Assembly (NCBI RefSeq): GCF_015330125.1
Contig: NZ_JADDXR010000002.1
Location: forward strand, 2,740,685-2,804,684
Direction of reading: 5' to 3'
From: Zobellia nedashkovskayae
GTDB lineage: Bacteria; Bacteroidota; Bacteroidia; Flavobacteriales; Flavobacteriaceae
DNA: 64,000 nucleotides
Each line of letters opens with the position of its first letter. Position 1 is the stretch's first letter. Positions 1 through 64,000 of the stretch are shown here, piece by piece. The notes under the pieces were generated by a model, which did no database searches, was not told the origin of the DNA, and saw only the letters and a program-made list of their open reading frames with translations. The position numbers and the translations under genes are program-made.

Positions 1-736
1 GGCGCCTATTCCTGCAAAGAGCGATTTGAGTTTGGCTAATGTATTTTTTTCTTATACTTCTGATGAGGTGCTTCGTAATCATATGATTGAGTATGTGCAG
101 GGTAAGCGCAATGCTGAACAGCATGTAATCATAATTGCAGATGACAAGAATAAAAAGGTTAAGGAGCAATTGTTGTTAGGTTTCCCTGGAGCGGATACTT
201 TAAAAGTAACTCAGGAAGAGAAAAATATTGGTATTGATATAGAGAAGTTGACAGAACTTCTTTCTGAAGAAGCTGATAACTGGGTGTTCGTGGAAACTGA
301 TAATTTTAAATTGGTGTCAAGTGTGAGTTCTATTTTGAATTCAATGAACATAAAAGATAGAAAGGTGCGCATGTTCACAACGAACAAGAACAATGCTTTT
401 GATAATGAGGTAATCAGTAATTCCCATTTATCCAACCTACACTTTACATATCCTTCCGTATATAAAATAGGATCTAACGATTCTTTTTCTAAACGCTACG
501 AAAAAAGATTTGGCACCACGCCAGATAGGTATGCCGTGCGTGGTTTTGATCTTACTTTCGATATTTTATTGAAGTTGGCTTATAAGAATAATATGGTGGA
601 AGCTTCTAAGTTTATTGGTGAAACTGAATATTCTGGTAGTAAGTTCGACTATGAAAAGGAGGGTGCTTCAGGATATTTTAATCAATCATCATACATTCTA
701 ATGTTTGAAGACCTTCGTATTCAAGAAATTGAGTAA
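1..736 (+). CDS. LysM/PBP1-type substrate-binding-like protein, C-terminal part (5' truncated)
   Basis: The reading frame is open from base 2, so the gene starts outside the window and only about 244 C-terminal residues are visible. The fragment reads like the second half of a type-1 periplasmic-binding-protein fold. It has alternating hydrophobic strands and helices (HVIIIADD, NWVFVETDN, KVRMFTTN) and a late segment FSKRYEKRFGTTPDRYAVRG, which resembles the end of branched-chain amino-acid receptor domains. In Flavobacteriaceae such domains are often fused behind N-terminal LysM repeats; that N-terminal part is not visible here and is inferred. The ligand is unknown. A TTG at 26 could be mistaken for a start, but in-frame coding continues upstream of it. 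Confidence 0.7.
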   Translation, partial: APIPAKSDLSLANVFFSYTSDEVLRNHMIEYVQGKRNAEQHVIIIADDKNKKVKEQLLLGFPGADTLKVTQEEKNIGIDIEKLTELLSEEADNWVFVETDNFKLVSSVSSILNSMNIKDRKVRMFTTNKNNAFDNEVISNSHLSNLHFTYPSVYKIGSNDSFSKRYEKRFGTTPDRYAVRGFDLTFDILLKLAYKNNMVEASKFIGETEYSGSKFDYEKEGASGYFNQSSYILMFEDLRIQEIE

Positions 737-779
737 GTCTAGAAATCACTGAAATTAATTTCTTTTTTATATGAGGTAG

Positions 780-832
780 TACTAACTTAGAGCTTACGAA
801 TAGAGCTATTAATTCTAAACCCTAAGTTAGTA
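780..832 (+). promoter_or_regulatory. Inverted repeat overlapping the osmC start codon
   Basis: TACTAACTTAG (780-790) is the exact reverse complement of CTAAGTTAGTA (822-832), an 11-bp stem around a 31-nt loop. The right arm ends on the A of the osmC ATG (832-834). In mRNA this would place the start codon at the base of a stem; as DNA it could be an operator. The loop also holds a direct repeat TAGAGCT. The repeat is seen directly. A regulatory role is inference. Confidence 0.55.
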
Positions 833-1236
833 TGACATCAAAAGTAACCTATAACGGAGATTTAAGAACCACTTGCGAACATATGCGGTCTGGTGATACT
901 TTTATTACAGATGCTCCTGTAGATAATAACGGGCTAGGACAAGCCTTTTCGCCAACGGACACTGTGGCAACCGGATTGGGAAGTTGTATGATTACCATGA
1001 TGGGAATTAAAGCCAAGGGTATGGGATTGAGATTAGAGGGCTCTACCGTTGAAATTAAAAAACACATGGCTGCCGAGCCAAGAAGAATATCTAAAATTGA
1101 AGCGAAACTGATTTTGCCTTCTATCGCTTCCGATAAGGAAAGGAAGATTTTAGAGAATACCGCTAACACGTGTCCTGTACTTTACAGCTTGCATCCAGAT
1201 ATAGAAAAAGTAATAACATTCCATTGGGAACTTTAA
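832..1236 (+). CDS. OsmC/Ohr family thiol peroxidase-like protein
   Basis: This 134-residue protein matches the OsmC fold family, small cytoplasmic dimers that reduce organic hydroperoxides with two cysteines. The expected residues are present: Cys52 in GLGSCMITMMG, at the start of the central helix, and Cys114 in NTCPVLYSLHP. The length is normal for the short YhfA/OsmC-like branch. The start at 832 follows an unusual inverted repeat whose right arm touches the ATG. The 3' end overlaps the likely start of the next gene (1224), suggesting translational coupling. The substrate (organic peroxide or other) cannot be told from sequence, and Ohr is not clearly distinguishable from OsmC or YhfA. 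Confidence 0.9.
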   Translation: MTSKVTYNGDLRTTCEHMRSGDTFITDAPVDNNGLGQAFSPTDTVATGLGSCMITMMGIKAKGMGLRLEGSTVEIKKHMAAEPRRISKIEAKLILPSIASDKERKILENTANTCPVLYSLHPDIEKVITFHWEL

Positions 1237-1751
1237 AACACGGTCTTTTTTTACTTTGTTTTTGTATGTTCGGAACTGTTTCTTCTCAAGAAGAGGAAAC
1301 AATTACTTGGAGCGCAGATAGAAAGTTGCAATGGTCAGATTTTAAAGGAACTTATTTTAAAACCCATTGGGCCGCCGCTACAACTGCAAGTGGAGTTAGT
1401 TATTCATTTTCTTCTTTTAAGAAAGATGGTCAGATATATCTAGATTTTGTAGTTAAGAGTGAGTTTATTCCTGGAAAATCATGGTATCGTCCAGAGGTGT
1501 GCGATTCCGTTATTTTAAGCCATGAGCAGTTACACTTTGATATATCAGAGCTCTATGCAAGAAAAATGCGGGAGCGGCTCTCTGAGGCTCAGTTTACGAT
1601 GAATGCCAAGAAGGAAGTGAAAGTCATTTACAAGACTATTCTAAAAGAGTTGAATGATTTTCAGAATAAATACGATAGGGAAACCAATTTCTCTCAAGAT
1701 TTGGAAAAACAAATACTTTGGAACCAGCAGATTAAAACTGCTCTTAAATAA
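1224..1751 (+). CDS. DUF922 domain secreted protein, putative zinc protease-like
   Basis: This is a secreted protein of about 175 residues belonging to the DUF922 family. The motif HEQLHFD (about residues 100-106) resembles an HExxH zinc-binding site. The start is uncertain. The frame is open back to an ATG at 1170, but that extension only re-reads osmC. A TTG at 1224 gives a good signal peptide (GTLKHGLFLLCFCMFGTVSSQ, cut before Gln-Glu) and overlaps the osmC stop by 13 bases, so I prefer it. The next ATG (1266) would cut the signal peptide in half. The family name implies protease activity, but no activity is shown by the sequence alone. Confidence 0.75.
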   Translation: MGTLKHGLFLLCFCMFGTVSSQEEETITWSADRKLQWSDFKGTYFKTHWAAATTASGVSYSFSSFKKDGQIYLDFVVKSEFIPGKSWYRPEVCDSVILSHEQLHFDISELYARKMRERLSEAQFTMNAKKEVKVIYKTILKELNDFQNKYDRETNFSQDLEKQILWNQQIKTALK

Positions 1752-1789
1752 AAAAGCCCTCTCAGAGTAGAACTCTAAGAAGGCTTTTT
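1751..1789. terminator. Bidirectional intrinsic terminator
   Basis: An imperfect hairpin with outer stem AAAAAGCC/GGCTTTTT, inner stems TCT/AGA and AGAGT/ACTCT, and A- and T-tracts on both sides. It sits between the convergent DUF922 gene (ends 1751) and the barrel gene (ends 1808), so it can serve both strands. Confidence 0.8.
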
Positions 1790-1807
1790 GTTATTTTTTT
1801 TGATTTC

Positions 1808-2338
1808 TTAAAACCTGAAAGATGCGCCTATAGTTAAAAAGGCAACTCCATAACCAGCTTCTGCAAAACCGGCAATGCTATCCGTAAAATACCAACGCCC
1901 ACCAACAAAAGCTGTAGCACCTGGTCTGCTGTTTAAATCGCTAAATTCATCTCCGCCTAGAAGTCTAACAGAGGCCATAACCCCACCATAAACGTCAAGA
2001 TTATCAACATCTAATCCTGTATAATGGTAAGCTCCGCGTACACCTATAATTGTATAGGACCAGCTATAATCATTACCAAAGAAATCATTGTCATAAGTGA
2101 ATCTTTTATAACCAAGGTAACCTCCTAGACTTACAACACCAGGACCAGGAACATCCCAAACACCTCTTTCGTAACTAGCGCTAAAAACAGGACTTTGAGT
2201 AGAGGTAGAGTATCCTCCATAATAACCTCCTAGACCAATACCGGCGTTAATGGCATTTGTACCTACTTCAAACTCTTGGGCAGAAGCAAATTGTACTAAG
2301 AAGGCAAAGGTTGCTAATAATGTAATTGTTTTTTTCAT
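1808..2338 (-). CDS. Outer-membrane beta-barrel protein, small
   Basis: The ATG at 2338 gives a textbook signal peptide (MKKTITLLATFAFLVQFASA, cleaved before QEFEVG). The frame runs open 20 codons further upstream, but that extension lacks signal character. The mature protein, about 155 residues, is rich in Gly, Tyr and alternating hydrophobics (GIGLGGYYGGYS, YTIIGVRGAYHY, FVGGRWYFTD) and ends in the aromatic FRF typical of outer-membrane barrels. It is probably an eight-stranded barrel of the kind common in flavobacteria. No specific function can be assigned. It is monocistronic, with a shared terminator at its 3' side. Confidence 0.8.
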   Translation of the reverse strand: MKKTITLLATFAFLVQFASAQEFEVGTNAINAGIGLGGYYGGYSTSTQSPVFSASYERGVWDVPGPGVVSLGGYLGYKRFTYDNDFFGNDYSWSYTIIGVRGAYHYTGLDVDNLDVYGGVMASVRLLGGDEFSDLNSRPGATAFVGGRWYFTDSIAGFAEAGYGVAFLTIGASFRF

Positions 2339-2524
2339 TTTAGTAATGTTTAGTGTAAAGTCGTTATTTAGAAATAATGCTGGGGTAAAAATACACACAT
2401 ATTTTAAATAACATTCCTTCTGCTTCTATTTTTTAGTTTGTCGTAAAATTGAATTCTTAGCTTGGATGTATTTGGTGTTGAGGTAGGTAAAGGAATTTGG
2501 GCTGAAGTTTGTTTTGGTTGAAAG

Positions 2525-3082
2525 TTATTTCCACAATACGGTGCCATTCATGGTCAAAATTGCATTCGTTTTTGTATTGATAACTGTAGTTTCTGAAAAT
2601 ATAACTTCTTTTTTATCAAAATCTATTGAATAATTAGAACCACAATCTATAAAAGACCCAAAGTTAGGTGAAGCACAAGCATGTTTATACTCTGTGCCAT
2701 CTATTGTAATATTCATGGATAATGATTTGCTGGCATCACTTGTTGATGATTCTCCAAGGTCTAGTCCAATAATAATGAAGTTGTTTTGGAGGTCACTAGG
2801 AATAGGTCCGTTTTCGTCTATTTTAGTTTTATCGTCGGTAATGATTATGGTTTTGCTATTTCCTGTTAGATCTGACCGCCCCGTGGCTATGTTGCCAATT
2901 TTTAAAGAAGAGCCTATATCTGATGTTTCATCTCCGGATAATTGTATCGTTCCTGAAGCATTTAGGTTGTCAGAACTGCCTTCTTCATTCGTAGAGTCAT
3001 TGTTGCAGGCCATAGATAAACTTAAGCCAAGCAAAAGTAGGTTAGTGCGATAGTGTTGAAGATTTATTAGAAGGCGGTTCAT
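2525..3082 (-). CDS. Hypothetical lipoprotein
   Basis: This 185-residue protein has a hydrophobic N-terminus ending in the lipobox-like LSMAC (Cys26), followed by an acidic, Asn/Ser-rich linker (NNDSTNEEGSSD). The rest is a beta-rich domain with two cysteines in KHACASPNFGSFIDCG that could form a disulfide. I recognise no family. It is the first (upstream-most on the plus map) of three neighbouring minus-strand lipoprotein genes (2525-4125) that share this layout but not obvious sequence similarity. Confidence 0.65.
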   Translation of the reverse strand: MNRLLINLQHYRTNLLLLGLSLSMACNNDSTNEEGSSDNLNASGTIQLSGDETSDIGSSLKIGNIATGRSDLTGNSKTIIITDDKTKIDENGPIPSDLQNNFIIIGLDLGESSTSDASKSLSMNITIDGTEYKHACASPNFGSFIDCGSNYSIDFDKKEVIFSETTVINTKTNAILTMNGTVLWK

Positions 3083-3121
3083 CTATTAAGAACATTTTGA
3101 GGTTAAGTTTGGTTTATTGAA

Positions 3122-3406
3122 TTAATTAGTTGCGTCGCAATTAGCGGCATAAAATTCTAATTGTGTTTTTTGTTCTGCATCTATAAAATCGTTACAGGTA
3201 TCTAAAATCCTGGCTACATCAGCATTTATTTCGGTGCAATTCCGGTCTTGGTCGTTCCACTTTTCGTCTATGTCTAACATTAAGTTGGCACAGTCAAGTG
3301 CTTTTTGTGTTTCGCTAAGGTCGTCTACCGCATCTTTTACTGAACAGTTTATTAACATTGCTAATGCTAAAAGAAAAGCTGCAAAATAGAATAATGATTT
3401 TTTCAT
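3122..3406 (-). CDS. Small hypothetical lipoprotein
   Basis: 94 residues. A signal peptide ends in the lipobox MLINC (Cys21). The short mature part is helical and cysteine-rich (ALDCANLMLD, DRNCTEIN, LDTCNDF, AANCDATN), so four cysteines besides the lipid-bearing one could pair into a small helical bundle. The gene sits between two other lipoprotein genes on the same strand. No family is recognised; the regular signal and lipobox make it a real gene despite its size. Confidence 0.65.
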   Translation of the reverse strand: MKKSLFYFAAFLLALAMLINCSVKDAVDDLSETQKALDCANLMLDIDEKWNDQDRNCTEINADVARILDTCNDFIDAEQKTQLEFYAANCDATN

Positions 3407-3435
3407 GGTGTTGGTTGGATTTTATGAATTGTTGG

Positions 3436-4125
3436 TTATTGTTCGTTGTAGTCAAAATGATAGTCAACGAACTTGCCGTCGGTTACGTCAATGGATGTAC
3501 CCTCTTCGGTTTTTCCTGCAAAACTGAACTCACCAGAAAATTTTTGATTTTCGAAATCAATCGCGGTAATTTTTAGATATATATTATCTACTTCTTCAAG
3601 GTTCGGGTTGTCATCATCATCATCATCATCATCTGTCACATCTGCTTCGTAATAATTGGCAATCACTCCTTCATGAAGAAAGTCTACTAGAGGTGAATCC
3701 CATGTTTTGCCAATCTTTAGGGAGGAAAAATCTTCTCCTACCGCCCATATTATAACTGCTTTAGTATTTTCAAAACCTAAGCTTATGTCAAATCCGGAAA
3801 TGTATACCATATATATTCCATCATTTTTTGTAATACTAGAGGGAGTAGTTATAAATTGTTCAAGACTTTCTGAAGATTGAAACTCTTCTCCGTTGGCCGT
3901 AGCAGTCATGGAACCGGTGTATACGGTTTCCTCTTCCTGCTGCTCCTGATCGTTTTCTTCTTCTTCTTCTTCTTCTTCTTCGGTTTTATCGTCTATATCT
4001 TCTATTTGGTCTGTAAGGTCTTCCGCAAGGTCATTTGCTGGGTGACTTTCGCATCCTGTAAATAAGCAAAATGGAATAAGGATAAAAATTAGGAGAAAGC
4101 GCTGGTAAATTTTTTTCTGTTCCAT
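3436..4125 (-). CDS. Hypothetical lipoprotein with acidic low-complexity runs
   Basis: I place the start at the ATG at 4125 (MEQKKIYQRF), 15 codons inside the open frame, because it gives a normal lipoprotein signal with lipobox LFTGC (Cys25). The mature protein has a long acidic linker with nine consecutive Glu, then a beta-rich domain (EFQSSESLEQF, IYMVYISGFD, FSGEFSFAGKTEEG) interrupted by a run of eight Asp. The Glu and Asp runs are encoded by (TTC)n and (TCA)n microsatellites on the plus strand. The beta domain resembles small DUF-type lipoprotein domains that detect or bind extracellular ligands, but I cannot name it. Confidence 0.65.
   Translation of the reverse strand: MEQKKIYQRFLLIFILIPFCLFTGCESHPANDLAEDLTDQIEDIDDKTEEEEEEEEENDQEQQEEETVYTGSMTATANGEEFQSSESLEQFITTPSSITKNDGIYMVYISGFDISLGFENTKAVIIWAVGEDFSSLKIGKTWDSPLVDFLHEGVIANYYEADVTDDDDDDDDNPNLEEVDNIYLKITAIDFENQKFSGEFSFAGKTEEGTSIDVTDGKFVDYHFDYNEQ
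3611..3633. repeat. TCA trinucleotide microsatellite (codes poly-Asp)
   Basis: Seven and two-thirds TCA units in a row inside the 3436-4125 lipoprotein gene; on the coding strand they read as a run of Asp codons. Slippage would change the length of the Asp run without shifting the frame. Confidence 0.9.
3955..3981. repeat. TTC trinucleotide microsatellite (codes poly-Glu)
   Basis: Nine uninterrupted TTC units; on the minus strand they are GAA codons giving nine Glu in the linker just after the lipid anchor of the 3436-4125 lipoprotein. In-frame length variation is possible. Confidence 0.9.
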
Positions 4126-4267
4126 AACAATTGGTTGTTTGGTTTGGTGTGATGAAAGTAATAACAACATGCATAGCTTCCGATTAGCATTTATTAACTG
4201 TGATGTTGCGCAAGATATGCGTAGGTTTTTTTAAGGTAATCGTAATCTGTATGTTGTATTGTGTAGA

Positions 4268-4347
4268 AACCTCAAAAAGAACAGTTTACCCATATATTTT
4301 CAGGCTAGCGTAGTGCTCGTTTCTGATAAACTGTTAAATTTGAGGTT
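4268..4347 (+). promoter_or_regulatory. Long inverted repeat in the leader of the histidine kinase gene
   Basis: The left arm 4268-4288 and right arm 4327-4347 are 21 bases each. They match as two perfect 9-bp blocks, AACCTCAAA and AACAGTTTA, with three mismatched bases between them (18 of 21 paired). The loop is 38 nt. The right arm ends 19 bases before the chosen ATG at 4367, so as RNA it would be a strong leader hairpin next to the ribosome landing site. There is no T-tract, so it is not a terminator. The structure is seen directly; the role is inference. Confidence 0.6.
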
Positions 4348-4366
4348 GAACAAACATCTATTATCC

Positions 4367-6442
4367 ATGCCTTTATACAGAATAAAAGTGCTTGTCTTAT
4401 TGTTCTTCTTATCTGTACTTGGCTTAAGTGCGCAACACGCTAAAATAGATAGTTTAAATTCTCTCCTTGAAAAAACAGTAGTAAAAGATTCGGTTAGGTT
4501 GAATGTTTTAAATGAGTTAGTATATACATATTATTCTATTGATCCCAATACCGGTATTAAATTATCTAAAGAAGCCCTACGTCTAGGTTTTGAACTTGAA
4601 AATCACAAAGCTATAGCAACCAGTTATGCATATCAAGGTCACAACTATAGTGCCATTGGAGAAGATTCATTAGCACTGGACTCCTATGATAGGGCTATGG
4701 AGATAAGGGAGAAAAATAATAATTTAAAGGGTGTGGCCAGACTAATTTATAACAAAGGATTGGTGTACTTTAATGAATCTGACTATGCCCGTGCAAACGA
4801 TAATAATAGAAAAGCCTATGTAATTTTTGAGAAGGAGAAGGATAGTTTTCTGATGGCTAAAATGTTGAACAGTATAGGAATAAACTACATGTATCTTTCT
4901 CAGTACCCCAAAGCTATTAAAAGCTATCTTGATGCCAAACGTATTTATGAGGACTTAAATTTAACCGGTGACAAGCAATATGCCTCCATTCTTAGCAACA
5001 TTGGTCTGTTGTATGCTAGGTTAGAAAAATTTGATGAGTCTGAGGGCTATCAAAAGCAAGCTTTAGATTTTTTTAAGGAGAATGATTTTCAGGAAGGGGT
5101 GGCTAATGCACTCACTAATCTTGGAAGGGTCTACAACCATAAGGGTGATTCTAAAAAAGCCATTGAAAGTTATAAGCAAGCTTATGATATTATGGAAAAA
5201 AATAGCAATGAGAGGGGTATGGCCAGTGCTCTTACCAATACGGGTATTGCGTTTGTTGAAATGGGTGATTATATAGAAGCCATTCCCTATTTTAATAAGA
5301 CTAAAAAAATTTATGAAAAACTAAAGAACACGAACAACTTGGCAATAGTGCATCGTAATTTGGGAGATTGTTACGCTCTTGGTGAAGATGTAAATTTTAA
5401 ACTGGCTGAGAAAAACTATGAAAGTTCTTTTCAATATGCAAAAGAAGCAGGTAGTATAAACCTTCAGTTTAACGCGCTAGATCAGTTAGCGATCTTGCAA
5501 GTTAAAATGGGTGATTACAAAAGAGCCTACACTAATAAAACGAAGGCTGTAGTTTTACGTGATAGTTTTTCTTCTGCCGAAAAGAAAGAGGAAATAGCCC
5601 TTCTTGAGGCCGATTATGAATACGAAAAGGAAAAGTCAGAACTGCAATCTGACTATGAAAAGAAACAAGCCGTTTCAAAAGCAGAGATGGCACGTCAGCA
5701 TTTAATGATTACAGGACTTTCCATAGGGGCTTTGTTAATTGTTTTGTTTTCAACAGTAGCTTTTCAGCTATACAGGAAACGGGAAAAAGTAATGTCTGAA
5801 AAGAAGCTCTCGGAATTCAAGACCAAAGTAGCGGAGACAGAGTTAAAGGCATTGCGATCACAGATGAATCCACATTTTATATTCAATGCTATGAATTCCA
5901 TAAGTGATTATATGGCTAAGAACGATGTGAAGACTGCAAATAACTTTCTTATAAAATTTTCTAAGTTGATTAGGGCTATTTTAGAGAGTTCTGAGAAAAA
6001 ATGGATTTCCTTAGAAGAAGATATCAACCTTACGGAGCTTTATATGGAAATAGAATCCCTGCGCTTAAAAGATAAATTTTTACATAGTTTCAAGGTTGAC
6101 GATAACGTGGATGTAGAGAATACTATGGTTCCGCCATTAATTTTACAACCTTTTATAGAAAATAGTATTTGGCACGGTATATCTCAAAAAAAGACGATGG
6201 GCCATATCGATGTGTCCGTTAAAATCGAAAATCAGTTTTTGGTTTGTACCGTAGATGATGATGGAGTAGGGCGAAAGAATGGTACCAATACAATGGGTAA
6301 GACCTCAATGGGGTTGAAAATAACGAAAAACAGACTAGATATAATAAATCAATTAAAAAAGGAAAACGGAAGTATCCACATGTTCGATAAGAAAGAAGGA
6401 TTTCGTGTTGAGCTAAAGTTACCTTTAGAACTTCAATTCTAA
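4367..6442 (+). CDS. TPR-domain sensor histidine kinase, LytS/YehU type
   Basis: This 691-residue membrane kinase starts with a signal-like segment (VLVLLFFLSVLGLSAQ). It is followed by about 390 residues of tetratricopeptide repeats facing the periplasm, a coiled-coil stretch, and one membrane helix (about 447-467, ITGLSIGALLIVLFSTVAF). The cytoplasmic part has the His_kinase family block LRSQMNPHFIFNAMNSI with the phospho-accepting His503, then an ATPase domain with the N-box PFIENSIWHG and the G-box DDDGVGRKN. I chose the ATG at 4367; a TTG-initiated extension to 4259 covers an inverted repeat instead of coding-like sequence. Its partner regulator starts 8 bases downstream. The ligand is unknown. 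Confidence 0.9.
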   Translation: MPLYRIKVLVLLFFLSVLGLSAQHAKIDSLNSLLEKTVVKDSVRLNVLNELVYTYYSIDPNTGIKLSKEALRLGFELENHKAIATSYAYQGHNYSAIGEDSLALDSYDRAMEIREKNNNLKGVARLIYNKGLVYFNESDYARANDNNRKAYVIFEKEKDSFLMAKMLNSIGINYMYLSQYPKAIKSYLDAKRIYEDLNLTGDKQYASILSNIGLLYARLEKFDESEGYQKQALDFFKENDFQEGVANALTNLGRVYNHKGDSKKAIESYKQAYDIMEKNSNERGMASALTNTGIAFVEMGDYIEAIPYFNKTKKIYEKLKNTNNLAIVHRNLGDCYALGEDVNFKLAEKNYESSFQYAKEAGSINLQFNALDQLAILQVKMGDYKRAYTNKTKAVVLRDSFSSAEKKEEIALLEADYEYEKEKSELQSDYEKKQAVSKAEMARQHLMITGLSIGALLIVLFSTVAFQLYRKREKVMSEKKLSEFKTKVAETELKALRSQMNPHFIFNAMNSISDYMAKNDVKTANNFLIKFSKLIRAILESSEKKWISLEEDINLTELYMEIESLRLKDKFLHSFKVDDNVDVENTMVPPLILQPFIENSIWHGISQKKTMGHIDVSVKIENQFLVCTVDDDGVGRKNGTNTMGKTSMGLKITKNRLDIINQLKKENGSIHMFDKKEGFRVELKLPLELQF

Positions 6443-6449
6443 CTACTAT

Positions 6450-7196
6450 ATGTTAAATGCAATTATCATAGATGATGAAAAGCACTGTCAAAACAGATTG
6501 CTGTTATTGTTGAAATCGTTTGATACTATTAATGTACTTAAAACGGCCTCTACTTTTCAAGAGGGTTTGGAAGCTATAAAAAAGTACAGTCCCCAAGTGG
6601 TTTTTTTAGATGTGCAATTGCATAATAGAACCGGTTTTGAACTTCTCCGAGCTGTACCGAACATTAATTTTGAAGTGATTTTTGCTACGGGATATGATAA
6701 TTATGCTTTGGAAGCTTTTAAATATTCAGCCTTGGATTATCTTTTAAAACCTATTGATGAAGATGATTTGAATATTGCGCTTGGGAAGTTGAATAAGAAA
6801 ATTTCTTTACAAGAGATTTCAGAAAAAATGGAAGTTCTGTTCCATAATTTAAAAGATAGGAAAGCAAGTGGTTTTAAGAAAATAGCAGTTCCTACCGTAG
6901 ACGGGCTATCTATGATTGCAATAAATGATATCGTACGTTGTCAATCAGACGTCAACTACACACACTTATTTTTAAAGACCGATAGAAAACTGACCGTAGC
7001 AAAAACATTAAAATATTTTGAGGCACTTTTAGAAAAACATCATTTTTATAGAACACATCAATCACATCTTATTAATTTAACCTTTGTAGATAAATATGTA
7101 AAAGGTAAAGGAGGTTATGCGCTAATGAACGATGGCTCGCACATAGAAGTTGCTGTGCGAAGAAAAGAAGACTTTTTGAAAAAATTAATGAGTTAA
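6450..7196 (+). CDS. LytTR-family response regulator
   Basis: 248 residues. The N-terminal receiver domain has the acidic pocket IIDDE (residues 6-10), the phosphorylation site Asp54 in VFLDVQL and the conserved Lys100 in YLLKPID. The C-terminal LytTR DNA-binding domain (about 145-248) contains FYRTHQSHLINL, typical of the family. The gene follows the TPR kinase with only 7 bases between, so the two make one two-component system. LytTR regulators usually bind direct repeats upstream of a few target genes. The inverted repeat in the kinase leader is a candidate place to look, though it is not a direct repeat. Confidence 0.92.
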   Translation: MLNAIIIDDEKHCQNRLLLLLKSFDTINVLKTASTFQEGLEAIKKYSPQVVFLDVQLHNRTGFELLRAVPNINFEVIFATGYDNYALEAFKYSALDYLLKPIDEDDLNIALGKLNKKISLQEISEKMEVLFHNLKDRKASGFKKIAVPTVDGLSMIAINDIVRCQSDVNYTHLFLKTDRKLTVAKTLKYFEALLEKHHFYRTHQSHLINLTFVDKYVKGKGGYALMNDGSHIEVAVRRKEDFLKKLMS

Positions 7197-7219
7197 AAAA
7201 ACCTCCCCGAAGGGAGGTT
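7194..7219 (-). terminator. Intrinsic terminator, mainly for the minus-strand isomerase gene
   Basis: A perfect 8-bp stem AACCTCCC/GGGAGGTT with a CGAA loop (TTCG on the minus strand). Read on the minus strand it is followed by a T-run made by the A-tract at 7194-7200, which overlaps the 3' end of the LytTR gene. The plus-strand side lacks a good T-tract. Confidence 0.75.
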
Positions 7220-7227
7220 GGTAAATT

Positions 7228-8097
7228 TTAAACGTCACAAATAGTAATACCCTCTTTAAGGGCAGCAATTTTATCGTCCCATGTGGGTATGAATTCTTGA
7301 GCAACATAGCCTGTGTAACCAGTTGCAAGAATCGCTTTCATTATAGCAGGGTAAAAAAGCTCTTGAGTATCGTTTATTTCATTTCTACCAGGGTTTCCTC
7401 CGGTATGGTAGTGACCAAAATATTGATTGTAGTCTTGAATGTTGCGAATAATATCACCTTCCATAATTTGCATATGGTAAATATCATAAAGCAATTTAAA
7501 GTTCTCGGAACCTATAGCTTTACAAAGTTCAACCCCCCATGGGGTGGTATCACACATATAATCTGGGTGATTCACTTTAGAGTTTAAAAGCTCCATTTGA
7601 AGAACAACGCCGTGCTTTTCTGCAATCGGCATTATTTTTTTAAGTCCTTCTGCGCAGTTTTTTAATCCCTCTGCATCGTCCATACCGTTTCGGTTTCCGC
7701 TAAAACAGATAAGGTTGGTGTACCCGGCAGCAGCTACTTTTGGAATATGTTGCGAATAGTCCGCTATCAGTTCTTCATGTAGAGAAAGGTCGTTCCAGCC
7801 TTTTTCAATACCAAAACCGGCTCCCCAACACATAGAGGAATGAATACCATATTTTTTCATTATAGGCCATTCTTCTGGGCCTGTAAGGTCCATTGCTTTG
7901 ATGCCAAGTTCGTTCAGGCTTTTTAAGAAATCTTCCAAAGGAATCTTTCCATAACACCAGCGACAAACACTATGGTTGATATTTTCTTTTAATTTTACGC
8001 TTTCTGTAGTAGAAGGTGCCATCGCATTCGTAGTTTTGCAGGCCACCAATCCAACCGATGCGGCGGCAGATGTACCGATAAATTTTCTTCTTTTCAT
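7228..8097 (-). CDS. TIM-barrel sugar isomerase/epimerase, hydroxypyruvate isomerase-like, exported
   Basis: 289 residues. The N-terminus MKRRKFIGTSAAASVGLVAC has a twin-arginine (RRKFIG) signal and a lipobox-like GLVAC (Cys20), so export by Tat and lipid anchoring are likely. The mature part is an AP-endonuclease-2-type TIM barrel (xylose isomerase-like). Candidate metal ligands are the Glu in LQMELLN, the Asp and His in LLYDIYHMQ, the His in YFGHYHTGG and the Glu in YVAQEF; these match the hydroxypyruvate isomerase (Hyi) branch. The true substrate is uncertain because exported family members in Bacteroidota are mostly untested. It is monocistronic. Confidence 0.8.
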   Translation of the reverse strand: MKRRKFIGTSAAASVGLVACKTTNAMAPSTTESVKLKENINHSVCRWCYGKIPLEDFLKSLNELGIKAMDLTGPEEWPIMKKYGIHSSMCWGAGFGIEKGWNDLSLHEELIADYSQHIPKVAAAGYTNLICFSGNRNGMDDAEGLKNCAEGLKKIMPIAEKHGVVLQMELLNSKVNHPDYMCDTTPWGVELCKAIGSENFKLLYDIYHMQIMEGDIIRNIQDYNQYFGHYHTGGNPGRNEINDTQELFYPAIMKAILATGYTGYVAQEFIPTWDDKIAALKEGITICDV

Positions 8098-8147
8098 AAT
8101 TTTTTGGCTATTAAGCGGAAATAAAGATAAAATATTTAGATTTAAAA

Positions 8148-10056
<1,909 letters not shown>

Positions 10057-10093
10057 AATAATGCCATTCTGGCATAATCTGGACAATTGGGCA

Positions 10094-10101
10094 TATATTT
10101 G
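10094..10101 (+). promoter_or_regulatory. Promoter -7 element TATATTTG for yidC
   Basis: An exact TAnnTTTG match 75 bases before the yidC ATG. A 7-bp inverted repeat ACCGATT/AATCGGT (10132-10157) lies in the leader, but it is short enough to be chance. Confidence 0.45.
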
Positions 10102-10175
10102 CTAATTGACTAAACCAAACCCTTGTACATGACCGATTTGATTTTGAAGCAATCGGTTTAATAACAATTATTTAG

Positions 10176-12029
10176 ATGGAAGAAAAGAAAGTAGATATAA
10201 ATTCTATAATCGGTTTTGTACTGATTTTTGGAATATTGATATTTATGTTTTATCAGAATCAGCCCACTCCTGAAGAGCAAGCAGCTGAAAAAGCAAAACA
10301 AGAGCAGGTTGTAAAAGAGGAAAGCAAAGAAGTCTTACCATCTGAAAAAATTGAACAATCGCCAGTGGTTAATCTTCAAGATTCTACTGCCGTTGCTAAT
10401 TATCAAGGTAAAATAGGTGCTTTTGGGTATACGCAGCCATCCGATAAGATCACTAAATTAGAGAACGAACTAGTTTCTCTTGAAATAAGTAATAAAGGTG
10501 GTCAGATAGTAGAGGCACGTATGAAACAATATCATACGTATGATTCTATTCCTGTGTACTTGGTACATGATGGCAACGCTTCTTTTGGTGTAAATTTTAC
10601 CACTTCGGATAATAGAGTACTAAATACTAAAGACCTTTATTTTGAGCCGTCTTTAACCGAAAATAATGGGAGTAAGGTACTTTCAATGAAAGCCAAAGCG
10701 GGTCCGAATAACTTTTTGGAGCACCGTTATGAAATGAAAGAAGGGGAATACCTTGTAGATTTTACTATACGTTCGCAAGGACTTAGTGGCATTATAGACA
10801 ATAGTAGACCTGTAGATTTAGAATGGGACCTAAAAGGTATACGCCATAACAAAAGTGTAGAATACGAAAACAAGTATACGGAATTGACTTATAGCCATGA
10901 AGATGGTAAGATAAGTTACCTTTCGCTTGCTAGTGATGATGATGAAAAAGAAGAAGATGTAAAGTGGTTATCATACAGACAACACTTTTTTAGCTCTATG
11001 TTAGTTGGTAAAACTAACTTTAAGACTGCAGAGCTCACTTCTAAGAATTTAGTTGAAGAAGAAAGTAAAGATACCAAATTTACCAAATTATTTGGTGCAA
11101 CAATGCCTTTGGAATTAACAGGAGGTGAGTTGGCTCAGAATATGCACTGGTATTATGGTCCTACGGATATAAAGGTGTTGAGCCAATATAAAGAGTTGGG
11201 TCTTGATGATTCTATTCCTTTTGGATGGGGTATTTTTGGTTGGTTAAACCGTTATTTATTTAATCCTTTCTATTCCTTTTTAAGTTCTGTCTTACCATTT
11301 GGTTGGGCTATTGTTGCTATGACCGTTTTGGTTAGATTGGCAATGTCTCCTGTAACTTATAAGTCGTATTTGTCTCAAGCTAAGATGAAGGTTTTAAAAC
11401 CTGAACTTGCAGAGTTAGGAGAGAAGTATAAGGATAATGCTATGAAAAAGCAGCAAGAAACTATGAAGCTTTATGGTAAAGCTGGTGTGAGCCCTATGAG
11501 TGGCTGTATTCCTGCTGTACTGCAGATGCCTATTTTCTATGCATTGTTCATGTTCTTCCCAACTTCTTTCGCATTGCGTCAGAAATCTTTTTTATGGGCA
11601 GATGATTTATCATCATATGATGTTGTTGCTAACTTGCCCTTTCATATTCCATTTTATGGAGATCACGTGAGTTTATTTCCAATTTTGGCTTCCATCGCTA
11701 TATTCTTTTATATGACGATGACTACAGGTCAGAATATGCCACAACAACCAGGTATGCCTAACATGAAATTTATCATGTACCTAATGCCTTTAATGATGTT
11801 GTTCTTCTTCAACAACTATGCAAGTGGACTTAGTTTGTACTACTTTGTATCTAACATGATTACTATTGGTATTATGTTGGTAATCAAGAATTTTATCTTG
11901 GATGACAAGAAAATTCATGCGCAAATACAGGAGAACAAGAAAAAGCCTAAGAAAGAGAATAAGTTTCAGAAAAAGATGCGTGAGATGATGGAGCAGGCTG
12001 AAAATCAGAAGAAAATAGACAAAAAATAA
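10176..12029 (+). CDS. yidC: Membrane protein insertase YidC/Oxa1
   Basis: 617 residues, the usual length for Gram-negative YidC. It inserts membrane proteins, alone or with SecYEG. An N-terminal membrane helix (about 8-26, IIGFVLIFGILIFMFYQN) is followed by a charged linker and a large periplasmic beta domain (about 65-340). The conserved insertase core then follows, with FGWGIFGWLNRYLFNPFY, the motif GWAIVAMTVLVRLAMSP and three more membrane helices up to about 585. The tail is strongly basic (KKPKKENKFQKKMREM), fitting ribosome contact. pyrG followed by yidC is a common flavobacterial gene order. A strong terminator follows. Confidence 0.97.
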   Translation: MEEKKVDINSIIGFVLIFGILIFMFYQNQPTPEEQAAEKAKQEQVVKEESKEVLPSEKIEQSPVVNLQDSTAVANYQGKIGAFGYTQPSDKITKLENELVSLEISNKGGQIVEARMKQYHTYDSIPVYLVHDGNASFGVNFTTSDNRVLNTKDLYFEPSLTENNGSKVLSMKAKAGPNNFLEHRYEMKEGEYLVDFTIRSQGLSGIIDNSRPVDLEWDLKGIRHNKSVEYENKYTELTYSHEDGKISYLSLASDDDEKEEDVKWLSYRQHFFSSMLVGKTNFKTAELTSKNLVEEESKDTKFTKLFGATMPLELTGGELAQNMHWYYGPTDIKVLSQYKELGLDDSIPFGWGIFGWLNRYLFNPFYSFLSSVLPFGWAIVAMTVLVRLAMSPVTYKSYLSQAKMKVLKPELAELGEKYKDNAMKKQQETMKLYGKAGVSPMSGCIPAVLQMPIFYALFMFFPTSFALRQKSFLWADDLSSYDVVANLPFHIPFYGDHVSLFPILASIAIFFYMTMTTGQNMPQQPGMPNMKFIMYLMPLMMLFFFNNYASGLSLYYFVSNMITIGIMLVIKNFILDDKKIHAQIQENKKKPKKENKFQKKMREMMEQAENQKKIDKK

Positions 12030-12061
12030 AAAGTCTAAATTATATAGAGTTTAAAGTAAAT

Positions 12062-12094
12062 AAAAACCCTGACAGATATCTGTCAGGGTTTTTT
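12062..12094 (+). terminator. Intrinsic terminator after yidC
   Basis: A perfect 32-bp palindrome (12062-12093, core CCCTGACAGAT/ATCTGTCAGGG) ending in a T-tract, 33 bases after the yidC stop. Confidence 0.9.
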
Positions 12095-12095
12095 G

Positions 12096-12362
12096 CATTA
12101 GTTAGGTTGGTTTGGTAAGATTTGGGATTGTAAAGATGCAGATAAACCAAGCTTTAAAAAAAAGAGAGTTGTCAAGTCCTCTTTTTTGTATGCTAACTTG
12201 CATAGCTATGTTGTTTGGTTTTTTTAATATGAAATAAAGTGGAAATAAAATCAGTTGAACCACATTAAAATTATGAAGTATAAACGTTTTAAAATGAGAT
12301 TTTTAGATTCATTTTTTTTTACGATTATATTTTGATGAAAATTTAAAGTGTACCAAATTTGA
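12096..12362. other. Intergenic stretch without a gene
   Basis: An AT-rich gap between the convergent yidC and fasciclin genes. No ORF with coding character is visible. One further hairpin-like element with an A8GAG / CTCTTTTTT stem (12156-12187) could act as a backup terminator. I see nothing else. Confidence 0.5.
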
Positions 12363-12395
12363 GAATAAAAAAAGCCGCTAATACTAGCGGCTTTT
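12363..12395 (-). terminator. Intrinsic terminator for the fasciclin gene
   Basis: A perfect 11-bp stem AAAAGCCGCTA/TAGCGGCTTTT (12370-12395) with an ATAC loop. The upstream A-tract gives a T-run on the minus strand, 34 bases after the fasciclin-gene stop. Confidence 0.85.
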
Positions 12396-12428
12396 ATGTT
12401 GGGGGGAACTAATTTTAGTTTGTTGGTA

Positions 12429-13790
12429 TTATGAACCAGGAATAAGAACGGTGTCTATAGCGTGGATTACTCCATTTATGGCTTGAACATCTGCCTTTAC
12501 AATATTGATTCCCATATTACCGGCTCCATCGGTAATTACAAAAGTTTCTTCAGATGCTATAAAAGTTAAGGCATCTCCTTGAAGTGTAGCTGGGGAAACC
12601 AATCCATCACTTAAATCTCCAGAAACTATGTTGGCTTCTGCAATTACGTGGTGTGTAAGAACAGCGGTTAAATCTTCTCCTGTAGGAACCTCTGCTAACG
12701 CTGCAAAAGCACTGTTTACGGGAGCAAAGACAGTAAATGGAGTATTCTCTGTTGTTGAACTTAGTATAGATACAAAATCAGGTTGTCCTTCTGTAGTAAG
12801 AGCACCAACTAAAGAAGAGAAATTCTCACTGTCCGCAGTTGCGAATGTTACTACTGTTGGTAGGTCAATTACTGTATCAACTGCATGAATGATACCGTTA
12901 GTAGTTACTACATCAGCAATGATAACGGTACTAATACCGTTTAACGTAACTCCATCATCAGTGTTTACATAAATACTCAAATTATCACCATCTTCGTTTG
13001 CAGCTGCTGTATTTGCATAGCTGTTGCTTAAATCACCAGCTGCCAAAGCTGCACCGCCAATTACGTGATTAGCAAGAATGGCGTTCAAATCATTTTCACT
13101 TGGATTTTCAAATGCAGTAAAAGCGTCATTAGTAGGAGCGAACACAGTAAATTTCTGTTCGGCATCACTAAGTAAATCGGTAAAAACTGTATTGCCATCC
13201 GTGGTCAATGCGCCCACCAATGAAGTAAAAGCGCTATTGTAGGTAGCATGATTTACCACATTTGGTAAACCTATTACCTTATCTACAACATGAACAGTTC
13301 CATTAGAGGCTTCAATATCTGCGGTAGATACAGCAGAACCATTTATAGTTACACCATCTGCAGTGTTTACATATAAGCTTAAGTTTTTACCATCAACACC
13401 AGCGGTTGAAGAAGAGGAGTAATATGTAGTTTCTAAATCTGCGGCTTTCACATCTCCGCTTACCACATGGTTTAGTAGAACTTGTGTTAAGGTTTCCTGT
13501 GGAATATCGTCTAAAGAAGCAAAATTATTATCAGTTAAGAAAGCTTCAAAAGCAGAGTTGGTAGGAGCAAAAACAGTAAAGGGACCATCTCCTTGCAGAG
13601 TTGCTACTAATTCAGCTTTGGTAAGGGCTTCTACTAAGATAGATAAGTTAGAATCGGTAATAGCGATATCTACAATGTCGGTCTCAGTTTCCATTGGAAT
13701 TTCTGGTGCGTTGTCATCATCACTACATGACACAAAAAAGATGGAAGCTAGGGCTAGGGGTAAAATACCTTTAAAATTGTTGAGAATCAT
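12429..13790 (-). CDS. Lipoprotein with three fasciclin (FAS1) domains
   Basis: 453 residues. A lipoprotein signal ends at Cys22 (FFVSCSDDD). Three FAS1 domains follow, at about 40-175, 180-312 and 315-450. Each has the family pattern FTVFAPTNSAFEAF or FTVFAPTNDAFTAF or FTVFAPVNSAFAAL, then HVV/HVI and a terminal NGxxHxxDxVI/L box. FAS1 domains mediate adhesion in many organisms. A surface-anchored triple copy suggests a role in cell-cell or cell-surface adhesion, which is inference. Most bacterial family members carry one or two domains, so three is longer than usual. It is monocistronic. Confidence 0.92.
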   Translation of the reverse strand: MILNNFKGILPLALASIFFVSCSDDDNAPEIPMETETDIVDIAITDSNLSILVEALTKAELVATLQGDGPFTVFAPTNSAFEAFLTDNNFASLDDIPQETLTQVLLNHVVSGDVKAADLETTYYSSSSTAGVDGKNLSLYVNTADGVTINGSAVSTADIEASNGTVHVVDKVIGLPNVVNHATYNSAFTSLVGALTTDGNTVFTDLLSDAEQKFTVFAPTNDAFTAFENPSENDLNAILANHVIGGAALAAGDLSNSYANTAAANEDGDNLSIYVNTDDGVTLNGISTVIIADVVTTNGIIHAVDTVIDLPTVVTFATADSENFSSLVGALTTEGQPDFVSILSSTTENTPFTVFAPVNSAFAALAEVPTGEDLTAVLTHHVIAEANIVSGDLSDGLVSPATLQGDALTFIASEETFVITDGAGNMGINIVKADVQAINGVIHAIDTVLIPGS

Positions 13791-13989
13791 AATACATATA
13801 TTAATAGTTCATATTTTATGGCCAGAACGGAAAATGGGTTCATTCTAAACCACTTTTCTAAATTAAATTTGAGGCAATTTATAATAAAAATATCATTTTG
13901 TTTAACTCTTTTCAAAAAAAGTTGAACACTTTTGGTTTTAAGGAAATACTAAAATTGTATTTGAAAAGGTACAATCCGTGTTTATTGAC

Positions 13990-13997
13990 TAATTTTG
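13990..13997 (+). promoter_or_regulatory. Promoter -7 element TAATTTTG for mnmA
   Basis: An exact TAnnTTTG match ending 17 bases before the mnmA ATG. TTG triplets at 13955 and 13961 are further upstream than the usual spacing. Confidence 0.45.
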
Positions 13998-14014
13998 CAA
14001 TCTTATTATTGAGC

Positions 14015-15205
14015 ATGAAAAAAGTAGTTGTAGGCCTCTCAGGAGGAGTGGATTCAAGTGTAACCGCATACCTTTTAAAAGAACAAGGGTATGAGGTAAT
14101 AGGCTTGTTTATGAAGAATTGGCATGATGACTCGGTAACTATCTCAGAAGAGTGCCCGTGGTTAGAAGATAGTAATGATGCTTTAATTGTGGCCGAGAAG
14201 TTGGGTATACCTTTCCAGACCGTAGATTTAAGCGTTCAATATAAAGAGCGGATTGTGGATTATATGTTCGCGGAATATGAAAGAGGACGTACACCCAATC
14301 CTGATGTGCTTTGTAATCGCGAAATTAAGTTTGATGTTTTTATGGACATTGCTTTACAGTTGGGTGCAGATTACGTGGCAACTGGTCACTATTGTAGAAA
14401 AGGAACGATTAAGACTGAAGATGGTTCTGAAACCTATCAGCTTTTAGCGGGTAAGGATGATAACAAGGACCAGTCGTATTTTCTTTGTCAGCTTTCACAA
14501 GAACAATTATCAAAAACGATGTTCCCGATCGGACATTTGAATAAACCCGAAGTACGTAAAATTGCTGCAGATAATGATTTAATTACTGCAGATAAAAAGG
14601 ATTCTCAGGGGCTTTGTTTTATTGGGAAAGTACGTTTACCAGAATTTCTTCAGCAAAAGTTAAAACCTAAAAAAGGAGTGATTGTTGAGGTACCTTCTGA
14701 TATTTCGCAATATCAAAAAGAATTGCCTCAATTTGAAAATAAACAGGCGGAGCTGTCTTTTTACGCTGAAAAACCAGTCTATCATGTTGCTGATGGAAAA
14801 GTGGTAGGTGACCACCAAGGAGCCCACTATTTTACTAAAGGACAACGAAAAGGACTTGATGTAGGAGGTACCAAAGAACCGCTGTTCGTTATTGATACGG
14901 ACGTTCATGAAAATGTAATCTATACGGGTCAGGGTAAATCGCACCCAGGTTTGTACCGAAGAACGCTTTTTATTACGGATGAAGAGTTACATTGGGTACG
15001 AAGAGATTTAGCGCTGAAAGAAGATGAAACTCTTGAAGTAATGGCACGTATTAGATATCGCCAGTCATTACAAAAAGCTACTATTTATAAAGTTGCTGGT
15101 GGATTGTATGTAGATTTTGAAGAAAAACAATCGGCTATAACGGAAGGTCAGTTTGCTGCATGGTACCTTGGCGATGAACTTATTGGCTCTGGTGTAATTT
15201 CCTAA
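14015..15205 (+). CDS. mnmA: tRNA-specific 2-thiouridylase MnmA
   Basis: This enzyme puts sulfur on U34 of the wobble position in Lys, Glu and Gln tRNAs. The 396-residue protein starts with the PP-loop [14 protein letters not shown] (ATP binding, SGGVDSS at 9-15). The two catalytic cysteines are present: Cys100 in LCNREIKF and Cys201 in GLCFIGKV. The ATG at 14015 matches the usual family start; the frame runs open 39 codons further upstream through an AT-rich, promoter-bearing leader. The next gene starts 27 bases after the stop and may be co-transcribed. Confidence 0.97.
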
Positions 15206-15232
15206 TAGGAAGTTTTTCAATATATTCAATCC

Positions 15233-16174
15233 ATGCAAAATAGAATAACAGAACTCTTCGGAATAAAATATCCTATTGTTCAAGCAGGTATGATTTGGAC
15301 CAGTGGTTGGCGTTTAGCTTCTGCTGTCTCCAATGCAGGAGGCTTGGGGTTGATTGGTGCCGGTAGTATGTATCCGCAGGTATTGCGCGAGCATATTCAA
15401 AAATGTCAGCAAGCAACCGATAAACCTTTTGGAGTAAACGTACCTATGCTTTATCCTGATTTGGATAAATTGATGGAAATAATTGTAGAGCTAGGAGTTA
15501 AAATTGTTTTTACTTCCGCAGGTAATCCAAAAACATGGACCTCCTATTTACAGGAAAAAGGCATCACGGTAGTTCATGTAGTCAGTAGCTTAAAGTTTGC
15601 ACTAAAATCTCAAGAGGCTGGTGTAGACGCTATTGTTGCGGAAGGTTTTGAAGCGGGTGGACATAATGGCCGAGATGAAACAACTACGCTTACTTTAATT
15701 CCTGCTGTAAAGGAAAAAGTAACTATTCCCATAATAGCCGCAGGTGGAATAGCAACTGGTGCAGCCATGCTTGCTACAATGATTTTAGGTGCGGATGGAG
15801 TGCAAGTAGGTAGCCGTTTTGTGGCTAGTGATGAAGCTTCTTCACATCTACTCTTTAAAGAAAAAGTGGTGGAAGCAGGAGAAGGGGATACGCAGCTTAC
15901 GTTAAAAGAACTTGCTCCCGTGCGGCTTATAAAAAATAAATTTTATCAAGATATTCAGAATGCCTATGCTAATGGTGCTTCAAAAGAAGATTTGATTTCT
16001 TTATTGGGAAGAGCCCGAGCCAAAAAAGGTATTTTTGAAGGTGATATGGAAGAGGGTGAGTTAGAAATAGGTCAGGTAGCATCGCTTATTCACAAAATAA
16101 AACCAGCGGCAACTATTGTAAGTGATATGATGGCTGAATTTGAAGTAGCTAAAAAGGAAGTTGCTTCTTTATAA
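15233..16174 (+). CDS. FMN-dependent nitronate monooxygenase / FabK-like oxidoreductase
   Basis: 313-residue TIM-barrel flavoprotein of the 2-nitropropane dioxygenase family. It has the N-terminal motif YPIVQAGMIWTSGWRLASAV, a central EGFEAGGHNGRD (the catalytic-His region of class-I nitronate monooxygenases) and the FMN-phosphate loop IPIIAAGGIATG followed by LGADGVQVGSRF. The family includes nitronate monooxygenases and the FabK enoyl-ACP reductase; the AGGHNGRD motif favours the former, but the physiological substrate is open. It follows mnmA closely on the same strand and ends at a bidirectional terminator. Confidence 0.85.
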   Translation: MQNRITELFGIKYPIVQAGMIWTSGWRLASAVSNAGGLGLIGAGSMYPQVLREHIQKCQQATDKPFGVNVPMLYPDLDKLMEIIVELGVKIVFTSAGNPKTWTSYLQEKGITVVHVVSSLKFALKSQEAGVDAIVAEGFEAGGHNGRDETTTLTLIPAVKEKVTIPIIAAGGIATGAAMLATMILGADGVQVGSRFVASDEASSHLLFKEKVVEAGEGDTQLTLKELAPVRLIKNKFYQDIQNAYANGASKEDLISLLGRARAKKGIFEGDMEEGELEIGQVASLIHKIKPAATIVSDMMAEFEVAKKEVASL

Positions 16175-16192
16175 GTACAAAAGCTTTAAAAC

Positions 16193-16224
16193 AAAAAAAT
16201 CCCTCCAAGTGGAGGGATTTTTTT
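16193..16224. terminator. Bidirectional intrinsic terminator
   Basis: A perfect 14-bp stem (A7 plus TCCCTCC, paired with GGAGGGA plus T7) around an AAGT loop. It lies between the convergent oxidoreductase gene and the 16236-19646 gene, so it works on both strands. Confidence 0.9.
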
Positions 16225-16235
16225 GTTGAGGTTAA

Positions 16236-19200
16236 TTAACCTTCTTTAAGACTCGCAAGATACTCTATTAAGTTCCTTAATTCTCTTTTGGATATCATAC
16301 GGCCCATTGGCGGCATAGCCGAAGGCATATTTTCGCGTTTTTCTATTCTTGAAATATGAATATCCAAAGGTTCTGCTTCTCCCGTTTTTAGGGTTATCTC
16401 CTCATCTGTTTCTGCTTCTAGTATACCACTTACTTTTGAACCATCTTTTAAGGTAAGAACAACACTTCCATAACCAGGAGCTAAGCGTGCGTTAGGCTCA
16501 ATAAGCGCTTCTAGAATTTGTTCACGGCTAAGTATGTTAGCAATATTTGCAAGTCGAGGTCCTACATCAGCACCTCCGCTACCTACGGAATGACATCGGG
16601 TACACTGGGCCGTTGGATTCTTGTTGAAGACATTTCTACCATCTCTATAATTACCGCCAACTAAGGTTTCCTTAAAGGCATCCACGGAGTTTTCGTTTTC
16701 TTTTAATGGTTTTAATTGTGCAATTAAGCTTTCGTCTTTGGTAGCTTCAACGGCTTCAATAAGGTCTAGGATAACACTTTGTTTCAGCTGATTTGCAGAA
16801 GCTTGTTTGACTAAGCTTCCTAGTAGTTCTCCGCTTTTTTCAATTGGCAATTCACCTAAAACACTCAATAACTGTTGTTGCTCACGTACCGAACCTTTCT
16901 TGAAGATTGGAGTAACGATGCCCGGCAGATTTTCTTTTGAAATATCCATTTTAGGCATAAGACTTATGGCCGTGGTTCGCACATCCTTATTACCGTCTTT
17001 CATACCATACTGCATGGCGGTTTCAATCTTATCAAAGTTGAGAGCCCCTAATGCTTTCAGTATTTCTGAACGTACTTTAGCCGACTTATGTTTTTTCATT
17101 ACAGCAAAAAGAGCATCGTTATGAGAGTCTATTCCTAAATTGGCCAAGGTGTTAGAAATGCCGATAAGGATATCCGTATCTGTATCTTCAATGAAACTTG
17201 GAATATCTTTTTCTATTTTTTGCTTAACCAGATTAGGGTCTCTTTTGATTTCTCCTCTAAAACGGCCATCTACTCGATCCAGTACAGAAGGTTCTGCCCA
17301 AGTACCAATAGTGGCAAGTGCTTCGCCTCGTAGTGTATTGGATCTGTTTTTATCTTTAGCAAAGGCGATAAGATTTTCTAGTTCTTTGTCAGTTCCTACA
17401 CGAAGTGCTGCATTAATAGCCCTACGCATTAAAGGTTCTGAATTGAATTTTTCTACGGTTAGCATATCGGCAAGAGCGGGAAGTGCGGCATCAATAGAAA
17501 AATCATCATTAATGGCCCTTGCGGCTTCCGTAACAATATATTCATCCTCATCATTTAGAAATTGGGCAACGGCAGGGTCTTGTAGTCTACGTAAAATAAG
17601 AACCGCCGCTATTCTAAGACTTCGGTTTGGATTATGTGCCAAAGTCGTAATAGATTCTGTATTCTCTATTCTAGATAATGCTAAAACAGCTGCATGTCTC
17701 AAATACACATCCTCATCGCTATTGGCTACAATTAAATCCAATAAAGGCTGAATGGCCGCTTCGGTTTTAAACCTACCCAGAGCTTGGGCGGAAAAAAACT
17801 TTACACGCGAATTATCATGCTTTAAAAGCGGAATCAATTTAGAACCGGCATCAATATATTTTGCATCTCCTAAAACCTTGGCGGCTTGGGCAATAATTTC
17901 TGGGTCATTATCGGTTAGAAGGGCAACAAGTGGCTCTGCTTGTGAAGCATCTTTATCGGCAACTTGACCGATACCCCAAATAGCATGGATACGGGCAAAT
18001 TGATTTGCATTATCAGCAGCTACTTCTTTAAGTGCTTTGTAGCCTTTAGAACCATTTTTCACTAATTGAAACTGAGCTTTCTTTCTAATACGCATATCAC
18101 CATAAGAAAGCAATTTTACCAGCTCATCTGTGGATTGCTCTTTATAGTCTAAGGTCATTAGACGTTCGGTTTCTTTTCGTTCTTTCTCGAGGTCATTTTT
18201 AGAATCGCTAACATCAAGTTTCCAAACGCGACCATAGTTTTTAGTACCCCATCCGGTAATCCAATCGGCAACGTACATGGCACCATCAGGGCCAAATTGA
18301 ATTCCAGTTGGTAGAACTCCGCTTAAAATACTTTCATCAGTATTAAGCTCAAAAGAAGCTCCCTTCGGTTTTAAATCAAAGGCCCAAATATTAGATCGGT
18401 CAGGGTTACCCACAAATTCTACTAAAAAGAACTTGTTGAGCCAATCCTTACCTAAAGCTGTACCAGGGTTAAAAGTCATTCCGGTAGGTCCGTTATGAAA
18501 ATTTTTAATAGGAGGTACAATGTAAGCGGCTTGGCCTTCCCAACGTGGAGTGAAAAGCTTTTCGTCCATCCAAACTTTATAGCCATTGTTTTTGGGGTCT
18601 GTGTATTTACCATATTGCCAGTTAGAACGCCATCCAGAATCAGAACCATCTACCAAATGTACAAGTCGTTCGCTTTCGCCAGCATGGTCGCCGTCATTAT
18701 CTGAAGAAATAATATTTCCGTAGGCATCAAAAACAAATTCATGAGTGTTACGCAAACCTCTTGCAAATATTTCAAAACTACTTCCATCAGGATTGGAACG
18801 TACAATAACCCCTTGGTTGGGGTATTTTATTTTTTCGCCATCTACTGTAGTAAGGTTAGCGCCAATATCGCCAATACCCCAGTAAATTTTACCGTCGGGA
18901 CCTTCAATAGCACCGGACATTCCATGAGCAGCAAAACCAATATGCACGGCAAATCCATGAGCAATAGACATTTTTTCGTCTAGAATTAAATCATAGTTAG
19001 TATCTGTCATGCGCCACATATCTGGACCTACGCCAACAAATACATCGTTCTCACGAACTAAAAGTGCACCAGCAACATCTGTAATCTCATCATTAAAATC
19101 TTCGAGAATTCGGGTAGATTTATCTGCAATACCATTGTTATTACTGTCTTCCAACATCCAGATTTCATCCTTTTCAACGGTAAGATCTTTCCAGTCGTGA

Positions 19201-19646
19201 CTCCCATCTTCGTTAAGGTCTGGAAGCCATTCGTTTTCTTCACTTTTTTCTGGAGCGAATGTCTCATGTAAAAATTCCCGACGGTCTTCTACGGATTGTA
19301 GAGAAATTGAAGATGTCATCCAATCTTGATGCCCGCGGATATCAAATTCCGAGTTTTTTTGCCTATTGGTACGTGTGAGGTAAACTTTACCTTTATCATC
19401 TATTTGCATAGCAATAGGATCAGGTGCCAAAGAATCTGAGGCCCAGAGGGTCAATTCAAGTCCGCCTGCGACTTTTGGACTAATGCTTTCGCGAATTTCT
19501 TTTGCTCTACTTACTTCCGTAAGCGAATCCTCAGTTATAACCAATGGGGTTTCCTTTGGTTTTTTGGGTTTTGATTCGCAAGCACTAAATGAGGTAATAA
19601 GAAGCGCTAACGCTAATAAGCTGGTGAGTCTGGTGTTGAGTGTCAT
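16236..19646 (-). CDS. Large lipoprotein: dehydrogenase-type beta-propeller, HEAT repeats and C-terminal cytochrome c
   Basis: 1136 residues. A lipoprotein signal ends at Cys23 (ITSFSAC). Residues of about 50-470 form a propeller like the membrane-bound dehydrogenase domain of the PVC-type heme-binding family, with motifs MQIDDKGKVYLT, GLRNTHEFVFDAYGNI, SGWRSNWQYGKYT and GIQFGPDGAMYVADWITGWG. A HEAT-repeat region runs from about 500 to 960. The C-terminal cytochrome c domain has the heme site CTRCH (1015-1019), with a possible Met axial ligand in MPPMGRM. It is probably an outer-leaflet redox enzyme acting on a sugar or alcohol. The substrate is unknown; the family is best known from Planctomycetes and also occurs in Bacteroidota. 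Confidence 0.88.
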   Translation of the reverse strand: MTLNTRLTSLLALALLITSFSACESKPKKPKETPLVITEDSLTEVSRAKEIRESISPKVAGGLELTLWASDSLAPDPIAMQIDDKGKVYLTRTNRQKNSEFDIRGHQDWMTSSISLQSVEDRREFLHETFAPEKSEENEWLPDLNEDGSHDWKDLTVEKDEIWMLEDSNNNGIADKSTRILEDFNDEITDVAGALLVRENDVFVGVGPDMWRMTDTNYDLILDEKMSIAHGFAVHIGFAAHGMSGAIEGPDGKIYWGIGDIGANLTTVDGEKIKYPNQGVIVRSNPDGSSFEIFARGLRNTHEFVFDAYGNIISSDNDGDHAGESERLVHLVDGSDSGWRSNWQYGKYTDPKNNGYKVWMDEKLFTPRWEGQAAYIVPPIKNFHNGPTGMTFNPGTALGKDWLNKFFLVEFVGNPDRSNIWAFDLKPKGASFELNTDESILSGVLPTGIQFGPDGAMYVADWITGWGTKNYGRVWKLDVSDSKNDLEKERKETERLMTLDYKEQSTDELVKLLSYGDMRIRKKAQFQLVKNGSKGYKALKEVAADNANQFARIHAIWGIGQVADKDASQAEPLVALLTDNDPEIIAQAAKVLGDAKYIDAGSKLIPLLKHDNSRVKFFSAQALGRFKTEAAIQPLLDLIVANSDEDVYLRHAAVLALSRIENTESITTLAHNPNRSLRIAAVLILRRLQDPAVAQFLNDEDEYIVTEAARAINDDFSIDAALPALADMLTVEKFNSEPLMRRAINAALRVGTDKELENLIAFAKDKNRSNTLRGEALATIGTWAEPSVLDRVDGRFRGEIKRDPNLVKQKIEKDIPSFIEDTDTDILIGISNTLANLGIDSHNDALFAVMKKHKSAKVRSEILKALGALNFDKIETAMQYGMKDGNKDVRTTAISLMPKMDISKENLPGIVTPIFKKGSVREQQQLLSVLGELPIEKSGELLGSLVKQASANQLKQSVILDLIEAVEATKDESLIAQLKPLKENENSVDAFKETLVGGNYRDGRNVFNKNPTAQCTRCHSVGSGGADVGPRLANIANILSREQILEALIEPNARLAPGYGSVVLTLKDGSKVSGILEAETDEEITLKTGEAEPLDIHISRIEKRENMPSAMPPMGRMISKRELRNLIEYLASLKEG

Positions 19647-19715
19647 TGTTGTTTCGTATTCATTGGTATGTAGCTGCTAAAAATAGCAAATAATGAATAC
19701 AGAAGGTAGGACTAG

Positions 19716-19949
19716 CTAGTCTTTTTGTTGAGCAGCTATGGCTCTAACAATAATCATAGCTTTTTCTTCTTCATCATTTCTTACATAAATATCTAGCTCA
19801 CCATTAATATTGGCAGCAAACCCTGCTAGACGGGCAGATTCAGAGGCATCCTTGATAATTGGGCTAATGCCAACTTCGTTCAATTTTTCTTGTATACGTT
19901 GAGCTGTAAAGCGGTTTCCTGAGTAAATTTTAACTTCTTTAGATTTCAT
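19716..19949 (-). CDS. DUF2007 family small protein
   Basis: 77 residues of the DUF2007 (putative signal-transducing, ferredoxin-fold) family. It opens with VKIYSGNRFTAQRIQEKLNEVGI, has a middle strand ELDIYVRNDEEEKAM and no signal peptide. The domain is found alone or next to regulators in many bacteria with no known ligand. It is encoded upstream (on the minus strand) of nothing obviously related; the 1136-residue gene starts on the same strand 70 bases further down the map. Confidence 0.8.
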   Translation of the reverse strand: MKSKEVKIYSGNRFTAQRIQEKLNEVGISPIIKDASESARLAGFAANINGELDIYVRNDEEEKAMIIVRAIAAQQKD

Positions 19950-20059
19950 AGTATCATTTTTATAACAATATGAAGTTAGTGTGTTATGGCTAGTTTAGAG
20001 CCCGATAAAAAGTTAATTTTTAATGCGATAAAATTGTTGCGTAAATAGGGTCTCAGATT

Positions 20060-20569
20060 TTAGGAAGAAGAAAGCATACTTGCCGTTACCAATAATTGAC
20101 CCACATGGCGTTGGCTATGCTCTGCCGCATGAAAAAGAAGTCCTAAAGTTGTTGACGGAAGTTTTTTTCTTCCTACTGTACGCTCTTCTCTTAAAGTAGC
20201 CTCTGTCAGGGTTTTAAAAAACGATAATGCTTGATCAGTTTTATTTTGAAAGTTGATGACAAGGTCCTTTGTATGAAGTTTTTCATTAGACTTTCCTTCT
20301 TGAGAGAGGTAGTTAAATTGTAATTCTGATAAATTTTCAGATTTAGCATAAGTCATCATACGGTCTAGCACTCCGGTAATATGCTGTAAGTGAAACCCAA
20401 TTGAAGCTCTTCCAGCAATTTTGGTCCATAATTTGTCCTCCGGAAAATCAAGCAAATAGCGCTCTATTTCCTCGGAAGATTGTAATAGTGCATGTGCAGC
20501 AGGTTGCAATAGCAATGGAATTTCTGGTACAGGTCCGCGGAGCCAGACTTCAGGTTTAGAATTTTGCAT
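20060..20569 (-). CDS. DinB-family protein
   Basis: 169-residue four-helix protein of the DinB/YfiT fold. The expected metal-binding histidines can be seen: His63 in GFHLQHITGVLDRM, and His151 and His155 in FHAAEHSQRHVGQL. Members bind a divalent metal and include thiol-dependent transferases such as bacillithiol S-transferase. Most flavobacterial copies are of unknown function. The gene lies 15 bases downstream of the DUF3500 gene, so the two probably form one operon. Despite the family name, no damage-inducible box is visible. Confidence 0.85.
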   Translation of the reverse strand: MQNSKPEVWLRGPVPEIPLLLQPAAHALLQSSEEIERYLLDFPEDKLWTKIAGRASIGFHLQHITGVLDRMMTYAKSENLSELQFNYLSQEGKSNEKLHTKDLVINFQNKTDQALSFFKTLTEATLREERTVGRKKLPSTTLGLLFHAAEHSQRHVGQLLVTASMLSSS

Positions 20570-20584
20570 GGTTTTTGTCCAGGT

Positions 20585-21604
20585 TTAATGGCTGTGGTCG
20601 TAATGTTGCTTCAAAATATCTTGACCAAAATCATTGGTTAAATCGCGAACTACGGTATGTACGTGGTTGGCATTGTTTTGAGTATTATCATATTCAATTA
20701 AAATGGTAGGTCCTTGAATATGGTAATAATGTCCTTGACCAGGTTTTAAGCTGCCCGCCCAAGCAAAAGAAAGCTGATCTATATCTGCGTCTTTAATTTT
20801 TACTTTAAGCGATTTTGAAAACTCTGCTTCGTAGTTGTTTAAATAGAGGTTTAAGAGTTTTAGAAAGATGCCTTTTTGATCTTGTGATAGATCAGAAAAT
20901 AGAATTCCGTTGGGTTTTAAGTTAGATACGGTTCTATTATTTTTCGTAAATATTTCATAAGGGGCCTCATTAGAAAATACCGTCTGAGTAAGTTGTTCTT
21001 TGGATAGCGAGTTAAGAAGTTCAAAACCTATTTCCGTCTCTTTCTTAAGCACTTGTTTTCCTTGTAATTTTCCACTAGGCACAATACCAGGGTTAGAACC
21101 CATAAAAGAAGGTGTGGCAGATAGTATGGTGTCTTCTGAAGCAACGAAGTTTAAAGACACATGATGGCCTTCAAACCGCCATCCCCAAAATTCTCCTTTT
21201 TCTGGTATTCCAAAAATAGAGAAGTGATAGTTAAGGGCATCTCGCATAGAAGTCCCATCTGGCATTTTGTTCTTATTTTTCTCTAGAACGGCTAGTATGT
21301 TTTCTAAAGCCATGATTTCTGACGCTTTACGGAAACCTTCTTGGCTAAGAGATGCTTTTAATAAGTTGGTTGCGGCTTCTTTTTGCTTCGTATTAAAATC
21401 ATTAAAAGTTGGTCCTTTTCTTGCGAGCGGTACATAGTTAAAATTAAAACGTTCATCGTCATCAATTTGGAACTGGGCCTTTTCTAGAAGGTCTGCATCC
21501 AAAGTATTGAGAAAATCTTGGGCTAGCGTGAGTAATTCTTGAGTGTGTCCTGTTGCAAAGAGTAAAATGCAGAGAGGTGATAATAACAGTTTTTTGAGTC
21601 TCAT
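20585..21604 (-). CDS. DUF3500 family secreted protein
   Basis: 339 residues. A signal peptide (LLLSPLCILLFATGHTQ) leads into a DUF3500 domain covering nearly the whole mature protein. Typical elements are RFNFNYVPLARKGPTFND, WGWRFEGHHVSLNF, DTILSATPSFMGSNPG, YYHIQGPTILIEYDNTQNNANHVHTV (in part) and a His-rich end (LKQHYDHSH). The conserved His and Trp residues suggest a metal-dependent extracellular enzyme, but no activity is established for the family. The gene is followed after 15 bases by the DinB gene. Confidence 0.88.
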   Translation of the reverse strand: MRLKKLLLSPLCILLFATGHTQELLTLAQDFLNTLDADLLEKAQFQIDDDERFNFNYVPLARKGPTFNDFNTKQKEAATNLLKASLSQEGFRKASEIMALENILAVLEKNKNKMPDGTSMRDALNYHFSIFGIPEKGEFWGWRFEGHHVSLNFVASEDTILSATPSFMGSNPGIVPSGKLQGKQVLKKETEIGFELLNSLSKEQLTQTVFSNEAPYEIFTKNNRTVSNLKPNGILFSDLSQDQKGIFLKLLNLYLNNYEAEFSKSLKVKIKDADIDQLSFAWAGSLKPGQGHYYHIQGPTILIEYDNTQNNANHVHTVVRDLTNDFGQDILKQHYDHSH

Positions 21605-21769
21605 TACTCTTGTTTCTTATAGCGTAAGTGCTAGTAAGCTTTAAATGTAATAAACTGTTAGTAAATTAACTAGCTATAAGGTAACCAACCACAATAGACC
21701 TCAGTGTAAAAAATATAACTTAATAGAAACCAATTTTATAGCTATTTAACGGGAATAGAACTCCAGTAA

Positions 21770-22303
21770 TTAATATACGCTGTAGTTTAATAGGTTTAGA
21801 GAAGGTTTACTCATAAGTTTTAGTTCTTCTGAATATCCAGATTTCGTAAAAGTGCGTAATAAAGTTTCAAAATTAGTACCGTCGGTAATTAATTTTAGTT
21901 GGTACTCTTTGCATTTAATGATAATCTGAGTCGCGGAAATTTTGTACTCTGAAGAATAGACCTTAAAAAAACGAGATACGCGAGCAGGTACTCCCATTCT
22001 CATTAGAATTTGCATTGGTGATAGATAAAATGTGTCTATTGTTTCCTTTCCCCTAACCAAACTAATTGACTCTATATCATTCTTTAAAAGAGGAATTATA
22101 CTTTCATGATTATCAAAGTTCCCTACAACCATAATCCCCTTAGATGAAATTTCTAAATCACATCTGGTCTGCGACAAAAGCAAATCGGTTTTGTAGTCTT
22201 TATTTTTAAAATCTACAAGATGAAATCTATACTTTGGTTCAGGCTGTAAAGATTTGAAAAAGGTTGGGGACGACTTAGCAATTAACGGCGATGCACTTTT
22301 CAT
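21770..22303 (-). CDS. Hypothetical protein, unrecognised
   Basis: 177 residues with no signal peptide or membrane helix. The protein is beta-rich in the middle (CDLEISSKGIMVVGNFDN, HESIIPLLKNDIESISLVRG, YKISATQIIIKCKEYQLKLI), a pattern that could be a PH/GRAM-like domain, but this is a guess from strand spacing only. The gene stands alone between the DUF3500 gene and the DUF58 operon, with 166 and 295 bases of non-coding DNA on each side. Length and amino-acid use look like a real gene. Confidence 0.55.
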   Translation of the reverse strand: MKSASPLIAKSSPTFFKSLQPEPKYRFHLVDFKNKDYKTDLLLSQTRCDLEISSKGIMVVGNFDNHESIIPLLKNDIESISLVRGKETIDTFYLSPMQILMRMGVPARVSRFFKVYSSEYKISATQIIIKCKEYQLKLITDGTNFETLLRTFTKSGYSEELKLMSKPSLNLLNYSVY

Positions 22304-22598
22304 TCCTGTTCTATAGGTTTGGTTCGTAATTAGATTTTATAGGGGTGGTAATTTACATACCTGGTAGGGAATGCAATTTACAGAATTATACCGATATTTT
22401 CGACCACTTAAACGATGCTTGGGCTATAAATGGGGGTTATCAGTAACACGTTTTATCGGTCAACACTTGCGATTAATAGGGTTGCGAATTGCTTGTAAAT
22501 TAATTTTAAAGTTATCAACATGAGTGTTGGTGATAACTTGTTAACAACTTTTTTGAACTTTATTCTTTGTGGTGGACAATTGTATTTAAAGAAGATGG
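22304..22598. other. Intergenic stretch without a gene
   Basis: There is no ORF with coding character. It holds a terminator-like hairpin for the DUF58 operon (22510-22540), a 10-bp palindrome TTGTTAACAA next to it, and a direct repeat TTGCGA further left. I see nothing else. Confidence 0.5.
22510..22540 (-). terminator. Weak terminator-like hairpin after the DUF58 operon
   Basis: The stem AAGTTATCA/TGATAACTT continues as ACA/TGT with a 3-base bulge. On the minus strand it is followed by a short TTTAAAATT tract, 58 bases beyond the DUF58 stop. Confidence 0.45.
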
Positions 22599-23930
22599 TT
22601 AAAGAAGCCCCCGAGCCTTGATTTCTAGGTACTTATTAATGGTATTCATAGTTAAGTTCTCCGGCTTGGTTAGGATGGTCTGAATACCATATTTCTGAAG
22701 TTCTTTCTGCATTAAACGTTTTTCTAACGTAAATTTTTCGGCTATAGTTTTATGGTAAATGGTCTGTAGGTCTTGGGCGTCTTTAGAAATTAAAGTGTCC
22801 AATTCTGTGTTCTCAAAGAATATGACCACCAGCACATGCTTTTTGGCAATTGCGCTTAAGAAAGGAAGCTGTCTTTTTAAAGCTGATATATGCTCAAAGT
22901 TGGTGTAAAGGAGGAGTAAACTTCTTTGGTTTACGTTCCTTTTTACGTGAGCGTAGAGCATGCCATAATCTGCATCGGTAAACTGGGTATTAATATTATA
23001 AAGCTTTTCTAAAATGGTATTTAAGTGGGTGATTTTTTGAATGGCAGGAACAAAAGATTCAATTTTTTTTGAGAATGCAATCATGCCCGTTTTGTCATTC
23101 CGTTTTAAAGCAACATTAGAAAAAGCCAAAGCAGAATTAATGGCGTAATCCAATAATTTTAGTCCGTTAAAAGGCATTTTCATTACTCGGCCTGTATCAA
23201 TAACTGAATAAATAGGCTGTGAGCGTTCATCTTGGTATTGATTGACCATTAGTTGGTTCCGTTTGGCCGTAGCCTTCCAGTTAACGGTCCTAAAATCATC
23301 TCCTTGAACATATTCCTTTATTTGCTCAAATTCTTGGGTGTGCCCAATTCTACGTATTTTTTTTAATCCAATTTCCGTCAGTCGGTTATTGATTGCTAAA
23401 AAGTCATACTGCTGCATTTGGATGATACTGGGGTACACTGGCACCATCTGGTCTTTCTGAAAAACGAATTTTCTTTTAATTATTTTTAAAGGCGATGAAG
23501 CAAAAACAATTAAGTTCCCAAAAACATATTCTCCACGGTCAACAGGTCTAACCGTATATTTAAATTCTTTCTTCTCTCCTTTGGTTAAACTGATTTTATG
23601 GTCAAAATCTCGCTTTTGAAATTGAGCAGGCAGCTCATCTATAATTGAAACCTGTGTAAGAAATGCATAGTGGCTTTCAAACTTTATTAAAACAGGGTTT
23701 AAATCACTGTTAGATAATTTTTTTGGCAATATTCTAGATGCTACGATTCCCTTTTTGGCTGTATAGAGGAGGTATGCATCAAATAAAAATAGTGTAATTA
23801 AAAGTATGCTCAGAAGCCAAGTAATAGGGTAGAGCACGGGTATCCAATAGCTGAGTATAAAGCTAGCCGATAGAATAGCTATATACCTAAAGAAAACGTT
23901 GTGTATGTAGAACGATTTTAAAAATTGCAT
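22599..23930 (-). CDS. DUF58 domain membrane protein
   Basis: 443 residues. Two membrane helices lie near the N-terminus (about 12-50). The DUF58 signature follows in the middle: RRIGHTQEFEQIKEYVQGDD followed by FRTVNWKATAKRNQLMVNQ. After that comes a von Willebrand A-like C-terminal half with YSVIDTGRVM, the position of the MIDAS strand, where the expected DxSxS is changed to DTGRV. In the MoxR/DUF58 partnership the AAA ATPase is thought to act as a chaperone that inserts metal or remodels a target; what it acts on here is unknown. It is the last gene of a six-gene operon, 2 bases after moxR. Confidence 0.9.
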   Translation of the reverse strand: MQFLKSFYIHNVFFRYIAILSASFILSYWIPVLYPITWLLSILLITLFLFDAYLLYTAKKGIVASRILPKKLSNSDLNPVLIKFESHYAFLTQVSIIDELPAQFQKRDFDHKISLTKGEKKEFKYTVRPVDRGEYVFGNLIVFASSPLKIIKRKFVFQKDQMVPVYPSIIQMQQYDFLAINNRLTEIGLKKIRRIGHTQEFEQIKEYVQGDDFRTVNWKATAKRNQLMVNQYQDERSQPIYSVIDTGRVMKMPFNGLKLLDYAINSALAFSNVALKRNDKTGMIAFSKKIESFVPAIQKITHLNTILEKLYNINTQFTDADYGMLYAHVKRNVNQRSLLLLYTNFEHISALKRQLPFLSAIAKKHVLVVIFFENTELDTLISKDAQDLQTIYHKTIAEKFTLEKRLMQKELQKYGIQTILTKPENLTMNTINKYLEIKARGLL

Positions 23931-23932
23931 TC

Positions 23933-24931
23933 TTATCTCGGAATTTCTACCGACTCTGTTATCATTTGAATTACGCTTTCCGTAGTCATGCCTTCCATCT
24001 CACGTTCAGGAGTTAGAATTACCCTGTGGTTAAGAACTGGCACCAATGTTTTTTTAATGTCTTCTGGGGTAACGAAATCCCGCCCACTAATTGCAGCGAA
24101 GGCTTTTGCGGCATTTAATGTGGCGATGGAAGCTCTAGGAGAACCACCTAAATATAAATGTGGATGGTTTCTTGTTTTGGAAATAATCTCTGCAATGTAT
24201 TTAATAATCTTTTCTTCTACAATAACGTCTTGAATGTTCGTTTTAAAACCAGCTAATTGTTCTGGTGTTAGTACTCCATCTATGAGTTCTTTTACGATAG
24301 CTCCTTTACGTTCGTGGTGGGTTTTGATAATCAAAACTTCTTCCTCCAGTGAAGGATATTCCACTTTTATCTTAAATAAGAATCGGTCTAGTTGCGCTTC
24401 GGGTAGGGCATAAGTACCTTCTTGGTCAATAGGGTTTTGTGTGGCCAATACCATAAAAGGTGCTTTCATTTTATAGGTGGTTCCATCCATAGTTACTTGG
24501 CGCTCCTCCATGGTTTCGAACATGGCCGCTTGAGTCTTTGCCGGAGCCCGATTTATTTCATCAATCAGAATAATATTAGAAAAAATAGGGCCCTTTTTAT
24601 ATTCAAACTCAGAAGTCTTTACATTAAAAATAGAAGTACCAAGGATATCGCTGGGCATTAAATCCGGTGTAAACTGAATTCTACTAAAATCCGTCTTCAA
24701 CGTTTTTGCAAAAAGTTTTGCGGTAATAGTTTTGGCAATACCTGGTACACCTTCAATAAGAACATGACCATCAACTAAAAGAGAGACAATGAGAAGTTCT
24801 ATAAAATTCTCTTGCCCTATAATGACTTTTGAAAGTTCCCTTTTAATCCCATCAACGGCATTCTTTAAATCTTCTAACGGAATACGGTTATTGAAGTTGA
24901 GGTCTTCGTTTTGCATCTCATTATTTTCCAT
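23933..24931 (-). CDS. MoxR-family AAA+ ATPase
   Basis: 332 residues, cytoplasmic. Walker A is GVPGIAKT (61-68) and Walker B is ILIDEINRAP (121-130). The pore-loop and sensor region MEERQVTMDGTTY is followed by ATQNPIDQEGTYALPEAQLD, the classic MoxR signature. MoxR ATPases act as chaperones that activate protein complexes, usually together with DUF58 and VWA proteins, as encoded next door. The start overlaps the end of the DUF4350 gene by 11 bases, which supports translational coupling. A second Met at codon 6 is possible. Confidence 0.95.
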   Translation of the reverse strand: MENNEMQNEDLNFNNRIPLEDLKNAVDGIKRELSKVIIGQENFIELLIVSLLVDGHVLIEGVPGIAKTITAKLFAKTLKTDFSRIQFTPDLMPSDILGTSIFNVKTSEFEYKKGPIFSNIILIDEINRAPAKTQAAMFETMEERQVTMDGTTYKMKAPFMVLATQNPIDQEGTYALPEAQLDRFLFKIKVEYPSLEEEVLIIKTHHERKGAIVKELIDGVLTPEQLAGFKTNIQDVIVEEKIIKYIAEIISKTRNHPHLYLGGSPRASIATLNAAKAFAAISGRDFVTPEDIKKTLVPVLNHRVILTPEREMEGMTTESVIQMITESVEIPR

Positions 24932-26144
24932 GTGATTTCTTTTTAAAATTTTCTATGGCCGAATTCAATTTTTGTAATTCAATGTCGGTCAAATTATCTT
25001 TTGCTTCCAATTGTTCTATAAGTGAAAAAAGTGCTTTTATTTCTTCCTTACTATGATTACTGCGCATAGCTAAATTGGTATAGAAGGAATCATCTCTATT
25101 TAGGGTGCTCATGTAAAAACGGGAACGGATGTATTCTAAGAAATGAGCAATTTTATGTTCGGTAATTTGCTTTCTTTCACCTTTTTCAAAGTACATATCT
25201 GCAATGGTACGAGTAAAGGCCAGCGTCTGATTTTTTAAAGGATTTATAACCGGTATGGCCCTTTGCTTACGCTTTCCTTCAAAAAAGACATAAATAACCA
25301 CGCCAATCAAAGCAAGATAATAGGCCCATTTGAATTCCTTGGTATTTAGAAAGACATACATAGGGGAGGTGTAAACGGATTTCCCACTTTTATAATGATT
25401 ATCCATATATATCGTTCGGGAGTCGTCAAGGTAAGAAAGGATACCTGCTGTGTATTGTTTGTTGTTGTCCTTTAAAATAAAATAATTGGTAAAGGCTTTC
25501 GGAAAAGTACTCAAAATGATTTCTCCTTTACCAAATGAAGTTTTGACTACGTTGTTTACTTGCTCTTTTTTTATATCCGTATTATCATTATTTATGTTGG
25601 TGACGGTTCCCAAGATGGTCATAGCATCAGTTTTAAACTCTTGGAAATAGGTAACATAGTCTTCCTTGTTAAAAAAGTAACCGTCTTTAGAAGCGAGTTG
25701 GGGGTTGACTAATCTGTGTTTGTGAGAACGTATGTTGTCCAGTCCGCTGAATAGGCTGGCAGTATTTATTTTTAATGTATCCAGAAGTTGCTCTTCGTAA
25801 TTTTCTGATGCAATAAAAAGAGTATTTCCCTTATCTACCCAATCTAAGAGAGAGGCTAGTTCTGTATCTCCAAAACTTACATTGTTGTTTACAAAAAAGT
25901 AGGTTCCCGAAATGTCTTCATTTTCTTTTAGAAACTCAAAAGGAGGAATGTTTACTTGTTGAATCTTGTCTTTAAACAGGTTTTGCATAACATCGTTCAA
26001 AACAAAAGTGCCATAGGGTATCTTATGTTTGGCCACGTAAGAATTGGTCCAGTTTATTTCTTTGGGACGGTTGTATTGCATAACCATCAACAATGCTACT
26101 GTAGCTACGGCAATGATTATATATTTTAGTCCTTTCTTATCCAT
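24921..26144 (-). CDS. DUF4350 domain membrane protein
   Basis: 407 residues. An N-terminal membrane helix (YIIIAVATVALLMVMQY) leads into an extracytoplasmic domain of the DUF4350 kind (about 30-265, a glutamine-amidotransferase-like fold with SLLDWVDKGNTLFIASENYE). A second membrane helix follows near 272-292 (KWAYYLALIGVVIYVFFEGKRKQ), then a helical cytoplasmic tail. The family occurs almost only in MoxR/DUF58/DUF4129 operons, as here. It overlaps DUF4129 by 8 bases at its start and moxR by 11 at its end. The molecular role is unknown. Confidence 0.85.
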   Translation of the reverse strand: MDKKGLKYIIIAVATVALLMVMQYNRPKEINWTNSYVAKHKIPYGTFVLNDVMQNLFKDKIQQVNIPPFEFLKENEDISGTYFFVNNNVSFGDTELASLLDWVDKGNTLFIASENYEEQLLDTLKINTASLFSGLDNIRSHKHRLVNPQLASKDGYFFNKEDYVTYFQEFKTDAMTILGTVTNINNDNTDIKKEQVNNVVKTSFGKGEIILSTFPKAFTNYFILKDNNKQYTAGILSYLDDSRTIYMDNHYKSGKSVYTSPMYVFLNTKEFKWAYYLALIGVVIYVFFEGKRKQRAIPVINPLKNQTLAFTRTIADMYFEKGERKQITEHKIAHFLEYIRSRFYMSTLNRDDSFYTNLAMRSNHSKEEIKALFSLIEQLEAKDNLTDIELQKLNSAIENFKKKSHGK

Positions 26145-26877
26145 TTGTGCGTATGATTTTTTCTATGGATAGAAAGGTTTTCTTTGCTTTTGAATATTCT
26201 ATTTCTGTGATATGGAAATCTCCATACCAAGTAAAATCATATAAACGAGTTATATTGATGAATGGATTCTTAAGCTCTGTCTTTGAAATTTCTTTTATAT
26301 AATCGTCATTCGTTTTTTGGGGTTCCCAAGAAATAAGTTCTTTCTCACTAAGTAGTTTTAGAACCTGCAAATAAGAATAACGAACCGCTAAACGGAAGTC
26401 GTTTTTAGCAAGTGCTTTTTGAATGAGGTCTTGAATGTTTTCATTTTTAATAATATGTTCTTCTTCGGATAATGAAACTAAAGCCTTGTTGCTTTTGGCC
26501 TGTCGTAGCGCACTGGCGTTAATGTTCAGGAAAAACCGAATAAGAATATAAATAAGGACGCCTAAAAGTAAATACGGTACCAGACGTAAGAATGTAGCAA
26601 GAATACCTGAAGCTTCTTCTACACCAAAAATACCCTCTAAAATGCGTAAGATTAAATTGCTTAGCCAACTTTTAAAGTCATCCCACCAAGTACGTTCTGC
26701 TTCTGTTACCTCGTATTTAAAAGCATTGTCTTCGTAAAATTTGCTCAGGTCAGAATCGCTTATAGTTTTCACTTTAAGCGCAACTGTATCATAGGCAATC
26801 CCTAAAGAATCTTTTTGGGCGGATAAAAATCCCGCGCAACATAGGCTTAGCAATAAGAAGAAATGCAGTTTCCGCAT
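26137..26877 (-). CDS. DUF4129 domain membrane protein
   Basis: 246 residues. A signal peptide (FFLLLSLCCAGFLSAQ) is followed by a short periplasmic part, one membrane helix (about 93-115, VPYLLLGVLIYILIRFF) and a C-terminal DUF4129 domain with FRLAVRYSYLQVLKLLSEKELISW and YDFTWYGDF. DUF4129 is typically found in transglutaminase-like membrane proteins and in MoxR operons. Here it has no transglutaminase part. It sits between the 26880 membrane protein and DUF4350 in one tight operon. Confidence 0.88.
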   Translation of the reverse strand: MRKLHFFLLLSLCCAGFLSAQKDSLGIAYDTVALKVKTISDSDLSKFYEDNAFKYEVTEAERTWWDDFKSWLSNLILRILEGIFGVEEASGILATFLRLVPYLLLGVLIYILIRFFLNINASALRQAKSNKALVSLSEEEHIIKNENIQDLIQKALAKNDFRLAVRYSYLQVLKLLSEKELISWEPQKTNDDYIKEISKTELKNPFINITRLYDFTWYGDFHITEIEYSKAKKTFLSIEKIIRTNG

Positions 26878-26879
26878 AT

Positions 26880-27749
26880 TTATTCGTCGGTTCCTCCAAG
26901 ATTTTTTATGCGTTCGTAAGTACCTGTAAAGTTCTTTTTTTCGTTTAAATCAAAATAAATCAAAACACTTGCAACAACAGATATAATGTTCAGGAGAAAT
27001 TGGGCAAGCGTACTAATAATCCCCAATATAATAGAAACAGGGTCTGCTACCGTAAAATTCTCAGCGTCTATTTCTCCTGAGAGGATTCCCATTTTAGCGT
27101 AAGTATAAATGGTAGCAGGTAAGGCAAAAGCATAACTGGAAACCATTACGATGATGCCAACCACGAAAAGAGAAGCAAAAGTTATCCACCAATACTCCTT
27201 GACTAAAGTAAAACTATCACTAAAAGCATCTGAAACACTCTTACCGTCAAAAGCTAAAATACTGAATGATAGTACAAGGGGTACATATAGATAAATACCT
27301 GGAATAATACAGAAAAGAAAACCACAACCTACGCAGATAGCTACTAAAAAACCTAGACCTATAAACTTCCAGAATGAGCCGTATACATTTTGTTTTATTT
27401 CAATAAAATCTATGTTACCATTATGTTTTATGTAAGATTTAATATAAAATAAGGTAGTGGCCTGTGACATAACATAGGTAGTTACGGTAGCAATTATAAA
27501 TACCAGAACTACTATAAAAGTTGCAAAACCATTTATTACTGAAGTTGAACCAGCCATAGTAAGGTTCATCATATCGCCTATTTGGAACATATAAGTGCCA
27601 TAACTAATAAGCATAACTACCAAATAGGGAGCTATTATCTTAAAAAACACGCCAAAAAATGTTTTGAATTCGTTGCGTAAAAAGCCAAAGGTGTCGGATA
27701 GGATTTGGCTCATTTCTCGTTGTTTCTTAAACTCTATAAACTGTTTCAT
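26880..27749 (-). CDS. Multi-pass membrane protein of the MoxR operon
   Basis: 289 residues with about six membrane helices (for example VVMLISYGTYMFQIG, FIVVLVFIIATVTTYVMS, IGLGFLVAICVGCGFLFCIIPGIYL, ITFASLFVVGIIVMVS). The stretch GFLFCIIPGIYLYVPLVLS resembles the membrane domain seen in glycerophosphodiesterase-type and DUF975-like proteins (IPGIYL box). The start codon overlaps the SpoIIM stop by 4 bases (ATGA), and DUF4129 starts 2 bases after its stop. A Met at codon 13 could be the real start. The function is unknown. Confidence 0.75.
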   Translation of the reverse strand: MKQFIEFKKQREMSQILSDTFGFLRNEFKTFFGVFFKIIAPYLVVMLISYGTYMFQIGDMMNLTMAGSTSVINGFATFIVVLVFIIATVTTYVMSQATTLFYIKSYIKHNGNIDFIEIKQNVYGSFWKFIGLGFLVAICVGCGFLFCIIPGIYLYVPLVLSFSILAFDGKSVSDAFSDSFTLVKEYWWITFASLFVVGIIVMVSSYAFALPATIYTYAKMGILSGEIDAENFTVADPVSIILGIISTLAQFLLNIISVVASVLIYFDLNEKKNFTGTYERIKNLGGTDE

Positions 27750-28705
27750 GGGGTTGGTCTTTTGTTGAGTCGTTTAGGATATATAACGTAGTAAAAAAGA
27801 ATTAGTGCTAGAGAGACTAAAATAATGAGAATGGCCAAAGCGTCCGGCATTTCTGTATGACGGGTAACGAAACCTTCTAAGAAGCCGGCAATGATAAAAA
27901 ATGGTACAGTACTAAGCATAATTTTCAAACCGTTTTGGACGCCTCGCTTAAAAGATTCAAGTCTGGTATACGTTCCTGGAAATAAAATGCCGTTGGCAAG
28001 TACTAATCCTGCACAACCAGCAATTATAATAACTGCTATTTCTATGGTGCCATGTATCCAAATGGTTCTTACAGACTCCCAAAGCAAACCTTTATCATAA
28101 AAGAAGTATTGGAAGCTACCAAGCATAATTCCGTTCTGCATCATGACGAACAAGGTGCCAATACCCAATAAAATACCATAGGCAAAAGCCATGAGCGCCA
28201 CGCGAATATTGTTAATGGTAATACCCAAGAACATATTAAATTCTCCCATTTGCTTATAAACGGCCATAGGGTCCCCTTTTTCAATATTTTCTAAGGTCAT
28301 ATTTACATAACCATCACCTAAAATTGAACGAACAAACGTACCTTCGTTAGCCGCTGAAAAAGCACCTACTAAACTAAAGAAAAAGAATACAAGAAAGGCG
28401 ATAAGCAATTCGCGCTGGTGATGGTAGAACATCGTTGGGAATTCCGTTTTCCAGAATTCTAGAATTCGGTTCTTGGGTTCGCGTTTGGTCTTGTAGATTT
28501 TTTGGTGGGCTTGTGAGGCTAAGGTATTCAGATAAAATTCGGTATTGCTACCTGCATAAAAGGTCTTAGCGTAGCTAAGATGGTCCGTGATTTCAATATA
28601 GAGATCGGACAATTTATCAGGGGTCAAAGCCGTTTTATTCGACAAGGCATTTTCAAAAGTAGCCCATTTGTCTTTATTTTGCTTTACAAAGGCGGCCTCG
28701 CGCAT
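27746..28705 (-). CDS. SpoIIM (stage II sporulation protein M-like) membrane protein
   Basis: 319 residues with a cytoplasmic helical N-terminus and about five membrane helices. It carries the SpoIIM pattern FLGITINNIRVALMAFAYGILLGIG and ESVRTIWIHGTIEIAVIIIAG followed by PGTYTR. The organism does not sporulate; in Bacteroidota this family is found at the head of MoxR/DUF58 operons. I start it at the ATG at 28705; a TTG directly upstream (28708) is also in frame. It is divergent from the RDD gene with only 32 bases between. Confidence 0.88.
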   Translation of the reverse strand: MREAAFVKQNKDKWATFENALSNKTALTPDKLSDLYIEITDHLSYAKTFYAGSNTEFYLNTLASQAHQKIYKTKREPKNRILEFWKTEFPTMFYHHQRELLIAFLVFFFFSLVGAFSAANEGTFVRSILGDGYVNMTLENIEKGDPMAVYKQMGEFNMFLGITINNIRVALMAFAYGILLGIGTLFVMMQNGIMLGSFQYFFYDKGLLWESVRTIWIHGTIEIAVIIIAGCAGLVLANGILFPGTYTRLESFKRGVQNGLKIMLSTVPFFIIAGFLEGFVTRHTEMPDALAILIILVSLALILFYYVIYPKRLNKRPTP

Positions 28706-28737
28706 CAACTTTTGGTTTATACCAAAGAAACGAAACT

Positions 28738-29454
28738 ATGGAACAATTTCAAATAGAAACAGCCCAAAATATAACCATCAACCAGCGTACAGCTCATCTT
28801 GGAGACCGCATGTTGGCATATCTTGTGGATAGTTTAATTATCCTAGCCTACACTATATTAATGATTATAGGGTTACTTGCCTTAGATATAGAATTTGGGG
28901 ATATGTGGGCGCTTTATATGCTCATTAGCCTGCCTGCCTTTTTATATTATGTGTTACTAGAAACCTTTATGGACGGGCAAACAGTAGGTAAAACCGTAAT
29001 GAAGATTCGGGTAGTGAAATTAGATGGGTCAAAACCGGGTTTCTCGAGCTACTTTGTAAGGTGGATTTTGCGTATTATTGATGTTGTTTTAACTACCGGA
29101 GGTGTTGCGGTACTTACAATTTTAATTCGTGGTAACGGCCAAAGGGTGGGAGATATAGCCGCAGGAACAACTGTAATCAGCGAAAAAAAGCGTATTTCTT
29201 TAAAAGATACTTTGTTACGGGATTTACCAGAAGATTATAAGCCACAATTTCCACAAGTAACTATTTTTAAAGACCGTGAAATGCAGACGATAAAAGAATT
29301 TTACGATGCAGCAAAACGTAACGGTAATCATAATGTAATTGTATCTTTGAGCGACCAAATTAAAAAGGTAACGAACATTGCTTCGGAAATGAATCCTATT
29401 GATTTTGTAGACCGGATAATCAAGGATTATAGTTATTACACGCAACAGCTTTAA
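28738..29454 (+). CDS. RDD-family membrane protein
   Basis: 238 residues. The RDD domain occupies the first 150: Arg-Asp-Asp-type motif AHLGDRMLAYLVDSLIIL, membrane helices and DGQTVGKTVMKIRVVK, then GNGQRVGDIAAGTTVI. A cytoplasmic helical tail of about 85 residues follows (EFYDAAKRNGNHNVIVSLSDQIKK). RDD proteins are proposed transporters; some act as Na+/H+ antiporters. Divergent placement beside SpoIIM and the MoxR operon is conserved in many Bacteroidota, so a joint function is likely. Confidence 0.88.
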   Translation: MEQFQIETAQNITINQRTAHLGDRMLAYLVDSLIILAYTILMIIGLLALDIEFGDMWALYMLISLPAFLYYVLLETFMDGQTVGKTVMKIRVVKLDGSKPGFSSYFVRWILRIIDVVLTTGGVAVLTILIRGNGQRVGDIAAGTTVISEKKRISLKDTLLRDLPEDYKPQFPQVTIFKDREMQTIKEFYDAAKRNGNHNVIVSLSDQIKKVTNIASEMNPIDFVDRIIKDYSYYTQQL

Positions 29455-29532
29455 TTACGGTATTGTAGTTTAATAAGAAGAGTGTGGTAGCCTATGGTAA
29501 TTGTAAAACACACTCAAAACTTTTCTTAACAC

Positions 29533-30150
29533 ATGTTTTATTTTTTAATTGATATTCTAGGTACCATAGCGTTTGCTATCTCTGGGGTCTTGGTGGCAAT
29601 GGATAAAAAACTGGATTTGTTCGGGATTTTTATTATTTCATTTGTTACTGCGGTGGGTGGCGGTACACTTCGTGATATGCTTATTGGTAATACTTCAGTA
29701 TTGTGGATGCGCGAACCCATTTACATAACGGTTATTGCTGGAGCGGTTATCTTTTCCGTAATTTTTGTAAAGCAGTTAAAATATTTGAGAAGAACCCTGT
29801 TTCTTTTTGATACTATTGGTATTGGCCTTTTTACTATGCTTGGTATAGAAAAAGGATTAGCAGCAGATTTGTTACCTGTAATGTGTATTGCCTTGGGAAC
29901 AATTACAGCTTGTTTTGGTGGCGTTATTCGCGATATGCTCTGTAATGAGATTCCAGTGATTTTTAGAAGAAAAGAGATTTATGCTACGGCATGCATTATG
30001 GGGGGTATTAGTTATTTTGTATTGGTGCTTTTGCCTTTTGACGCCGCTTATGCGTATGTTGGAGCCATCATGATAATTATAATTACCCGTCTATTGGCTG
30101 TTAAGTTTGGTATAGCCTTGCCCAATGTTTATAGAAAAATAGAGCGTTAG
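29533..30150 (+). CDS. Trimeric intracellular cation (TRIC)-type channel, UPF0126 family
   Basis: 205-residue membrane protein with seven predicted helices built from two homologous halves. Each half carries the glycine-rich signature: VGGGTLRDML (41-50) and FGGVIRDMLC (128-137). Prokaryotic TRIC proteins of this family form trimers and conduct monovalent cations. The length is standard. A 7-bp inverted repeat GAGTGTG/CACACTC lies 17 bases before the ATG, short enough to be chance. It converges with the cyclophilin gene, 14 bases apart. Confidence 0.9.
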   Translation: MFYFLIDILGTIAFAISGVLVAMDKKLDLFGIFIISFVTAVGGGTLRDMLIGNTSVLWMREPIYITVIAGAVIFSVIFVKQLKYLRRTLFLFDTIGIGLFTMLGIEKGLAADLLPVMCIALGTITACFGGVIRDMLCNEIPVIFRRKEIYATACIMGGISYFVLVLLPFDAAYAYVGAIMIIIITRLLAVKFGIALPNVYRKIER

Positions 30151-30164
30151 ACTATCTATTTAAT

Positions 30165-30875
30165 CTATTCTATTATTTCAGCGTTTTGGATGTATATATT
30201 TTGGGAAGGCCAATCGCCCTCACCAATTTCTACACTGTTTATTTTATCCACAACGTCCATGCCTTCAATGACTTTTCCAAAAGGGGTAAAATCACCATCT
30301 AAATGATATGATCCTGGTTTTGTTACCACAATAAAAAACTCAAAAGGTGATGCCAGCATATGTGGATTGTTAATTTCACTACTGGGCATAGATATTACGC
30401 CTCTATGGTGTTTATGACCTTTTCTAGTATCTGGAGGGAGTAAGTATCGTCCTATTTCACTTCGTTTTCTTCCTGTTTTTACATCATCGGAATTTCCACC
30501 CTGAATTATAAAATTCTTGACAATACGGTGAAATTGGGTGTCTTTAAAATAACCTTTTCGGGTTAAATAAATAAAATTGGCCTTATGGTAGGGGACATTA
30601 TCAAACAGTTGAATTGTAAAACTTCCCAATCGTGTGGTAATTTTAACTTTATCAACTTTAAGGTCTTTTTGATATTCAAAGAAAAAGTCTATGGCATTTT
30701 CTTCCGTGAGTACAAACTCTTTTTCTTTTTTTATTTCAGTAGAATCTATTTGAACGGAATCTTTTTTAGCTTCCGTTTGTACGATAGACTTTTGCTTTTC
30801 TTTAGGACTTTCGCCACAGGAAGCCAGAAAAATAAGTGGTAATATTGTTAGAATAAATGAATTTCTGATTGTCAT
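30165..30875 (-). CDS. Cyclophilin-type peptidyl-prolyl isomerase, lipoprotein
   Basis: 236 residues. The lipoprotein signal ends at Cys20 (IFLASCGES), followed by a charged linker and a cyclophilin domain (about 75-235). That domain contains FTIQLFDNVPYHKANFIYLT, FHRIVKNFIIQGGN (active-site Arg and Gln) and FEFFIVVTK. The domain accelerates proline isomerisation in envelope proteins. A cyclophilin lipoprotein is common in flavobacteria. Its ATG (30875-30873) overlaps the ATG of the divergent NUDIX gene by two bases, leaving no intergenic promoter space. Confidence 0.92.
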   Translation of the reverse strand: MTIRNSFILTILPLIFLASCGESPKEKQKSIVQTEAKKDSVQIDSTEIKKEKEFVLTEENAIDFFFEYQKDLKVDKVKITTRLGSFTIQLFDNVPYHKANFIYLTRKGYFKDTQFHRIVKNFIIQGGNSDDVKTGRKRSEIGRYLLPPDTRKGHKHHRGVISMPSSEINNPHMLASPFEFFIVVTKPGSYHLDGDFTPFGKVIEGMDVVDKINSVEIGEGDWPSQNIYIQNAEIIE

Positions 30876-31518
30876 GAATTTTGATGATTTCTCTATTCGA
30901 ATCCCAAAAATAAAGAATCTGCCTTTACCTGGTGAGGCATCGCATTTAAAAATGGCTCCTCAATTTAGATTAGAGGAGTTACAGACTGCTCGTAAAAAAC
31001 CTCAAATAACTAAAAAAGCTGCTGTTATGGCCCTTTTTTATCCGGATGCGGACAATTTAACGCGATTATTGCTCATTTTACGAAAGAGCCATCCTAAGGA
31101 TGTACACTCCAACCAGATTGGTTTTCCAGGGGGGCAAGTAGAAGCAAAAGATATTAGTATGATGGCCACGGCGCTGAGGGAAACTCATGAGGAAGTAGGG
31201 GTAGAGCCAAAGAGCATAAAGGTAATTAAATCGTTAACGGAGATTTATATTCCACCCAGTAATTTTGATGTTCACCCATTTATGGGGCTATACAATGGTT
31301 CAGAGCCTTTTTTACTTCAAGAAACTGAAGTTGAGGAATTAGTTGAGGTGCAGTTGATGGATTTTATGGATGATACTAATATTTTTACCGAAGAAATGAC
31401 TACTTCCTATGCTTCAAACGTGCCCGTACCTGCCTTTAAATTAAATGGTTATACAGTTTGGGGTGCAACAGGAATGATGCTTAGTGAAATCAAGGCCTTG
31501 TTACAACAGGTTTTATAG
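30874..31518 (+). CDS. NUDIX hydrolase, CoA pyrophosphatase-like
   Basis: 214 residues, cytoplasmic. The upstream motif SHPKDVHSNQIGFPGG (72-87) marks the NudL/CoA-pyrophosphatase group. The Nudix box continues with LRETHEEVGV (101-110), giving the metal-binding REthEE; Asp93 stands where many families have Glu. The likely reaction splits CoA or related dinucleotides to 4'-phosphopantetheine and ADP; the substrate is inferred from the motif. The start shares CATG with the divergent cyclophilin. The 3' end overlaps the frame of the acyltransferase, whose likely start is 26 bases downstream of the stop. Confidence 0.88.
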   Translation: MNFDDFSIRIPKIKNLPLPGEASHLKMAPQFRLEELQTARKKPQITKKAAVMALFYPDADNLTRLLLILRKSHPKDVHSNQIGFPGGQVEAKDISMMATALRETHEEVGVEPKSIKVIKSLTEIYIPPSNFDVHPFMGLYNGSEPFLLQETEVEELVEVQLMDFMDDTNIFTEEMTTSYASNVPVPAFKLNGYTVWGATGMMLSEIKALLQQVL

Positions 31519-31543
31519 GGGTAAATTCGTATTTTTGCTTTCT

Positions 31544-32359
31544 ATGGGCATATTTAAGGAAAATCCTTTCGGACATATCTTATTTCTAAAAAAGTGGCTT
31601 ATCCGTCTTATTGGGTTAGTTACGCATTCTAGGTATAAGCGATTTAACAGTCTTGAAATAGAGGGATCGGATATTATCCGGTCACTTCCGGAAAGGAATG
31701 TACTTTTTGTAAGTAACCACCAGACCTACTTTGCAGATGTTGTTGCCATGTTTCACGTGTTTAATGCAAGTCTCAAAGGGCGTGATAACAATATTAAAAA
31801 TGTAGGTTATATCTGGAACCCTAAGTTGAACATGTACTATGTGGCAGCAGCGGAAACCATGAAAAAGAGCCTCCTGACTAAAATATTTGCTTATGCAGGT
31901 TCTGTGAGTGTAGAACGTACATGGCGTGCAGAAGGAAAGGATATTAACAGACAGGTGAAAATGAGCGATATTTCAAGTATCGGGACGGCATTAAAAGATG
32001 GTTGGGTAATTACTTTTCCACAAGGAACCACAACACCTTGGAAGCCTCTTAGAAAGGGTACCGCACATATTATCAAAAAATACAAACCAGTTGTAGTTCC
32101 TGTAGTTATTGATGGTTTTAGACGTTCTTTTGATAAAAAGGGACTTCGTATTAAGAAGAAAGGTATTCTTCAATCCATAGTAATTAAAGAGCCCTTAGAT
32201 ATAGACTATGAAAACGAATCTTTTGATTCTATCATAGAGAAACTAGAATACGCTATTGAGCAACACCCATCTTTCTTAAAGGTAATTTCTAAAAAAGATC
32301 TAATGGCTTACGAAGAAGAAAATGAGTTAAGAAGATACCGGAATAGACATAAAATCTAG
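31544..32359 (+). CDS. PlsC-like lysophospholipid acyltransferase with altered motifs
   Basis: 271 residues. The fold resembles 1-acylglycerol-phosphate acyltransferases, with a hydrophobic membrane-facing N-terminus. The catalytic block reads NHQTYFAD (58-65), so His59 and Asp65 are separated by five residues instead of the usual four (HX4D). The second block reads FPQGTTTPW, with Gln in place of the usual Glu of FPEGT. The product may be a phospholipid or another lipid; the changes argue against assuming PlsC. The ATG at 31544 gives the normal length. Its stop shares CTAG with the convergent gene at 32356. Confidence 0.8.
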   Translation: MGIFKENPFGHILFLKKWLIRLIGLVTHSRYKRFNSLEIEGSDIIRSLPERNVLFVSNHQTYFADVVAMFHVFNASLKGRDNNIKNVGYIWNPKLNMYYVAAAETMKKSLLTKIFAYAGSVSVERTWRAEGKDINRQVKMSDISSIGTALKDGWVITFPQGTTTPWKPLRKGTAHIIKKYKPVVVPVVIDGFRRSFDKKGLRIKKKGILQSIVIKEPLDIDYENESFDSIIEKLEYAIEQHPSFLKVISKKDLMAYEEENELRRYRNRHKI

Positions 32360-33003
32360 ACTTCTAATTTTCTTAGTTCTTTATAATTCTTTTTCAACTT
32401 ACGAAGTAGCAGACCGTATAGGAGAAAATAGACTCCTCCAAAGAAAGCTATCATAACTACCCCTAAAACAGCCATAGAAATCATTAAGGTTGTTTTTAGT
32501 TTTTCTGGCGAAACCTGTTTAGAGTCACCTGCCATTTCCGTAAAATTATCCATAAAACTATCATTTAGGTAAATGCCTATAATGACTATTGCTATGAATA
32601 CAAGTATGGTAGATAACGAAAATATCACGTAATATTTTACAGTTCTTCTTGTTCTAATGATTTTGCGCATAAGACCTTTGGCGCTATCCAATACGGATAT
32701 TTCTTTATATCGTCTGTAGAATTGGTAAATGAAGTAAAAAACGACCAAGTAGTAAATAACGGTCATACCTAAAAAGTACTTGTCTACGATAGTATTTTCG
32801 TAGATGCCCATACTTTGTCTAAAGGAGGGTATTAAGTAGAGAAGGTTAGGTAACGCAATTTCTAGAATACTGATAATTAGTATCCATTTGACTATGGAAG
32901 AGGATTTCTTCCATGTCATATTGTGTATATCGTTATAGGTCAATTTAGGAAGTTGATCTCCCTTCTTTTGCCAATCTTTCTTTAAAAGGTCTAATTCGTC
33001 CAT
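32356..33003 (-). CDS. Membrane protein, probable partner (anti-sigma-like) of the ECF sigma factor
   Basis: 215 residues with four membrane helices (for example WILIISILEIALPNLLYLIP, FLGMTVIYYLVVFYFIYQF, VIFSLSTILVFIAIVIIGIYL and MISMAVLGVVMIAFFGGVYFLLYGLL). A short cytoplasmic N-terminus with ELDLLKKDWQK may contact the sigma factor. It follows the sigma gene by 12 bases on the same strand. Such 'four-helix plus short N-terminus' neighbours of flavobacterial ECF sigma genes are usually treated as anti-sigma factors by position; sequence alone does not prove it. Its stop codon shares the palindrome CTAG with the convergent acyltransferase gene. Confidence 0.65.
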   Translation of the reverse strand: MDELDLLKKDWQKKGDQLPKLTYNDIHNMTWKKSSSIVKWILIISILEIALPNLLYLIPSFRQSMGIYENTIVDKYFLGMTVIYYLVVFYFIYQFYRRYKEISVLDSAKGLMRKIIRTRRTVKYYVIFSLSTILVFIAIVIIGIYLNDSFMDNFTEMAGDSKQVSPEKLKTTLMISMAVLGVVMIAFFGGVYFLLYGLLLRKLKKNYKELRKLEV

Positions 33004-33015
33004 AATATCATCTCC

Positions 33016-33510
33016 TTAAGGATTCAATACGGTTCTTAATTTTTTCTTGATACGATTCATCTTCACTCGCGCATTTACTTCGCTAATACCAAGTGTTTCA
33101 CTTATTTCACGGTAATCTTTATCCTCCAAGTATAAAAAAACCAGTGCTTTATCTATATCGCCTAGTTGTTTTACAGCCTTGTACATGAGCTTTAATTGCT
33201 CTTCTTGAGTAGCATCGTATTCGTCGGCTTTAATTTTAAAAATTACCGATTCATAGTCTTGCGTCTGAACACGTCTTTTAGATTTTCTGTATAGTGTAAT
33301 TGCTGTATTCAATGCCACACGGTACATCCACGTGCTAAATTTGGACTCTCCCCTAAATTTTGGGTAAGCTTTCCATAGTTGTATCGTAATTTCTTGAAAC
33401 AGGTCGTTGTGCGAATCTCTATCGTTGGTATACAATGTACAGACCTTGTGAACAATGTTTTGATTGCTCTCAAGTTCCGTCACAAATTGATGTTCCAGTT
33501 CGTTATTCAC
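33016..33510 (-). CDS. RNA polymerase ECF-type sigma-70 factor
   Basis: 164 residues, the length of an ECF sigma factor. Region 2 is visible in DLFQEITIQLWKAYPKFRGESKFSTWMYRVALNTAI and region 4 in VFLYLEDKDYREISETLGISEVNARVKMNRIKKKL (both longer than quoted blocks elsewhere; positions about 30-75 and 120-160). The start is GTG at 33510; the next upstream in-frame codon is a stop (TAG) after seven codons, with no ATG between. Its membrane partner gene follows after 12 bases. A palindromic CACATA-N6-TATGTG (33562-33579) lies upstream. Confidence 0.9.
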   Translation of the reverse strand: MNNELEHQFVTELESNQNIVHKVCTLYTNDRDSHNDLFQEITIQLWKAYPKFRGESKFSTWMYRVALNTAITLYRKSKRRVQTQDYESVIFKIKADEYDATQEEQLKLMYKAVKQLGDIDKALVFLYLEDKDYREISETLGISEVNARVKMNRIKKKLRTVLNP

Positions 33511-33561
33511 TCCAGTTGGTAGGTTGTTAGACTATAGGTAGTCCAAAAGGATTAATTGTTA

Positions 33562-33579
33562 CACATAAATTTATATGTG
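33562..33579. promoter_or_regulatory. Palindrome upstream of the ECF sigma gene
   Basis: CACATA-AATTTA-TATGTG, a perfect 6-bp inverted repeat with a 6-base spacer, 52 bases upstream of the GTG start at 33510. It could be an operator, but a repeat this short is not decisive. Confidence 0.3.
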
Positions 33580-33787
33580 CTGAGTTTAAATTTGAGTTTA
33601 TGAAAGTAATGAATGAAATTAGATTGATTTTTAGAGGGTTATGATGATGTAAATTGAAGAAATTTTATGGATTATTTTCTCTTTTAGTTTTTCTTGATTG
33701 ATTTGAGAAAGGAACAAATCATGCAAAATAGTGAATTTTCTTACGTTTTTTACTGATTTAAATATAATAAAACCCATAGTTTATCGG

Positions 33788-33816
33788 TTGGGGTAATCTA
33801 TGAATGTTTAATTTTG
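33788..33816 (+). promoter_or_regulatory. Promoter (TTG-N18-TAATTTTG) for NDH-2
   Basis: TTG at 33788-33790, then 18 bases, then TAATTTTG at 33809-33816, matching the Bacteroidota consensus TTG-N17-23-TAnnTTTG. The ATG is 15 bases downstream, so the mRNA leader would be very short. Confidence 0.65.
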
Positions 33817-33831
33817 CCGATATTTTGATAC

Positions 33832-35154
33832 ATGTCAGATACAGATGCACTTAACTTACCTAAATCTAGCTTACCACGAATCGTAATTGTTGGTGGGGGT
33901 TTTGGGGGAGTAGCCTTAGCTAAAAAATTAAGTAAGAAAGAAGTGCAAGTTGTACTTCTTGATAAGAATAACTATCACACCTTTCAACCACTTCTTTATC
34001 AGGTTTCTACAGGTGGTTTAGAGCCAGATTCTATTGCATATCCTATTCGTAAGATTTTACAGGATTATAATAACTTCTTTTTTCGGTTGGCAGAGGTGCA
34101 ATCGGTAGCGCCTGAATCAAAAACTATAATAACCAATATTGGTGAATTAGGGTATGATTATTTGGTAATAGCCGCTGGCTCCACAACCAATTTTTTTGGT
34201 AATACAGCAATAGAGGCCAATGGTATGGCAATGAAGACTATTCCACAATCTCTAAATCTGAGAAGTCTAATATTGGAGAATTTTGAGCAGGCACTTTTGA
34301 CGGATGATCTTCATGAGCGGGATGCGCTTATGAATTTCGTTATTGTTGGTGGAGGACCTACAGGTGTTGAACTTGCTGGAGCTTTGGCTGAAATTAAGAA
34401 AGGAATTCTTCCAAAAGATTATCCAGATTTAGATACGCGAAGGGCACAAATTAATCTAGTGCAATCTGGTGATAGAATATTGAAGGGAATGAGTGATAAT
34501 GCCTCAAAAAAGGCGGAAGAATTTTTAGAAAGTCTTGGTGTACATATTTGGAAAAACACACGGGTTACCAGTTATGATGGTAAAACGGCAGATACTAAAA
34601 CAGAACTGAAATTTGAGGCTGCCACTTTGGTATGGGCAGCGGGAGTTAAAGGTGTTCCCATAGGCGGATTAGATGCCGAGGAGTTTTTGGTAAGAGGTAA
34701 TAGACTTAAAGTAAATGAGTTCAATCAGATTTTAGGTCAGGATGCCATTTTTGCAGTTGGCGATATAGCTTGCATGCAAACGGAGGATACCCCGCATGGT
34801 CATCCAATGATGGCGCAACCCGCTATTCAACAAGGAAGGAATTTAGGAGATAATTTATTAAGATTGGTTCGTAAAGAACCTATGCAGCCATTTATTTATA
34901 AAGACAAAGGAAGCATGGCTACCGTGGGCCGTAATAAGGCAGTAGTAGATATGAAAAATTACAGGTTTCAAGGAGTTTTTGCTTGGTTTGTTTGGATGTT
35001 CGTTCACCTTTTCTTTCTAATAGGTTTCAGAAATAGAGTAGTGGTATTTGTAAACTGGGTATATAATTATGTGCGTTTTGATAGGGAAGCACGCTTGATT
35101 ATACGTCCCTACCAACGCGACTATTCTTTATTCAAAGATCAGAAGACTTTATAG
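33832..35154 (+). CDS. Type II NADH dehydrogenase (NDH-2)
   Basis: 440-residue monotopic flavoprotein that passes electrons from NADH to quinone without pumping protons. The FAD-binding Rossmann motif is IVIVGGGFGGVALAKKLS (about 16-33) and the NAD-binding motif is FVIVGGGPTGVELAGAL (about 168-184). FAD contacts appear in NNYHTFQPLLYQVSTGGL and in FAVGDIA. The C-terminal amphipathic and hydrophobic segment (FAWFVWMFVHLFFLIGF) would anchor it to the inner leaflet. The promoter directly upstream is good. Its last 16 bases overlap the convergent GH13 gene. Confidence 0.93.
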   Translation: MSDTDALNLPKSSLPRIVIVGGGFGGVALAKKLSKKEVQVVLLDKNNYHTFQPLLYQVSTGGLEPDSIAYPIRKILQDYNNFFFRLAEVQSVAPESKTIITNIGELGYDYLVIAAGSTTNFFGNTAIEANGMAMKTIPQSLNLRSLILENFEQALLTDDLHERDALMNFVIVGGGPTGVELAGALAEIKKGILPKDYPDLDTRRAQINLVQSGDRILKGMSDNASKKAEEFLESLGVHIWKNTRVTSYDGKTADTKTELKFEAATLVWAAGVKGVPIGGLDAEEFLVRGNRLKVNEFNQILGQDAIFAVGDIACMQTEDTPHGHPMMAQPAIQQGRNLGDNLLRLVRKEPMQPFIYKDKGSMATVGRNKAVVDMKNYRFQGVFAWFVWMFVHLFFLIGFRNRVVVFVNWVYNYVRFDREARLIIRPYQRDYSLFKDQKTL

Positions 35155-36833
35155 ATTACGGCTTGGTAAGGCGTAAGCTCAAAATTATTATCGGTTTTGT
35201 TGTTTTCTGCATCGTCGTTGGAAATTATAAGATGGGCCTTATCAAAGTCAACTTCATCTACCGTAACCGAGCTTCTTTTGGTTGAAAAATTTAATAGTAC
35301 TACAAAGCGTTCATTTTCCCATGTTCGCAAATAGGCATAAATCTGCTCGTTATCCGCCAATAATATGCGGTAATCACCATATACAAGCGCAAGGTGATTC
35401 TTGCGAACCTGAACCATACTTCTAAAATAGTTTAGAACAGAGTCTTTTTCTGGTTCTTGTTCGGCAACATTAATACCTTCTTTAAAATTTTCGTTCACCT
35501 TAAGCCATGTTTTACCCTCAGAGAATCCGGAGTTTAATTTGGTGTCCCATTGCATTGGGGTTCTGGAATTGTCCCTTCCTGCTCTTTTCTCGTCTTTTAG
35601 GAAGTCTTCTAGGTCGCCACCAGCCTTTTTTATGCCATTATAACGTGTACGTGTGTTAATGTCCTGATAATCCGTTATACGGTCAAATTTAATGTTGGTC
35701 ATACCTATTTCTTCTCCGTACAGAAAATAAGGAGTACCTCGCATAGAAAGTAAAAAAGTCTGTAATAAAGTGGCAGAATTTTGCCAGTGCATTTTAGAAT
35801 CGTTACCCCAACGGCTTACACTTCTTGGAAAATCATGATTGTTTAAATATAGGCTACCCCAGCCTTTCTTAGCAAAAATTGTATCCCATTCAGAGAATAT
35901 TTTTTTAAATTCAGTTAGTTTCCATGGCTCTTGGCTCATTTTAAAAGTTTCGCCAGGTTCACGGTCAAGTCCCATAAGGTCAAAATGAAAGAACATATTC
36001 AGTTCATTTCGGTCTTCATCTACGAAGTCTAAAGCTTGATCTTGAATAACGCCTGGAGCTTCACCCACGGTCATGACATCATATTTACTTAAAACTTCTT
36101 TATTCATCTCTCGCAAATACTCGTGCAGATGAGGTCCATCAGCATAATATGGAATAAAATCTCCGTTGTATTTCTTTGGAAGTTCTGGATAAGCGGTGTC
36201 TTTGGATATAGTTGAGATTACATCCATACGAAAACCGTCAACACCTTTGTCAAACCAAAACTTCATAAGGTCATATACTTCTTCCCTTACTTTTGGGTTC
36301 TCCCATTTTAGGTCTGGCTGTTTTGCCGAATAATAGTGGAGGTAGTATGCATCTGTAGGTTCATCATATTTCCAGGCATTACTGTCTACATCAAAATAAC
36401 TAAAACGCTTTGGAGGCGTACCTTTCTCGGCTGGCCACCAGTGGTAATAATCCCGATACTCATTGTCTCTGGACTTCCTGGATTCAACAAACCATTCGTG
36501 CTCATCACTACTATGATTCACAACAAGGTCCATGACCAAACGAAGATCTCTTTTCTTCATTTCTGCCATTAGCTGATCTATGTCGGCCATAGTACCAAAC
36601 TCGGCCATAATATTTCTATAATCAGAAATATCGTAACCATTATCGTCGTTTGGAGAGGTATACACAGGGTTGAGCCAAATGATGTCTACACCAAGACTGT
36701 GAATATAATCAAGTCTTTTGATGATGCCCTGTAAGTCGCCAATACCATTACCGGTGGTATCTTGAAAACTTCTAGGATAAATTTGATAAACAACACCTTC
36801 TTTCCACCATTTTCTTTCGGTACTCTTGCTCAT
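35139..36833 (-). CDS. GH13 alpha-glucosidase (oligo-1,6-glucosidase-like)
   Basis: 564 residues without a signal peptide, hence cytoplasmic. It has a GH13 catalytic barrel with VYQIYPRSFQDTTGNGIGDL, the nucleophile Asp204 in GFRMDVIS, acid/base Glu258 in TVGEAPG and transition-state Asp334 in NNHDFPRSVSRW. The C-terminal beta domain includes RTPMQWDTKLNSGF. The family hydrolyses alpha-1,6 or alpha-1,4 ends of small glucosides such as isomaltose or maltose. The ATG at 36833 is the better start; a TTG two codons earlier is also in frame. It could work with the GlgB and GH31 enzymes encoded at 45-49.5 kb. Confidence 0.93.
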   Translation of the reverse strand: MSKSTERKWWKEGVVYQIYPRSFQDTTGNGIGDLQGIIKRLDYIHSLGVDIIWLNPVYTSPNDDNGYDISDYRNIMAEFGTMADIDQLMAEMKKRDLRLVMDLVVNHSSDEHEWFVESRKSRDNEYRDYYHWWPAEKGTPPKRFSYFDVDSNAWKYDEPTDAYYLHYYSAKQPDLKWENPKVREEVYDLMKFWFDKGVDGFRMDVISTISKDTAYPELPKKYNGDFIPYYADGPHLHEYLREMNKEVLSKYDVMTVGEAPGVIQDQALDFVDEDRNELNMFFHFDLMGLDREPGETFKMSQEPWKLTEFKKIFSEWDTIFAKKGWGSLYLNNHDFPRSVSRWGNDSKMHWQNSATLLQTFLLSMRGTPYFLYGEEIGMTNIKFDRITDYQDINTRTRYNGIKKAGGDLEDFLKDEKRAGRDNSRTPMQWDTKLNSGFSEGKTWLKVNENFKEGINVAEQEPEKDSVLNYFRSMVQVRKNHLALVYGDYRILLADNEQIYAYLRTWENERFVVLLNFSTKRSSVTVDEVDFDKAHLIISNDDAENNKTDNNFELTPYQAVIYKVF

Positions 36834-36964
36834 TTCCAACTATTTGAGAATAAATATAGAGTTAGTAAATGAAAGAAAATATGTTTAATGCAAATGGGAT
36901 AGTACTACAACGTTTTCGGTTCATAAATTTTTTTATAAATAAGATTTTTGGAGTTATATGGTTA

Positions 36965-36995
36965 AATTTTAACCTTTTATTGAAAGGTTAAAATT
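36965..36995. promoter_or_regulatory. 13-bp perfect inverted repeat upstream of the tandem paralogs
   Basis: AATTTTAACCTTT (36965-36977) pairs perfectly with AAAGGTTAAAATT (36983-36995) around a TATTG loop. The half-site AAAGGTTAAAA starts exactly 73 bases before the ATG of 37056; the same half-site lies exactly 73 bases before the second paralog at 37679 (37606-37616), but without a perfect partner arm. Confidence 0.5.
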
Positions 36996-37055
36996 GTCAG
37001 AAATAACTTTATTTAATGAGAGGTATTATTATATTTATCCAAGTAAAACCAATCA

Positions 37056-37565
37056 ATGATTACACTTGTTAGAGTTGTATTTATTTTCCTTTGTATGGCA
37101 ATAGGCAAAGCTCAAAATCCTGTTACGGACATAGATTTTACACAATATCAATTTGCAACAACTTCTAAATTCTATACAAACGGTTTTTCTTATCCTCGTT
37201 TTTTGGATAATGAAACACATACCCAATCTACGTTAGGATATCAATTGGACGAAAAATTCTTTATTCAGCTTAACCACTATTATGATACGTATCGCACAAA
37301 TGACATACAGCGTTTAGAGTTGGAGTTTAAGAACTATTTAGGTGATAAGCTCTACTTAGTAAATGGAGTGGCTATGGAAAGGTCAATTAGTAAGTATGAG
37401 GCTGGAAACTCAAAACCACAGTTTATGATGTCAACGGGGGCGGGCTACGATGTAAATTCTAATTTTATGATTGAAGCCCGCTATGATAAGAACATGAATA
37501 AGAAGGAAAATCAAGCAATTGGGAAAGCAAGCTTATTTCGGGTTTTAAGCAAATATAAGTTTTAG
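37056..37565 (+). CDS. Hypothetical secreted protein, paralog A
   Basis: 169 residues. A signal peptide (ITLVRVVFIFLCMAIGKAQ) precedes a beta-rich mature part with alternating aromatic strands: FYTNGFSYPRFLDNETHTQ, YQLDEKFFIQLNHYYDTY and TGAGYDVNSNFMIEARYD. It ends in LSKYKF, as small outer-membrane barrels do. No family is recognised. The paralog 113 bases downstream shares the same signal peptide and most motifs (roughly half the residues by eye). Upstream lie a 13-bp inverted repeat and an AT-rich promoter-like region. Confidence 0.75.
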   Translation: MITLVRVVFIFLCMAIGKAQNPVTDIDFTQYQFATTSKFYTNGFSYPRFLDNETHTQSTLGYQLDEKFFIQLNHYYDTYRTNDIQRLELEFKNYLGDKLYLVNGVAMERSISKYEAGNSKPQFMMSTGAGYDVNSNFMIEARYDKNMNKKENQAIGKASLFRVLSKYKF

Positions 37566-37678
37566 GATATTTTTAATTTATAGGTCAAACACCTTAGGTT
37601 TGTTAAAAGGTTAAAACTTTGATAATCAATATATACTATTGAAATATCTGATTATATTTAAAGAATCAAAACCAATCT

Positions 37679-38182
37679 ATGATTACACTTGTTAGAATTG
37701 TATTTCTTTTCCTTTGCATGGTAATAGGAAGAGCTCAAAATCCAAATTCAAATCAAGATTATGTAGAGTCTACGGAAACTTCCGATTTTTATACGGATGG
37801 CTTTGCTTATCCCGTTTTTATGGATAATGAAATTCATTCGCAATATTCAATAGGGTATAAATTGGATGATAAATTCATGGTGGAACTCCAAAATTATTAC
37901 GATACATATAGAGTTTTTGATGTTCAGAAAGTATCAATACGACTCAAAAATTATGTTAGCGATAAGCTGTATTTTGTAAATGGATTGGCAATGGAACGGG
38001 AATTGGATAAACATGGTTTTGATACTGCCAAGCCACGTTATATAATGACTAACGGTTTTGGTTATGATGTTAACAAAAATGTTATGATGGAGGTTAACCA
38101 CGACCTAAATTTTAATAAGTCCAACCTTGGTGCTTATGGAATGCCAAGTTTATTATCAGTAAAGAGTAAAATTAAATTTTAA
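37679..38182 (+). CDS. Hypothetical secreted protein, paralog B
   Basis: 167 residues, the downstream copy of the tandem pair. The signal peptide (ITLVRIVFLFLCMVIGRAQ) differs from paralog A at only a few positions. The mature part keeps the order FYTDGFAYPVFMDNEIHSQ, YKLDDKFMVELQNYYDTYR, KLYFVNGLAMERELDK and GFGYDVNKNVMMEVNHD. It is probably a small outer-membrane barrel that has diverged after duplication. The mature regions differ much more than the signal peptides. The function is unknown. Confidence 0.75.
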   Translation: MITLVRIVFLFLCMVIGRAQNPNSNQDYVESTETSDFYTDGFAYPVFMDNEIHSQYSIGYKLDDKFMVELQNYYDTYRVFDVQKVSIRLKNYVSDKLYFVNGLAMERELDKHGFDTAKPRYIMTNGFGYDVNKNVMMEVNHDLNFNKSNLGAYGMPSLLSVKSKIKF

Positions 38183-38192
38183 CCATTGTATT

Positions 38193-39089
38193 CTACTTCC
38201 TTGGGTGGTATTTGTTCATGACCTCTGTAAGGTGTGTGCGATCTACATGCACGTAAACTTCTGTAGTAGTGATGCTTTCATGTCCTAACATTTGTTGAAT
38301 AGCTCTAAGGTCGGCTCCATTTTGTAATAAATGCGTTGCAAAAGAATGTCTAAAGGTATGCGGGCTAATACTTTTTTTAAGGTCAATTTCTACGGCAAGG
38401 CGCTTTATAATGGTGAAAATCATGGCGCGGGTAAGTTGTCTTCCTCTTCGGTTTAAAAATAAGATGTCTTCAAACCCTTTTTTAATATCTTGATGTACCC
38501 GTACTTCTTTTTGGTAAATGGCAATGTATTTTTTATTCACCTCGCTAATAGGTACAAAACGTTGTTTATCTCCTTTACCGGTGACTTTTATAAAATCTTC
38601 CTCAAAAAATAAGTCAGAGATTTTTAAATCTACCAATTCGGAGACCCGAAGCCCGCATCCATAAAGAGTTTCAAGCATAGCCCGGTTGCGCTCACCTTCT
38701 GCTTTAGAAAGGTCTATGGCTTCTATAATTTTATTGATTTCATCTTCTGAGAGGGTATCAGGTAACTTTCTACCTATTTTGGGTGACTCGATCAAATCCA
38801 TAGGATTGTCTTTTCTGTAATCTTCAAATACCAAATAGTTGAAAAAACTCTTAAGGCCTGAGATAATCCGTGCTTGAGACCTAGGGTTCATGGTCTTTGC
38901 TATTTCATAAATAAATTGTTGTAATGTTTCTTTTGGTATGCGTTCAGGATTGTCACTCAGTGAATTATCTTTTAAAAAATTAATGAGTTTCGTGATGTCC
39001 CAATTATAATTTTTAATAGAGTTGTCCGAGAGTCCTCGTTCAATTCTAAGATAATGCCCGTAGTCTTGAAGTGCTTGATCCCAATTCAT
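38193..39089 (-). CDS. xerD: Site-specific tyrosine recombinase XerD-like
   Basis: 298 residues, the normal XerC/D length. It has an N-terminal SAM-like core-binding domain (about 1-90). The catalytic domain has the full set of residues: Arg148 in CGLRVSEL, Lys172 in TGKGDKQRF, His244 and Arg247 in HTFRHSFATHL, His270 in LGHES and the nucleophile Tyr279 in TTEVYVH. It resolves chromosome dimers at dif by recombination. No attachment site or cargo genes are visible nearby, so I see it as the housekeeping recombinase. XerC and XerD cannot be told apart with certainty here. Confidence 0.9.
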   Translation of the reverse strand: MNWDQALQDYGHYLRIERGLSDNSIKNYNWDITKLINFLKDNSLSDNPERIPKETLQQFIYEIAKTMNPRSQARIISGLKSFFNYLVFEDYRKDNPMDLIESPKIGRKLPDTLSEDEINKIIEAIDLSKAEGERNRAMLETLYGCGLRVSELVDLKISDLFFEEDFIKVTGKGDKQRFVPISEVNKKYIAIYQKEVRVHQDIKKGFEDILFLNRRGRQLTRAMIFTIIKRLAVEIDLKKSISPHTFRHSFATHLLQNGADLRAIQQMLGHESITTTEVYVHVDRTHLTEVMNKYHPRK

Positions 39090-39180
39090 AGCGTAAAGTT
39101 AACTATTGCTAGACGCAATACAATTCATTTTTGAATAGTGGGCAAAAAATAAAAATCTTATCAATTTTTAATCTAAAGAA

Positions 39181-39209
39181 TTGACGCTAAGTAAAGTTTT
39201 CTATCTTTG
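39181..39209 (+). promoter_or_regulatory. Promoter (TTG-N18-TATCTTTG) for the beta-barrel gene
   Basis: TTG at 39181-39183, 18 bases, then TATCTTTG at 39202-39209. The ATG is at 39331, so the leader would be about 115 nt. The spacing is identical to the NDH-2 promoter. Confidence 0.6.
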
Positions 39210-39330
39210 ATTGTGATATAACTACGGACCAATTCTGAATTTGTTTATTTCCTCCTCCTTTAAACCTGTATATAATATAACAGTAGGGAGTAATAACAAA
39301 CTAAAGTAGGTTCATTAAACAACTGTAATC

Positions 39331-39918
39331 ATGAAAATTAAGTTTTACGCTATTGCAGCGTTAGTTTTTTTTGGAGTTCAAAGTAGTAGTGCACAAACGG
39401 TAATACAAGGTACTGGTCCCTCAAGCGGACTTAATACAGGCGAAATTTCTTTTGGGGGAAAGGCAGGGATTAATTTTACGACTTTGCTTGGTGAGAATGC
39501 GGACAATACTTCAGCGAAAGTGGGTGCTTTTATTGGAGGTGTCGTTGAAATACCAGTTGCGGATAATTTTTATGTGCAACCAGAGTTAGTATTTGCTTTA
39601 CAAGGCGCAGATTTAGGTCCTTCTAACGTGAGTTTGGTTTACGTACAAATCCCCCTTATGGCAAAATATCATATTACAGATGAGGTAGCAGTTGAACTTG
39701 GTCCTCAAGTAGGATTTCTTTTAGGAGATAACTGGGACGAAGATTTAAATGGACAAGACACAAATTCAACTGATTTAGGGATTAATTTAGGTGGAGGATA
39801 CCGAATGGACGAAAACTTCTATTTTCAGTTAAGACTAGGTTTTGGACTTTCAAAAGTGTTGGATTTTTCTGGAACACATAATGGAGCTGTATCTGTAGGT
39901 GCCGTTTACTTTTTGTAA
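39331..39918 (+). CDS. Porin-family outer-membrane beta-barrel protein
   Basis: 195 residues. The signal peptide (IKFYAIAALVFFGVQSSSAQ) is followed by an outer-membrane beta-barrel (OMP_b-brl_2-like) domain: FGGKAGINFTTLLGENADN, VGAFIGGVVEIPVADNFYVQPEL and LGINLGGGYRMDENFYFQLR. It ends in AVYFL, fitting a barrel terminus. It is probably an 8-stranded barrel with no known cargo. It has a good promoter about 120 bases upstream and a terminator directly after the stop, so it is monocistronic. Confidence 0.88.
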   Translation: MKIKFYAIAALVFFGVQSSSAQTVIQGTGPSSGLNTGEISFGGKAGINFTTLLGENADNTSAKVGAFIGGVVEIPVADNFYVQPELVFALQGADLGPSNVSLVYVQIPLMAKYHITDEVAVELGPQVGFLLGDNWDEDLNGQDTNSTDLGINLGGGYRMDENFYFQLRLGFGLSKVLDFSGTHNGAVSVGAVYFL

Positions 39919-39940
39919 CAATAAAATATAACATAGAATT

Positions 39941-39968
39941 AAACGGCCGCCTTGAGCGGTCGTTTTTC
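39941..39968 (+). terminator. Intrinsic terminator after the beta-barrel gene
   Basis: A 10-bp stem AAACGGCCGC/GCGGTCGTTT with one G-T pair, loop CTTGA and a T-tract, 23 bases after the 39918 stop. Confidence 0.85.
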
Positions 39969-40000
39969 TTTGGTGTCGTTAAAAATCACAGTAAAAAGTT

Positions 40001-40008
40001 TATTTTTG
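40001..40008 (+). promoter_or_regulatory. Promoter -7 element TATTTTTG for aroQ
   Basis: An exact TAnnTTTG match ending 4 bases before the aroQ ATG at 40013. Transcription would start at or just before the start codon, giving a nearly leaderless mRNA. No TTG lies at the usual -33 distance. Confidence 0.4.
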
Positions 40009-40012
40009 AAGT

Positions 40013-40429
40013 ATGAAATTAATCATAATCAATGGTCCCAACCTGAATTTGTTGGGCAAGCGCGAGCCTGAAGTCTACGGCAACAAAACTTTTGAAGATT
40101 ATTTTGCTGATTTACAGTTCCAGTTTAAAGACGTGCAACTGGAATATTTTCAATCCAATATAGAAGGTGAACTTATTGGTAAAATACAGGAAGTAGGTTT
40201 TTCCTATGACGGTATTGTCTTAAATGCAGCTGCTTACACGCATACTTCCGTGGGTATTGGCGATGCTATAAAAGCGGTGACTACGCCCGTTGTTGAGGTT
40301 CATATTTCTAACACTCATAAGCGCGAAGAATTTAGGCATGTATCCTATATCTCACCCGTTGCAAAAGGGGTGATTCTTGGCTTTGGTCTACAGAGTTATG
40401 ATTTGGCCATTCAGAGTTTTTTGAAGTAA
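40013..40429 (+). CDS. aroQ: Type II 3-dehydroquinate dehydratase
   Basis: 138 residues, slightly shorter than most. It performs the third step of the shikimate pathway. It opens with IIINGPNLNLLGKREPEVYGN, which contains the catalytic Arg and Tyr22. NAAAYTHTS and the catalytic His97 in EVHISNTHKREEFRH follow. The type II enzyme is a flavodoxin-fold dodecamer. The very short distance between a promoter-like element and the ATG suggests a leaderless transcript. Confidence 0.96.
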   Translation: MKLIIINGPNLNLLGKREPEVYGNKTFEDYFADLQFQFKDVQLEYFQSNIEGELIGKIQEVGFSYDGIVLNAAAYTHTSVGIGDAIKAVTTPVVEVHISNTHKREEFRHVSYISPVAKGVILGFGLQSYDLAIQSFLK

Positions 40430-40610
40430 GTTAATTTCTATTTAGATTTTATTTAGGTAAGTTTTCTAGCTTCAAAGAAGCTTATCCTAAGCAGTTAGGA
40501 CTTCTGTCACACATCGATTTTTGATTTGTAGCTACAACAAAAAGGTAATGAACTTCGTTTAGCCTTTAGTTTTACCAAACAACCAAGCACAAACCAAATT
40601 TCAAATTGCC

Positions 40611-41129
40611 ATGATCAAATCTTTCTGTTTATTTCTGACCCTTACCTTTTCATGTATTTCAATGTTTGCCCAAGAAGGCTTTAAAATTGGCGCGCACGCC
40701 GGTATGCCTATTGGAGAGTATAATGATTATGTTAGTGTCGTTATTGGCGCCGATGTGGGCTATATGTGGGCTCCGAACAAAGTATTTGACCTAGGAATAA
40801 AGGCAGGTATAATTCACGGCTTTGCCGAAACCTTTACCGGTCAGAATGTTACTATAGACTATCCTAGCGTTCAGTTTTTACCTCTTGCAGCTTCAGTTAG
40901 ATTGTGGCCTTCAAAAACATTTTCTATTGGAGGAGACATCGGAAACGCTTTTGGGTTAAATGAAGGAAATGACGGCGGACTTTATTATCGCCCTCAAATA
41001 GGATTCCAAGTGGGACCAAAATCTGAACTTAACTTTTCGTACACTGGTATCACCATAAACGACAGCACTTGGTCTACGATTACAATGGGTTTTGTCTATA
41101 CCTTTTTATCAGCAAGACATTTCAGATAA
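40611..41129 (+). CDS. Small outer-membrane beta-barrel protein
   Basis: 172 residues. A signal peptide (CLFLTLTFSCISMFAQ) is followed by a barrel-like domain with GFKIGAHAGMPIGEYND, VVIGADVGYMWAPNKVFDLGI and ASVRLWPSKTFSIGGDIGNAFG. It ends near MGFVYTFLSARHFR. It is of the same general class as the barrels at 1808 and 39331 but not closely similar. No ligand is known. The 181 bases before it hold only a short hairpin (CCTAA/TTAGG near 40492). Confidence 0.75.
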   Translation: MIKSFCLFLTLTFSCISMFAQEGFKIGAHAGMPIGEYNDYVSVVIGADVGYMWAPNKVFDLGIKAGIIHGFAETFTGQNVTIDYPSVQFLPLAASVRLWPSKTFSIGGDIGNAFGLNEGNDGGLYYRPQIGFQVGPKSELNFSYTGITINDSTWSTITMGFVYTFLSARHFR

Positions 41130-41152
41130 TTTAGTTGAATAAGACCGTACGC

Positions 41153-41440
41153 TTACGCAACAGCGGCATCGTTTAGGTACTTTTTTTCCACGTAAAAAGT
41201 GGCGAAGGGTAGAAGGGAAGCAATTAATATTATAATTCCTTTTTTAATGCTCCATTTTTGCTCCATCCATAGTACAACGGCCAAAATAACATAGGTTATG
41301 AATAGCACACCGTGAGCGTACCCTACATATTTATTGGGCATAGGTAAATCTGCCAAATACTTTAACGGCATGGTAATGGCAAACAAAGCCAAATAAGAGA
41401 TACCTTCTAAAACTGCTATAACCCGAAAAAAACTTAGCAT
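41153..41440 (-). CDS. DUF3817 family membrane protein
   Basis: 95 residues with three membrane helices: FFRVIAVLEGISYLALFAITMPLK, VGYAHGVLFITYVILAVVL and GIIILIASLLPFATFYVEK. The motif AVLEGISYL and the segment VGYAHGVLF identify DUF3817, a family of small membrane proteins of unknown function; some are annotated integral membrane proteins near lipid genes. The gene sits alone, separated from lpdA by a strong terminator. Confidence 0.85.
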   Translation of the reverse strand: MLSFFRVIAVLEGISYLALFAITMPLKYLADLPMPNKYVGYAHGVLFITYVILAVVLWMEQKWSIKKGIIILIASLLPFATFYVEKKYLNDAAVA

Positions 41441-41470
41441 ACGGAATGGATTTTAATGTGTTCGTTCTGA

Positions 41471-41523
41471 AAAAAATAATGGGCCTATGAGAAGTGTTTT
41501 AAAAACAATCTTATAGGCCCATT
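41471..41523 (-). terminator. Intrinsic terminator after lpdA
   Basis: An 11-bp perfect stem AATGGGCCTAT/ATAGGCCCATT (41478-41488 / 41513-41523) with a 24-nt loop. On the minus strand it is followed by a T-run from the A-tract at 41471-41476, 20 bases beyond the lpdA stop. Confidence 0.85.
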
Positions 41524-41542
41524 TATAATTTATTATTAAATA

Positions 41543-42934
41543 TTACAAGTGTATTACCTCGTCATAAGCAGCTGCAACAGCTTCCATAACAGCTTCACTC
41601 ATAGTTGGGTGAGGGTGAACAGCTTTCAAGATTTCATGACCTGTAGTTTCTAGTTTTCTTGCAACAACAGCTTCAGCGATCATATCAGTTACACCTGCGC
41701 CAATCATATGGCATCCTAACCACTCACCATATTTAGCATCAAAAATAACTTTTACAAAACCGTCAGGAGTACCAGCTGCTTTTGCCTTACCACTTGCCGA
41801 GAAAGGAAATTTACCAACTTTAATATCTAGCCCTTTTTCTTTTGCTTGTTTTTCAGTAAGACCTACAGATGCAATCTCAGGAGTACAATACGTACATCCA
41901 GGAATGTTGCCGTAATCTAACGGCTCAACATGCATGTCAGCTATTTTTTCAACACAAAGAATACCTTCGGCAGAAGCAACGTGTGCTAGTGCCTGACCTG
42001 GAGTTACATCGCCAATAGCGTAGTAACCTGGTATGTTTGTCTGGTAGTAATTGTTTACTAATATTTTATCTCTATCGGTAGAAATACCAACATTCTCAAG
42101 ACCTATGTTTTCAATATTGGTTTTGATACCAACAGCAGAAAGAACAATATCTGCCTCTATAACTTCTTCGCCTTTAGCAGTTTTTACAGTTGCTTTTATG
42201 CCTTTGCCTGAAGTGTCAACAGAAGTAACTTCTGCAGAAGTTTTAATTTTTATACCGGCTTTCTTTAGGCTACGTTCTAATTGTTTTGAGATATCCTCAT
42301 CTTCAACCGGAACAATGCTAGGCAAATATTCTACTACAGTCACATCCGTACCCATAGCATTGTAGAAATAGGCAAATTCAATACCTATAGCACCACTACC
42401 TACAACAACCATAGATTTTGGTTGTTCTTTTAAGGTCATAGCCTCACGATACCCAATAATTTTTTTACCATCTTGTGGTAAACTAGGTAACTCACGGCTG
42501 CGAGCTCCAGTAGCAATAATAATGTGTTCTGCACTGTATTCAGTTTCTTTGCCATCAGCATCTTTAACAGAAACTTTCTTGCCAGCCTTTAAAGTACCAT
42601 AACCTTTGATTACTTCAATTTTGTTTTTCTTCATCAAGAACTGAACACCTTTGCTCATACCATCGGCAACGCTACGGCTTCTTTTTACCACGGCATCAAA
42701 ATCTTTATCTACATTTTCAGCAGAAAGACCATAATCTTCAGCATGTTGAAGGTAATTAAAAACCTGAGCAGACTTCAATAATGCTTTGGTAGGTATACAA
42801 CCCCAATTCAAACAAACACCACCTAAATTTTCTTTCTCGATAATGGCTACTTTAAAACCTAATTGAGAGGCTCTAATAGCGGTAACATATCCTCCGGGTC
42901 CGCTACCCAAAACAATAACATCGAAATTGCTCAT
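41543..42934 (-). CDS. lpdA: Dihydrolipoyl dehydrogenase (E3)
   Basis: 463 residues. This E3 subunit reoxidises lipoamide for pyruvate, 2-oxoglutarate and glycine-cleavage complexes. FAD-binding GSGPGG is at 10-15, the redox disulfide Cys41/Cys46 is in GGVCLNWGCIPTK and the second Rossmann motif is VVVGSGAIGIEFA. The C-terminal interface has the catalytic HPHPTMSE. A promoter-like element lies at 42991-42998 on the minus strand. No E1/E2 genes are in the window. It is monocistronic by its terminator. Confidence 0.97.
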   Translation of the reverse strand: MSNFDVIVLGSGPGGYVTAIRASQLGFKVAIIEKENLGGVCLNWGCIPTKALLKSAQVFNYLQHAEDYGLSAENVDKDFDAVVKRSRSVADGMSKGVQFLMKKNKIEVIKGYGTLKAGKKVSVKDADGKETEYSAEHIIIATGARSRELPSLPQDGKKIIGYREAMTLKEQPKSMVVVGSGAIGIEFAYFYNAMGTDVTVVEYLPSIVPVEDEDISKQLERSLKKAGIKIKTSAEVTSVDTSGKGIKATVKTAKGEEVIEADIVLSAVGIKTNIENIGLENVGISTDRDKILVNNYYQTNIPGYYAIGDVTPGQALAHVASAEGILCVEKIADMHVEPLDYGNIPGCTYCTPEIASVGLTEKQAKEKGLDIKVGKFPFSASGKAKAAGTPDGFVKVIFDAKYGEWLGCHMIGAGVTDMIAEAVVARKLETTGHEILKAVHPHPTMSEAVMEAVAAAYDEVIHL

Positions 42935-42990
42935 ATTTTTTATTTTTTTGCTGTTGTGTATTTAATAAGCCCGCCTTAGCTAAGCAGCTG

Positions 42991-42998
42991 CAAAAGTA
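42991..42998 (-). promoter_or_regulatory. Promoter -7 element TACTTTTG for lpdA
   Basis: CAAAAGTA on the plus strand, an exact TAnnTTTG on the minus strand, 57 bases before the lpdA ATG. No clear -33 TTG is seen. Confidence 0.4.
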
Positions 42999-43099
42999 CA
43001 AAACCTAACGGAAAGATTAATACGAAAATTGAAGTCTAGTGCGAAAAAGGACTTGTTTCGTAGTGTGTTAAACTAACATTTTGTGGCATGTGTAACAGC

Positions 43100-43627
43100 T
43101 TACTTCTTAAACATGTTTTTATTGAATTCTTTTGAGTAGCCTTTTGGTATAGAAAGAGAGGTCCAATCTTCGGCTTTTATCATTTTACCTAAAAGTACAA
43201 TCTGACCTATATGACTGCTGTAATGAGCTAGTTGCCTATGAACTGCCTCTACAATTGTGTGACTCTCATTTCTTATTTTTATTGTTGTGTCAAAATTATC
43301 TGATGTAACTGAGTTTAAAGCTTTAAAAAGACATTGCCAACCTTCTTCCCAGCCGGCCAGCATTTCTATTTTAGTCTTGCAGGGGTTAGTGAATTCATCT
43401 TCCCGATTTCGCCACGGTTTCTCTCCGTCTTCGGTTAGAAAATTTGTCCATCTGCTAAGCATATTACCAGACATATGCTTTACTATTAATGCAATAGAAT
43501 TGTCGCCTTCGTTTAATTTCCAGTGTATATCTTCATCGTTGAGCTGTAGAAAGGTACCGTCGCCCATTGATTTATATCGATTGAATTCAAAAAGTACACT
43601 CTTTATAAAATTATTAGGATAGTCCAT
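43100..43627 (-). CDS. DUF1572 (DinB-like) family protein
   Basis: 175 residues from the ATG at 43627; a TTG two codons earlier is also in frame. The four-helix DinB-type fold is suggested by His51 in ALIVKHMSGNMLSRWTNF and the His pair in VHRQLAHYSSHIGQIVLLGK. These spacings match DUF1572, a metal-binding relative of DinB/YfiT without a known reaction. A second DinB-type protein is encoded at 20060-20569 but is not similar beyond the fold motifs. Confidence 0.85.
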   Translation of the reverse strand: MDYPNNFIKSVLFEFNRYKSMGDGTFLQLNDEDIHWKLNEGDNSIALIVKHMSGNMLSRWTNFLTEDGEKPWRNREDEFTNPCKTKIEMLAGWEEGWQCLFKALNSVTSDNFDTTIKIRNESHTIVEAVHRQLAHYSSHIGQIVLLGKMIKAEDWTSLSIPKGYSKEFNKNMFKK

Positions 43628-43678
43628 GCTCAAAGGTGATTTTCAATATAAAATTATTGAATTACCGTAGCATTTACA

Positions 43679-44176
43679 CTATTCTGCAGGCACAAAATCT
43701 AATGCTACACCATTAATACAATGTCTTAAACCAGTTGGTTCCGGACCATCTTCAAAAACATGACCTAAATGTCCTCCACAAGTGCCACAGTGCTCTTCCG
43801 TTCTTTTGTATCCTATTTTATAGTCCACATCGTACCCAACATTTCCTTCTATTTCCTCATAAAAACTAGGCCACCCTGTGCCAGAGTCAAATTTGGTATT
43901 ACTTTTAAAAAGCTCAGTACCACAAGCAGCACATACGTAAGTACCTTCTTTTTTATTCTCCAATATATCCGAAGTAAAAGGGTTTTCCGTAGCGGCCTTG
44001 CGAAGTACATAAAATTCTTCTGGTGTAAGTTCTTTTTGCCATTCGGCATCCGTCTTTACTACGCTAAAATTTGTTTCTTTTTTATCTGTTGTTTCTTGTA
44101 CCGTTTCCTTTTTCTGGGAATTTCCTTTGCAGCCTACAAGTACGAAAGCAATTGCGATTAATATATTTTTATACAT
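43679..44176 (-). CDS. msrB: Methionine-R-sulfoxide reductase MsrB, lipoprotein form
   Basis: 165 residues. The signal ends in FVLVGC (Cys16), so it is lipid-anchored in the envelope. The MsrB domain (about 45-163) has the zinc site Cys82/Cys85 (VCAACG) and Cys130/Cys133 (HCGTCGG). GTGWPSF and the catalytic Cys153 in LRHCING complete it. The enzyme repairs oxidised methionine in proteins, with an electron source from the envelope thiol relay. A promoter-like element on the minus strand lies at 44233-44240. No MsrA is in the window. Confidence 0.95.
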   Translation of the reverse strand: MYKNILIAIAFVLVGCKGNSQKKETVQETTDKKETNFSVVKTDAEWQKELTPEEFYVLRKAATENPFTSDILENKKEGTYVCAACGTELFKSNTKFDSGTGWPSFYEEIEGNVGYDVDYKIGYKRTEEHCGTCGGHLGHVFEDGPEPTGLRHCINGVALDFVPAE

Positions 44177-44232
44177 AGCTCTTTAATTTTTTTATAAGTT
44201 CTTAATTAGACGAAAGAGAAACTCGGTCCTTT

Positions 44233-44240
44233 CAAATTTA
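44233..44240 (-). promoter_or_regulatory. Promoter -7 element TAAATTTG for msrB
   Basis: CAAATTTA on the plus strand reads TAAATTTG on the minus strand, 57 bases before the msrB ATG; no clear -33 TTG. Confidence 0.4.
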
Positions 44241-44287
44241 TAGGTATTTACGATAGTTTTAAGAAACGGTTTTATTTAGGCTTAAAA

Positions 44288-44320
44288 GAAAAACACCCCG
44301 CTCCATTAGGGGCAGGGTGT
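44288..44320 (-). terminator. Intrinsic terminator for the collagen-like lipoprotein gene
   Basis: A 12-bp stem ACACCCCGCTCC/GGGGCAGGGTGT (one mismatch, one G-T pair) with an ATTA loop. An A-tract on its left gives the T-run on the minus strand, 27 bases after the stop at 44347. Confidence 0.8.
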
Positions 44321-44346
44321 CTATTAAATTTTTTAAAGAAATAGTC

Positions 44347-44892
44347 TTATTTAAATGATGTTTTAATAACATCGGCTTCTGTAAGGCCTATGCTGCTCAA
44401 TACGGCAGTAATATTACTTTTATCTGTTTTGGCAGTTGCATCAAAGTCTGTAGGTACAATTACAATTCTAAAAATCTGGTTTTCTATAAAACCTGATTGA
44501 ACAAGAGTAGCATCAAATTCTGGTTCTACAAAAATACTATAATCACCTTGAGTAAAATCGAAGTTGTAATAAAACAGACCTTCTTCACTGAAAAATGGTT
44601 GGGGTAGCTGACGCCATACATCCAAACCATCACTAACTTCTTCTAATCTATATATTAATATAGCATCACCGGAACGAAGACTGATATCAGAAGGATAAGG
44701 TTCAAATAAAAACTCGTACCTGTTTAAATTGGAACTTAGCAATAAATCAATTTCAATTTCGAAAGCGGCAGCTTCAAAAGCTGCGCCATCCGCACCATCA
44801 CGTCCATCAAACCCCGCAGGGCCAGTTGGGCCTTCACATGAAATAAATAGAATTGTAAAAAGCGTACCGAGTAAGAGAAGTGATTTTTTCAT
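44347..44892 (-). CDS. Lipoprotein with short collagen-like repeat
   Basis: The ATG at 44892 gives a lipoprotein signal with Cys19 (ILFISCE); an open frame of 38 more codons upstream lacks signal character. Directly after the anchor come six Gly-X-Y triplets (GPTGPAGFDGRDGADGAA), a short collagen-like stalk. A beta-rich domain of about 140 residues follows (FEIEIDLLLSSNLNRYEFLF, GDAILIYRLEEVSDGLDVWR, FRIVIVPTDF). Flavobacteria carry several such 'collagen-stalk' lipoproteins of unknown role. It is monocistronic. Confidence 0.8.
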   Translation of the reverse strand: MKKSLLLLGTLFTILFISCEGPTGPAGFDGRDGADGAAFEAAAFEIEIDLLLSSNLNRYEFLFEPYPSDISLRSGDAILIYRLEEVSDGLDVWRQLPQPFFSEEGLFYYNFDFTQGDYSIFVEPEFDATLVQSGFIENQIFRIVIVPTDFDATAKTDKSNITAVLSSIGLTEADVIKTSFK

Positions 44893-45046
44893 AATATTGA
44901 TTTTGTAGTTGATAATTTTAAACATAATTAGAATTCTTTTTTCAAAAAGCGTTCCATTTTCGGATAATTCGTATCTTTTATTTGTAACATTGATATACTG
45001 ACCCAAAGTTAATTAACAAATATGTAAGCTTTTTTGTAAAGTTCCT

Positions 45047-45054
45047 TAGATTTG
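45047..45054 (+). promoter_or_regulatory. Promoter -7 element TAGATTTG for glgB
   Basis: An exact TAnnTTTG match 27 bases before the glgB ATG; a TTG at 45034 is too close to be a standard -33 element. Confidence 0.4.
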
Positions 45055-45081
45055 TCAGTATTACCTAACTAATCGAACACT

Positions 45082-46980
45082 ATGCCACAAGTAACTGTTT
45101 TTAGTCTTTTCTCCGATTTTGATATTGATCTTTTTAAATCAGGTAAACATTTTAGATTATATGAGAAACTAGGTTCCCACCCAATGGAATTGAACGGGGT
45201 AAAGGGTACTTATTTTGCTGTATGGGCGCCGTCTGCTCGCGCAGTATCGGTTATTGGTAACTTTAACGATTGGGACGATAATGTACATATGCTTAATGTA
45301 AGATGGGATGGCAGCGGTATATGGGAAGGCTTTATTCCTGAAGTAGGTGTAGGTGAAATTTATAAGTATAAAATATATTCTAATAATCACGGTGCGGTCA
45401 CGGAAAAGGCCGATCCGTTTGCAAGATATTGTGAACATCCTCCAAAAACTGCATCCATTGTTTGGGAGGCGGATTATGAATGGAAGGATAAAAAATGGAT
45501 GGACACTCGAAAAGAGAAAAATGCGCTTGACGCTCCTTTTTCTGTCTACGAAGTACATTTAGGTTCTTGGAAGCGTGATAAGGACGGAAACTTTCTTACT
45601 TACGAACAATTGGCCATAGATTTGGTAGCCTATGTTAAAGACATGGGCTTTACTCATATAGAGTTTATGCCTATAATGGAATACCCTTACGATCCTTCAT
45701 GGGGATACCAACTTACAGGCTACTTTGCACCAACATCTAGATTTGGTGATCCAGAAGGTTTTAAATTACTGGTAGATGCATTGCACCAAGCAGAAATTGG
45801 GGTTATATTGGATTGGGTGCCTTCACATTTTCCTGAAGACGCACATGGCCTTGGCTTTTTTGATGGATCACATCTTTATGAGCATCCGGATAGAAGAAGA
45901 GGATATCACCCAGATTGGAAGAGTTTGATTTTTAACTACGGAAGAAACGAAGTTCGTGCCTTTTTAATTAGTAACGCAATTTTTTGGTTGGATCAATTTC
46001 ATGCAGATGCCTTGCGTGTAGATGCCGTAGCCTCCATGCTTTATTTAGATTATTCTAGAGAAGAAGGGGAGTGGGAGCCAAATATGTACGGGAACAACGA
46101 AAACCTTGAAGCCTTATCTTTCATTCGTGAGTTTAACGAGGCGGTTTACGGTAGTTTTCCAGATGTACAGACTATTGCAGAAGAATCAACAGCATTTTCC
46201 GGAGTTTCAAAACCTGTTATGTATGGAGGTTTAGGTTTTGGAATGAAGTGGATGATGGGTTGGATGCACGATACTTTAGAATACTTCAAAAAAGAAGCAA
46301 TCTATAGAAAACACCACCAAAACGATCTTACATTTAGTGCAACTTATGCCTTTACCGAAAATTATATGTTGCCATTTTCACATGATGAAGTTGTATATGG
46401 TAAACAATCATTAGTGTACCGCATGCCTGGTGATGAGTGGCAGCGTTTTGCTAACCTGCGTTTAATGTTTGGGTATATGTTTACGCACCCTGGAACGAAT
46501 CTTATTTTTATGGGAGGTGAATTTGGCCAGACCAGCGAATGGAATTTTCAGAAAAGTTTAGAATGGCATCTAACGGAGTATGCCGTACATAGTGGTGTGC
46601 AAGAGCTTATTAAAGATTTGAACAGTATTTATAAAAATTACCCAGCTTTATACCAAAAGCAATTTAGCCCCGATGGTTTTCAGTGGATAGATTATGGAGA
46701 TCATGAAAATTCTGTCCTAACTTATATAAGAAGAGGTAATAATGCGGAAGATGAGTTATATGTTGCTTGTAATTTTACTCCAGTGCCTAGAGAGAACTAT
46801 AGAATAGGAATACCAAAAAATTCTGGTAAGCTAACAATTATCTTAAATAGTGACGATAAAAAATACGGAGGATCTGGTACGGATCCAAAAATTTCAGGAA
46901 TAAAGGAGATAGCGTGGCATGGGCGTGAACAATCTATAGAATTGACTATTCCACCTTTAAGTATTGTTATTTTTCAATAG
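45082..46980 (+). CDS. glgB: 1,4-alpha-glucan branching enzyme
   Basis: 632 residues with no signal peptide. It forms alpha-1,6 branches in glycogen. It has an N-terminal CBM48-type domain (GTYFAVWAPSARAVSVIGNFNDW) and a GH13 barrel with the nucleophile Asp314 in LRVDAVASML. The acid/base Glu lies in IAEESTAFSG (367-368) and Asp435 in SHDEVVYGK. At 632 residues it is of the shorter GlgB class. Its neighbour is a GH31 alpha-glucosidase, suggesting glycogen or maltodextrin turnover. No glgA, glgC or glgP is present in the window. Confidence 0.96.
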   Translation: MPQVTVFSLFSDFDIDLFKSGKHFRLYEKLGSHPMELNGVKGTYFAVWAPSARAVSVIGNFNDWDDNVHMLNVRWDGSGIWEGFIPEVGVGEIYKYKIYSNNHGAVTEKADPFARYCEHPPKTASIVWEADYEWKDKKWMDTRKEKNALDAPFSVYEVHLGSWKRDKDGNFLTYEQLAIDLVAYVKDMGFTHIEFMPIMEYPYDPSWGYQLTGYFAPTSRFGDPEGFKLLVDALHQAEIGVILDWVPSHFPEDAHGLGFFDGSHLYEHPDRRRGYHPDWKSLIFNYGRNEVRAFLISNAIFWLDQFHADALRVDAVASMLYLDYSREEGEWEPNMYGNNENLEALSFIREFNEAVYGSFPDVQTIAEESTAFSGVSKPVMYGGLGFGMKWMMGWMHDTLEYFKKEAIYRKHHQNDLTFSATYAFTENYMLPFSHDEVVYGKQSLVYRMPGDEWQRFANLRLMFGYMFTHPGTNLIFMGGEFGQTSEWNFQKSLEWHLTEYAVHSGVQELIKDLNSIYKNYPALYQKQFSPDGFQWIDYGDHENSVLTYIRRGNNAEDELYVACNFTPVPRENYRIGIPKNSGKLTIILNSDDKKYGGSGTDPKISGIKEIAWHGREQSIELTIPPLSIVIFQ

Positions 46981-47042
46981 GGCTGCCTTGCGATATTCAT
47001 AATAGTTGCTAATTGTTATGCATGCATTTCGTTTTTAAGGCT

Positions 47043-47050
47043 TAAATTTG
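47043..47050 (+). promoter_or_regulatory. Promoter -7 element TAAATTTG for the GH31 gene
   Basis: An exact TAnnTTTG match 31 bases before the GH31 ATG at 47082, suggesting that this gene can be transcribed separately from glgB. Confidence 0.4.
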
Positions 47051-47081
47051 TTTTTTTTGTTAGTTTTCAAACACCGAACCT

Positions 47082-49481
47082 ATGATAACCAATACCGAGT
47101 TAGAATATAAAGGAAATCTTTACCCCAATGAGATTGTTAACTTTGTAAAGGATAAAGATAAATTCTATTTCACAACTGAAAACGGAGTAGTTTTAGAAAT
47201 CACGGTAATTCAAGATAGAACCATACGGTTCCGATATGGAACTGATCATGCGTTTCAGCCGGATTTTTCCTATGCTATTGACCCTAATGCTAGTAGGGGT
47301 TACAGTCACTTAGACTGTTTAGAAACAAAAACCGAATATATAATTGAGACCTCTAAACTACAGGTACTCATTGATAAAAAAACATTACGTACTCAAATAT
47401 CCGATTTAAACGGTAATATCATCAATGAAGACGAACTAGGTTTTCATTGGGAAGAAAACTATGAGCACGGTGGTAATACCGTGAAAATGAGTAAAATCAC
47501 CCAACATACCGAGAGTTTCTATGGTATGGGAGATAAAGCCACGCATAGTAACCTTAAAGGGAAAAGAGTAAATAACTGGGTGATGGATCAATACGCTTAC
47601 GCTAAAGATCAAGACCCACTTTATAAAGCAATACCTTTCTATATAGGTTTGCATAGTGGACAAGCTTACGGTGTTTTCTTTGACAATAGTTTCAGGACTC
47701 ATTTTGATTTTGCTCACGAACGTCGTTCTACTACAAGTTTTTGGGGAGATGGCGGAGAAATGAACTATTACTTCTTTTACGGCCCGGAAATGCATAAAGT
47801 AGTAAGGGCATATACCAATTTGACGGGAGCACCAGAGTTGCCACCTTTGTGGGCTTTGGGGTATCACCAGTCAAAATGGAGTTATTTCCCAGAAAGTAAT
47901 GTAAAAGAAATAGCTAAACAGTTCAGAGACCTTAAGATACCATGTGATGCCCTTTATTTGGATATTGATTATATGGATGGTTTTAGGTGTTTTACTTGGG
48001 ATAAAAAGAAATTTCCCGAACCCAAACGTATGATCGATGAATTATATGAAGACGGATTTAAGACCGTAGTCATGATCGATCCGGGTATTAAAGTAGATAA
48101 AGATTATTGGATATATCAAGAAGCTGTAGAAAACGATTATTTCTGTAAGCGTGCAGATGGTCCAAGAATGAAAGGAAAAGTATGGCCTGGAGAGTGCAAT
48201 TTCCCAGATTTCACCAATCCAGCTGTACGTGAGTGGTGGGCAGAGCTATATAAGGAATTCATGGCCGAGATTGGTGTACATGCCGTTTGGAACGATATGA
48301 ACGAACCGGCTGTTATGGAAGTACCTACTAAAACTGCTCCTTTAGATACACGTCATGATTATGATGGTCACCCTAGTAGCCATAGAAAAGCGCATAACAT
48401 TTATGGAATGCAAATGGTAAGAGCTACTTATGAAGGTGTAAAAAGATATGTATACCCTAAAAGACCTTTAGTAATTACAAGAGCAGCCTATTCGGGTACG
48501 CAGCGCTTTGCTTCAACTTGGACAGGTGATAATGTTGCCACTTGGGAACATTTATGGATAGCCAATGTTCAAATGCAGCGTATGTGTATGAGCGGTTATT
48601 CTTTTGTAGGTTCTGATATTGGAGGTTTTGCCGAGCAGCCTAACGGTGAGCTTTTTGCAAGATGGATCCAGTTAGGTATTTTTCATCCTTTTTGTAGAGT
48701 CCACTCCAGTGGAGATCACGGAGACCAAGAGCCTTGGTCTTTTGGAACAGAAATTACAGACATTGTTAGAAAGTTCATAGAGCTACGTTACGAATTACTG
48801 CCCTATTTATATACCATGTTCTGGAGATATTCAAAAGAGGGAACACCAATGTTATTGCCTATTGTTTGTTACGATCAAGAGGATACACAAACACATTTTA
48901 GAACTGATGAGTTCATTTTTGGAGAGCAAATTTTAGTTTGCCCAATTCAAGAACCAAATGCAAAAGGACGTAGAATGTACATCCCTAGAGGTGATTGGTA
49001 CAATTATTGGACTGATGAGGTTATAGAGGGTGGAAAAGAGAAATGGGTAGTTGCGGATATTGATATGGTTCCTTTGTTTATAAAGGCTGGTGCCATAATT
49101 CCAAAATATCCTGTGCAACAGTATGTAGGTGAGCTTGAGATCAAGGAATTGATTTTAGATGTTTACTTTACTGAAGGAACTGAGAACTCTACTGTTTATG
49201 AAGATGCGGAAGATGGTTATGCTTATGAGAACGGTAAATTTAGTTTACGGAACTTTAAGCTTTTAGGTAAAGAAAAAGAAATGACCATTCAGCAGTTTAA
49301 GGATGGTGCTTTTATTACCACCTATGAAACATTTAAAATTAAATTACATGGGCTTCCATTCAAAATTGGAAAAGTAGAGATAGATAATGAAAAAGTTGCC
49401 ATAAAGGATGTTATGCCTAATGGAGATGATATTATCTATGTGAGCAAAGACTTTACCCAATTACGAATTACCGAAGAGTAA
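47082..49481 (+). CDS. GH31 alpha-glucosidase, cytoplasmic
   Basis: 799 residues without a signal peptide. The GH31 signatures are clear: the nucleophile Asp405 in VWNDMNEPAVM, acid/base Asp483 in WTGDNVATWEH, the aromatic FYGMGDKATHSNLKG in the N-terminal domain and GSDIGGFAEQPNGELFARW. It would release glucose from alpha-glucans or maltooligosaccharides, complementing GlgB. The whole chain, N-terminal beta-sandwich, barrel and C-terminal beta-domains, is of usual length. The metalloprotease gene starts 36 bases after the stop. Confidence 0.94.
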   Translation: MITNTELEYKGNLYPNEIVNFVKDKDKFYFTTENGVVLEITVIQDRTIRFRYGTDHAFQPDFSYAIDPNASRGYSHLDCLETKTEYIIETSKLQVLIDKKTLRTQISDLNGNIINEDELGFHWEENYEHGGNTVKMSKITQHTESFYGMGDKATHSNLKGKRVNNWVMDQYAYAKDQDPLYKAIPFYIGLHSGQAYGVFFDNSFRTHFDFAHERRSTTSFWGDGGEMNYYFFYGPEMHKVVRAYTNLTGAPELPPLWALGYHQSKWSYFPESNVKEIAKQFRDLKIPCDALYLDIDYMDGFRCFTWDKKKFPEPKRMIDELYEDGFKTVVMIDPGIKVDKDYWIYQEAVENDYFCKRADGPRMKGKVWPGECNFPDFTNPAVREWWAELYKEFMAEIGVHAVWNDMNEPAVMEVPTKTAPLDTRHDYDGHPSSHRKAHNIYGMQMVRATYEGVKRYVYPKRPLVITRAAYSGTQRFASTWTGDNVATWEHLWIANVQMQRMCMSGYSFVGSDIGGFAEQPNGELFARWIQLGIFHPFCRVHSSGDHGDQEPWSFGTEITDIVRKFIELRYELLPYLYTMFWRYSKEGTPMLLPIVCYDQEDTQTHFRTDEFIFGEQILVCPIQEPNAKGRRMYIPRGDWYNYWTDEVIEGGKEKWVVADIDMVPLFIKAGAIIPKYPVQQYVGELEIKELILDVYFTEGTENSTVYEDAEDGYAYENGKFSLRNFKLLGKEKEMTIQQFKDGAFITTYETFKIKLHGLPFKIGKVEIDNEKVAIKDVMPNGDDIIYVSKDFTQLRITEE

Positions 49482-49517
49482 GTTTTTTTGTAATTTGCAG
49501 GTATAAACACAACCATA

Positions 49518-50327
49518 ATGAGAAAGATAATTTTAGTTTTAGCCCTTTTCTTGGGGGTCGCTTCATGTAAAACGAATCCGTTTACAGGAAAAAAAGTATT
49601 GAATTTTTACCCAAACAGTCAAATTTTTCCGACGGCATTTGCGCAGTACGACCAATTCTTAACCGAGAATAATGTGGTAGAAAGTTCAGCAGAAGCAAAA
49701 ATGATAACCAAAGTCGGTCAACGGATATCTTCCGCTGCTGAAAAATGGTTGACTGCAAATGGGTATGCAGGTTACCTTAAAGATTACAAGTGGGAATATA
49801 ACTTAGTGAATGATGAAACTGTAAACGCATGGTGTATGCCAGGTGGTAAAATTGTTTTTTATACAGGAATATTACCTATTTGCGCAGGTGAAAGGGGTAT
49901 TGCGGTTGTAATGGGCCATGAAGTTGCACATGCATTGGCTGATCACGGTGCGCAACGTATGAGTGCTGGTGTCTTACAGCAGGCAGGTGCTGTTGCTGGT
50001 AGCGTAGCTATTAAAGACCCTCAAAAATTAGCAATTTTTAATCAAGCTTATGCAGCCGGTTCTCAAGTTGGTGTAATGTTACCTTTTAGTAGAAGTCACG
50101 AAACCGAAGCAGATCGCATAGGTTTGCAGATTATGGCAATAGCGGGTTACGATCCAACAGAAGCAGCAGAATTGTGGAAGCGTATGAAAGCCAACAGTGG
50201 AGGAGATGCTCCAGCGGAATTCATGAGTACGCACCCTTCTAATGATACTAGAATCAAGAATCTTACTGAATGGGCTCCCGCAGCTAGAGCTGAAGCTAAG
50301 AAGTTTGGAGTTACCTCTTTTCAGTAA
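49518..50327 (+). CDS. M48-family metallopeptidase, lipoprotein
   Basis: 269 residues. The lipoprotein signal ends at Cys17 (FLGVASCKTNPFTGKK). The zinc site is HEVAH (His134, Glu135, His138), with the third ligand Glu197 in SHETEADRIG. This is the short, periplasmic M48 class (LoiP/YcaL-like) that degrades misfolded outer-membrane proteins. It lacks the C-terminal TPR part of BepA. The gene follows the GH31 gene closely but is functionally separate. A terminator stands 24 bases after the stop. Confidence 0.92.
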   Translation: MRKIILVLALFLGVASCKTNPFTGKKVLNFYPNSQIFPTAFAQYDQFLTENNVVESSAEAKMITKVGQRISSAAEKWLTANGYAGYLKDYKWEYNLVNDETVNAWCMPGGKIVFYTGILPICAGERGIAVVMGHEVAHALADHGAQRMSAGVLQQAGAVAGSVAIKDPQKLAIFNQAYAAGSQVGVMLPFSRSHETEADRIGLQIMAIAGYDPTEAAELWKRMKANSGGDAPAEFMSTHPSNDTRIKNLTEWAPAARAEAKKFGVTSFQ

Positions 50328-50350
50328 ATCATAACAATTATTGTATATTT

Positions 50351-50380
50351 AAAACCGTTCTCAAAAAGAACGGTTTTTTT
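50351..50380 (+). terminator. Intrinsic terminator after the M48 gene
   Basis: A perfect 11-bp stem AAAACCGTTCT/AGAACGGTTTT with a CAAAA loop and T-tract, ending just 8 bases before the next ATG (50389). Confidence 0.9.
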
Positions 50381-50388
50381 ATACCATT

Positions 50389-51726
50389 ATGCCAAAAACC
50401 AACCTTCCTAAAGGAAGTAAAAAACTTCTGAATGCTTGGGCGTTCTATGATTGGGCCAATTCAGTTTACAACCTCGTAATCTCGTCAGCAATATTTCCTA
50501 TTTTTTATGGAGCGCTTACCTTGGTTAAAGATGAGAAAGGTAGAGTTCTAGACGATACGGTTCACTTCTTGGGTACCGATTTTAATAATGATACTTTAAT
50601 CAGTTATGTTACTGCAGCGGCATTTTTGGTGGTTTCTTTTCTGAGCCCGTTTTTAAGCGGAATAGCAGATTACGTGGGCAACAAGAAAATCTTTATGAAG
50701 TTCTTTTGCTATTTGGGAGCCATATCTTGTATAGGGTTGTATTGGTTTAGTATGGATTACCTATGGTTTGGGTTGCTTTGTTATTTTACCGCATTGATTG
50801 GTTTTTGGTCTAGCCTTGTTTTCTATAATTCTTATCTGCCAGATATAGCATTTCCGGAGCAGCAAGATGCTATTAGTGCTAAAGGCTATTCTTTGGGTTA
50901 TATTGGTAGTGTGGTGCTTTTGATTATCTGTTTGGCCATGATTTTAAAGTTTGATTCATTTGGTTTTGAAGATGAATCCACACCAACCCGACTTTCGTTT
51001 GTCTTAACGGGCATATGGTGGATTGTTTTTAGTCAGTATAGTTATTACCACTTGCCAAAAGGAAATAAAAAGGAGGCTTTTACAAAAGATATTCTATTTA
51101 ACGGTTTTAAAGAATTGAAGCTTATTTGGGAGAAAATCAAAACCAACGTACCATTAAAGAGATATCTGGGAGCGTTTTTTGTGTACAGTATGGCTGTACA
51201 GACTATTATGCTAATTGCTACCTATTTTGGAATAGAAGAACTTGATTGGGGTACAACGGATTCAACTACGGGGCTTATTGTAAGTATTTTGCTCATTCAG
51301 ATTGTGGCGATTTTGGGAGCTTTCGTAACATCGCGCTGTTCCTCCCATTTTGGGAACATCAATACATTAATTGTTTTGAATCTAATTTGGATTTTCATTT
51401 GCATTTTTGCCTACACAATAACAACTCCAATGGAGTTTTACATTACCGCTGCGGCAGTTGGTCTTGTGATGGGTGGTATACAATCTCTGTCTAGATCTAC
51501 GTATTCCAAGCTTTTGCCTAAGGATGCGGTAGACACCACTTCTTATTTCAGTTTTTACGATGTCTCAGAAAAAATAGGTATTGTTATCGGGATGTTGAGT
51601 TATGGTTATATAGCTCAGATAACCGGAAGTATTAGATATTCAATAATATTTTTAGGCTTATTTTTCTTAATAGGGATGTTTCTTTTAACAAGGGTCAATA
51701 AAAAAGCCCCTTTAGAAGAGGCTTAA
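50389..51726 (+). CDS. MFS transporter, UMF1/Atg22-like family
   Basis: 445 residues with about 12 membrane helices. The N-terminal motif AWAFYDWANSVYNLVISSAIFP is diagnostic for the UMF1 family (related to fungal Atg22), and SLSRSTYSKLLPKDAVDTTSYF recurs late in these proteins. Atg22 exports amino acids from the vacuole; bacterial family members lack a proven substrate. The preceding terminator ends 8 bases upstream of the ATG, so its promoter must lie inside or before that hairpin, or some readthrough is used. Confidence 0.88.
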   Translation: MPKTNLPKGSKKLLNAWAFYDWANSVYNLVISSAIFPIFYGALTLVKDEKGRVLDDTVHFLGTDFNNDTLISYVTAAAFLVVSFLSPFLSGIADYVGNKKIFMKFFCYLGAISCIGLYWFSMDYLWFGLLCYFTALIGFWSSLVFYNSYLPDIAFPEQQDAISAKGYSLGYIGSVVLLIICLAMILKFDSFGFEDESTPTRLSFVLTGIWWIVFSQYSYYHLPKGNKKEAFTKDILFNGFKELKLIWEKIKTNVPLKRYLGAFFVYSMAVQTIMLIATYFGIEELDWGTTDSTTGLIVSILLIQIVAILGAFVTSRCSSHFGNINTLIVLNLIWIFICIFAYTITTPMEFYITAAAVGLVMGGIQSLSRSTYSKLLPKDAVDTTSYFSFYDVSEKIGIVIGMLSYGYIAQITGSIRYSIIFLGLFFLIGMFLLTRVNKKAPLEEA

Positions 51727-51758
51727 TTTGATGACTATAGTATTCGCTTTTTGATGTA

Positions 51759-52481
51759 TTATTCGCCAGATATATCTCCTGAACCAGATGTTTTTGTATC
51801 TACTTTTTTGGGATTGCCGCGATAATGAATATCACCCGAACCAGAAACCCTTGCTTTCAACTTTTCATTGGCAGTAACTTTGATATCGGCTGAACCGGAA
51901 ACCGTAGCTTCTACATTATCGGCAATTAAATCATAGGCCTTAATATCTCCTGAGCCAGAAATTGTAGCTTTAAAATCGCGAGTATTGCCGCTGAGGTTCA
52001 TATCTCCCGAGCCGGACATGCTGGCGGTTAAATTTTCAGTATCCACATCTAAAGTTATATCTCCAGAACCGGACATGGAAGTTTTAAAATCAGCTGTTTT
52101 TAGTGTCGTATGACCAACAATGTCTCCAGAACCAGACAAGCTAAGAGCATCTATGCTCTCTACGGGAACTTGTACATGTAAGCCTCCCTTGTGCAATGAG
52201 GGTTTTAGATTAACCCCTTTTTCTACTTTAATAATTAGCTTGCCATTTTCTACCTTTGTAATAATGTATTCCAATAGATTTTCTTCTCCTTTAACCACAA
52301 GTTCTCCTTCGCTACCACTAACTAAGTCAATATCAAAAGACCCGGAAATGGTAATGGCATCATAGTCGCTAACGTTTCGTTCTATGGAAACTATCTTTCC
52401 ATTGCCTCTTACACCTTTTCCCCATTGGGCTGAACAGGATAATGTTACTAATGCTAAACCTAATACGATAAAATTTTTCAT
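51759..52481 (-). CDS. DUF2807 (head-GIN) surface beta-repeat protein
   Basis: 240 residues with a signal ending near SCSAQ (Cys16 could be lipidated). The mature part is a right-handed beta-helix-like stack with a recurring GSGDI / GSADI motif (ISGSFDIDL, LSGSGDIVG, MSGSGDITL, MSGSGDMNL, ISGSGDIKA, VSGSADIKV, VSGSGDIHY, TSGSGDISG). That is at least eight turns. DUF2807 proteins sit on the surface of many Bacteroidota; their ligand is unknown. It is the last gene of the four-gene ECF-sigma operon. Confidence 0.9.
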   Translation of the reverse strand: MKNFIVLGLALVTLSCSAQWGKGVRGNGKIVSIERNVSDYDAITISGSFDIDLVSGSEGELVVKGEENLLEYIITKVENGKLIIKVEKGVNLKPSLHKGGLHVQVPVESIDALSLSGSGDIVGHTTLKTADFKTSMSGSGDITLDVDTENLTASMSGSGDMNLSGNTRDFKATISGSGDIKAYDLIADNVEATVSGSADIKVTANEKLKARVSGSGDIHYRGNPKKVDTKTSGSGDISGE

Positions 52482-52514
52482 GACTGTTTGTTTTAATTTG
52501 ATTTTGATGATGAT

Positions 52515-53606
52515 TTAATTCTTATAAAATGATACGCCGCCATAGTCGCTTGAAATAGATACGGAATTGCCGCTATTGTCAGAACCATAAAAGCCTTTAT
52601 AATACTTACTTGTGTTTTTTTCTTCACTAATATTAATTTCAAAATCGTCCTTACCACTCACACCCGAGTATGAGGTTCTGATTTCAAAATTAAAATGATA
52701 GTCCGGGGAATACCCAATTTTTACTCCTGTATAATCCGTATTTAATTGCATGTTTCCGGCATCACTTGCCATGTTTGCAATTTTCAATGAGCCATAGTCT
52801 GCCGAGATATCCACATTACCATGAATTGTTCCTAATTGCACATTTATATAATCGCCATTACCTTCTATGTTATTGACTTCTCCAATTTCTATTTTGCCAT
52901 AATCACTGGAGTATTGTAGGTTGTCCATCTGTTCTACAGAGCTGTTGGTGTAGTCCGCACTAATGATCAAATCCCCTGCTTTTTCTATATTGAATCCCGA
53001 GTAATCTGCTGAGATTTTACCACTGTTCATATATGAAATAGTAGATTTTGAGGTGTAATCAAAATTTAACTGGTTGTTACGTCCGCGAAGCTCTCCAATA
53101 TCTAGCCTGCCGTAATCGCAACTTATTTTTGCATGGCCGTCAATACGATCAATGCTAATACTGCCGTAATCATTATCCAAGTCAATATTACTCTTAATAG
53201 GAAGTTTAATGGTGTAATTAATTTGCATATTCACGTTGTTGCTATTGCCCCAGTTCCAACCCCATCTACTTCTACTTTCGTTAAAAATAGTTCTTGCAGA
53301 TACGGCACTTTGGCTAGATTCAAAATCCACAGAAATCTGATCTAGTTTCTCTTGGGCCTTTTCTTCATTGTTGCTATTGGTCGTAATGTGAACCTCAATA
53401 AGAATACGGTTTTCGTTCCAAGAAATAATATTCAGGTTACCATAGCTATTATTGACTTCTAACAGGGCATCGCTATTTACCTCAAACTCTTTTTTTATGG
53501 TCTTTTCTTTTTTATACTTGCCTTTTAACTCCCCATTATTTGCTAAAAGGAAAGCGGGAAGCATGAATAAAAGTATAGCAATGAAGTTATATAGTTGTTT
53601 CTGCAT
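52515..53606 (-). CDS. DUF4097 beta-repeat secreted protein
   Basis: 363 residues with a signal peptide (IAILLFMLPAFLLANNGELKG). The rest is DUF4097-type beta-strand repeats that share a turn motif: NDYGSISIDRI, CDYGRLDIGEL, ADYSGFNIEKA, ADYTNSSVEQM, SDYGKIEIGEV, ADYGSLKIANM and NTDYTGVKIGYS. Every turn is about 20 residues. It is a relative of DUF2807 and sits just before it. The final SDYGGVSFYKN repeats the motif. Its start overlaps the end of the 53587 gene by 20 bases. Confidence 0.88.
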   Translation of the reverse strand: MQKQLYNFIAILLFMLPAFLLANNGELKGKYKKEKTIKKEFEVNSDALLEVNNSYGNLNIISWNENRILIEVHITTNSNNEEKAQEKLDQISVDFESSQSAVSARTIFNESRSRWGWNWGNSNNVNMQINYTIKLPIKSNIDLDNDYGSISIDRIDGHAKISCDYGRLDIGELRGRNNQLNFDYTSKSTISYMNSGKISADYSGFNIEKAGDLIISADYTNSSVEQMDNLQYSSDYGKIEIGEVNNIEGNGDYINVQLGTIHGNVDISADYGSLKIANMASDAGNMQLNTDYTGVKIGYSPDYHFNFEIRTSYSGVSGKDDFEINISEEKNTSKYYKGFYGSDNSGNSVSISSDYGGVSFYKN

Positions 53607-54147
53607 TATCGTAATTTTTTAAGTTTTTTATAGATTCAATAGTATTGAGGACCTCGTGTAAGAGGTCAATACGAGTTTGAAAATTGGTTATCATAGCGCT
53701 CAAAAGAAGCTTGCTGTTACCACCGTTAATAAGGTCTTGTTCTAGTTTTTTGTAATTGTTTTCTAGCTTTTTAAGCTGTACCATAGTGTCTTCAACAATC
53801 TTTTTGGTTTCGGGCGTACTTTCATTTTTAAGCTCATTAACCTGCTCCTCAATAAGACTGGCAAAATAAAACTCTGTACGTGATACTTCTGGTGATATTT
53901 CTGCAACCTGTTGCTCTAAAGAAGGTTGAGAATTAAATATCCCAAATGTAGTTGCACATACAATGGCGATTGAAGCTGCAATGGATAAAGGTTTCCACCA
54001 TGCCTTGTTTTTACTTGGTAAGGTCTTAATGCCTTTTCGGGCATTTAGCTTTTCCAAAAATCGTTGTTCATGACCATGGGCAGGAGCCTCAAGGTCAAAA
54101 GAACCTTCTAGGTTTTTGAACAGGTTATCTATATTATCTTCTTTCAT
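53587..54147 (-). CDS. Single-helix membrane protein, probable anti-sigma factor
   Basis: 186 residues. The cytoplasmic N-terminus (about 60 residues, FKNLEGSFDLEAPAHGHEQRF) is followed by one membrane helix (about 50-68, PLSIAASIAIVCATTFGIF). A periplasmic coiled-coil part comes next (MVQLKKLENNYKKLEQDLING). This layout, right after an ECF sigma gene with one base between, fits an anti-sigma factor, although no zinc-binding HxxxCxxC motif is present. The anti-sigma assignment is inference from position and topology. Confidence 0.7.
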   Translation of the reverse strand: MKEDNIDNLFKNLEGSFDLEAPAHGHEQRFLEKLNARKGIKTLPSKNKAWWKPLSIAASIAIVCATTFGIFNSQPSLEQQVAEISPEVSRTEFYFASLIEEQVNELKNESTPETKKIVEDTMVQLKKLENNYKKLEQDLINGGNSKLLLSAMITNFQTRIDLLHEVLNTIESIKNLKNYDNAETTI

Positions 54148-54148
54148 C

Positions 54149-54703
54149 TTAAGCTTCCGTCATTTTATTTCTTAAGCTTTCCTTAGCTCTAGAAATAGTA
54201 GTTCTACAATTTGAATAACTAATATTCATGATCTCACATATTTCTTCATAATCATAACCTTCAATAAGATGTAAGGTCAAAGAAACTCTATAGTTATCTT
54301 TTAATCGCTTCATGGTTTCCATCACTTTTTGAGCCTTCGGTTCTGTAAACGCATGAGAGTCGGCAATACCTATTTCGTTATCTTCGACCTTGTACAACAC
54401 ATCTTCTAAAGCAACCTCATTTTTTTTCTGCTGCTTTCTGTACTGATAAATGCTGTTGTTTATTACAATACGCTTCAACCAAGAACCAAATGCAACTTCG
54501 CCTTTAAACGTATGAAGTTTCGTGAACGCGCTCAGAAATGATTCTTGCATGACGTCTTCGGCTTCGTCGCTCTTTTTTACAATTCGTACTGCCGTGTTGT
54601 ACATGGCTTTGTAATACCGATTATAAACCTCGAGCTGGGCACTTTGCTTTCCGTCTAGACACAATTGTAATAATGCATCAATATGTTCTCTTTCTTGGCT
54701 CAA
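54149..54703 (-). CDS. RNA polymerase ECF-type sigma-70 factor
   Basis: 184 residues. Region 2 is visible in EVYNRYYKAMYNTAVRIVKKSDEAEDVMQESFLSAF (about 25-60) and region 4 in LTLHLIEGYDYEEICEIMNISYSNCRTTISRAKESL (about 140-176). It heads a four-gene operon with an anti-sigma-like protein, DUF4097 and DUF2807. The start is TTG at 54703; there is no ATG in frame before the next upstream stop. A 314-base gap separates it from the large exoprotein gene on the other strand. Confidence 0.9.
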   Translation of the reverse strand: MSQEREHIDALLQLCLDGKQSAQLEVYNRYYKAMYNTAVRIVKKSDEAEDVMQESFLSAFTKLHTFKGEVAFGSWLKRIVINNSIYQYRKQQKKNEVALEDVLYKVEDNEIGIADSHAFTEPKAQKVMETMKRLKDNYRVSLTLHLIEGYDYEEICEIMNISYSNCRTTISRAKESLRNKMTEA

Positions 54704-55017
54704 AAAGTGAATGGTTTCTTTATAGATGATGTAAGTTATGGATTGTTACAGTTGATGTAAAAAAAAATCATGTTACTATTCGTCGAATTTAAAAGTCCTT
54801 TAAACGATAACCGGAATAGCAATATTAATGCATAGTTTAATTTTGTCGAATCCCCCAATTAAATTCTTTTTTTTATAATTTTTCAAACTGTTCTTATAGA
54901 AGAGTTTTGTAATAAATTATTTGTCAAAAGTCTGCTTTTTACCAAAAAGCCTCTTTATGGATGAAAATTAAGGATTGGTAAATTAATTATGAATCACATC
55001 TAACCAACCAAATTGAG
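54704..55017. other. Divergent intergenic region between the sigma operon and the exoprotein gene
   Basis: There is no ORF with coding character. It contains a TAATTTTG -7 element for the plus strand (54838-54845), a repeated GTCGAAT (54782 and 54844) and several AT-rich runs. No terminator or RNA gene is visible. Confidence 0.5.
54838..54845 (+). promoter_or_regulatory. Promoter -7 element TAATTTTG for the exoprotein gene
   Basis: An exact TAnnTTTG match 173 bases upstream of the ATG at 55018; no TTG at the usual -33 distance, so the real start may be elsewhere. Confidence 0.35.
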
Positions 55018-58000
55018 ATGATTAAGGGAATAAATCTTCTTTTGTCGAGTAAGCTCTTCATTTTTGTATTAGTATTAAATTTTAGTGTAAACGTACAGAG
55101 TCAAATACCAGTTACCGGAATAGAGATCGTTCTTGACAGTTTGGAAATAGTTGAAGGCTTCGAAGCAATGCTAACGGCAACCGTATTTCCTTCCGATGCC
55201 GATAATAAAGATATCATTTGGTCCACGGATTCCCCAACGATTGTTTCTGTGGACACTTTGGGAACGGTCACGGCACTAGTTCCGGGAACGGCCTCGGTCA
55301 TGGCGACGACTGATGACGGCGGTTTCATTTCGAGTGCTTTTGTGGAAGTTTTAAGAGCGCCGATACAGGTTACCGGAATAGAGATCGTTCCTGACAGTTT
55401 GGAAATAGTTGAAGGCTTCGATGCAATGCTAACGGCAACCGTATTTCCTTCCGATGCCGATAATAAAGATATCATTTGGTCCACGGATTCCCCAACGATT
55501 GTTTCTGTGGACACTTTGGGAACGGTCACGGCACTAGTTCCGGGAACGGCCTCGGTCATGGCGACGACTGATGACGGCGGTTTCATTTCGAGTGCTTTTG
55601 TGGAAGTTTTAAGAGCGCCGATACAGGTTACCGGAATAGAGATCGTTCCTGACAGTTTGGAAATAGTTGAAGGCTTCGATGCAATTTTAACGGCAACCGT
55701 ATTTCCTTCCGATGCCGATAATAAAGATATCATTTGGTCCACGGATTCCCCAACGATTGTTTCTGTGGACACCTTGGGAACGGTCACGGCACTAGTTCCG
55801 GGAACGGCCTCGGTCATGGCAACTACTGATGACGGCGGTTTCATTTCGAGTGCTTTTGTGGAAGTTTTAAGAGCGCCGATACAGGTTACCAGAATAGAGA
55901 TCGTTCCTGACAGTTTGGAAATAGTTGAAGGATTCGATGCAATGCTAACGGCAACCTTATTTCCTTCCGATGCCGATAATAAAGATATCATTTGGTCCAC
56001 GGATTCCCCAACGATTGTTTCTGTGGATTCTTTGGGTATTGTGACTGCACTTAGTGCAGGTGTCGCCCAAGTCATGGCAACTACTAATGGCGGTGGATTC
56101 ATGGATAATGTTTCAATCACTGTGAAGAAGCCTTTAAATGAAGTAGGTAGATGGAGCGAACCCATACCTTTTGGAATAGTTCCTGTAGCGGTTGCTAACC
56201 TTCCAGATGGAAGATTAATCACATGGTCCTCAAAGTATAAGAATTATTTTGGTGGTGCTGATGGTTTTACTTATACAGAAATATTTGACCCTTTTTTAGG
56301 TGTGAATGGACAGCCAGTGGGGGAGAAAGTAACAACCACCAATCATGACATGTTCTGCCCGGGGGTTAATAATTTAGGAAACGGACAAATATTGGTTACG
56401 GGAGGCTCTTCAAATCCAAAGGCAACTTTATATGATTATACAACAGACACCTGGATGCCAATGGACAATATGAACATTGGGCGAGGATATCATAGTGCCG
56501 TTACCCTGTCAGATGGTTCTGCAATGGTAATAGGAGGGTCTTGGAGTGGTGGATTAGCACCAAATGGCGAAAAAATCGCTGAAATATGGAGGCAGGAAAG
56601 GGGTTGGAAAATTTTACCTGGTTTGAAGAGTGATATTCTTTTCAATTCAAATGACTTAGCCTTTGAGGAAGAAGGGGTGTATAGAGCCGATAATCATGCT
56701 TGGTTGTGGGCAGCACCTAATGGAAAGATTTTTCATGCTGGCCCAGGAGAGGAGATGCATTGGATAGATGTAAGTGGAGAAGGATCTTTTGAAGAAGCTG
56801 GAAAAAGATTGAACGACACATATTCAATGAAAGGGAATACGGTAATGTTCGATATTGGAAAATTATTAAAAACTGGGGGCGCTACCTCTTATGCAAGTGG
56901 TGATGCGGCTAAGGATAATTCTTTTGTAATTGATATTAATGATGAAAACAATGTAGTAGTTATACCTACAGTAAATAATCTTTCCTTTAGCAGAACAATG
57001 CAGAATAGTGTAGTATTGCCAAATGGAGAGGTTTTGGTTACAGGAGGCCTTAGTACAGCTAGGGTTTTCACGGATGATGGTGCAAGGTTAGATGCAGAAG
57101 TTTATAACCCCGAAACCAATAGCTGGCGAACCTTGGCAGGTATGCACGTACCGCGTACTTATCATAGTGTTTCCATTTTACAGGCAGATGGAAGAGTATT
57201 TGCAGGAGGGGGAGGTTTATGTAATAGTTGCTCGAATCACTTGGACGCTGAAATATTCAGTCCTCCTTATTTATTTGATTCAAATGGTGATTTGGCGGAT
57301 AGGCCCACTATAAACGCTCCAGAATCTGCGGATTATAATAGTGTAATTCAAGTTTCAGGAAGTGATGATATATCAGAATTTAGTTTAATTAGAATGTCTT
57401 CTTCTACTCACAGTACAAATAATGAGCAAAGAAGAGTACCTATTAGTTTTAGTGGTAATGGAAATTATAGTCTGAATATTCCAGATAGAAATATATTGCC
57501 CCCTGGATATTATATGTTATTTGCCTTAAACAATGAAGGTGTACCCTCAGTAGCAGAGTCTATATTGGTTGGGATGCCTTTAGTTTTGACATCGGGCGTA
57601 GTTTTATCGGAAGAGGCTGTTGAATTAGATTCGGGTGAATTACAAGAGCTAATAGCTACAGTAGTTCCTTCAAATGCAGAAAACCAACTTGTTACTTGGT
57701 CAACGAATAACCCATCAGTTGCAACTGTAGACTCAGATGGTAAGGTGACAGCTATAGCTACTGGAACTGCAATAATTACAGCTAAAACCAATGATGGAGC
57801 ATTTACAGCGAGGGCAAATATTGTCGTAGATGGTGGCTGTACTTTTTCAAACGTAGCATTGGGAGGAACAGCAATTCAATCCAGTACATATGGAAATGGA
57901 AAAGCATTTATAGCCATTGATGGGATTACAACAGGTACTTCCCCATGGGTGCCGGATGTGCAGCACACAACAAATGAAGATTCGGCTTGGTGGGAGTTGG

Positions 58001-60249
58001 ATTTAGGGTCAGATTACATAATTGATGAATTAAAAATTTTTAATAGAGGAGATGGTTTAGAATCTAGATTGAATAATTTTCACATTTTTGTATCAAGACG
58101 ACCATTTTCTTCAATAGCTACATTAGAAAGTTTAATGAGCAATGGTAATATAGTTGAGTATTATTTTGAAGGAGAAGCTGGTTTAGAAGAAACGATTCCT
58201 TTAAATACAGATGGTAGATACATTAGAATTCAATTATCAAGTAGTGGAATTTTAAATCTGGTAGAAGTAGAAGTACAAGGATGCTTTTTAGGTAGCTCTA
58301 AATGTGAAGGTGTCCTTCCTCCAGACATACGTCCTTCGGGTCCATTTATAGCTAATGACACAATACAAATATTAGAAGCGACTCCATTGGGAGGTACTTG
58401 GTCAGGAGCAAGTACTGATGGAACATTTGACCCCAGTAAGGGTCCTGGTACGTATTCTGTTACCTATACTTCTGATAATGGGATTGGCTGTATCCAATCA
58501 TATACCCGAGATATAACCGTTAATAGTTCTTGTACGGGTATTGACCCTCCAAGTATTATAGCAATAGGGCCATATCTTGATACAGATGGGATACAGACTC
58601 TAGAAGCAATGCCAACAGGTGGTACTTGGTCAGGAATAAGCACAGATGGAACTTTTGATCCAAGTGTTGGAGAAGGTATTTATTCGGTAACATATACATA
58701 TGATAACGGGAAAGGGTGTATACAAACTGAAACAGCGGAAATAAGGGTAAACACACTCGGGAGTAGAGGTTGTGTATTGTCTAATATAGCAGCTAATGGT
58801 ACTGCCGTACAGTCTAGTACATATGGTAATGGCACTGCTTCTGTTGCAATAGATGGAGAAACAGAGGGGACTTCTCCTTGGACAGGAAGTCTTCAGCATA
58901 CCCTTAATGAGAATAAACCTTGGTGGGAGCTTGATTTGGGAACGAGCAGTGCCATAGAAGAATTACGCATTTATAATCGTGCGAATGGCTTAGAGGAACG
59001 GTTAAACAATTTTTACGTATTTGTCTCCCAAACACCTTTTGAGACAGGAATCTCGCTTGCGTCATTAAAGCAGGATAACAATATTTACAAATACCATTTT
59101 AGTGGGGAAGCTGGTCTTGAGGAGCACTTGAGGTTTGACGCGGAAGGAAGGTATTTGCGGATTCAACTTTCCTCCTTTGGAATTTTACATATGTCGGAAG
59201 TAGAGGTAATGGGTTGTGTAATGGACTCGTCGCAATGTGAGGATAATCAGGAGATAGTATTCGAGAATGTAGGACCTTTTGCTAGTACGGATGGATTGCA
59301 GACATTAATTGCTAATATAGACGGGGGAATTTGGTCAGGCTTTAGTTCTGACGGTACTTTTGACCCTTCAATAGGCCCTGGTAGTTATTCGGTTACGTAC
59401 TCACATAATAGTGGTGCCGGTTGTTTTCAATCAAAAACTATTGAAATCAAGGTTAATATTTTAAGTGATTCGGGTTGTGTGATGGCTAATTTGGCGATAA
59501 ATGGAACAGCTACTCAGTCTAGTACCTATGGCAATGGGTATGCATCTGCTGCAATCGATGGGAATATTCAAGGAGAATCTCCCTGGTCCGGTGACCTTCA
59601 GCATACCACTAATGAAAATAGACCTTGGTGGGAATTAGACTTAGGAAAAGAAAGAGGGGTTGAAGAAATACACTTATACAATAGAAGCAACGGTTTTGAA
59701 TCGCGTTTGAACAATTTCTATATTTTTATCTCAAAAACACCTTTTGCTGTGGGAGCCTCATTAGAATCTTTACAACAAGATGAGAATATTTTTGAATATT
59801 ATTTTGAAGGGAATGCCAATCTTATGGAAACTTTAAAATTAGTAACAGAAGGTAGGTATGTTCGCATTCAACTTTCGGGTAACGGAATACTTCACTTATC
59901 TGAAGTAGAGGTAATGTCTTGTGATTTAACCTCGAATGCTACGTCTTTAAAAGGTTCTATTACACCAGATAGTTATATGACTTATTCTGAAAATGGAGAC
60001 GATATTCTTTTGGCTCCCAACCCAGTGTTGGATAATGTACAAATTATGGGAATGCCTAGGGAGATGATTTCTAAGATAATTATTTTTGATATGAAAGGTA
60101 GACAGGTACTTAATACTAAGAATATTGAAAACGCATATAGTTATGATACACAGTCTTTAGATGTTTCTATGCTTACAAAAGGAGTTTATCAATTACATAT
60201 CACTTTAATAAATGGAAAAAACTATACAAAACGGTTTTTGAAAAAATAA
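55018..60249 (+). CDS. Multi-domain galactose oxidase-like copper-radical exoprotein with T9SS sorting domain
   Basis: 1743 residues. A signal peptide (LFIFVLVLNFSVNVQSQ) is followed by four Big2 repeats (32-117, 118-203, 204-289, 290-375). A galactose-oxidase module spans 376-851; all residues of the fungal active site are present: Cys447 in HDMFCPG and Tyr491 in RGYHS (the Cys-Tyr cofactor), Trp509 in GGSWSGG, Tyr715/His716 in RTYHSVS and His798 in STHSTNNEQRR. A fifth Big2 lies at about 855-938. Discoidin (F5/8 type C) domains lie at 941-1089, 1252-1400 and 1487-1635, each bounded by Cys. Three Ig-like repeats (GGTWSGxSTDGTFDPS) separate them. The T9SS CTD is about 1660-1743. It likely oxidises a primary alcohol of a sugar, making aldehyde and H2O2. 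The substrate is unknown. Confidence 0.9.
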   Translation: MIKGINLLLSSKLFIFVLVLNFSVNVQSQIPVTGIEIVLDSLEIVEGFEAMLTATVFPSDADNKDIIWSTDSPTIVSVDTLGTVTALVPGTASVMATTDDGGFISSAFVEVLRAPIQVTGIEIVPDSLEIVEGFDAMLTATVFPSDADNKDIIWSTDSPTIVSVDTLGTVTALVPGTASVMATTDDGGFISSAFVEVLRAPIQVTGIEIVPDSLEIVEGFDAILTATVFPSDADNKDIIWSTDSPTIVSVDTLGTVTALVPGTASVMATTDDGGFISSAFVEVLRAPIQVTRIEIVPDSLEIVEGFDAMLTATLFPSDADNKDIIWSTDSPTIVSVDSLGIVTALSAGVAQVMATTNGGGFMDNVSITVKKPLNEVGRWSEPIPFGIVPVAVANLPDGRLITWSSKYKNYFGGADGFTYTEIFDPFLGVNGQPVGEKVTTTNHDMFCPGVNNLGNGQILVTGGSSNPKATLYDYTTDTWMPMDNMNIGRGYHSAVTLSDGSAMVIGGSWSGGLAPNGEKIAEIWRQERGWKILPGLKSDILFNSNDLAFEEEGVYRADNHAWLWAAPNGKIFHAGPGEEMHWIDVSGEGSFEEAGKRLNDTYSMKGNTVMFDIGKLLKTGGATSYASGDAAKDNSFVIDINDENNVVVIPTVNNLSFSRTMQNSVVLPNGEVLVTGGLSTARVFTDDGARLDAEVYNPETNSWRTLAGMHVPRTYHSVSILQADGRVFAGGGGLCNSCSNHLDAEIFSPPYLFDSNGDLADRPTINAPESADYNSVIQVSGSDDISEFSLIRMSSSTHSTNNEQRRVPISFSGNGNYSLNIPDRNILPPGYYMLFALNNEGVPSVAESILVGMPLVLTSGVVLSEEAVELDSGELQELIATVVPSNAENQLVTWSTNNPSVATVDSDGKVTAIATGTAIITAKTNDGAFTARANIVVDGGCTFSNVALGGTAIQSSTYGNGKAFIAIDGITTGTSPWVPDVQHTTNEDSAWWELDLGSDYIIDELKIFNRGDGLESRLNNFHIFVSRRPFSSIATLESLMSNGNIVEYYFEGEAGLEETIPLNTDGRYIRIQLSSSGILNLVEVEVQGCFLGSSKCEGVLPPDIRPSGPFIANDTIQILEATPLGGTWSGASTDGTFDPSKGPGTYSVTYTSDNGIGCIQSYTRDITVNSSCTGIDPPSIIAIGPYLDTDGIQTLEAMPTGGTWSGISTDGTFDPSVGEGIYSVTYTYDNGKGCIQTETAEIRVNTLGSRGCVLSNIAANGTAVQSSTYGNGTASVAIDGETEGTSPWTGSLQHTLNENKPWWELDLGTSSAIEELRIYNRANGLEERLNNFYVFVSQTPFETGISLASLKQDNNIYKYHFSGEAGLEEHLRFDAEGRYLRIQLSSFGILHMSEVEVMGCVMDSSQCEDNQEIVFENVGPFASTDGLQTLIANIDGGIWSGFSSDGTFDPSIGPGSYSVTYSHNSGAGCFQSKTIEIKVNILSDSGCVMANLAINGTATQSSTYGNGYASAAIDGNIQGESPWSGDLQHTTNENRPWWELDLGKERGVEEIHLYNRSNGFESRLNNFYIFISKTPFAVGASLESLQQDENIFEYYFEGNANLMETLKLVTEGRYVRIQLSGNGILHLSEVEVMSCDLTSNATSLKGSITPDSYMTYSENGDDILLAPNPVLDNVQIMGMPREMISKIIIFDMKGRQVLNTKNIENAYSYDTQSLDVSMLTKGVYQLHITLINGKNYTKRFLKK
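55111..56142 (+). repeat. Four 258-bp tandem repeats (Big2 domains)
   Basis: Copies begin at 55111, 55369, 55627 and 55885 (anchor GTTACCGGAATAG, or ACCAGAATAG in copy 4), each exactly 258 bases. Copies 1-3 differ by only a few bases; copy 4 diverges towards its end, where it leads into the oxidase module. Near identity at DNA level suggests recent expansion or gene conversion. Confidence 0.97.
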
Positions 60250-60266
60250 TTTTGAATTTAAATTAT

Positions 60267-60304
60267 AAATAGACAAAGCCCTTTCTTAGGGCTTTGTCTA
60301 TTTT
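60267..60304 (+). terminator. Intrinsic terminator after the exoprotein gene
   Basis: The stem AGACAAAGCCC/GGGCTTTGTCT (60271-60299) is extended by TAAA/TTTA pairs to 60267-60303, with loop TTTCTTA, 18 bases after the stop. Confidence 0.9.
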
Positions 60305-60384
60305 AACGGGTTTTTAGTGGTGAAGGAAGATTTTGTAGAAGGTAGCATGGTATGGCATAAGAATTGCCAATTATGGACAGATAG

Positions 60385-60427
60385 AAAAGGCGCTATTAGT
60401 TGTTACAGTAATGATAACAGCGCTTTT
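60385..60427 (+). promoter_or_regulatory. Large hairpin upstream of lon
   Basis: The outer stem AAAAGGCGCT/AGCGCTTTT (one bulge) encloses an asymmetric ATTA loop and an inner stem GTTGTTA/TGATAAC (two G-T pairs) closing a CAGTAA loop. It could be a second terminator (CTTTTAAT follows) or a leader element of lon. The structure is seen; the role is uncertain. Confidence 0.45.
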
Positions 60428-60458
60428 AATGAATATGATTTTAATAGATAACTAAGGG

Positions 60459-60480
60459 TTCTGTCACTAAAATGACAGAA
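60459..60480. promoter_or_regulatory. Palindrome TTCTGTCA-N6-TGACAGAA just before lon
   Basis: A perfect 8-bp inverted repeat with a 6-base spacer. It ends at 60480, where the most upstream possible ATG of lon begins, and 17 bases before the preferred ATG (60498). It looks like a binding site for a dimeric regulator of the protease gene, but no regulator is known. Confidence 0.55.
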
Positions 60481-60497
60481 TGACCGCAAATAATACT

Positions 60498-62948
60498 ATG
60501 GGAGATCCTAAATTCACGAATTTTGACAATATGTCGCTACAGGCCATTGATGAGGATGCTGAGCTGATACCCCTTTTGACTGCAGAAGATGAGGAAGAAA
60601 TGAATAATGAGGCTTTGCCTGAGACACTTCCTATACTGCCTTTACGTAATACCGTTTTGTTTCCTGGAGTTGTTATTCCTATTACAGCTGGTAGAGATTC
60701 ATCCATCAATTTAATAAAAGATGCGAACAAAGGTTCTAAGGTTATAGGTGTTGTATCTCAAAAGGATAAGGACACTGAAAATCCAACGGTGAACGATATA
60801 AATGTTCTGGGTACAGTTGCACGTATATTAAGGGTGCTAAAAATGCCTGACGGAAATACAACGGTTATACTTCAGGGTAAAAAACGTTTTGAAGTAGCAG
60901 AAATGCTTACGGAGGAACCTTATATGACCGCAACGGTTAGGGATACTAATGAGGAAAGGCCTAATCAGGCAGAACCTGAGTTTTTAGCGATTATTGAGTC
61001 TATTAAAGATTTGGCGCTAAAGATTATTCGAGATAATCCTAATATACCAAGTGAGGCTTCTTTCGCCATAAAGAATATTCAGAGTAATTCGTTTTTAATC
61101 AACTTTGTTTCGTCTAATCTTAACCTTGGGGTAAAAGAAAAACAAGAATTATTGGAGATAAATAACCTCCAAGAAAGAGCGCTTGCTACACTAAAGCACA
61201 TGAATCTTGAGCTTCAAAAATTGGAGTTGAAGAATGATATACAGTCTAAGGTCAGAAATGACATGGACCAACAACAGCGTGAGTATTTCTTGCATCAGCA
61301 AATGAAAACCATTCAGGAAGAATTGGGTGGAGTTTCGCATGATGATGAGATTTTTGAGATGCGTAAAAAGGCCAAGAAGAAAAATTGGGATGCTAAGGTA
61401 AAAGAGCATTTTGATAAAGAATTGGCCAAAATGCAACGAATGAACCCTCAGGTTGCTGAGTATTCTATTCAAAGAAATTATTTAGACCTTTTTCTAGACT
61501 TACCTTGGAACAAGTTTTCAAAAGATAAATTCGATTTAAAACGGGCGCAGAAAATATTAGATCGTGATCATTATGGTCTTGAGGATGTGAAGCGTCGTAT
61601 TATTGAATATCTAGCAGTTCTTAAACTGAGAAACGATATGAAGTCTCCAATTCTGTGTTTATACGGACCTCCTGGGGTTGGTAAAACCTCTTTGGGTAAA
61701 TCAGTAGCAGAAGCTCTAGGTAGAGAATATGTAAGAATATCTTTAGGAGGATTAAGAGATGAAGCGGAAATACGTGGGCATCGTAAAACCTATATTGGGG
61801 CTATGCCAGGTAGAATTGTACAGAGCCTTAAAAAGGCGGGTACATCCAATCCGGTTTTCATTCTAGATGAAATAGATAAATTATCCAGTAGTAGTCAAGG
61901 AGATCCTTCTTCTGCTATGCTAGAGGTTTTAGATCCAGAACAGAACAGTGAGTTTTATGATAACTTCTTGGAGATGGGTTATGACCTTTCTAAAGTGATG
62001 TTCATAGCAACGGCGAATAACTTAGGTACAATCCAGCCTGCGCTTCGTGATCGTATGGAAATCATAAACGTTACAGGTTATACTATTGAGGAAAAGGTGG
62101 AAATTGCCAAAAGGCATTTACTTCCAAAGCAGTTAAAAGAGCATGGTCTTACTGCTAAGCACCTGACTATAGCAAAACCTCAATTAGAAAAAATAGTAGA
62201 AGGCTATACGCGTGAATCTGGCGTGCGTTCTTTGGAAAAGCAAATTGCAAAAATGGTGCGTTATGCGGCCAAGAATATTGCATTTGAAGAGGAATACCAA
62301 GTAAAAGTCACCAATGAAATAATCGAAAAGGTTTTAGGGCCAGCTAGGTTAGAGCGTGATAAGTATGAAAATAATGATGTAGCAGGTGTTGTAACCGGTC
62401 TTGCTTGGACAAGTGTTGGAGGTGATATTCTCTTTATAGAATCTATCTTATCAAAAGGTAAAGGCACTTTAAACATTACCGGAAACTTAGGTAAGGTAAT
62501 GAAGGAATCGGCAACAATTGCCATGGAATACATTAAGTCCAATGCGGAAAGATTTGGAATAAATCCCGAAGTATTTGATAAATATAATGTTCATATTCAC
62601 GTGCCTGAAGGTGCTACTCCAAAAGACGGGCCTAGTGCAGGTATTACAATGTTGACCTCTTTAGTATCTTTGTTTACCCAGAAAAAGGTTAAGAAGAGTT
62701 TGGCTATGACTGGCGAGATAACACTTAGAGGTAAAGTATTGCCTGTTGGTGGAATCAAAGAGAAAATTCTTGCTGCTAAGCGAGCGAGGATTAAAGAATT
62801 GATTCTTTGTAAAGACAACGAAAAAGATATTTTAGAAATTAAAAAAGAGTATCTTAAGGGTCTTACATTTCATTATGTTACAGACATGCATGAAGTGGTA
62901 GATTTAGCCATTACAAATCAAAAAGTTAAGAACGCAAAAAAACTCTAA
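60498..62948 (+). CDS. lon: ATP-dependent Lon protease
   Basis: 816 residues from the ATG at 60498, which gives [14 protein letters not shown], the usual beginning of flavobacterial Lon; an in-frame ATG six codons earlier (60480) abuts a palindrome and is less likely. The N-terminal substrate domain begins [19 protein letters not shown]. The AAA domain has Walker [10 protein letters not shown] and Walker B FILDEIDK. The proteolytic dyad is Ser713 in KDGPSAG and Lys756 in GGIKEK. It degrades misfolded and regulatory proteins in the cytoplasm. Its stop overlaps the cmk start by one base (TAATG). Confidence 0.97.
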
Positions 62949-63640
62949 TGTCTAAGATTACGATTGCAATAGATGGATTTTCTTCCACAGGAAAAAGCAC
63001 GTTGGCTAAACAATTGGCCAAAGAATTAGGCTACGTTTATGTAGATACGGGAGCCATGTACAGAGCAATAACATTGTTTGCTATGCGCAATAATTTTATT
63101 GGAGACGGAGAAGAGCGGTTAGAAGATTTGGTAAAACTATTACCAAAAATAAAGTTACACTTTGTTCCTAATTCTGAATTAGGATTTTCTGAAATGTACT
63201 TAAACAATGAGAACGTAGAGAAAGAGATACGCACTATGCGGGTTTCTAAATTTGTTAGTAGAATTGCCGAGATTGAACAGGTGCGTTTTAAGTTAGTGGA
63301 GATGCAGAAGGGTATGGGCAAAGAAAAAGGAATTGTTATGGATGGTAGAGATATTGGTACCGTAGTTTTTCCTGATGCAGAATTAAAAGTTTTTATGACC
63401 GCATCACCTCAGGCAAGGGCTACCCGGAGATATAAGGAGTTGTTGGATAGAGGAGAGGAAGTCTTATACAAGGATGTACTGGAAAATGTGGAAAAACGTG
63501 ATTTTATAGATTCGCATCGCGAGTTTTCCCCGTTACGAAAAGCAGATGACGCTATAGAGTTTGATAATAGCGATATGGGCCTCAAAGAGCAGTTTGAACG
63601 GCTGTTGAGTATAGCCGAGCGCTATATTGAAAAAGTATAA
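62948..63640 (+). CDS. cmk: Cytidylate kinase
   Basis: 230 residues. The P-loop is AIDGFSSTGKSTLAKQLA (about 6-23), followed by YVDTGAMYRAIT, the CMP-binding DGRDIGTVVFPDAELKVF and the Arg-rich lid ASPQARATRRYKE. It phosphorylates CMP and dCMP. The ATG overlaps the stop of lon (TAATG), so the two are translationally coupled; this order is common in Flavobacteriaceae. A bidirectional terminator follows directly. Confidence 0.97.
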   Translation: MSKITIAIDGFSSTGKSTLAKQLAKELGYVYVDTGAMYRAITLFAMRNNFIGDGEERLEDLVKLLPKIKLHFVPNSELGFSEMYLNNENVEKEIRTMRVSKFVSRIAEIEQVRFKLVEMQKGMGKEKGIVMDGRDIGTVVFPDAELKVFMTASPQARATRRYKELLDRGEEVLYKDVLENVEKRDFIDSHREFSPLRKADDAIEFDNSDMGLKEQFERLLSIAERYIEKV

Positions 63641-63675
63641 AAAAACCTGCCAGATATAAATCTGGCAGGTTTTTT
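63641..63675. terminator. Bidirectional intrinsic terminator
   Basis: A perfect 14-bp stem AAAAACCTGCCAGA/TCTGGCAGGTTTTT with a TATAAA loop and T-tract, between the convergent cmk and LysM genes. Confidence 0.95.
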
Positions 63676-63702
63676 TTTATTTAATTGGTTGTATACTATT
63701 CC

Positions 63703-64000
63703 TTATAAATTTGGAATAACTAAAACCTGATCAGGCTGAATTACATCTGGGTTGCTCAATACGCCAGTGTTGGCAGAAAAAATCTGCTTGTATTTCATTG
63801 GGTCTCCGTAATATTGTTTTGCAATCTTACTCAAAGATTCACCGCTTTTAACAGTGTGTCTGGCATAGATAGAAGAATCCGTAACAGAAATATTAGCTTT
63901 TACGTCAGAAGGACTTTCGCCACCTAACTGCTTAATTTTATCCCAAAGCAAGTTTTTTTCATATGGGGTTCCAGCTTCGCCTTTAATTTTCAGCACACCG
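63703..64000 (-). CDS. LysM/BON-type potassium-binding-like protein (5' truncated by window edge)
   Basis: The frame is open at the right window edge (the visible GTG at 63996 is not a necessary start), so the N-terminus is missing. The visible 97 residues end a BON-like domain (VKANISVTD) and contain a complete LysM domain (ARHTVKSGESLSKIAKQYYG ... ILPxQVLVIPNL-type end). The layout is that of E. coli Kbp (YgaU), a K+-binding protein, which carries BON plus LysM. Homology to Kbp is by architecture; K+ binding is inferred. It converges with cmk across a strong terminator. Confidence 0.85.
   Translation of the reverse strand, partial: GVLKIKGEAGTPYEKNLLWDKIKQLGGESPSDVKANISVTDSSIYARHTVKSGESLSKIAKQYYGDPMKYKQIFSANTGVLSNPDVIQPDQVLVIPNL

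Follow-up and report, generated by a model that had tools for sequence, protein, structure and literature searches.

Most work on copper radical oxidases of family AA5 concerns fungal enzymes, and little is settled about what their bacterial counterparts do in nature. Which substrate such an enzyme would oxidise, and where, is the question raised by a gene of Zobellia nedashkovskayae, a member of a marine, seaweed-associated genus. The open reading frame lies at 55018..60249 (+) of the window (the whole stretch of DNA that was analysed, 64,000 nucleotides) and encodes a multidomain copper radical oxidase of 1743 aa. Our best explanation, to which we give a probability of about 0.6, is that the product is a secreted, surface-attached AA5 enzyme of the galactose-oxidase type that would be docked by lectin domains on fucose-bearing glycans. 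The gene and its parts are as follows.

55018..60249, + strand: whole gene of the multidomain copper radical oxidase, 1743 aa (ORF list, Pfam, NCBIfam, structure-sequence matches)
55018..55101, + strand: putative signal peptide, about residues 1-28 (judged by eye from the sequence)
55111..56133, + strand: four N-terminal Big2 domains, residues 32-114, 118-200, 204-286 and 290-372 (Pfam and internal-repeat profile)
56137..57573, + strand: AA5 copper radical oxidase module, residues 374-852, Kelch propeller and GO-like early set (Pfam, alignment)
57589..57834, + strand: fifth Big2 domain, residues 858-939 (Pfam and profile)
57835..58290, + strand: F-type lectin domain 1, residues 940-1091, triad H983/R1010/R1017 (sequence, predicted fold)
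58318..58752, + strand: two Ig-like GGTWSG...DGTFDPS modules, residues 1101-1169 and 1176-1245 (internal repeats by profile)
58768..59223, + strand: F-type lectin domain 2, residues 1251-1402 (sequence)
59242..59457, + strand: third Ig-like module, residues 1409-1480 (profile)
59473..59928, + strand: F-type lectin domain 3, residues 1486-1637 (sequence)
59998..60246, + strand: T9SS type A C-terminal sorting domain, residues 1661-1743 (PF18962, TIGR04183)
60267..60303, + strand: likely terminator, a hairpin with a 16-pair stem and a T-rich end (fold of -24.4 kcal/mol, 70-base stretch)
54754..60352, no strand assigned: segment that Zobellia genomes have or lack as a whole, between the sigma factor gene and lon (edges accurate to about 15 bp)

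Coordinates, frame and length agreed with a preliminary description of this DNA, and Pfam and NCBIfam recovered the five Big2 domains, three discoidin-type (F5/8C) stretches and T9SS tail that it had reported, together with Pfam matches to Kelch and GO-like early-set domains. The F5/8C-type stretches are more precisely F-type lectins, judging from their sequences and the predicted fold of the first, and the module order given previously had overlooked the three Ig-like modules between the lectin domains (a PF16403 match at 1133-1168 in this region reached 26.3 bits, just below the cut-off of 27). The sorting tail scored above the cut-off with both PF18962 (39.7 bits, cut-off 27) and TIGR04183 (31.1 bits, cut-off 23), and the translocon marker SprA_N is encoded in the genome, as expected for T9SS type A cargo. 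Export of the predicted protein is supported by this tail, the signal peptide judged by eye and SprA.

Among solved structures, the catalytic module was closest in sequence to 9g8h/9g43 (449 bits; E-value 2e-133 against 9g8h) and then to Fusarium galactose oxidase 1gof (372 bits; 5e-110), matches far beyond chance. Two Colletotrichum oxidases matched at 313-333 bits, whereas similarity to Streptomyces GlxA (94 bits) and the fungal glyoxal/aldehyde oxidases of AA5_1 (Fusarium aldehyde oxidase 9n3u, 50 bits) was low. Membership of the GlxA family (NCBIfam NF052501) was ruled out at 129.5 bits against an equivalog cut-off of 800, and glyoxal-oxidase membership on match scores. The motifs HDMFCPG (at 443), GGSWSGG (at 506) and GGGGLC (at 730) were found where previously placed, and residues C447, Y491, W509, Y715, H716 and H798 each align to the Fusarium counterpart (C228, Y272, W290, Y495, H496 and H581). 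We take C228, Y272, Y495, H496 and H581 to be the cofactor and metal positions of that enzyme; Cys447, Tyr491, Tyr715 and His798 fall on its active-site residues and not away from them. The Cys-Tyr pair (C447, Y491), axial Tyr (Y715) and two His copper ligands (H716, H798) of AA5 are all present, and the predicted model has the Kelch propeller and early-set C-terminal domain of the galactose-oxidase fold. W509 corresponds to the stacking Trp, numbered W290 in the Fusarium enzyme (number from PMC11267884).

Conservation was scored in 241 aligned domains, namely the query and 240 homologues (E <= 1e-20; the best 120 of 1618 and the best 120 of 3271 proteins, selections that lean to close relatives). 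The C-Y-Y-H-H cofactor and metal set occurred in all 239 domains with every site filled, the query included, and the other two were gapped at the last His. W290 was found in 241/241 domains, F464 in 240/241 and R330 in 233/241. The aligned residues support the earlier assignment to an AA5-type oxidase with intact cofactor and metal site, and a functional copper radical oxidase of the galactose-oxidase type is very probable. The earlier claim that all the residues on which the fungal enzyme depends are kept holds for cofactor and metal, but two glutamines of the substrate pocket are replaced.

At the seven pocket positions on which the AA5_2 literature relies, Fusarium has W F Q Y R Q F and 9g8h has W F G F R D F, against W F E Y R A F in the query. 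The query resembles the Fusarium graminearum enzyme (AA5_2, 42-43% identity) in all cofactor and metal residues and in Trp290, Tyr329, Arg330, Phe194 and Phe464; W509, R556, F411 and F684 preserve the Trp290/Arg330 pair and the aromatic F194/F464 of galactose 6-oxidases. It differs in having Glu552 and Ala626 at the positions of Gln326 and Gln406, which are helpful for a galactose 6-oxidase and not strictly required, and in carrying three C-terminal fucolectin domains where the fungal enzyme has an N-terminal binding domain. According to the portions of PMC11267884 consulted, the Trp/Arg pair is a major marker for galactose 6-oxidase activity, and losing one or both glutamines generally, but not exclusively, tracks loss of that activity; its Table 2 includes some galactose oxidases without one or both. 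The same paper describes NhaGalOx, whose pocket is W F E Y R R F, as a galactose oxidase of lower efficiency (PMC11267884). The bacterial structure 9g8h, whose title describes a galactose oxidase in complex with galactose, carries Gly and Asp at these positions. A bacterial galactose oxidase is not new in itself, as this crystal structure and the title of 9g43 (galactose oxidase of the bacterium Pseudoarthrobacter siccitolerans) indicate. Galactose-type C6-OH oxidation is plausible but, because the two pocket glutamines are changed, uncertain, and we would put the chance that this is the oxidised group at about even.

The foremost competing explanation is that the same oxidase acts in life on an aldehyde or on a primary or aryl alcohol of small size, that the lectins do no more than fix it in the bacterium's own matrix or on a surface, and that H2O2 is the product that matters, with antagonism, peroxidase or haloperoxidase supply and matrix cross-linking as proposed uses. 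The combination of E326, W290 and Y329 is shared with the aryl-alcohol oxidases FgrAAO and FoxAAO (pocket W F E Y K Q F; Table 2, PMC11267884), but these have Lys in place of the Arg330 that the query keeps. Both glutamine positions are altered, and the WFEYRAF pocket is constant in all seven of the closest homologues (P0001-P0007; 10/239 rows overall), so that it looks selected for something particular; three glycan-binding modules, however, hint at a polymeric or glycan target. We consider this explanation unlikely, though worth keeping in view.

The lectin domains bear on where a galactose-oxidase-type enzyme would be held. All three contain the basic triad of eel agglutinin, His52/Arg79/Arg86 (PMC5712786), with the same spacing of 27 and 7, and the predicted fold of domain 1 is the F-type jellyroll. 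In predicted fold and in this equally spaced fucose triad they resemble known F-type lectins/CBM47 (eel agglutinin 1k12, striped bass FBP32, S. pneumoniae 2j1r and 2j22). They differ from FBP32 in lacking a contiguous Cys pair, and from the group in being linked to an oxidase and in the acidic residue of the RXDX4R/K motif, which is Asp in domain 1 but Asn in domains 2 and 3. The cation motif h2DGx reads AIDG in each, followed by I, E and N; among these three, N alone agrees with the published x. A loosened fucose motif was broken in 7 of 34 well-scoring lectin domains, and dN/dS of lectin domain 1 was 0.08-0.25 in the pairs where it was computable. The substrate-holding modules proposed earlier do appear to be of carbohydrate-binding type and can be refined, on sequence and predicted fold, to fucose-type lectins; docking on fucose-bearing glycans is somewhat favoured on the model.

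The genome has 11 alpha-fucosidase (GH29) matches, two of them pieces in one frame. GH29 numbers showed no difference between three Zobellia genomes with the oxidase (11, 11 and 9) and six without (12, 10, 8, 20, 11 and 15), and therefore no co-distribution of the oxidase with fucose use; their abundance fits a fucose-rich niche of the genus and not a link to the oxidase. The Pareuzebyella locus (L005) encodes two extra fucolectin-type domains at 250-1404, about 2 kb before the anti-sigma gene and outside the oxidase gene.

For the lectin-docked oxidase, the following mechanism can be proposed. Copper loading would lead to the Cys447-Tyr491 crosslink. The enzyme would convert a primary alcohol to the aldehyde while reducing O2 to H2O2, and the likeliest group to be oxidised is the C6-OH of a hexose, either galactose or a relative of it. 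The pocket of Trp509, Arg556, Phe411 and Phe684 would hold the substrate, and Glu552 and Ala626 would modify affinity or specificity. The Big2 stalks would set the oxidase at a distance from the cell, and the three F-type lectins would dock on fucose-bearing glycans, for example brown-algal fucose-containing polysaccharide or an exopolysaccharide.

The arrangement of modules, which had been hinted to be singular, recurs in relatives. Big2 and lectin domains were combined in seven of the best 120 long homologues, of which five were complete with T9SS tail and two (P0003 and P0004) end early. These seven (P0001-P0007), among them proteins of Zobellia, Pseudozobellia and Pareuzebyella, share with the query the pocket residues and, as far as they are complete, the module order; the five complete ones differ in having two to seven N-terminal Big2 copies and three or four lectin domains. 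Since Big2 copy number varies from 2 to 7 among relatives, stalk length changes fast. In 87 of the 120 listed long homologues there was no match to the query's Big2, lectin or tail profiles, and many of the 120 listed carry LamG, other F5/8C or PKD domains in the precomputed Pfam list. In a tree of 45 rows hand-chosen from the loci and lists, the Bacteroidota formed one clade (SH-aLRT 99), and the Fusarium and Pseudoarthrobacter enzymes grouped apart (93); because the outgroup and Fusarium branches are long and the fungal sequence is a single one, the fungal-bacterial relation is left open.

Relatives also occur in Burkholderiaceae, Hahella, a cyanobacterial bin and Actinomycetota. The Burkholderiaceae AA5 relatives (many of L014-L053) show mostly 42-51% identity, and several listed proteins (P0182, P0200, P0202) join such a module to ricin-type lectin domains, so that lectin-tethered AA5 oxidases recur in other phyla.

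A broader and distinctly tentative proposal is that the Bacteroidota AA5 clade comprises T9SS-exported oxidases whose binding modules (fucolectin, LamG, F5/8C, PKD, Big2) are swapped to address different marine glycans, and that the Zobellia branch, with its fucolectin triplet, might oxidise hexose C6-OH groups of fucose-containing algal polysaccharide, which would leave the polymer tagged with aldehydes and yield H2O2 at the cell surface. To our knowledge, no such oxidative route is known in marine glycan breakdown. This marine clade combines a full active site with fucose-type binding modules and, in its closest group, a conserved non-Fusarium pocket, and is a possible source of algal-glycan-adapted oxidases.

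AA5 and multigenic CBM47 in Zobellia were recorded in an automated dbCAN CAZyme survey of 2019, whose available text makes no comment on the enzyme (PMC6950322). At the level of titles and abstract beginnings, with few subscription papers covered, we found among the papers listed none on a Bacteroidota AA5 or copper radical oxidase; papers on galactose oxidase and Zobellia were off topic at that level. Our searches found none on galactose oxidase with type IX secretion, on the Pseudoarthrobacter siccitolerans/Paenarthrobacter galactose oxidase or on 9G8H. The enzyme family is known, and no test of its marine branch was found in these searches. Among bacterial AA5 proteins, data exist for GlxA and FbfB (PMC3543389) and for a Burkholderia pseudomallei alcohol oxidase (reference entry, PMC11267884). 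The two for which PMC3543389 describes mutant phenotypes act in development, from which it might be argued that the Zobellia oxidase works on the cell's own glycan in surface-polymer deposition or morphogenesis, as Streptomyces GlxA or myxobacterial FbfB; we regard this as improbable.

The AA5 module was found once in the Z. nedashkovskayae genome, in 6 of the 119 genomes of the relatives search at E <= 1e-20 (own included) and in 3/9 Zobellia genomes; PF09118, present in 6 of the 13 genomes tried, gave the same picture. A related flavobacterium (G025; L066, L068) has two AA5 copies. The flanking genes, named by reading, encode sigma, anti-sigma and Lon, with no polysaccharide-degradation function among them. 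In the six Zobellia genomes without the oxidase, the sigma factor gene and lon lie side by side in divergent orientation, with about 212-215 bp between them, and the alignments have only about 20-40 bp in place of window ~54754-60352. Missing from these six of nine genomes, the oxidase is therefore dispensable, and close relatives with a clean empty site offer a ready natural comparison for substrate finding. Dedicated regulation by the neighbouring sigma factor is unlikely, as sigma and lon also adjoin each other in the genomes that lack the oxidase. Across 14 named loci, sigma adjoins the oxidase in five (L003, L004, L005, L007, L012) and lon lies downstream in three (L002, L004, L005); neither was found near the oxidase in the stretches examined, some of them short, of L006, L008-L011, L013, L037 and L039.

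The order sigma-oxidase-lon is kept in Pseudozobellia and Pareuzebyella, and the locus position is old in the Zobellia-Pseudozobellia-Pareuzebyella group. Recent transfer into the window's species was not supported, given this order and a dS to G002 of 1.32 for the oxidase, similar to 1.41 for lon. For the same two reasons repeated loss is simpler, with 4-5 losses counted by hand on a tree in which one node is supported only at 49. Z. uliginosa (G006; L002, L076, L077) is a mosaic when compared with window 54149-60480: its sigma gene, upstream region and gene start are 98% identical, whereas the catalytic and lectin part shows 71% DNA identity. The two parts lie on separate contigs, divided by an assembly break. 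Oxidase dN to the window allele was 0.125 for G006 and 0.143 for Pseudozobellia, whereas for lon (0.023 vs 0.070) G006 was three times closer. This discordance, with the 98% identical gene start, suggests interspecies recombination at the locus in G006, and some lineages may have regained the oxidase gene.

dN/dS of the module was 0.037 (G000-G002), 0.049 (G002-G006) and 0.07 (G000-G006), compared with 0.015-0.019 for lon and about 0.06 for sigma in the same three Zobellia pairs, rough ratios with dS near saturation. The comparison shows purifying selection on the catalytic module. That the protein is a catalytically dead Kelch adhesin, as a large, repeat-rich surface protein missing from 6/9 Zobellia genomes might suggest, is very improbable and was rejected on these low ratios and on the five catalytic residues intact in 239/239 scorable domains.

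At the gene's ends, the hairpin at 60267..60303 was absent from the sites called by a consensus terminator scan. A sigma-70 promoter scan gave 20 sites, in line with the 18.6 expected by chance, and the Bacteroidetes-type promoter pattern TTG...TAnnTTTG had no match in 54761-55017. The N-terminal Big2 domains are encoded by a 258-bp tandem repeat (window 55111-56036) of near-identical copies, 97-99% among copies 1-3. Antisense to these repeats, a 373-aa open frame at window 55101-56222 (-) looks like a by-product of the repeat.
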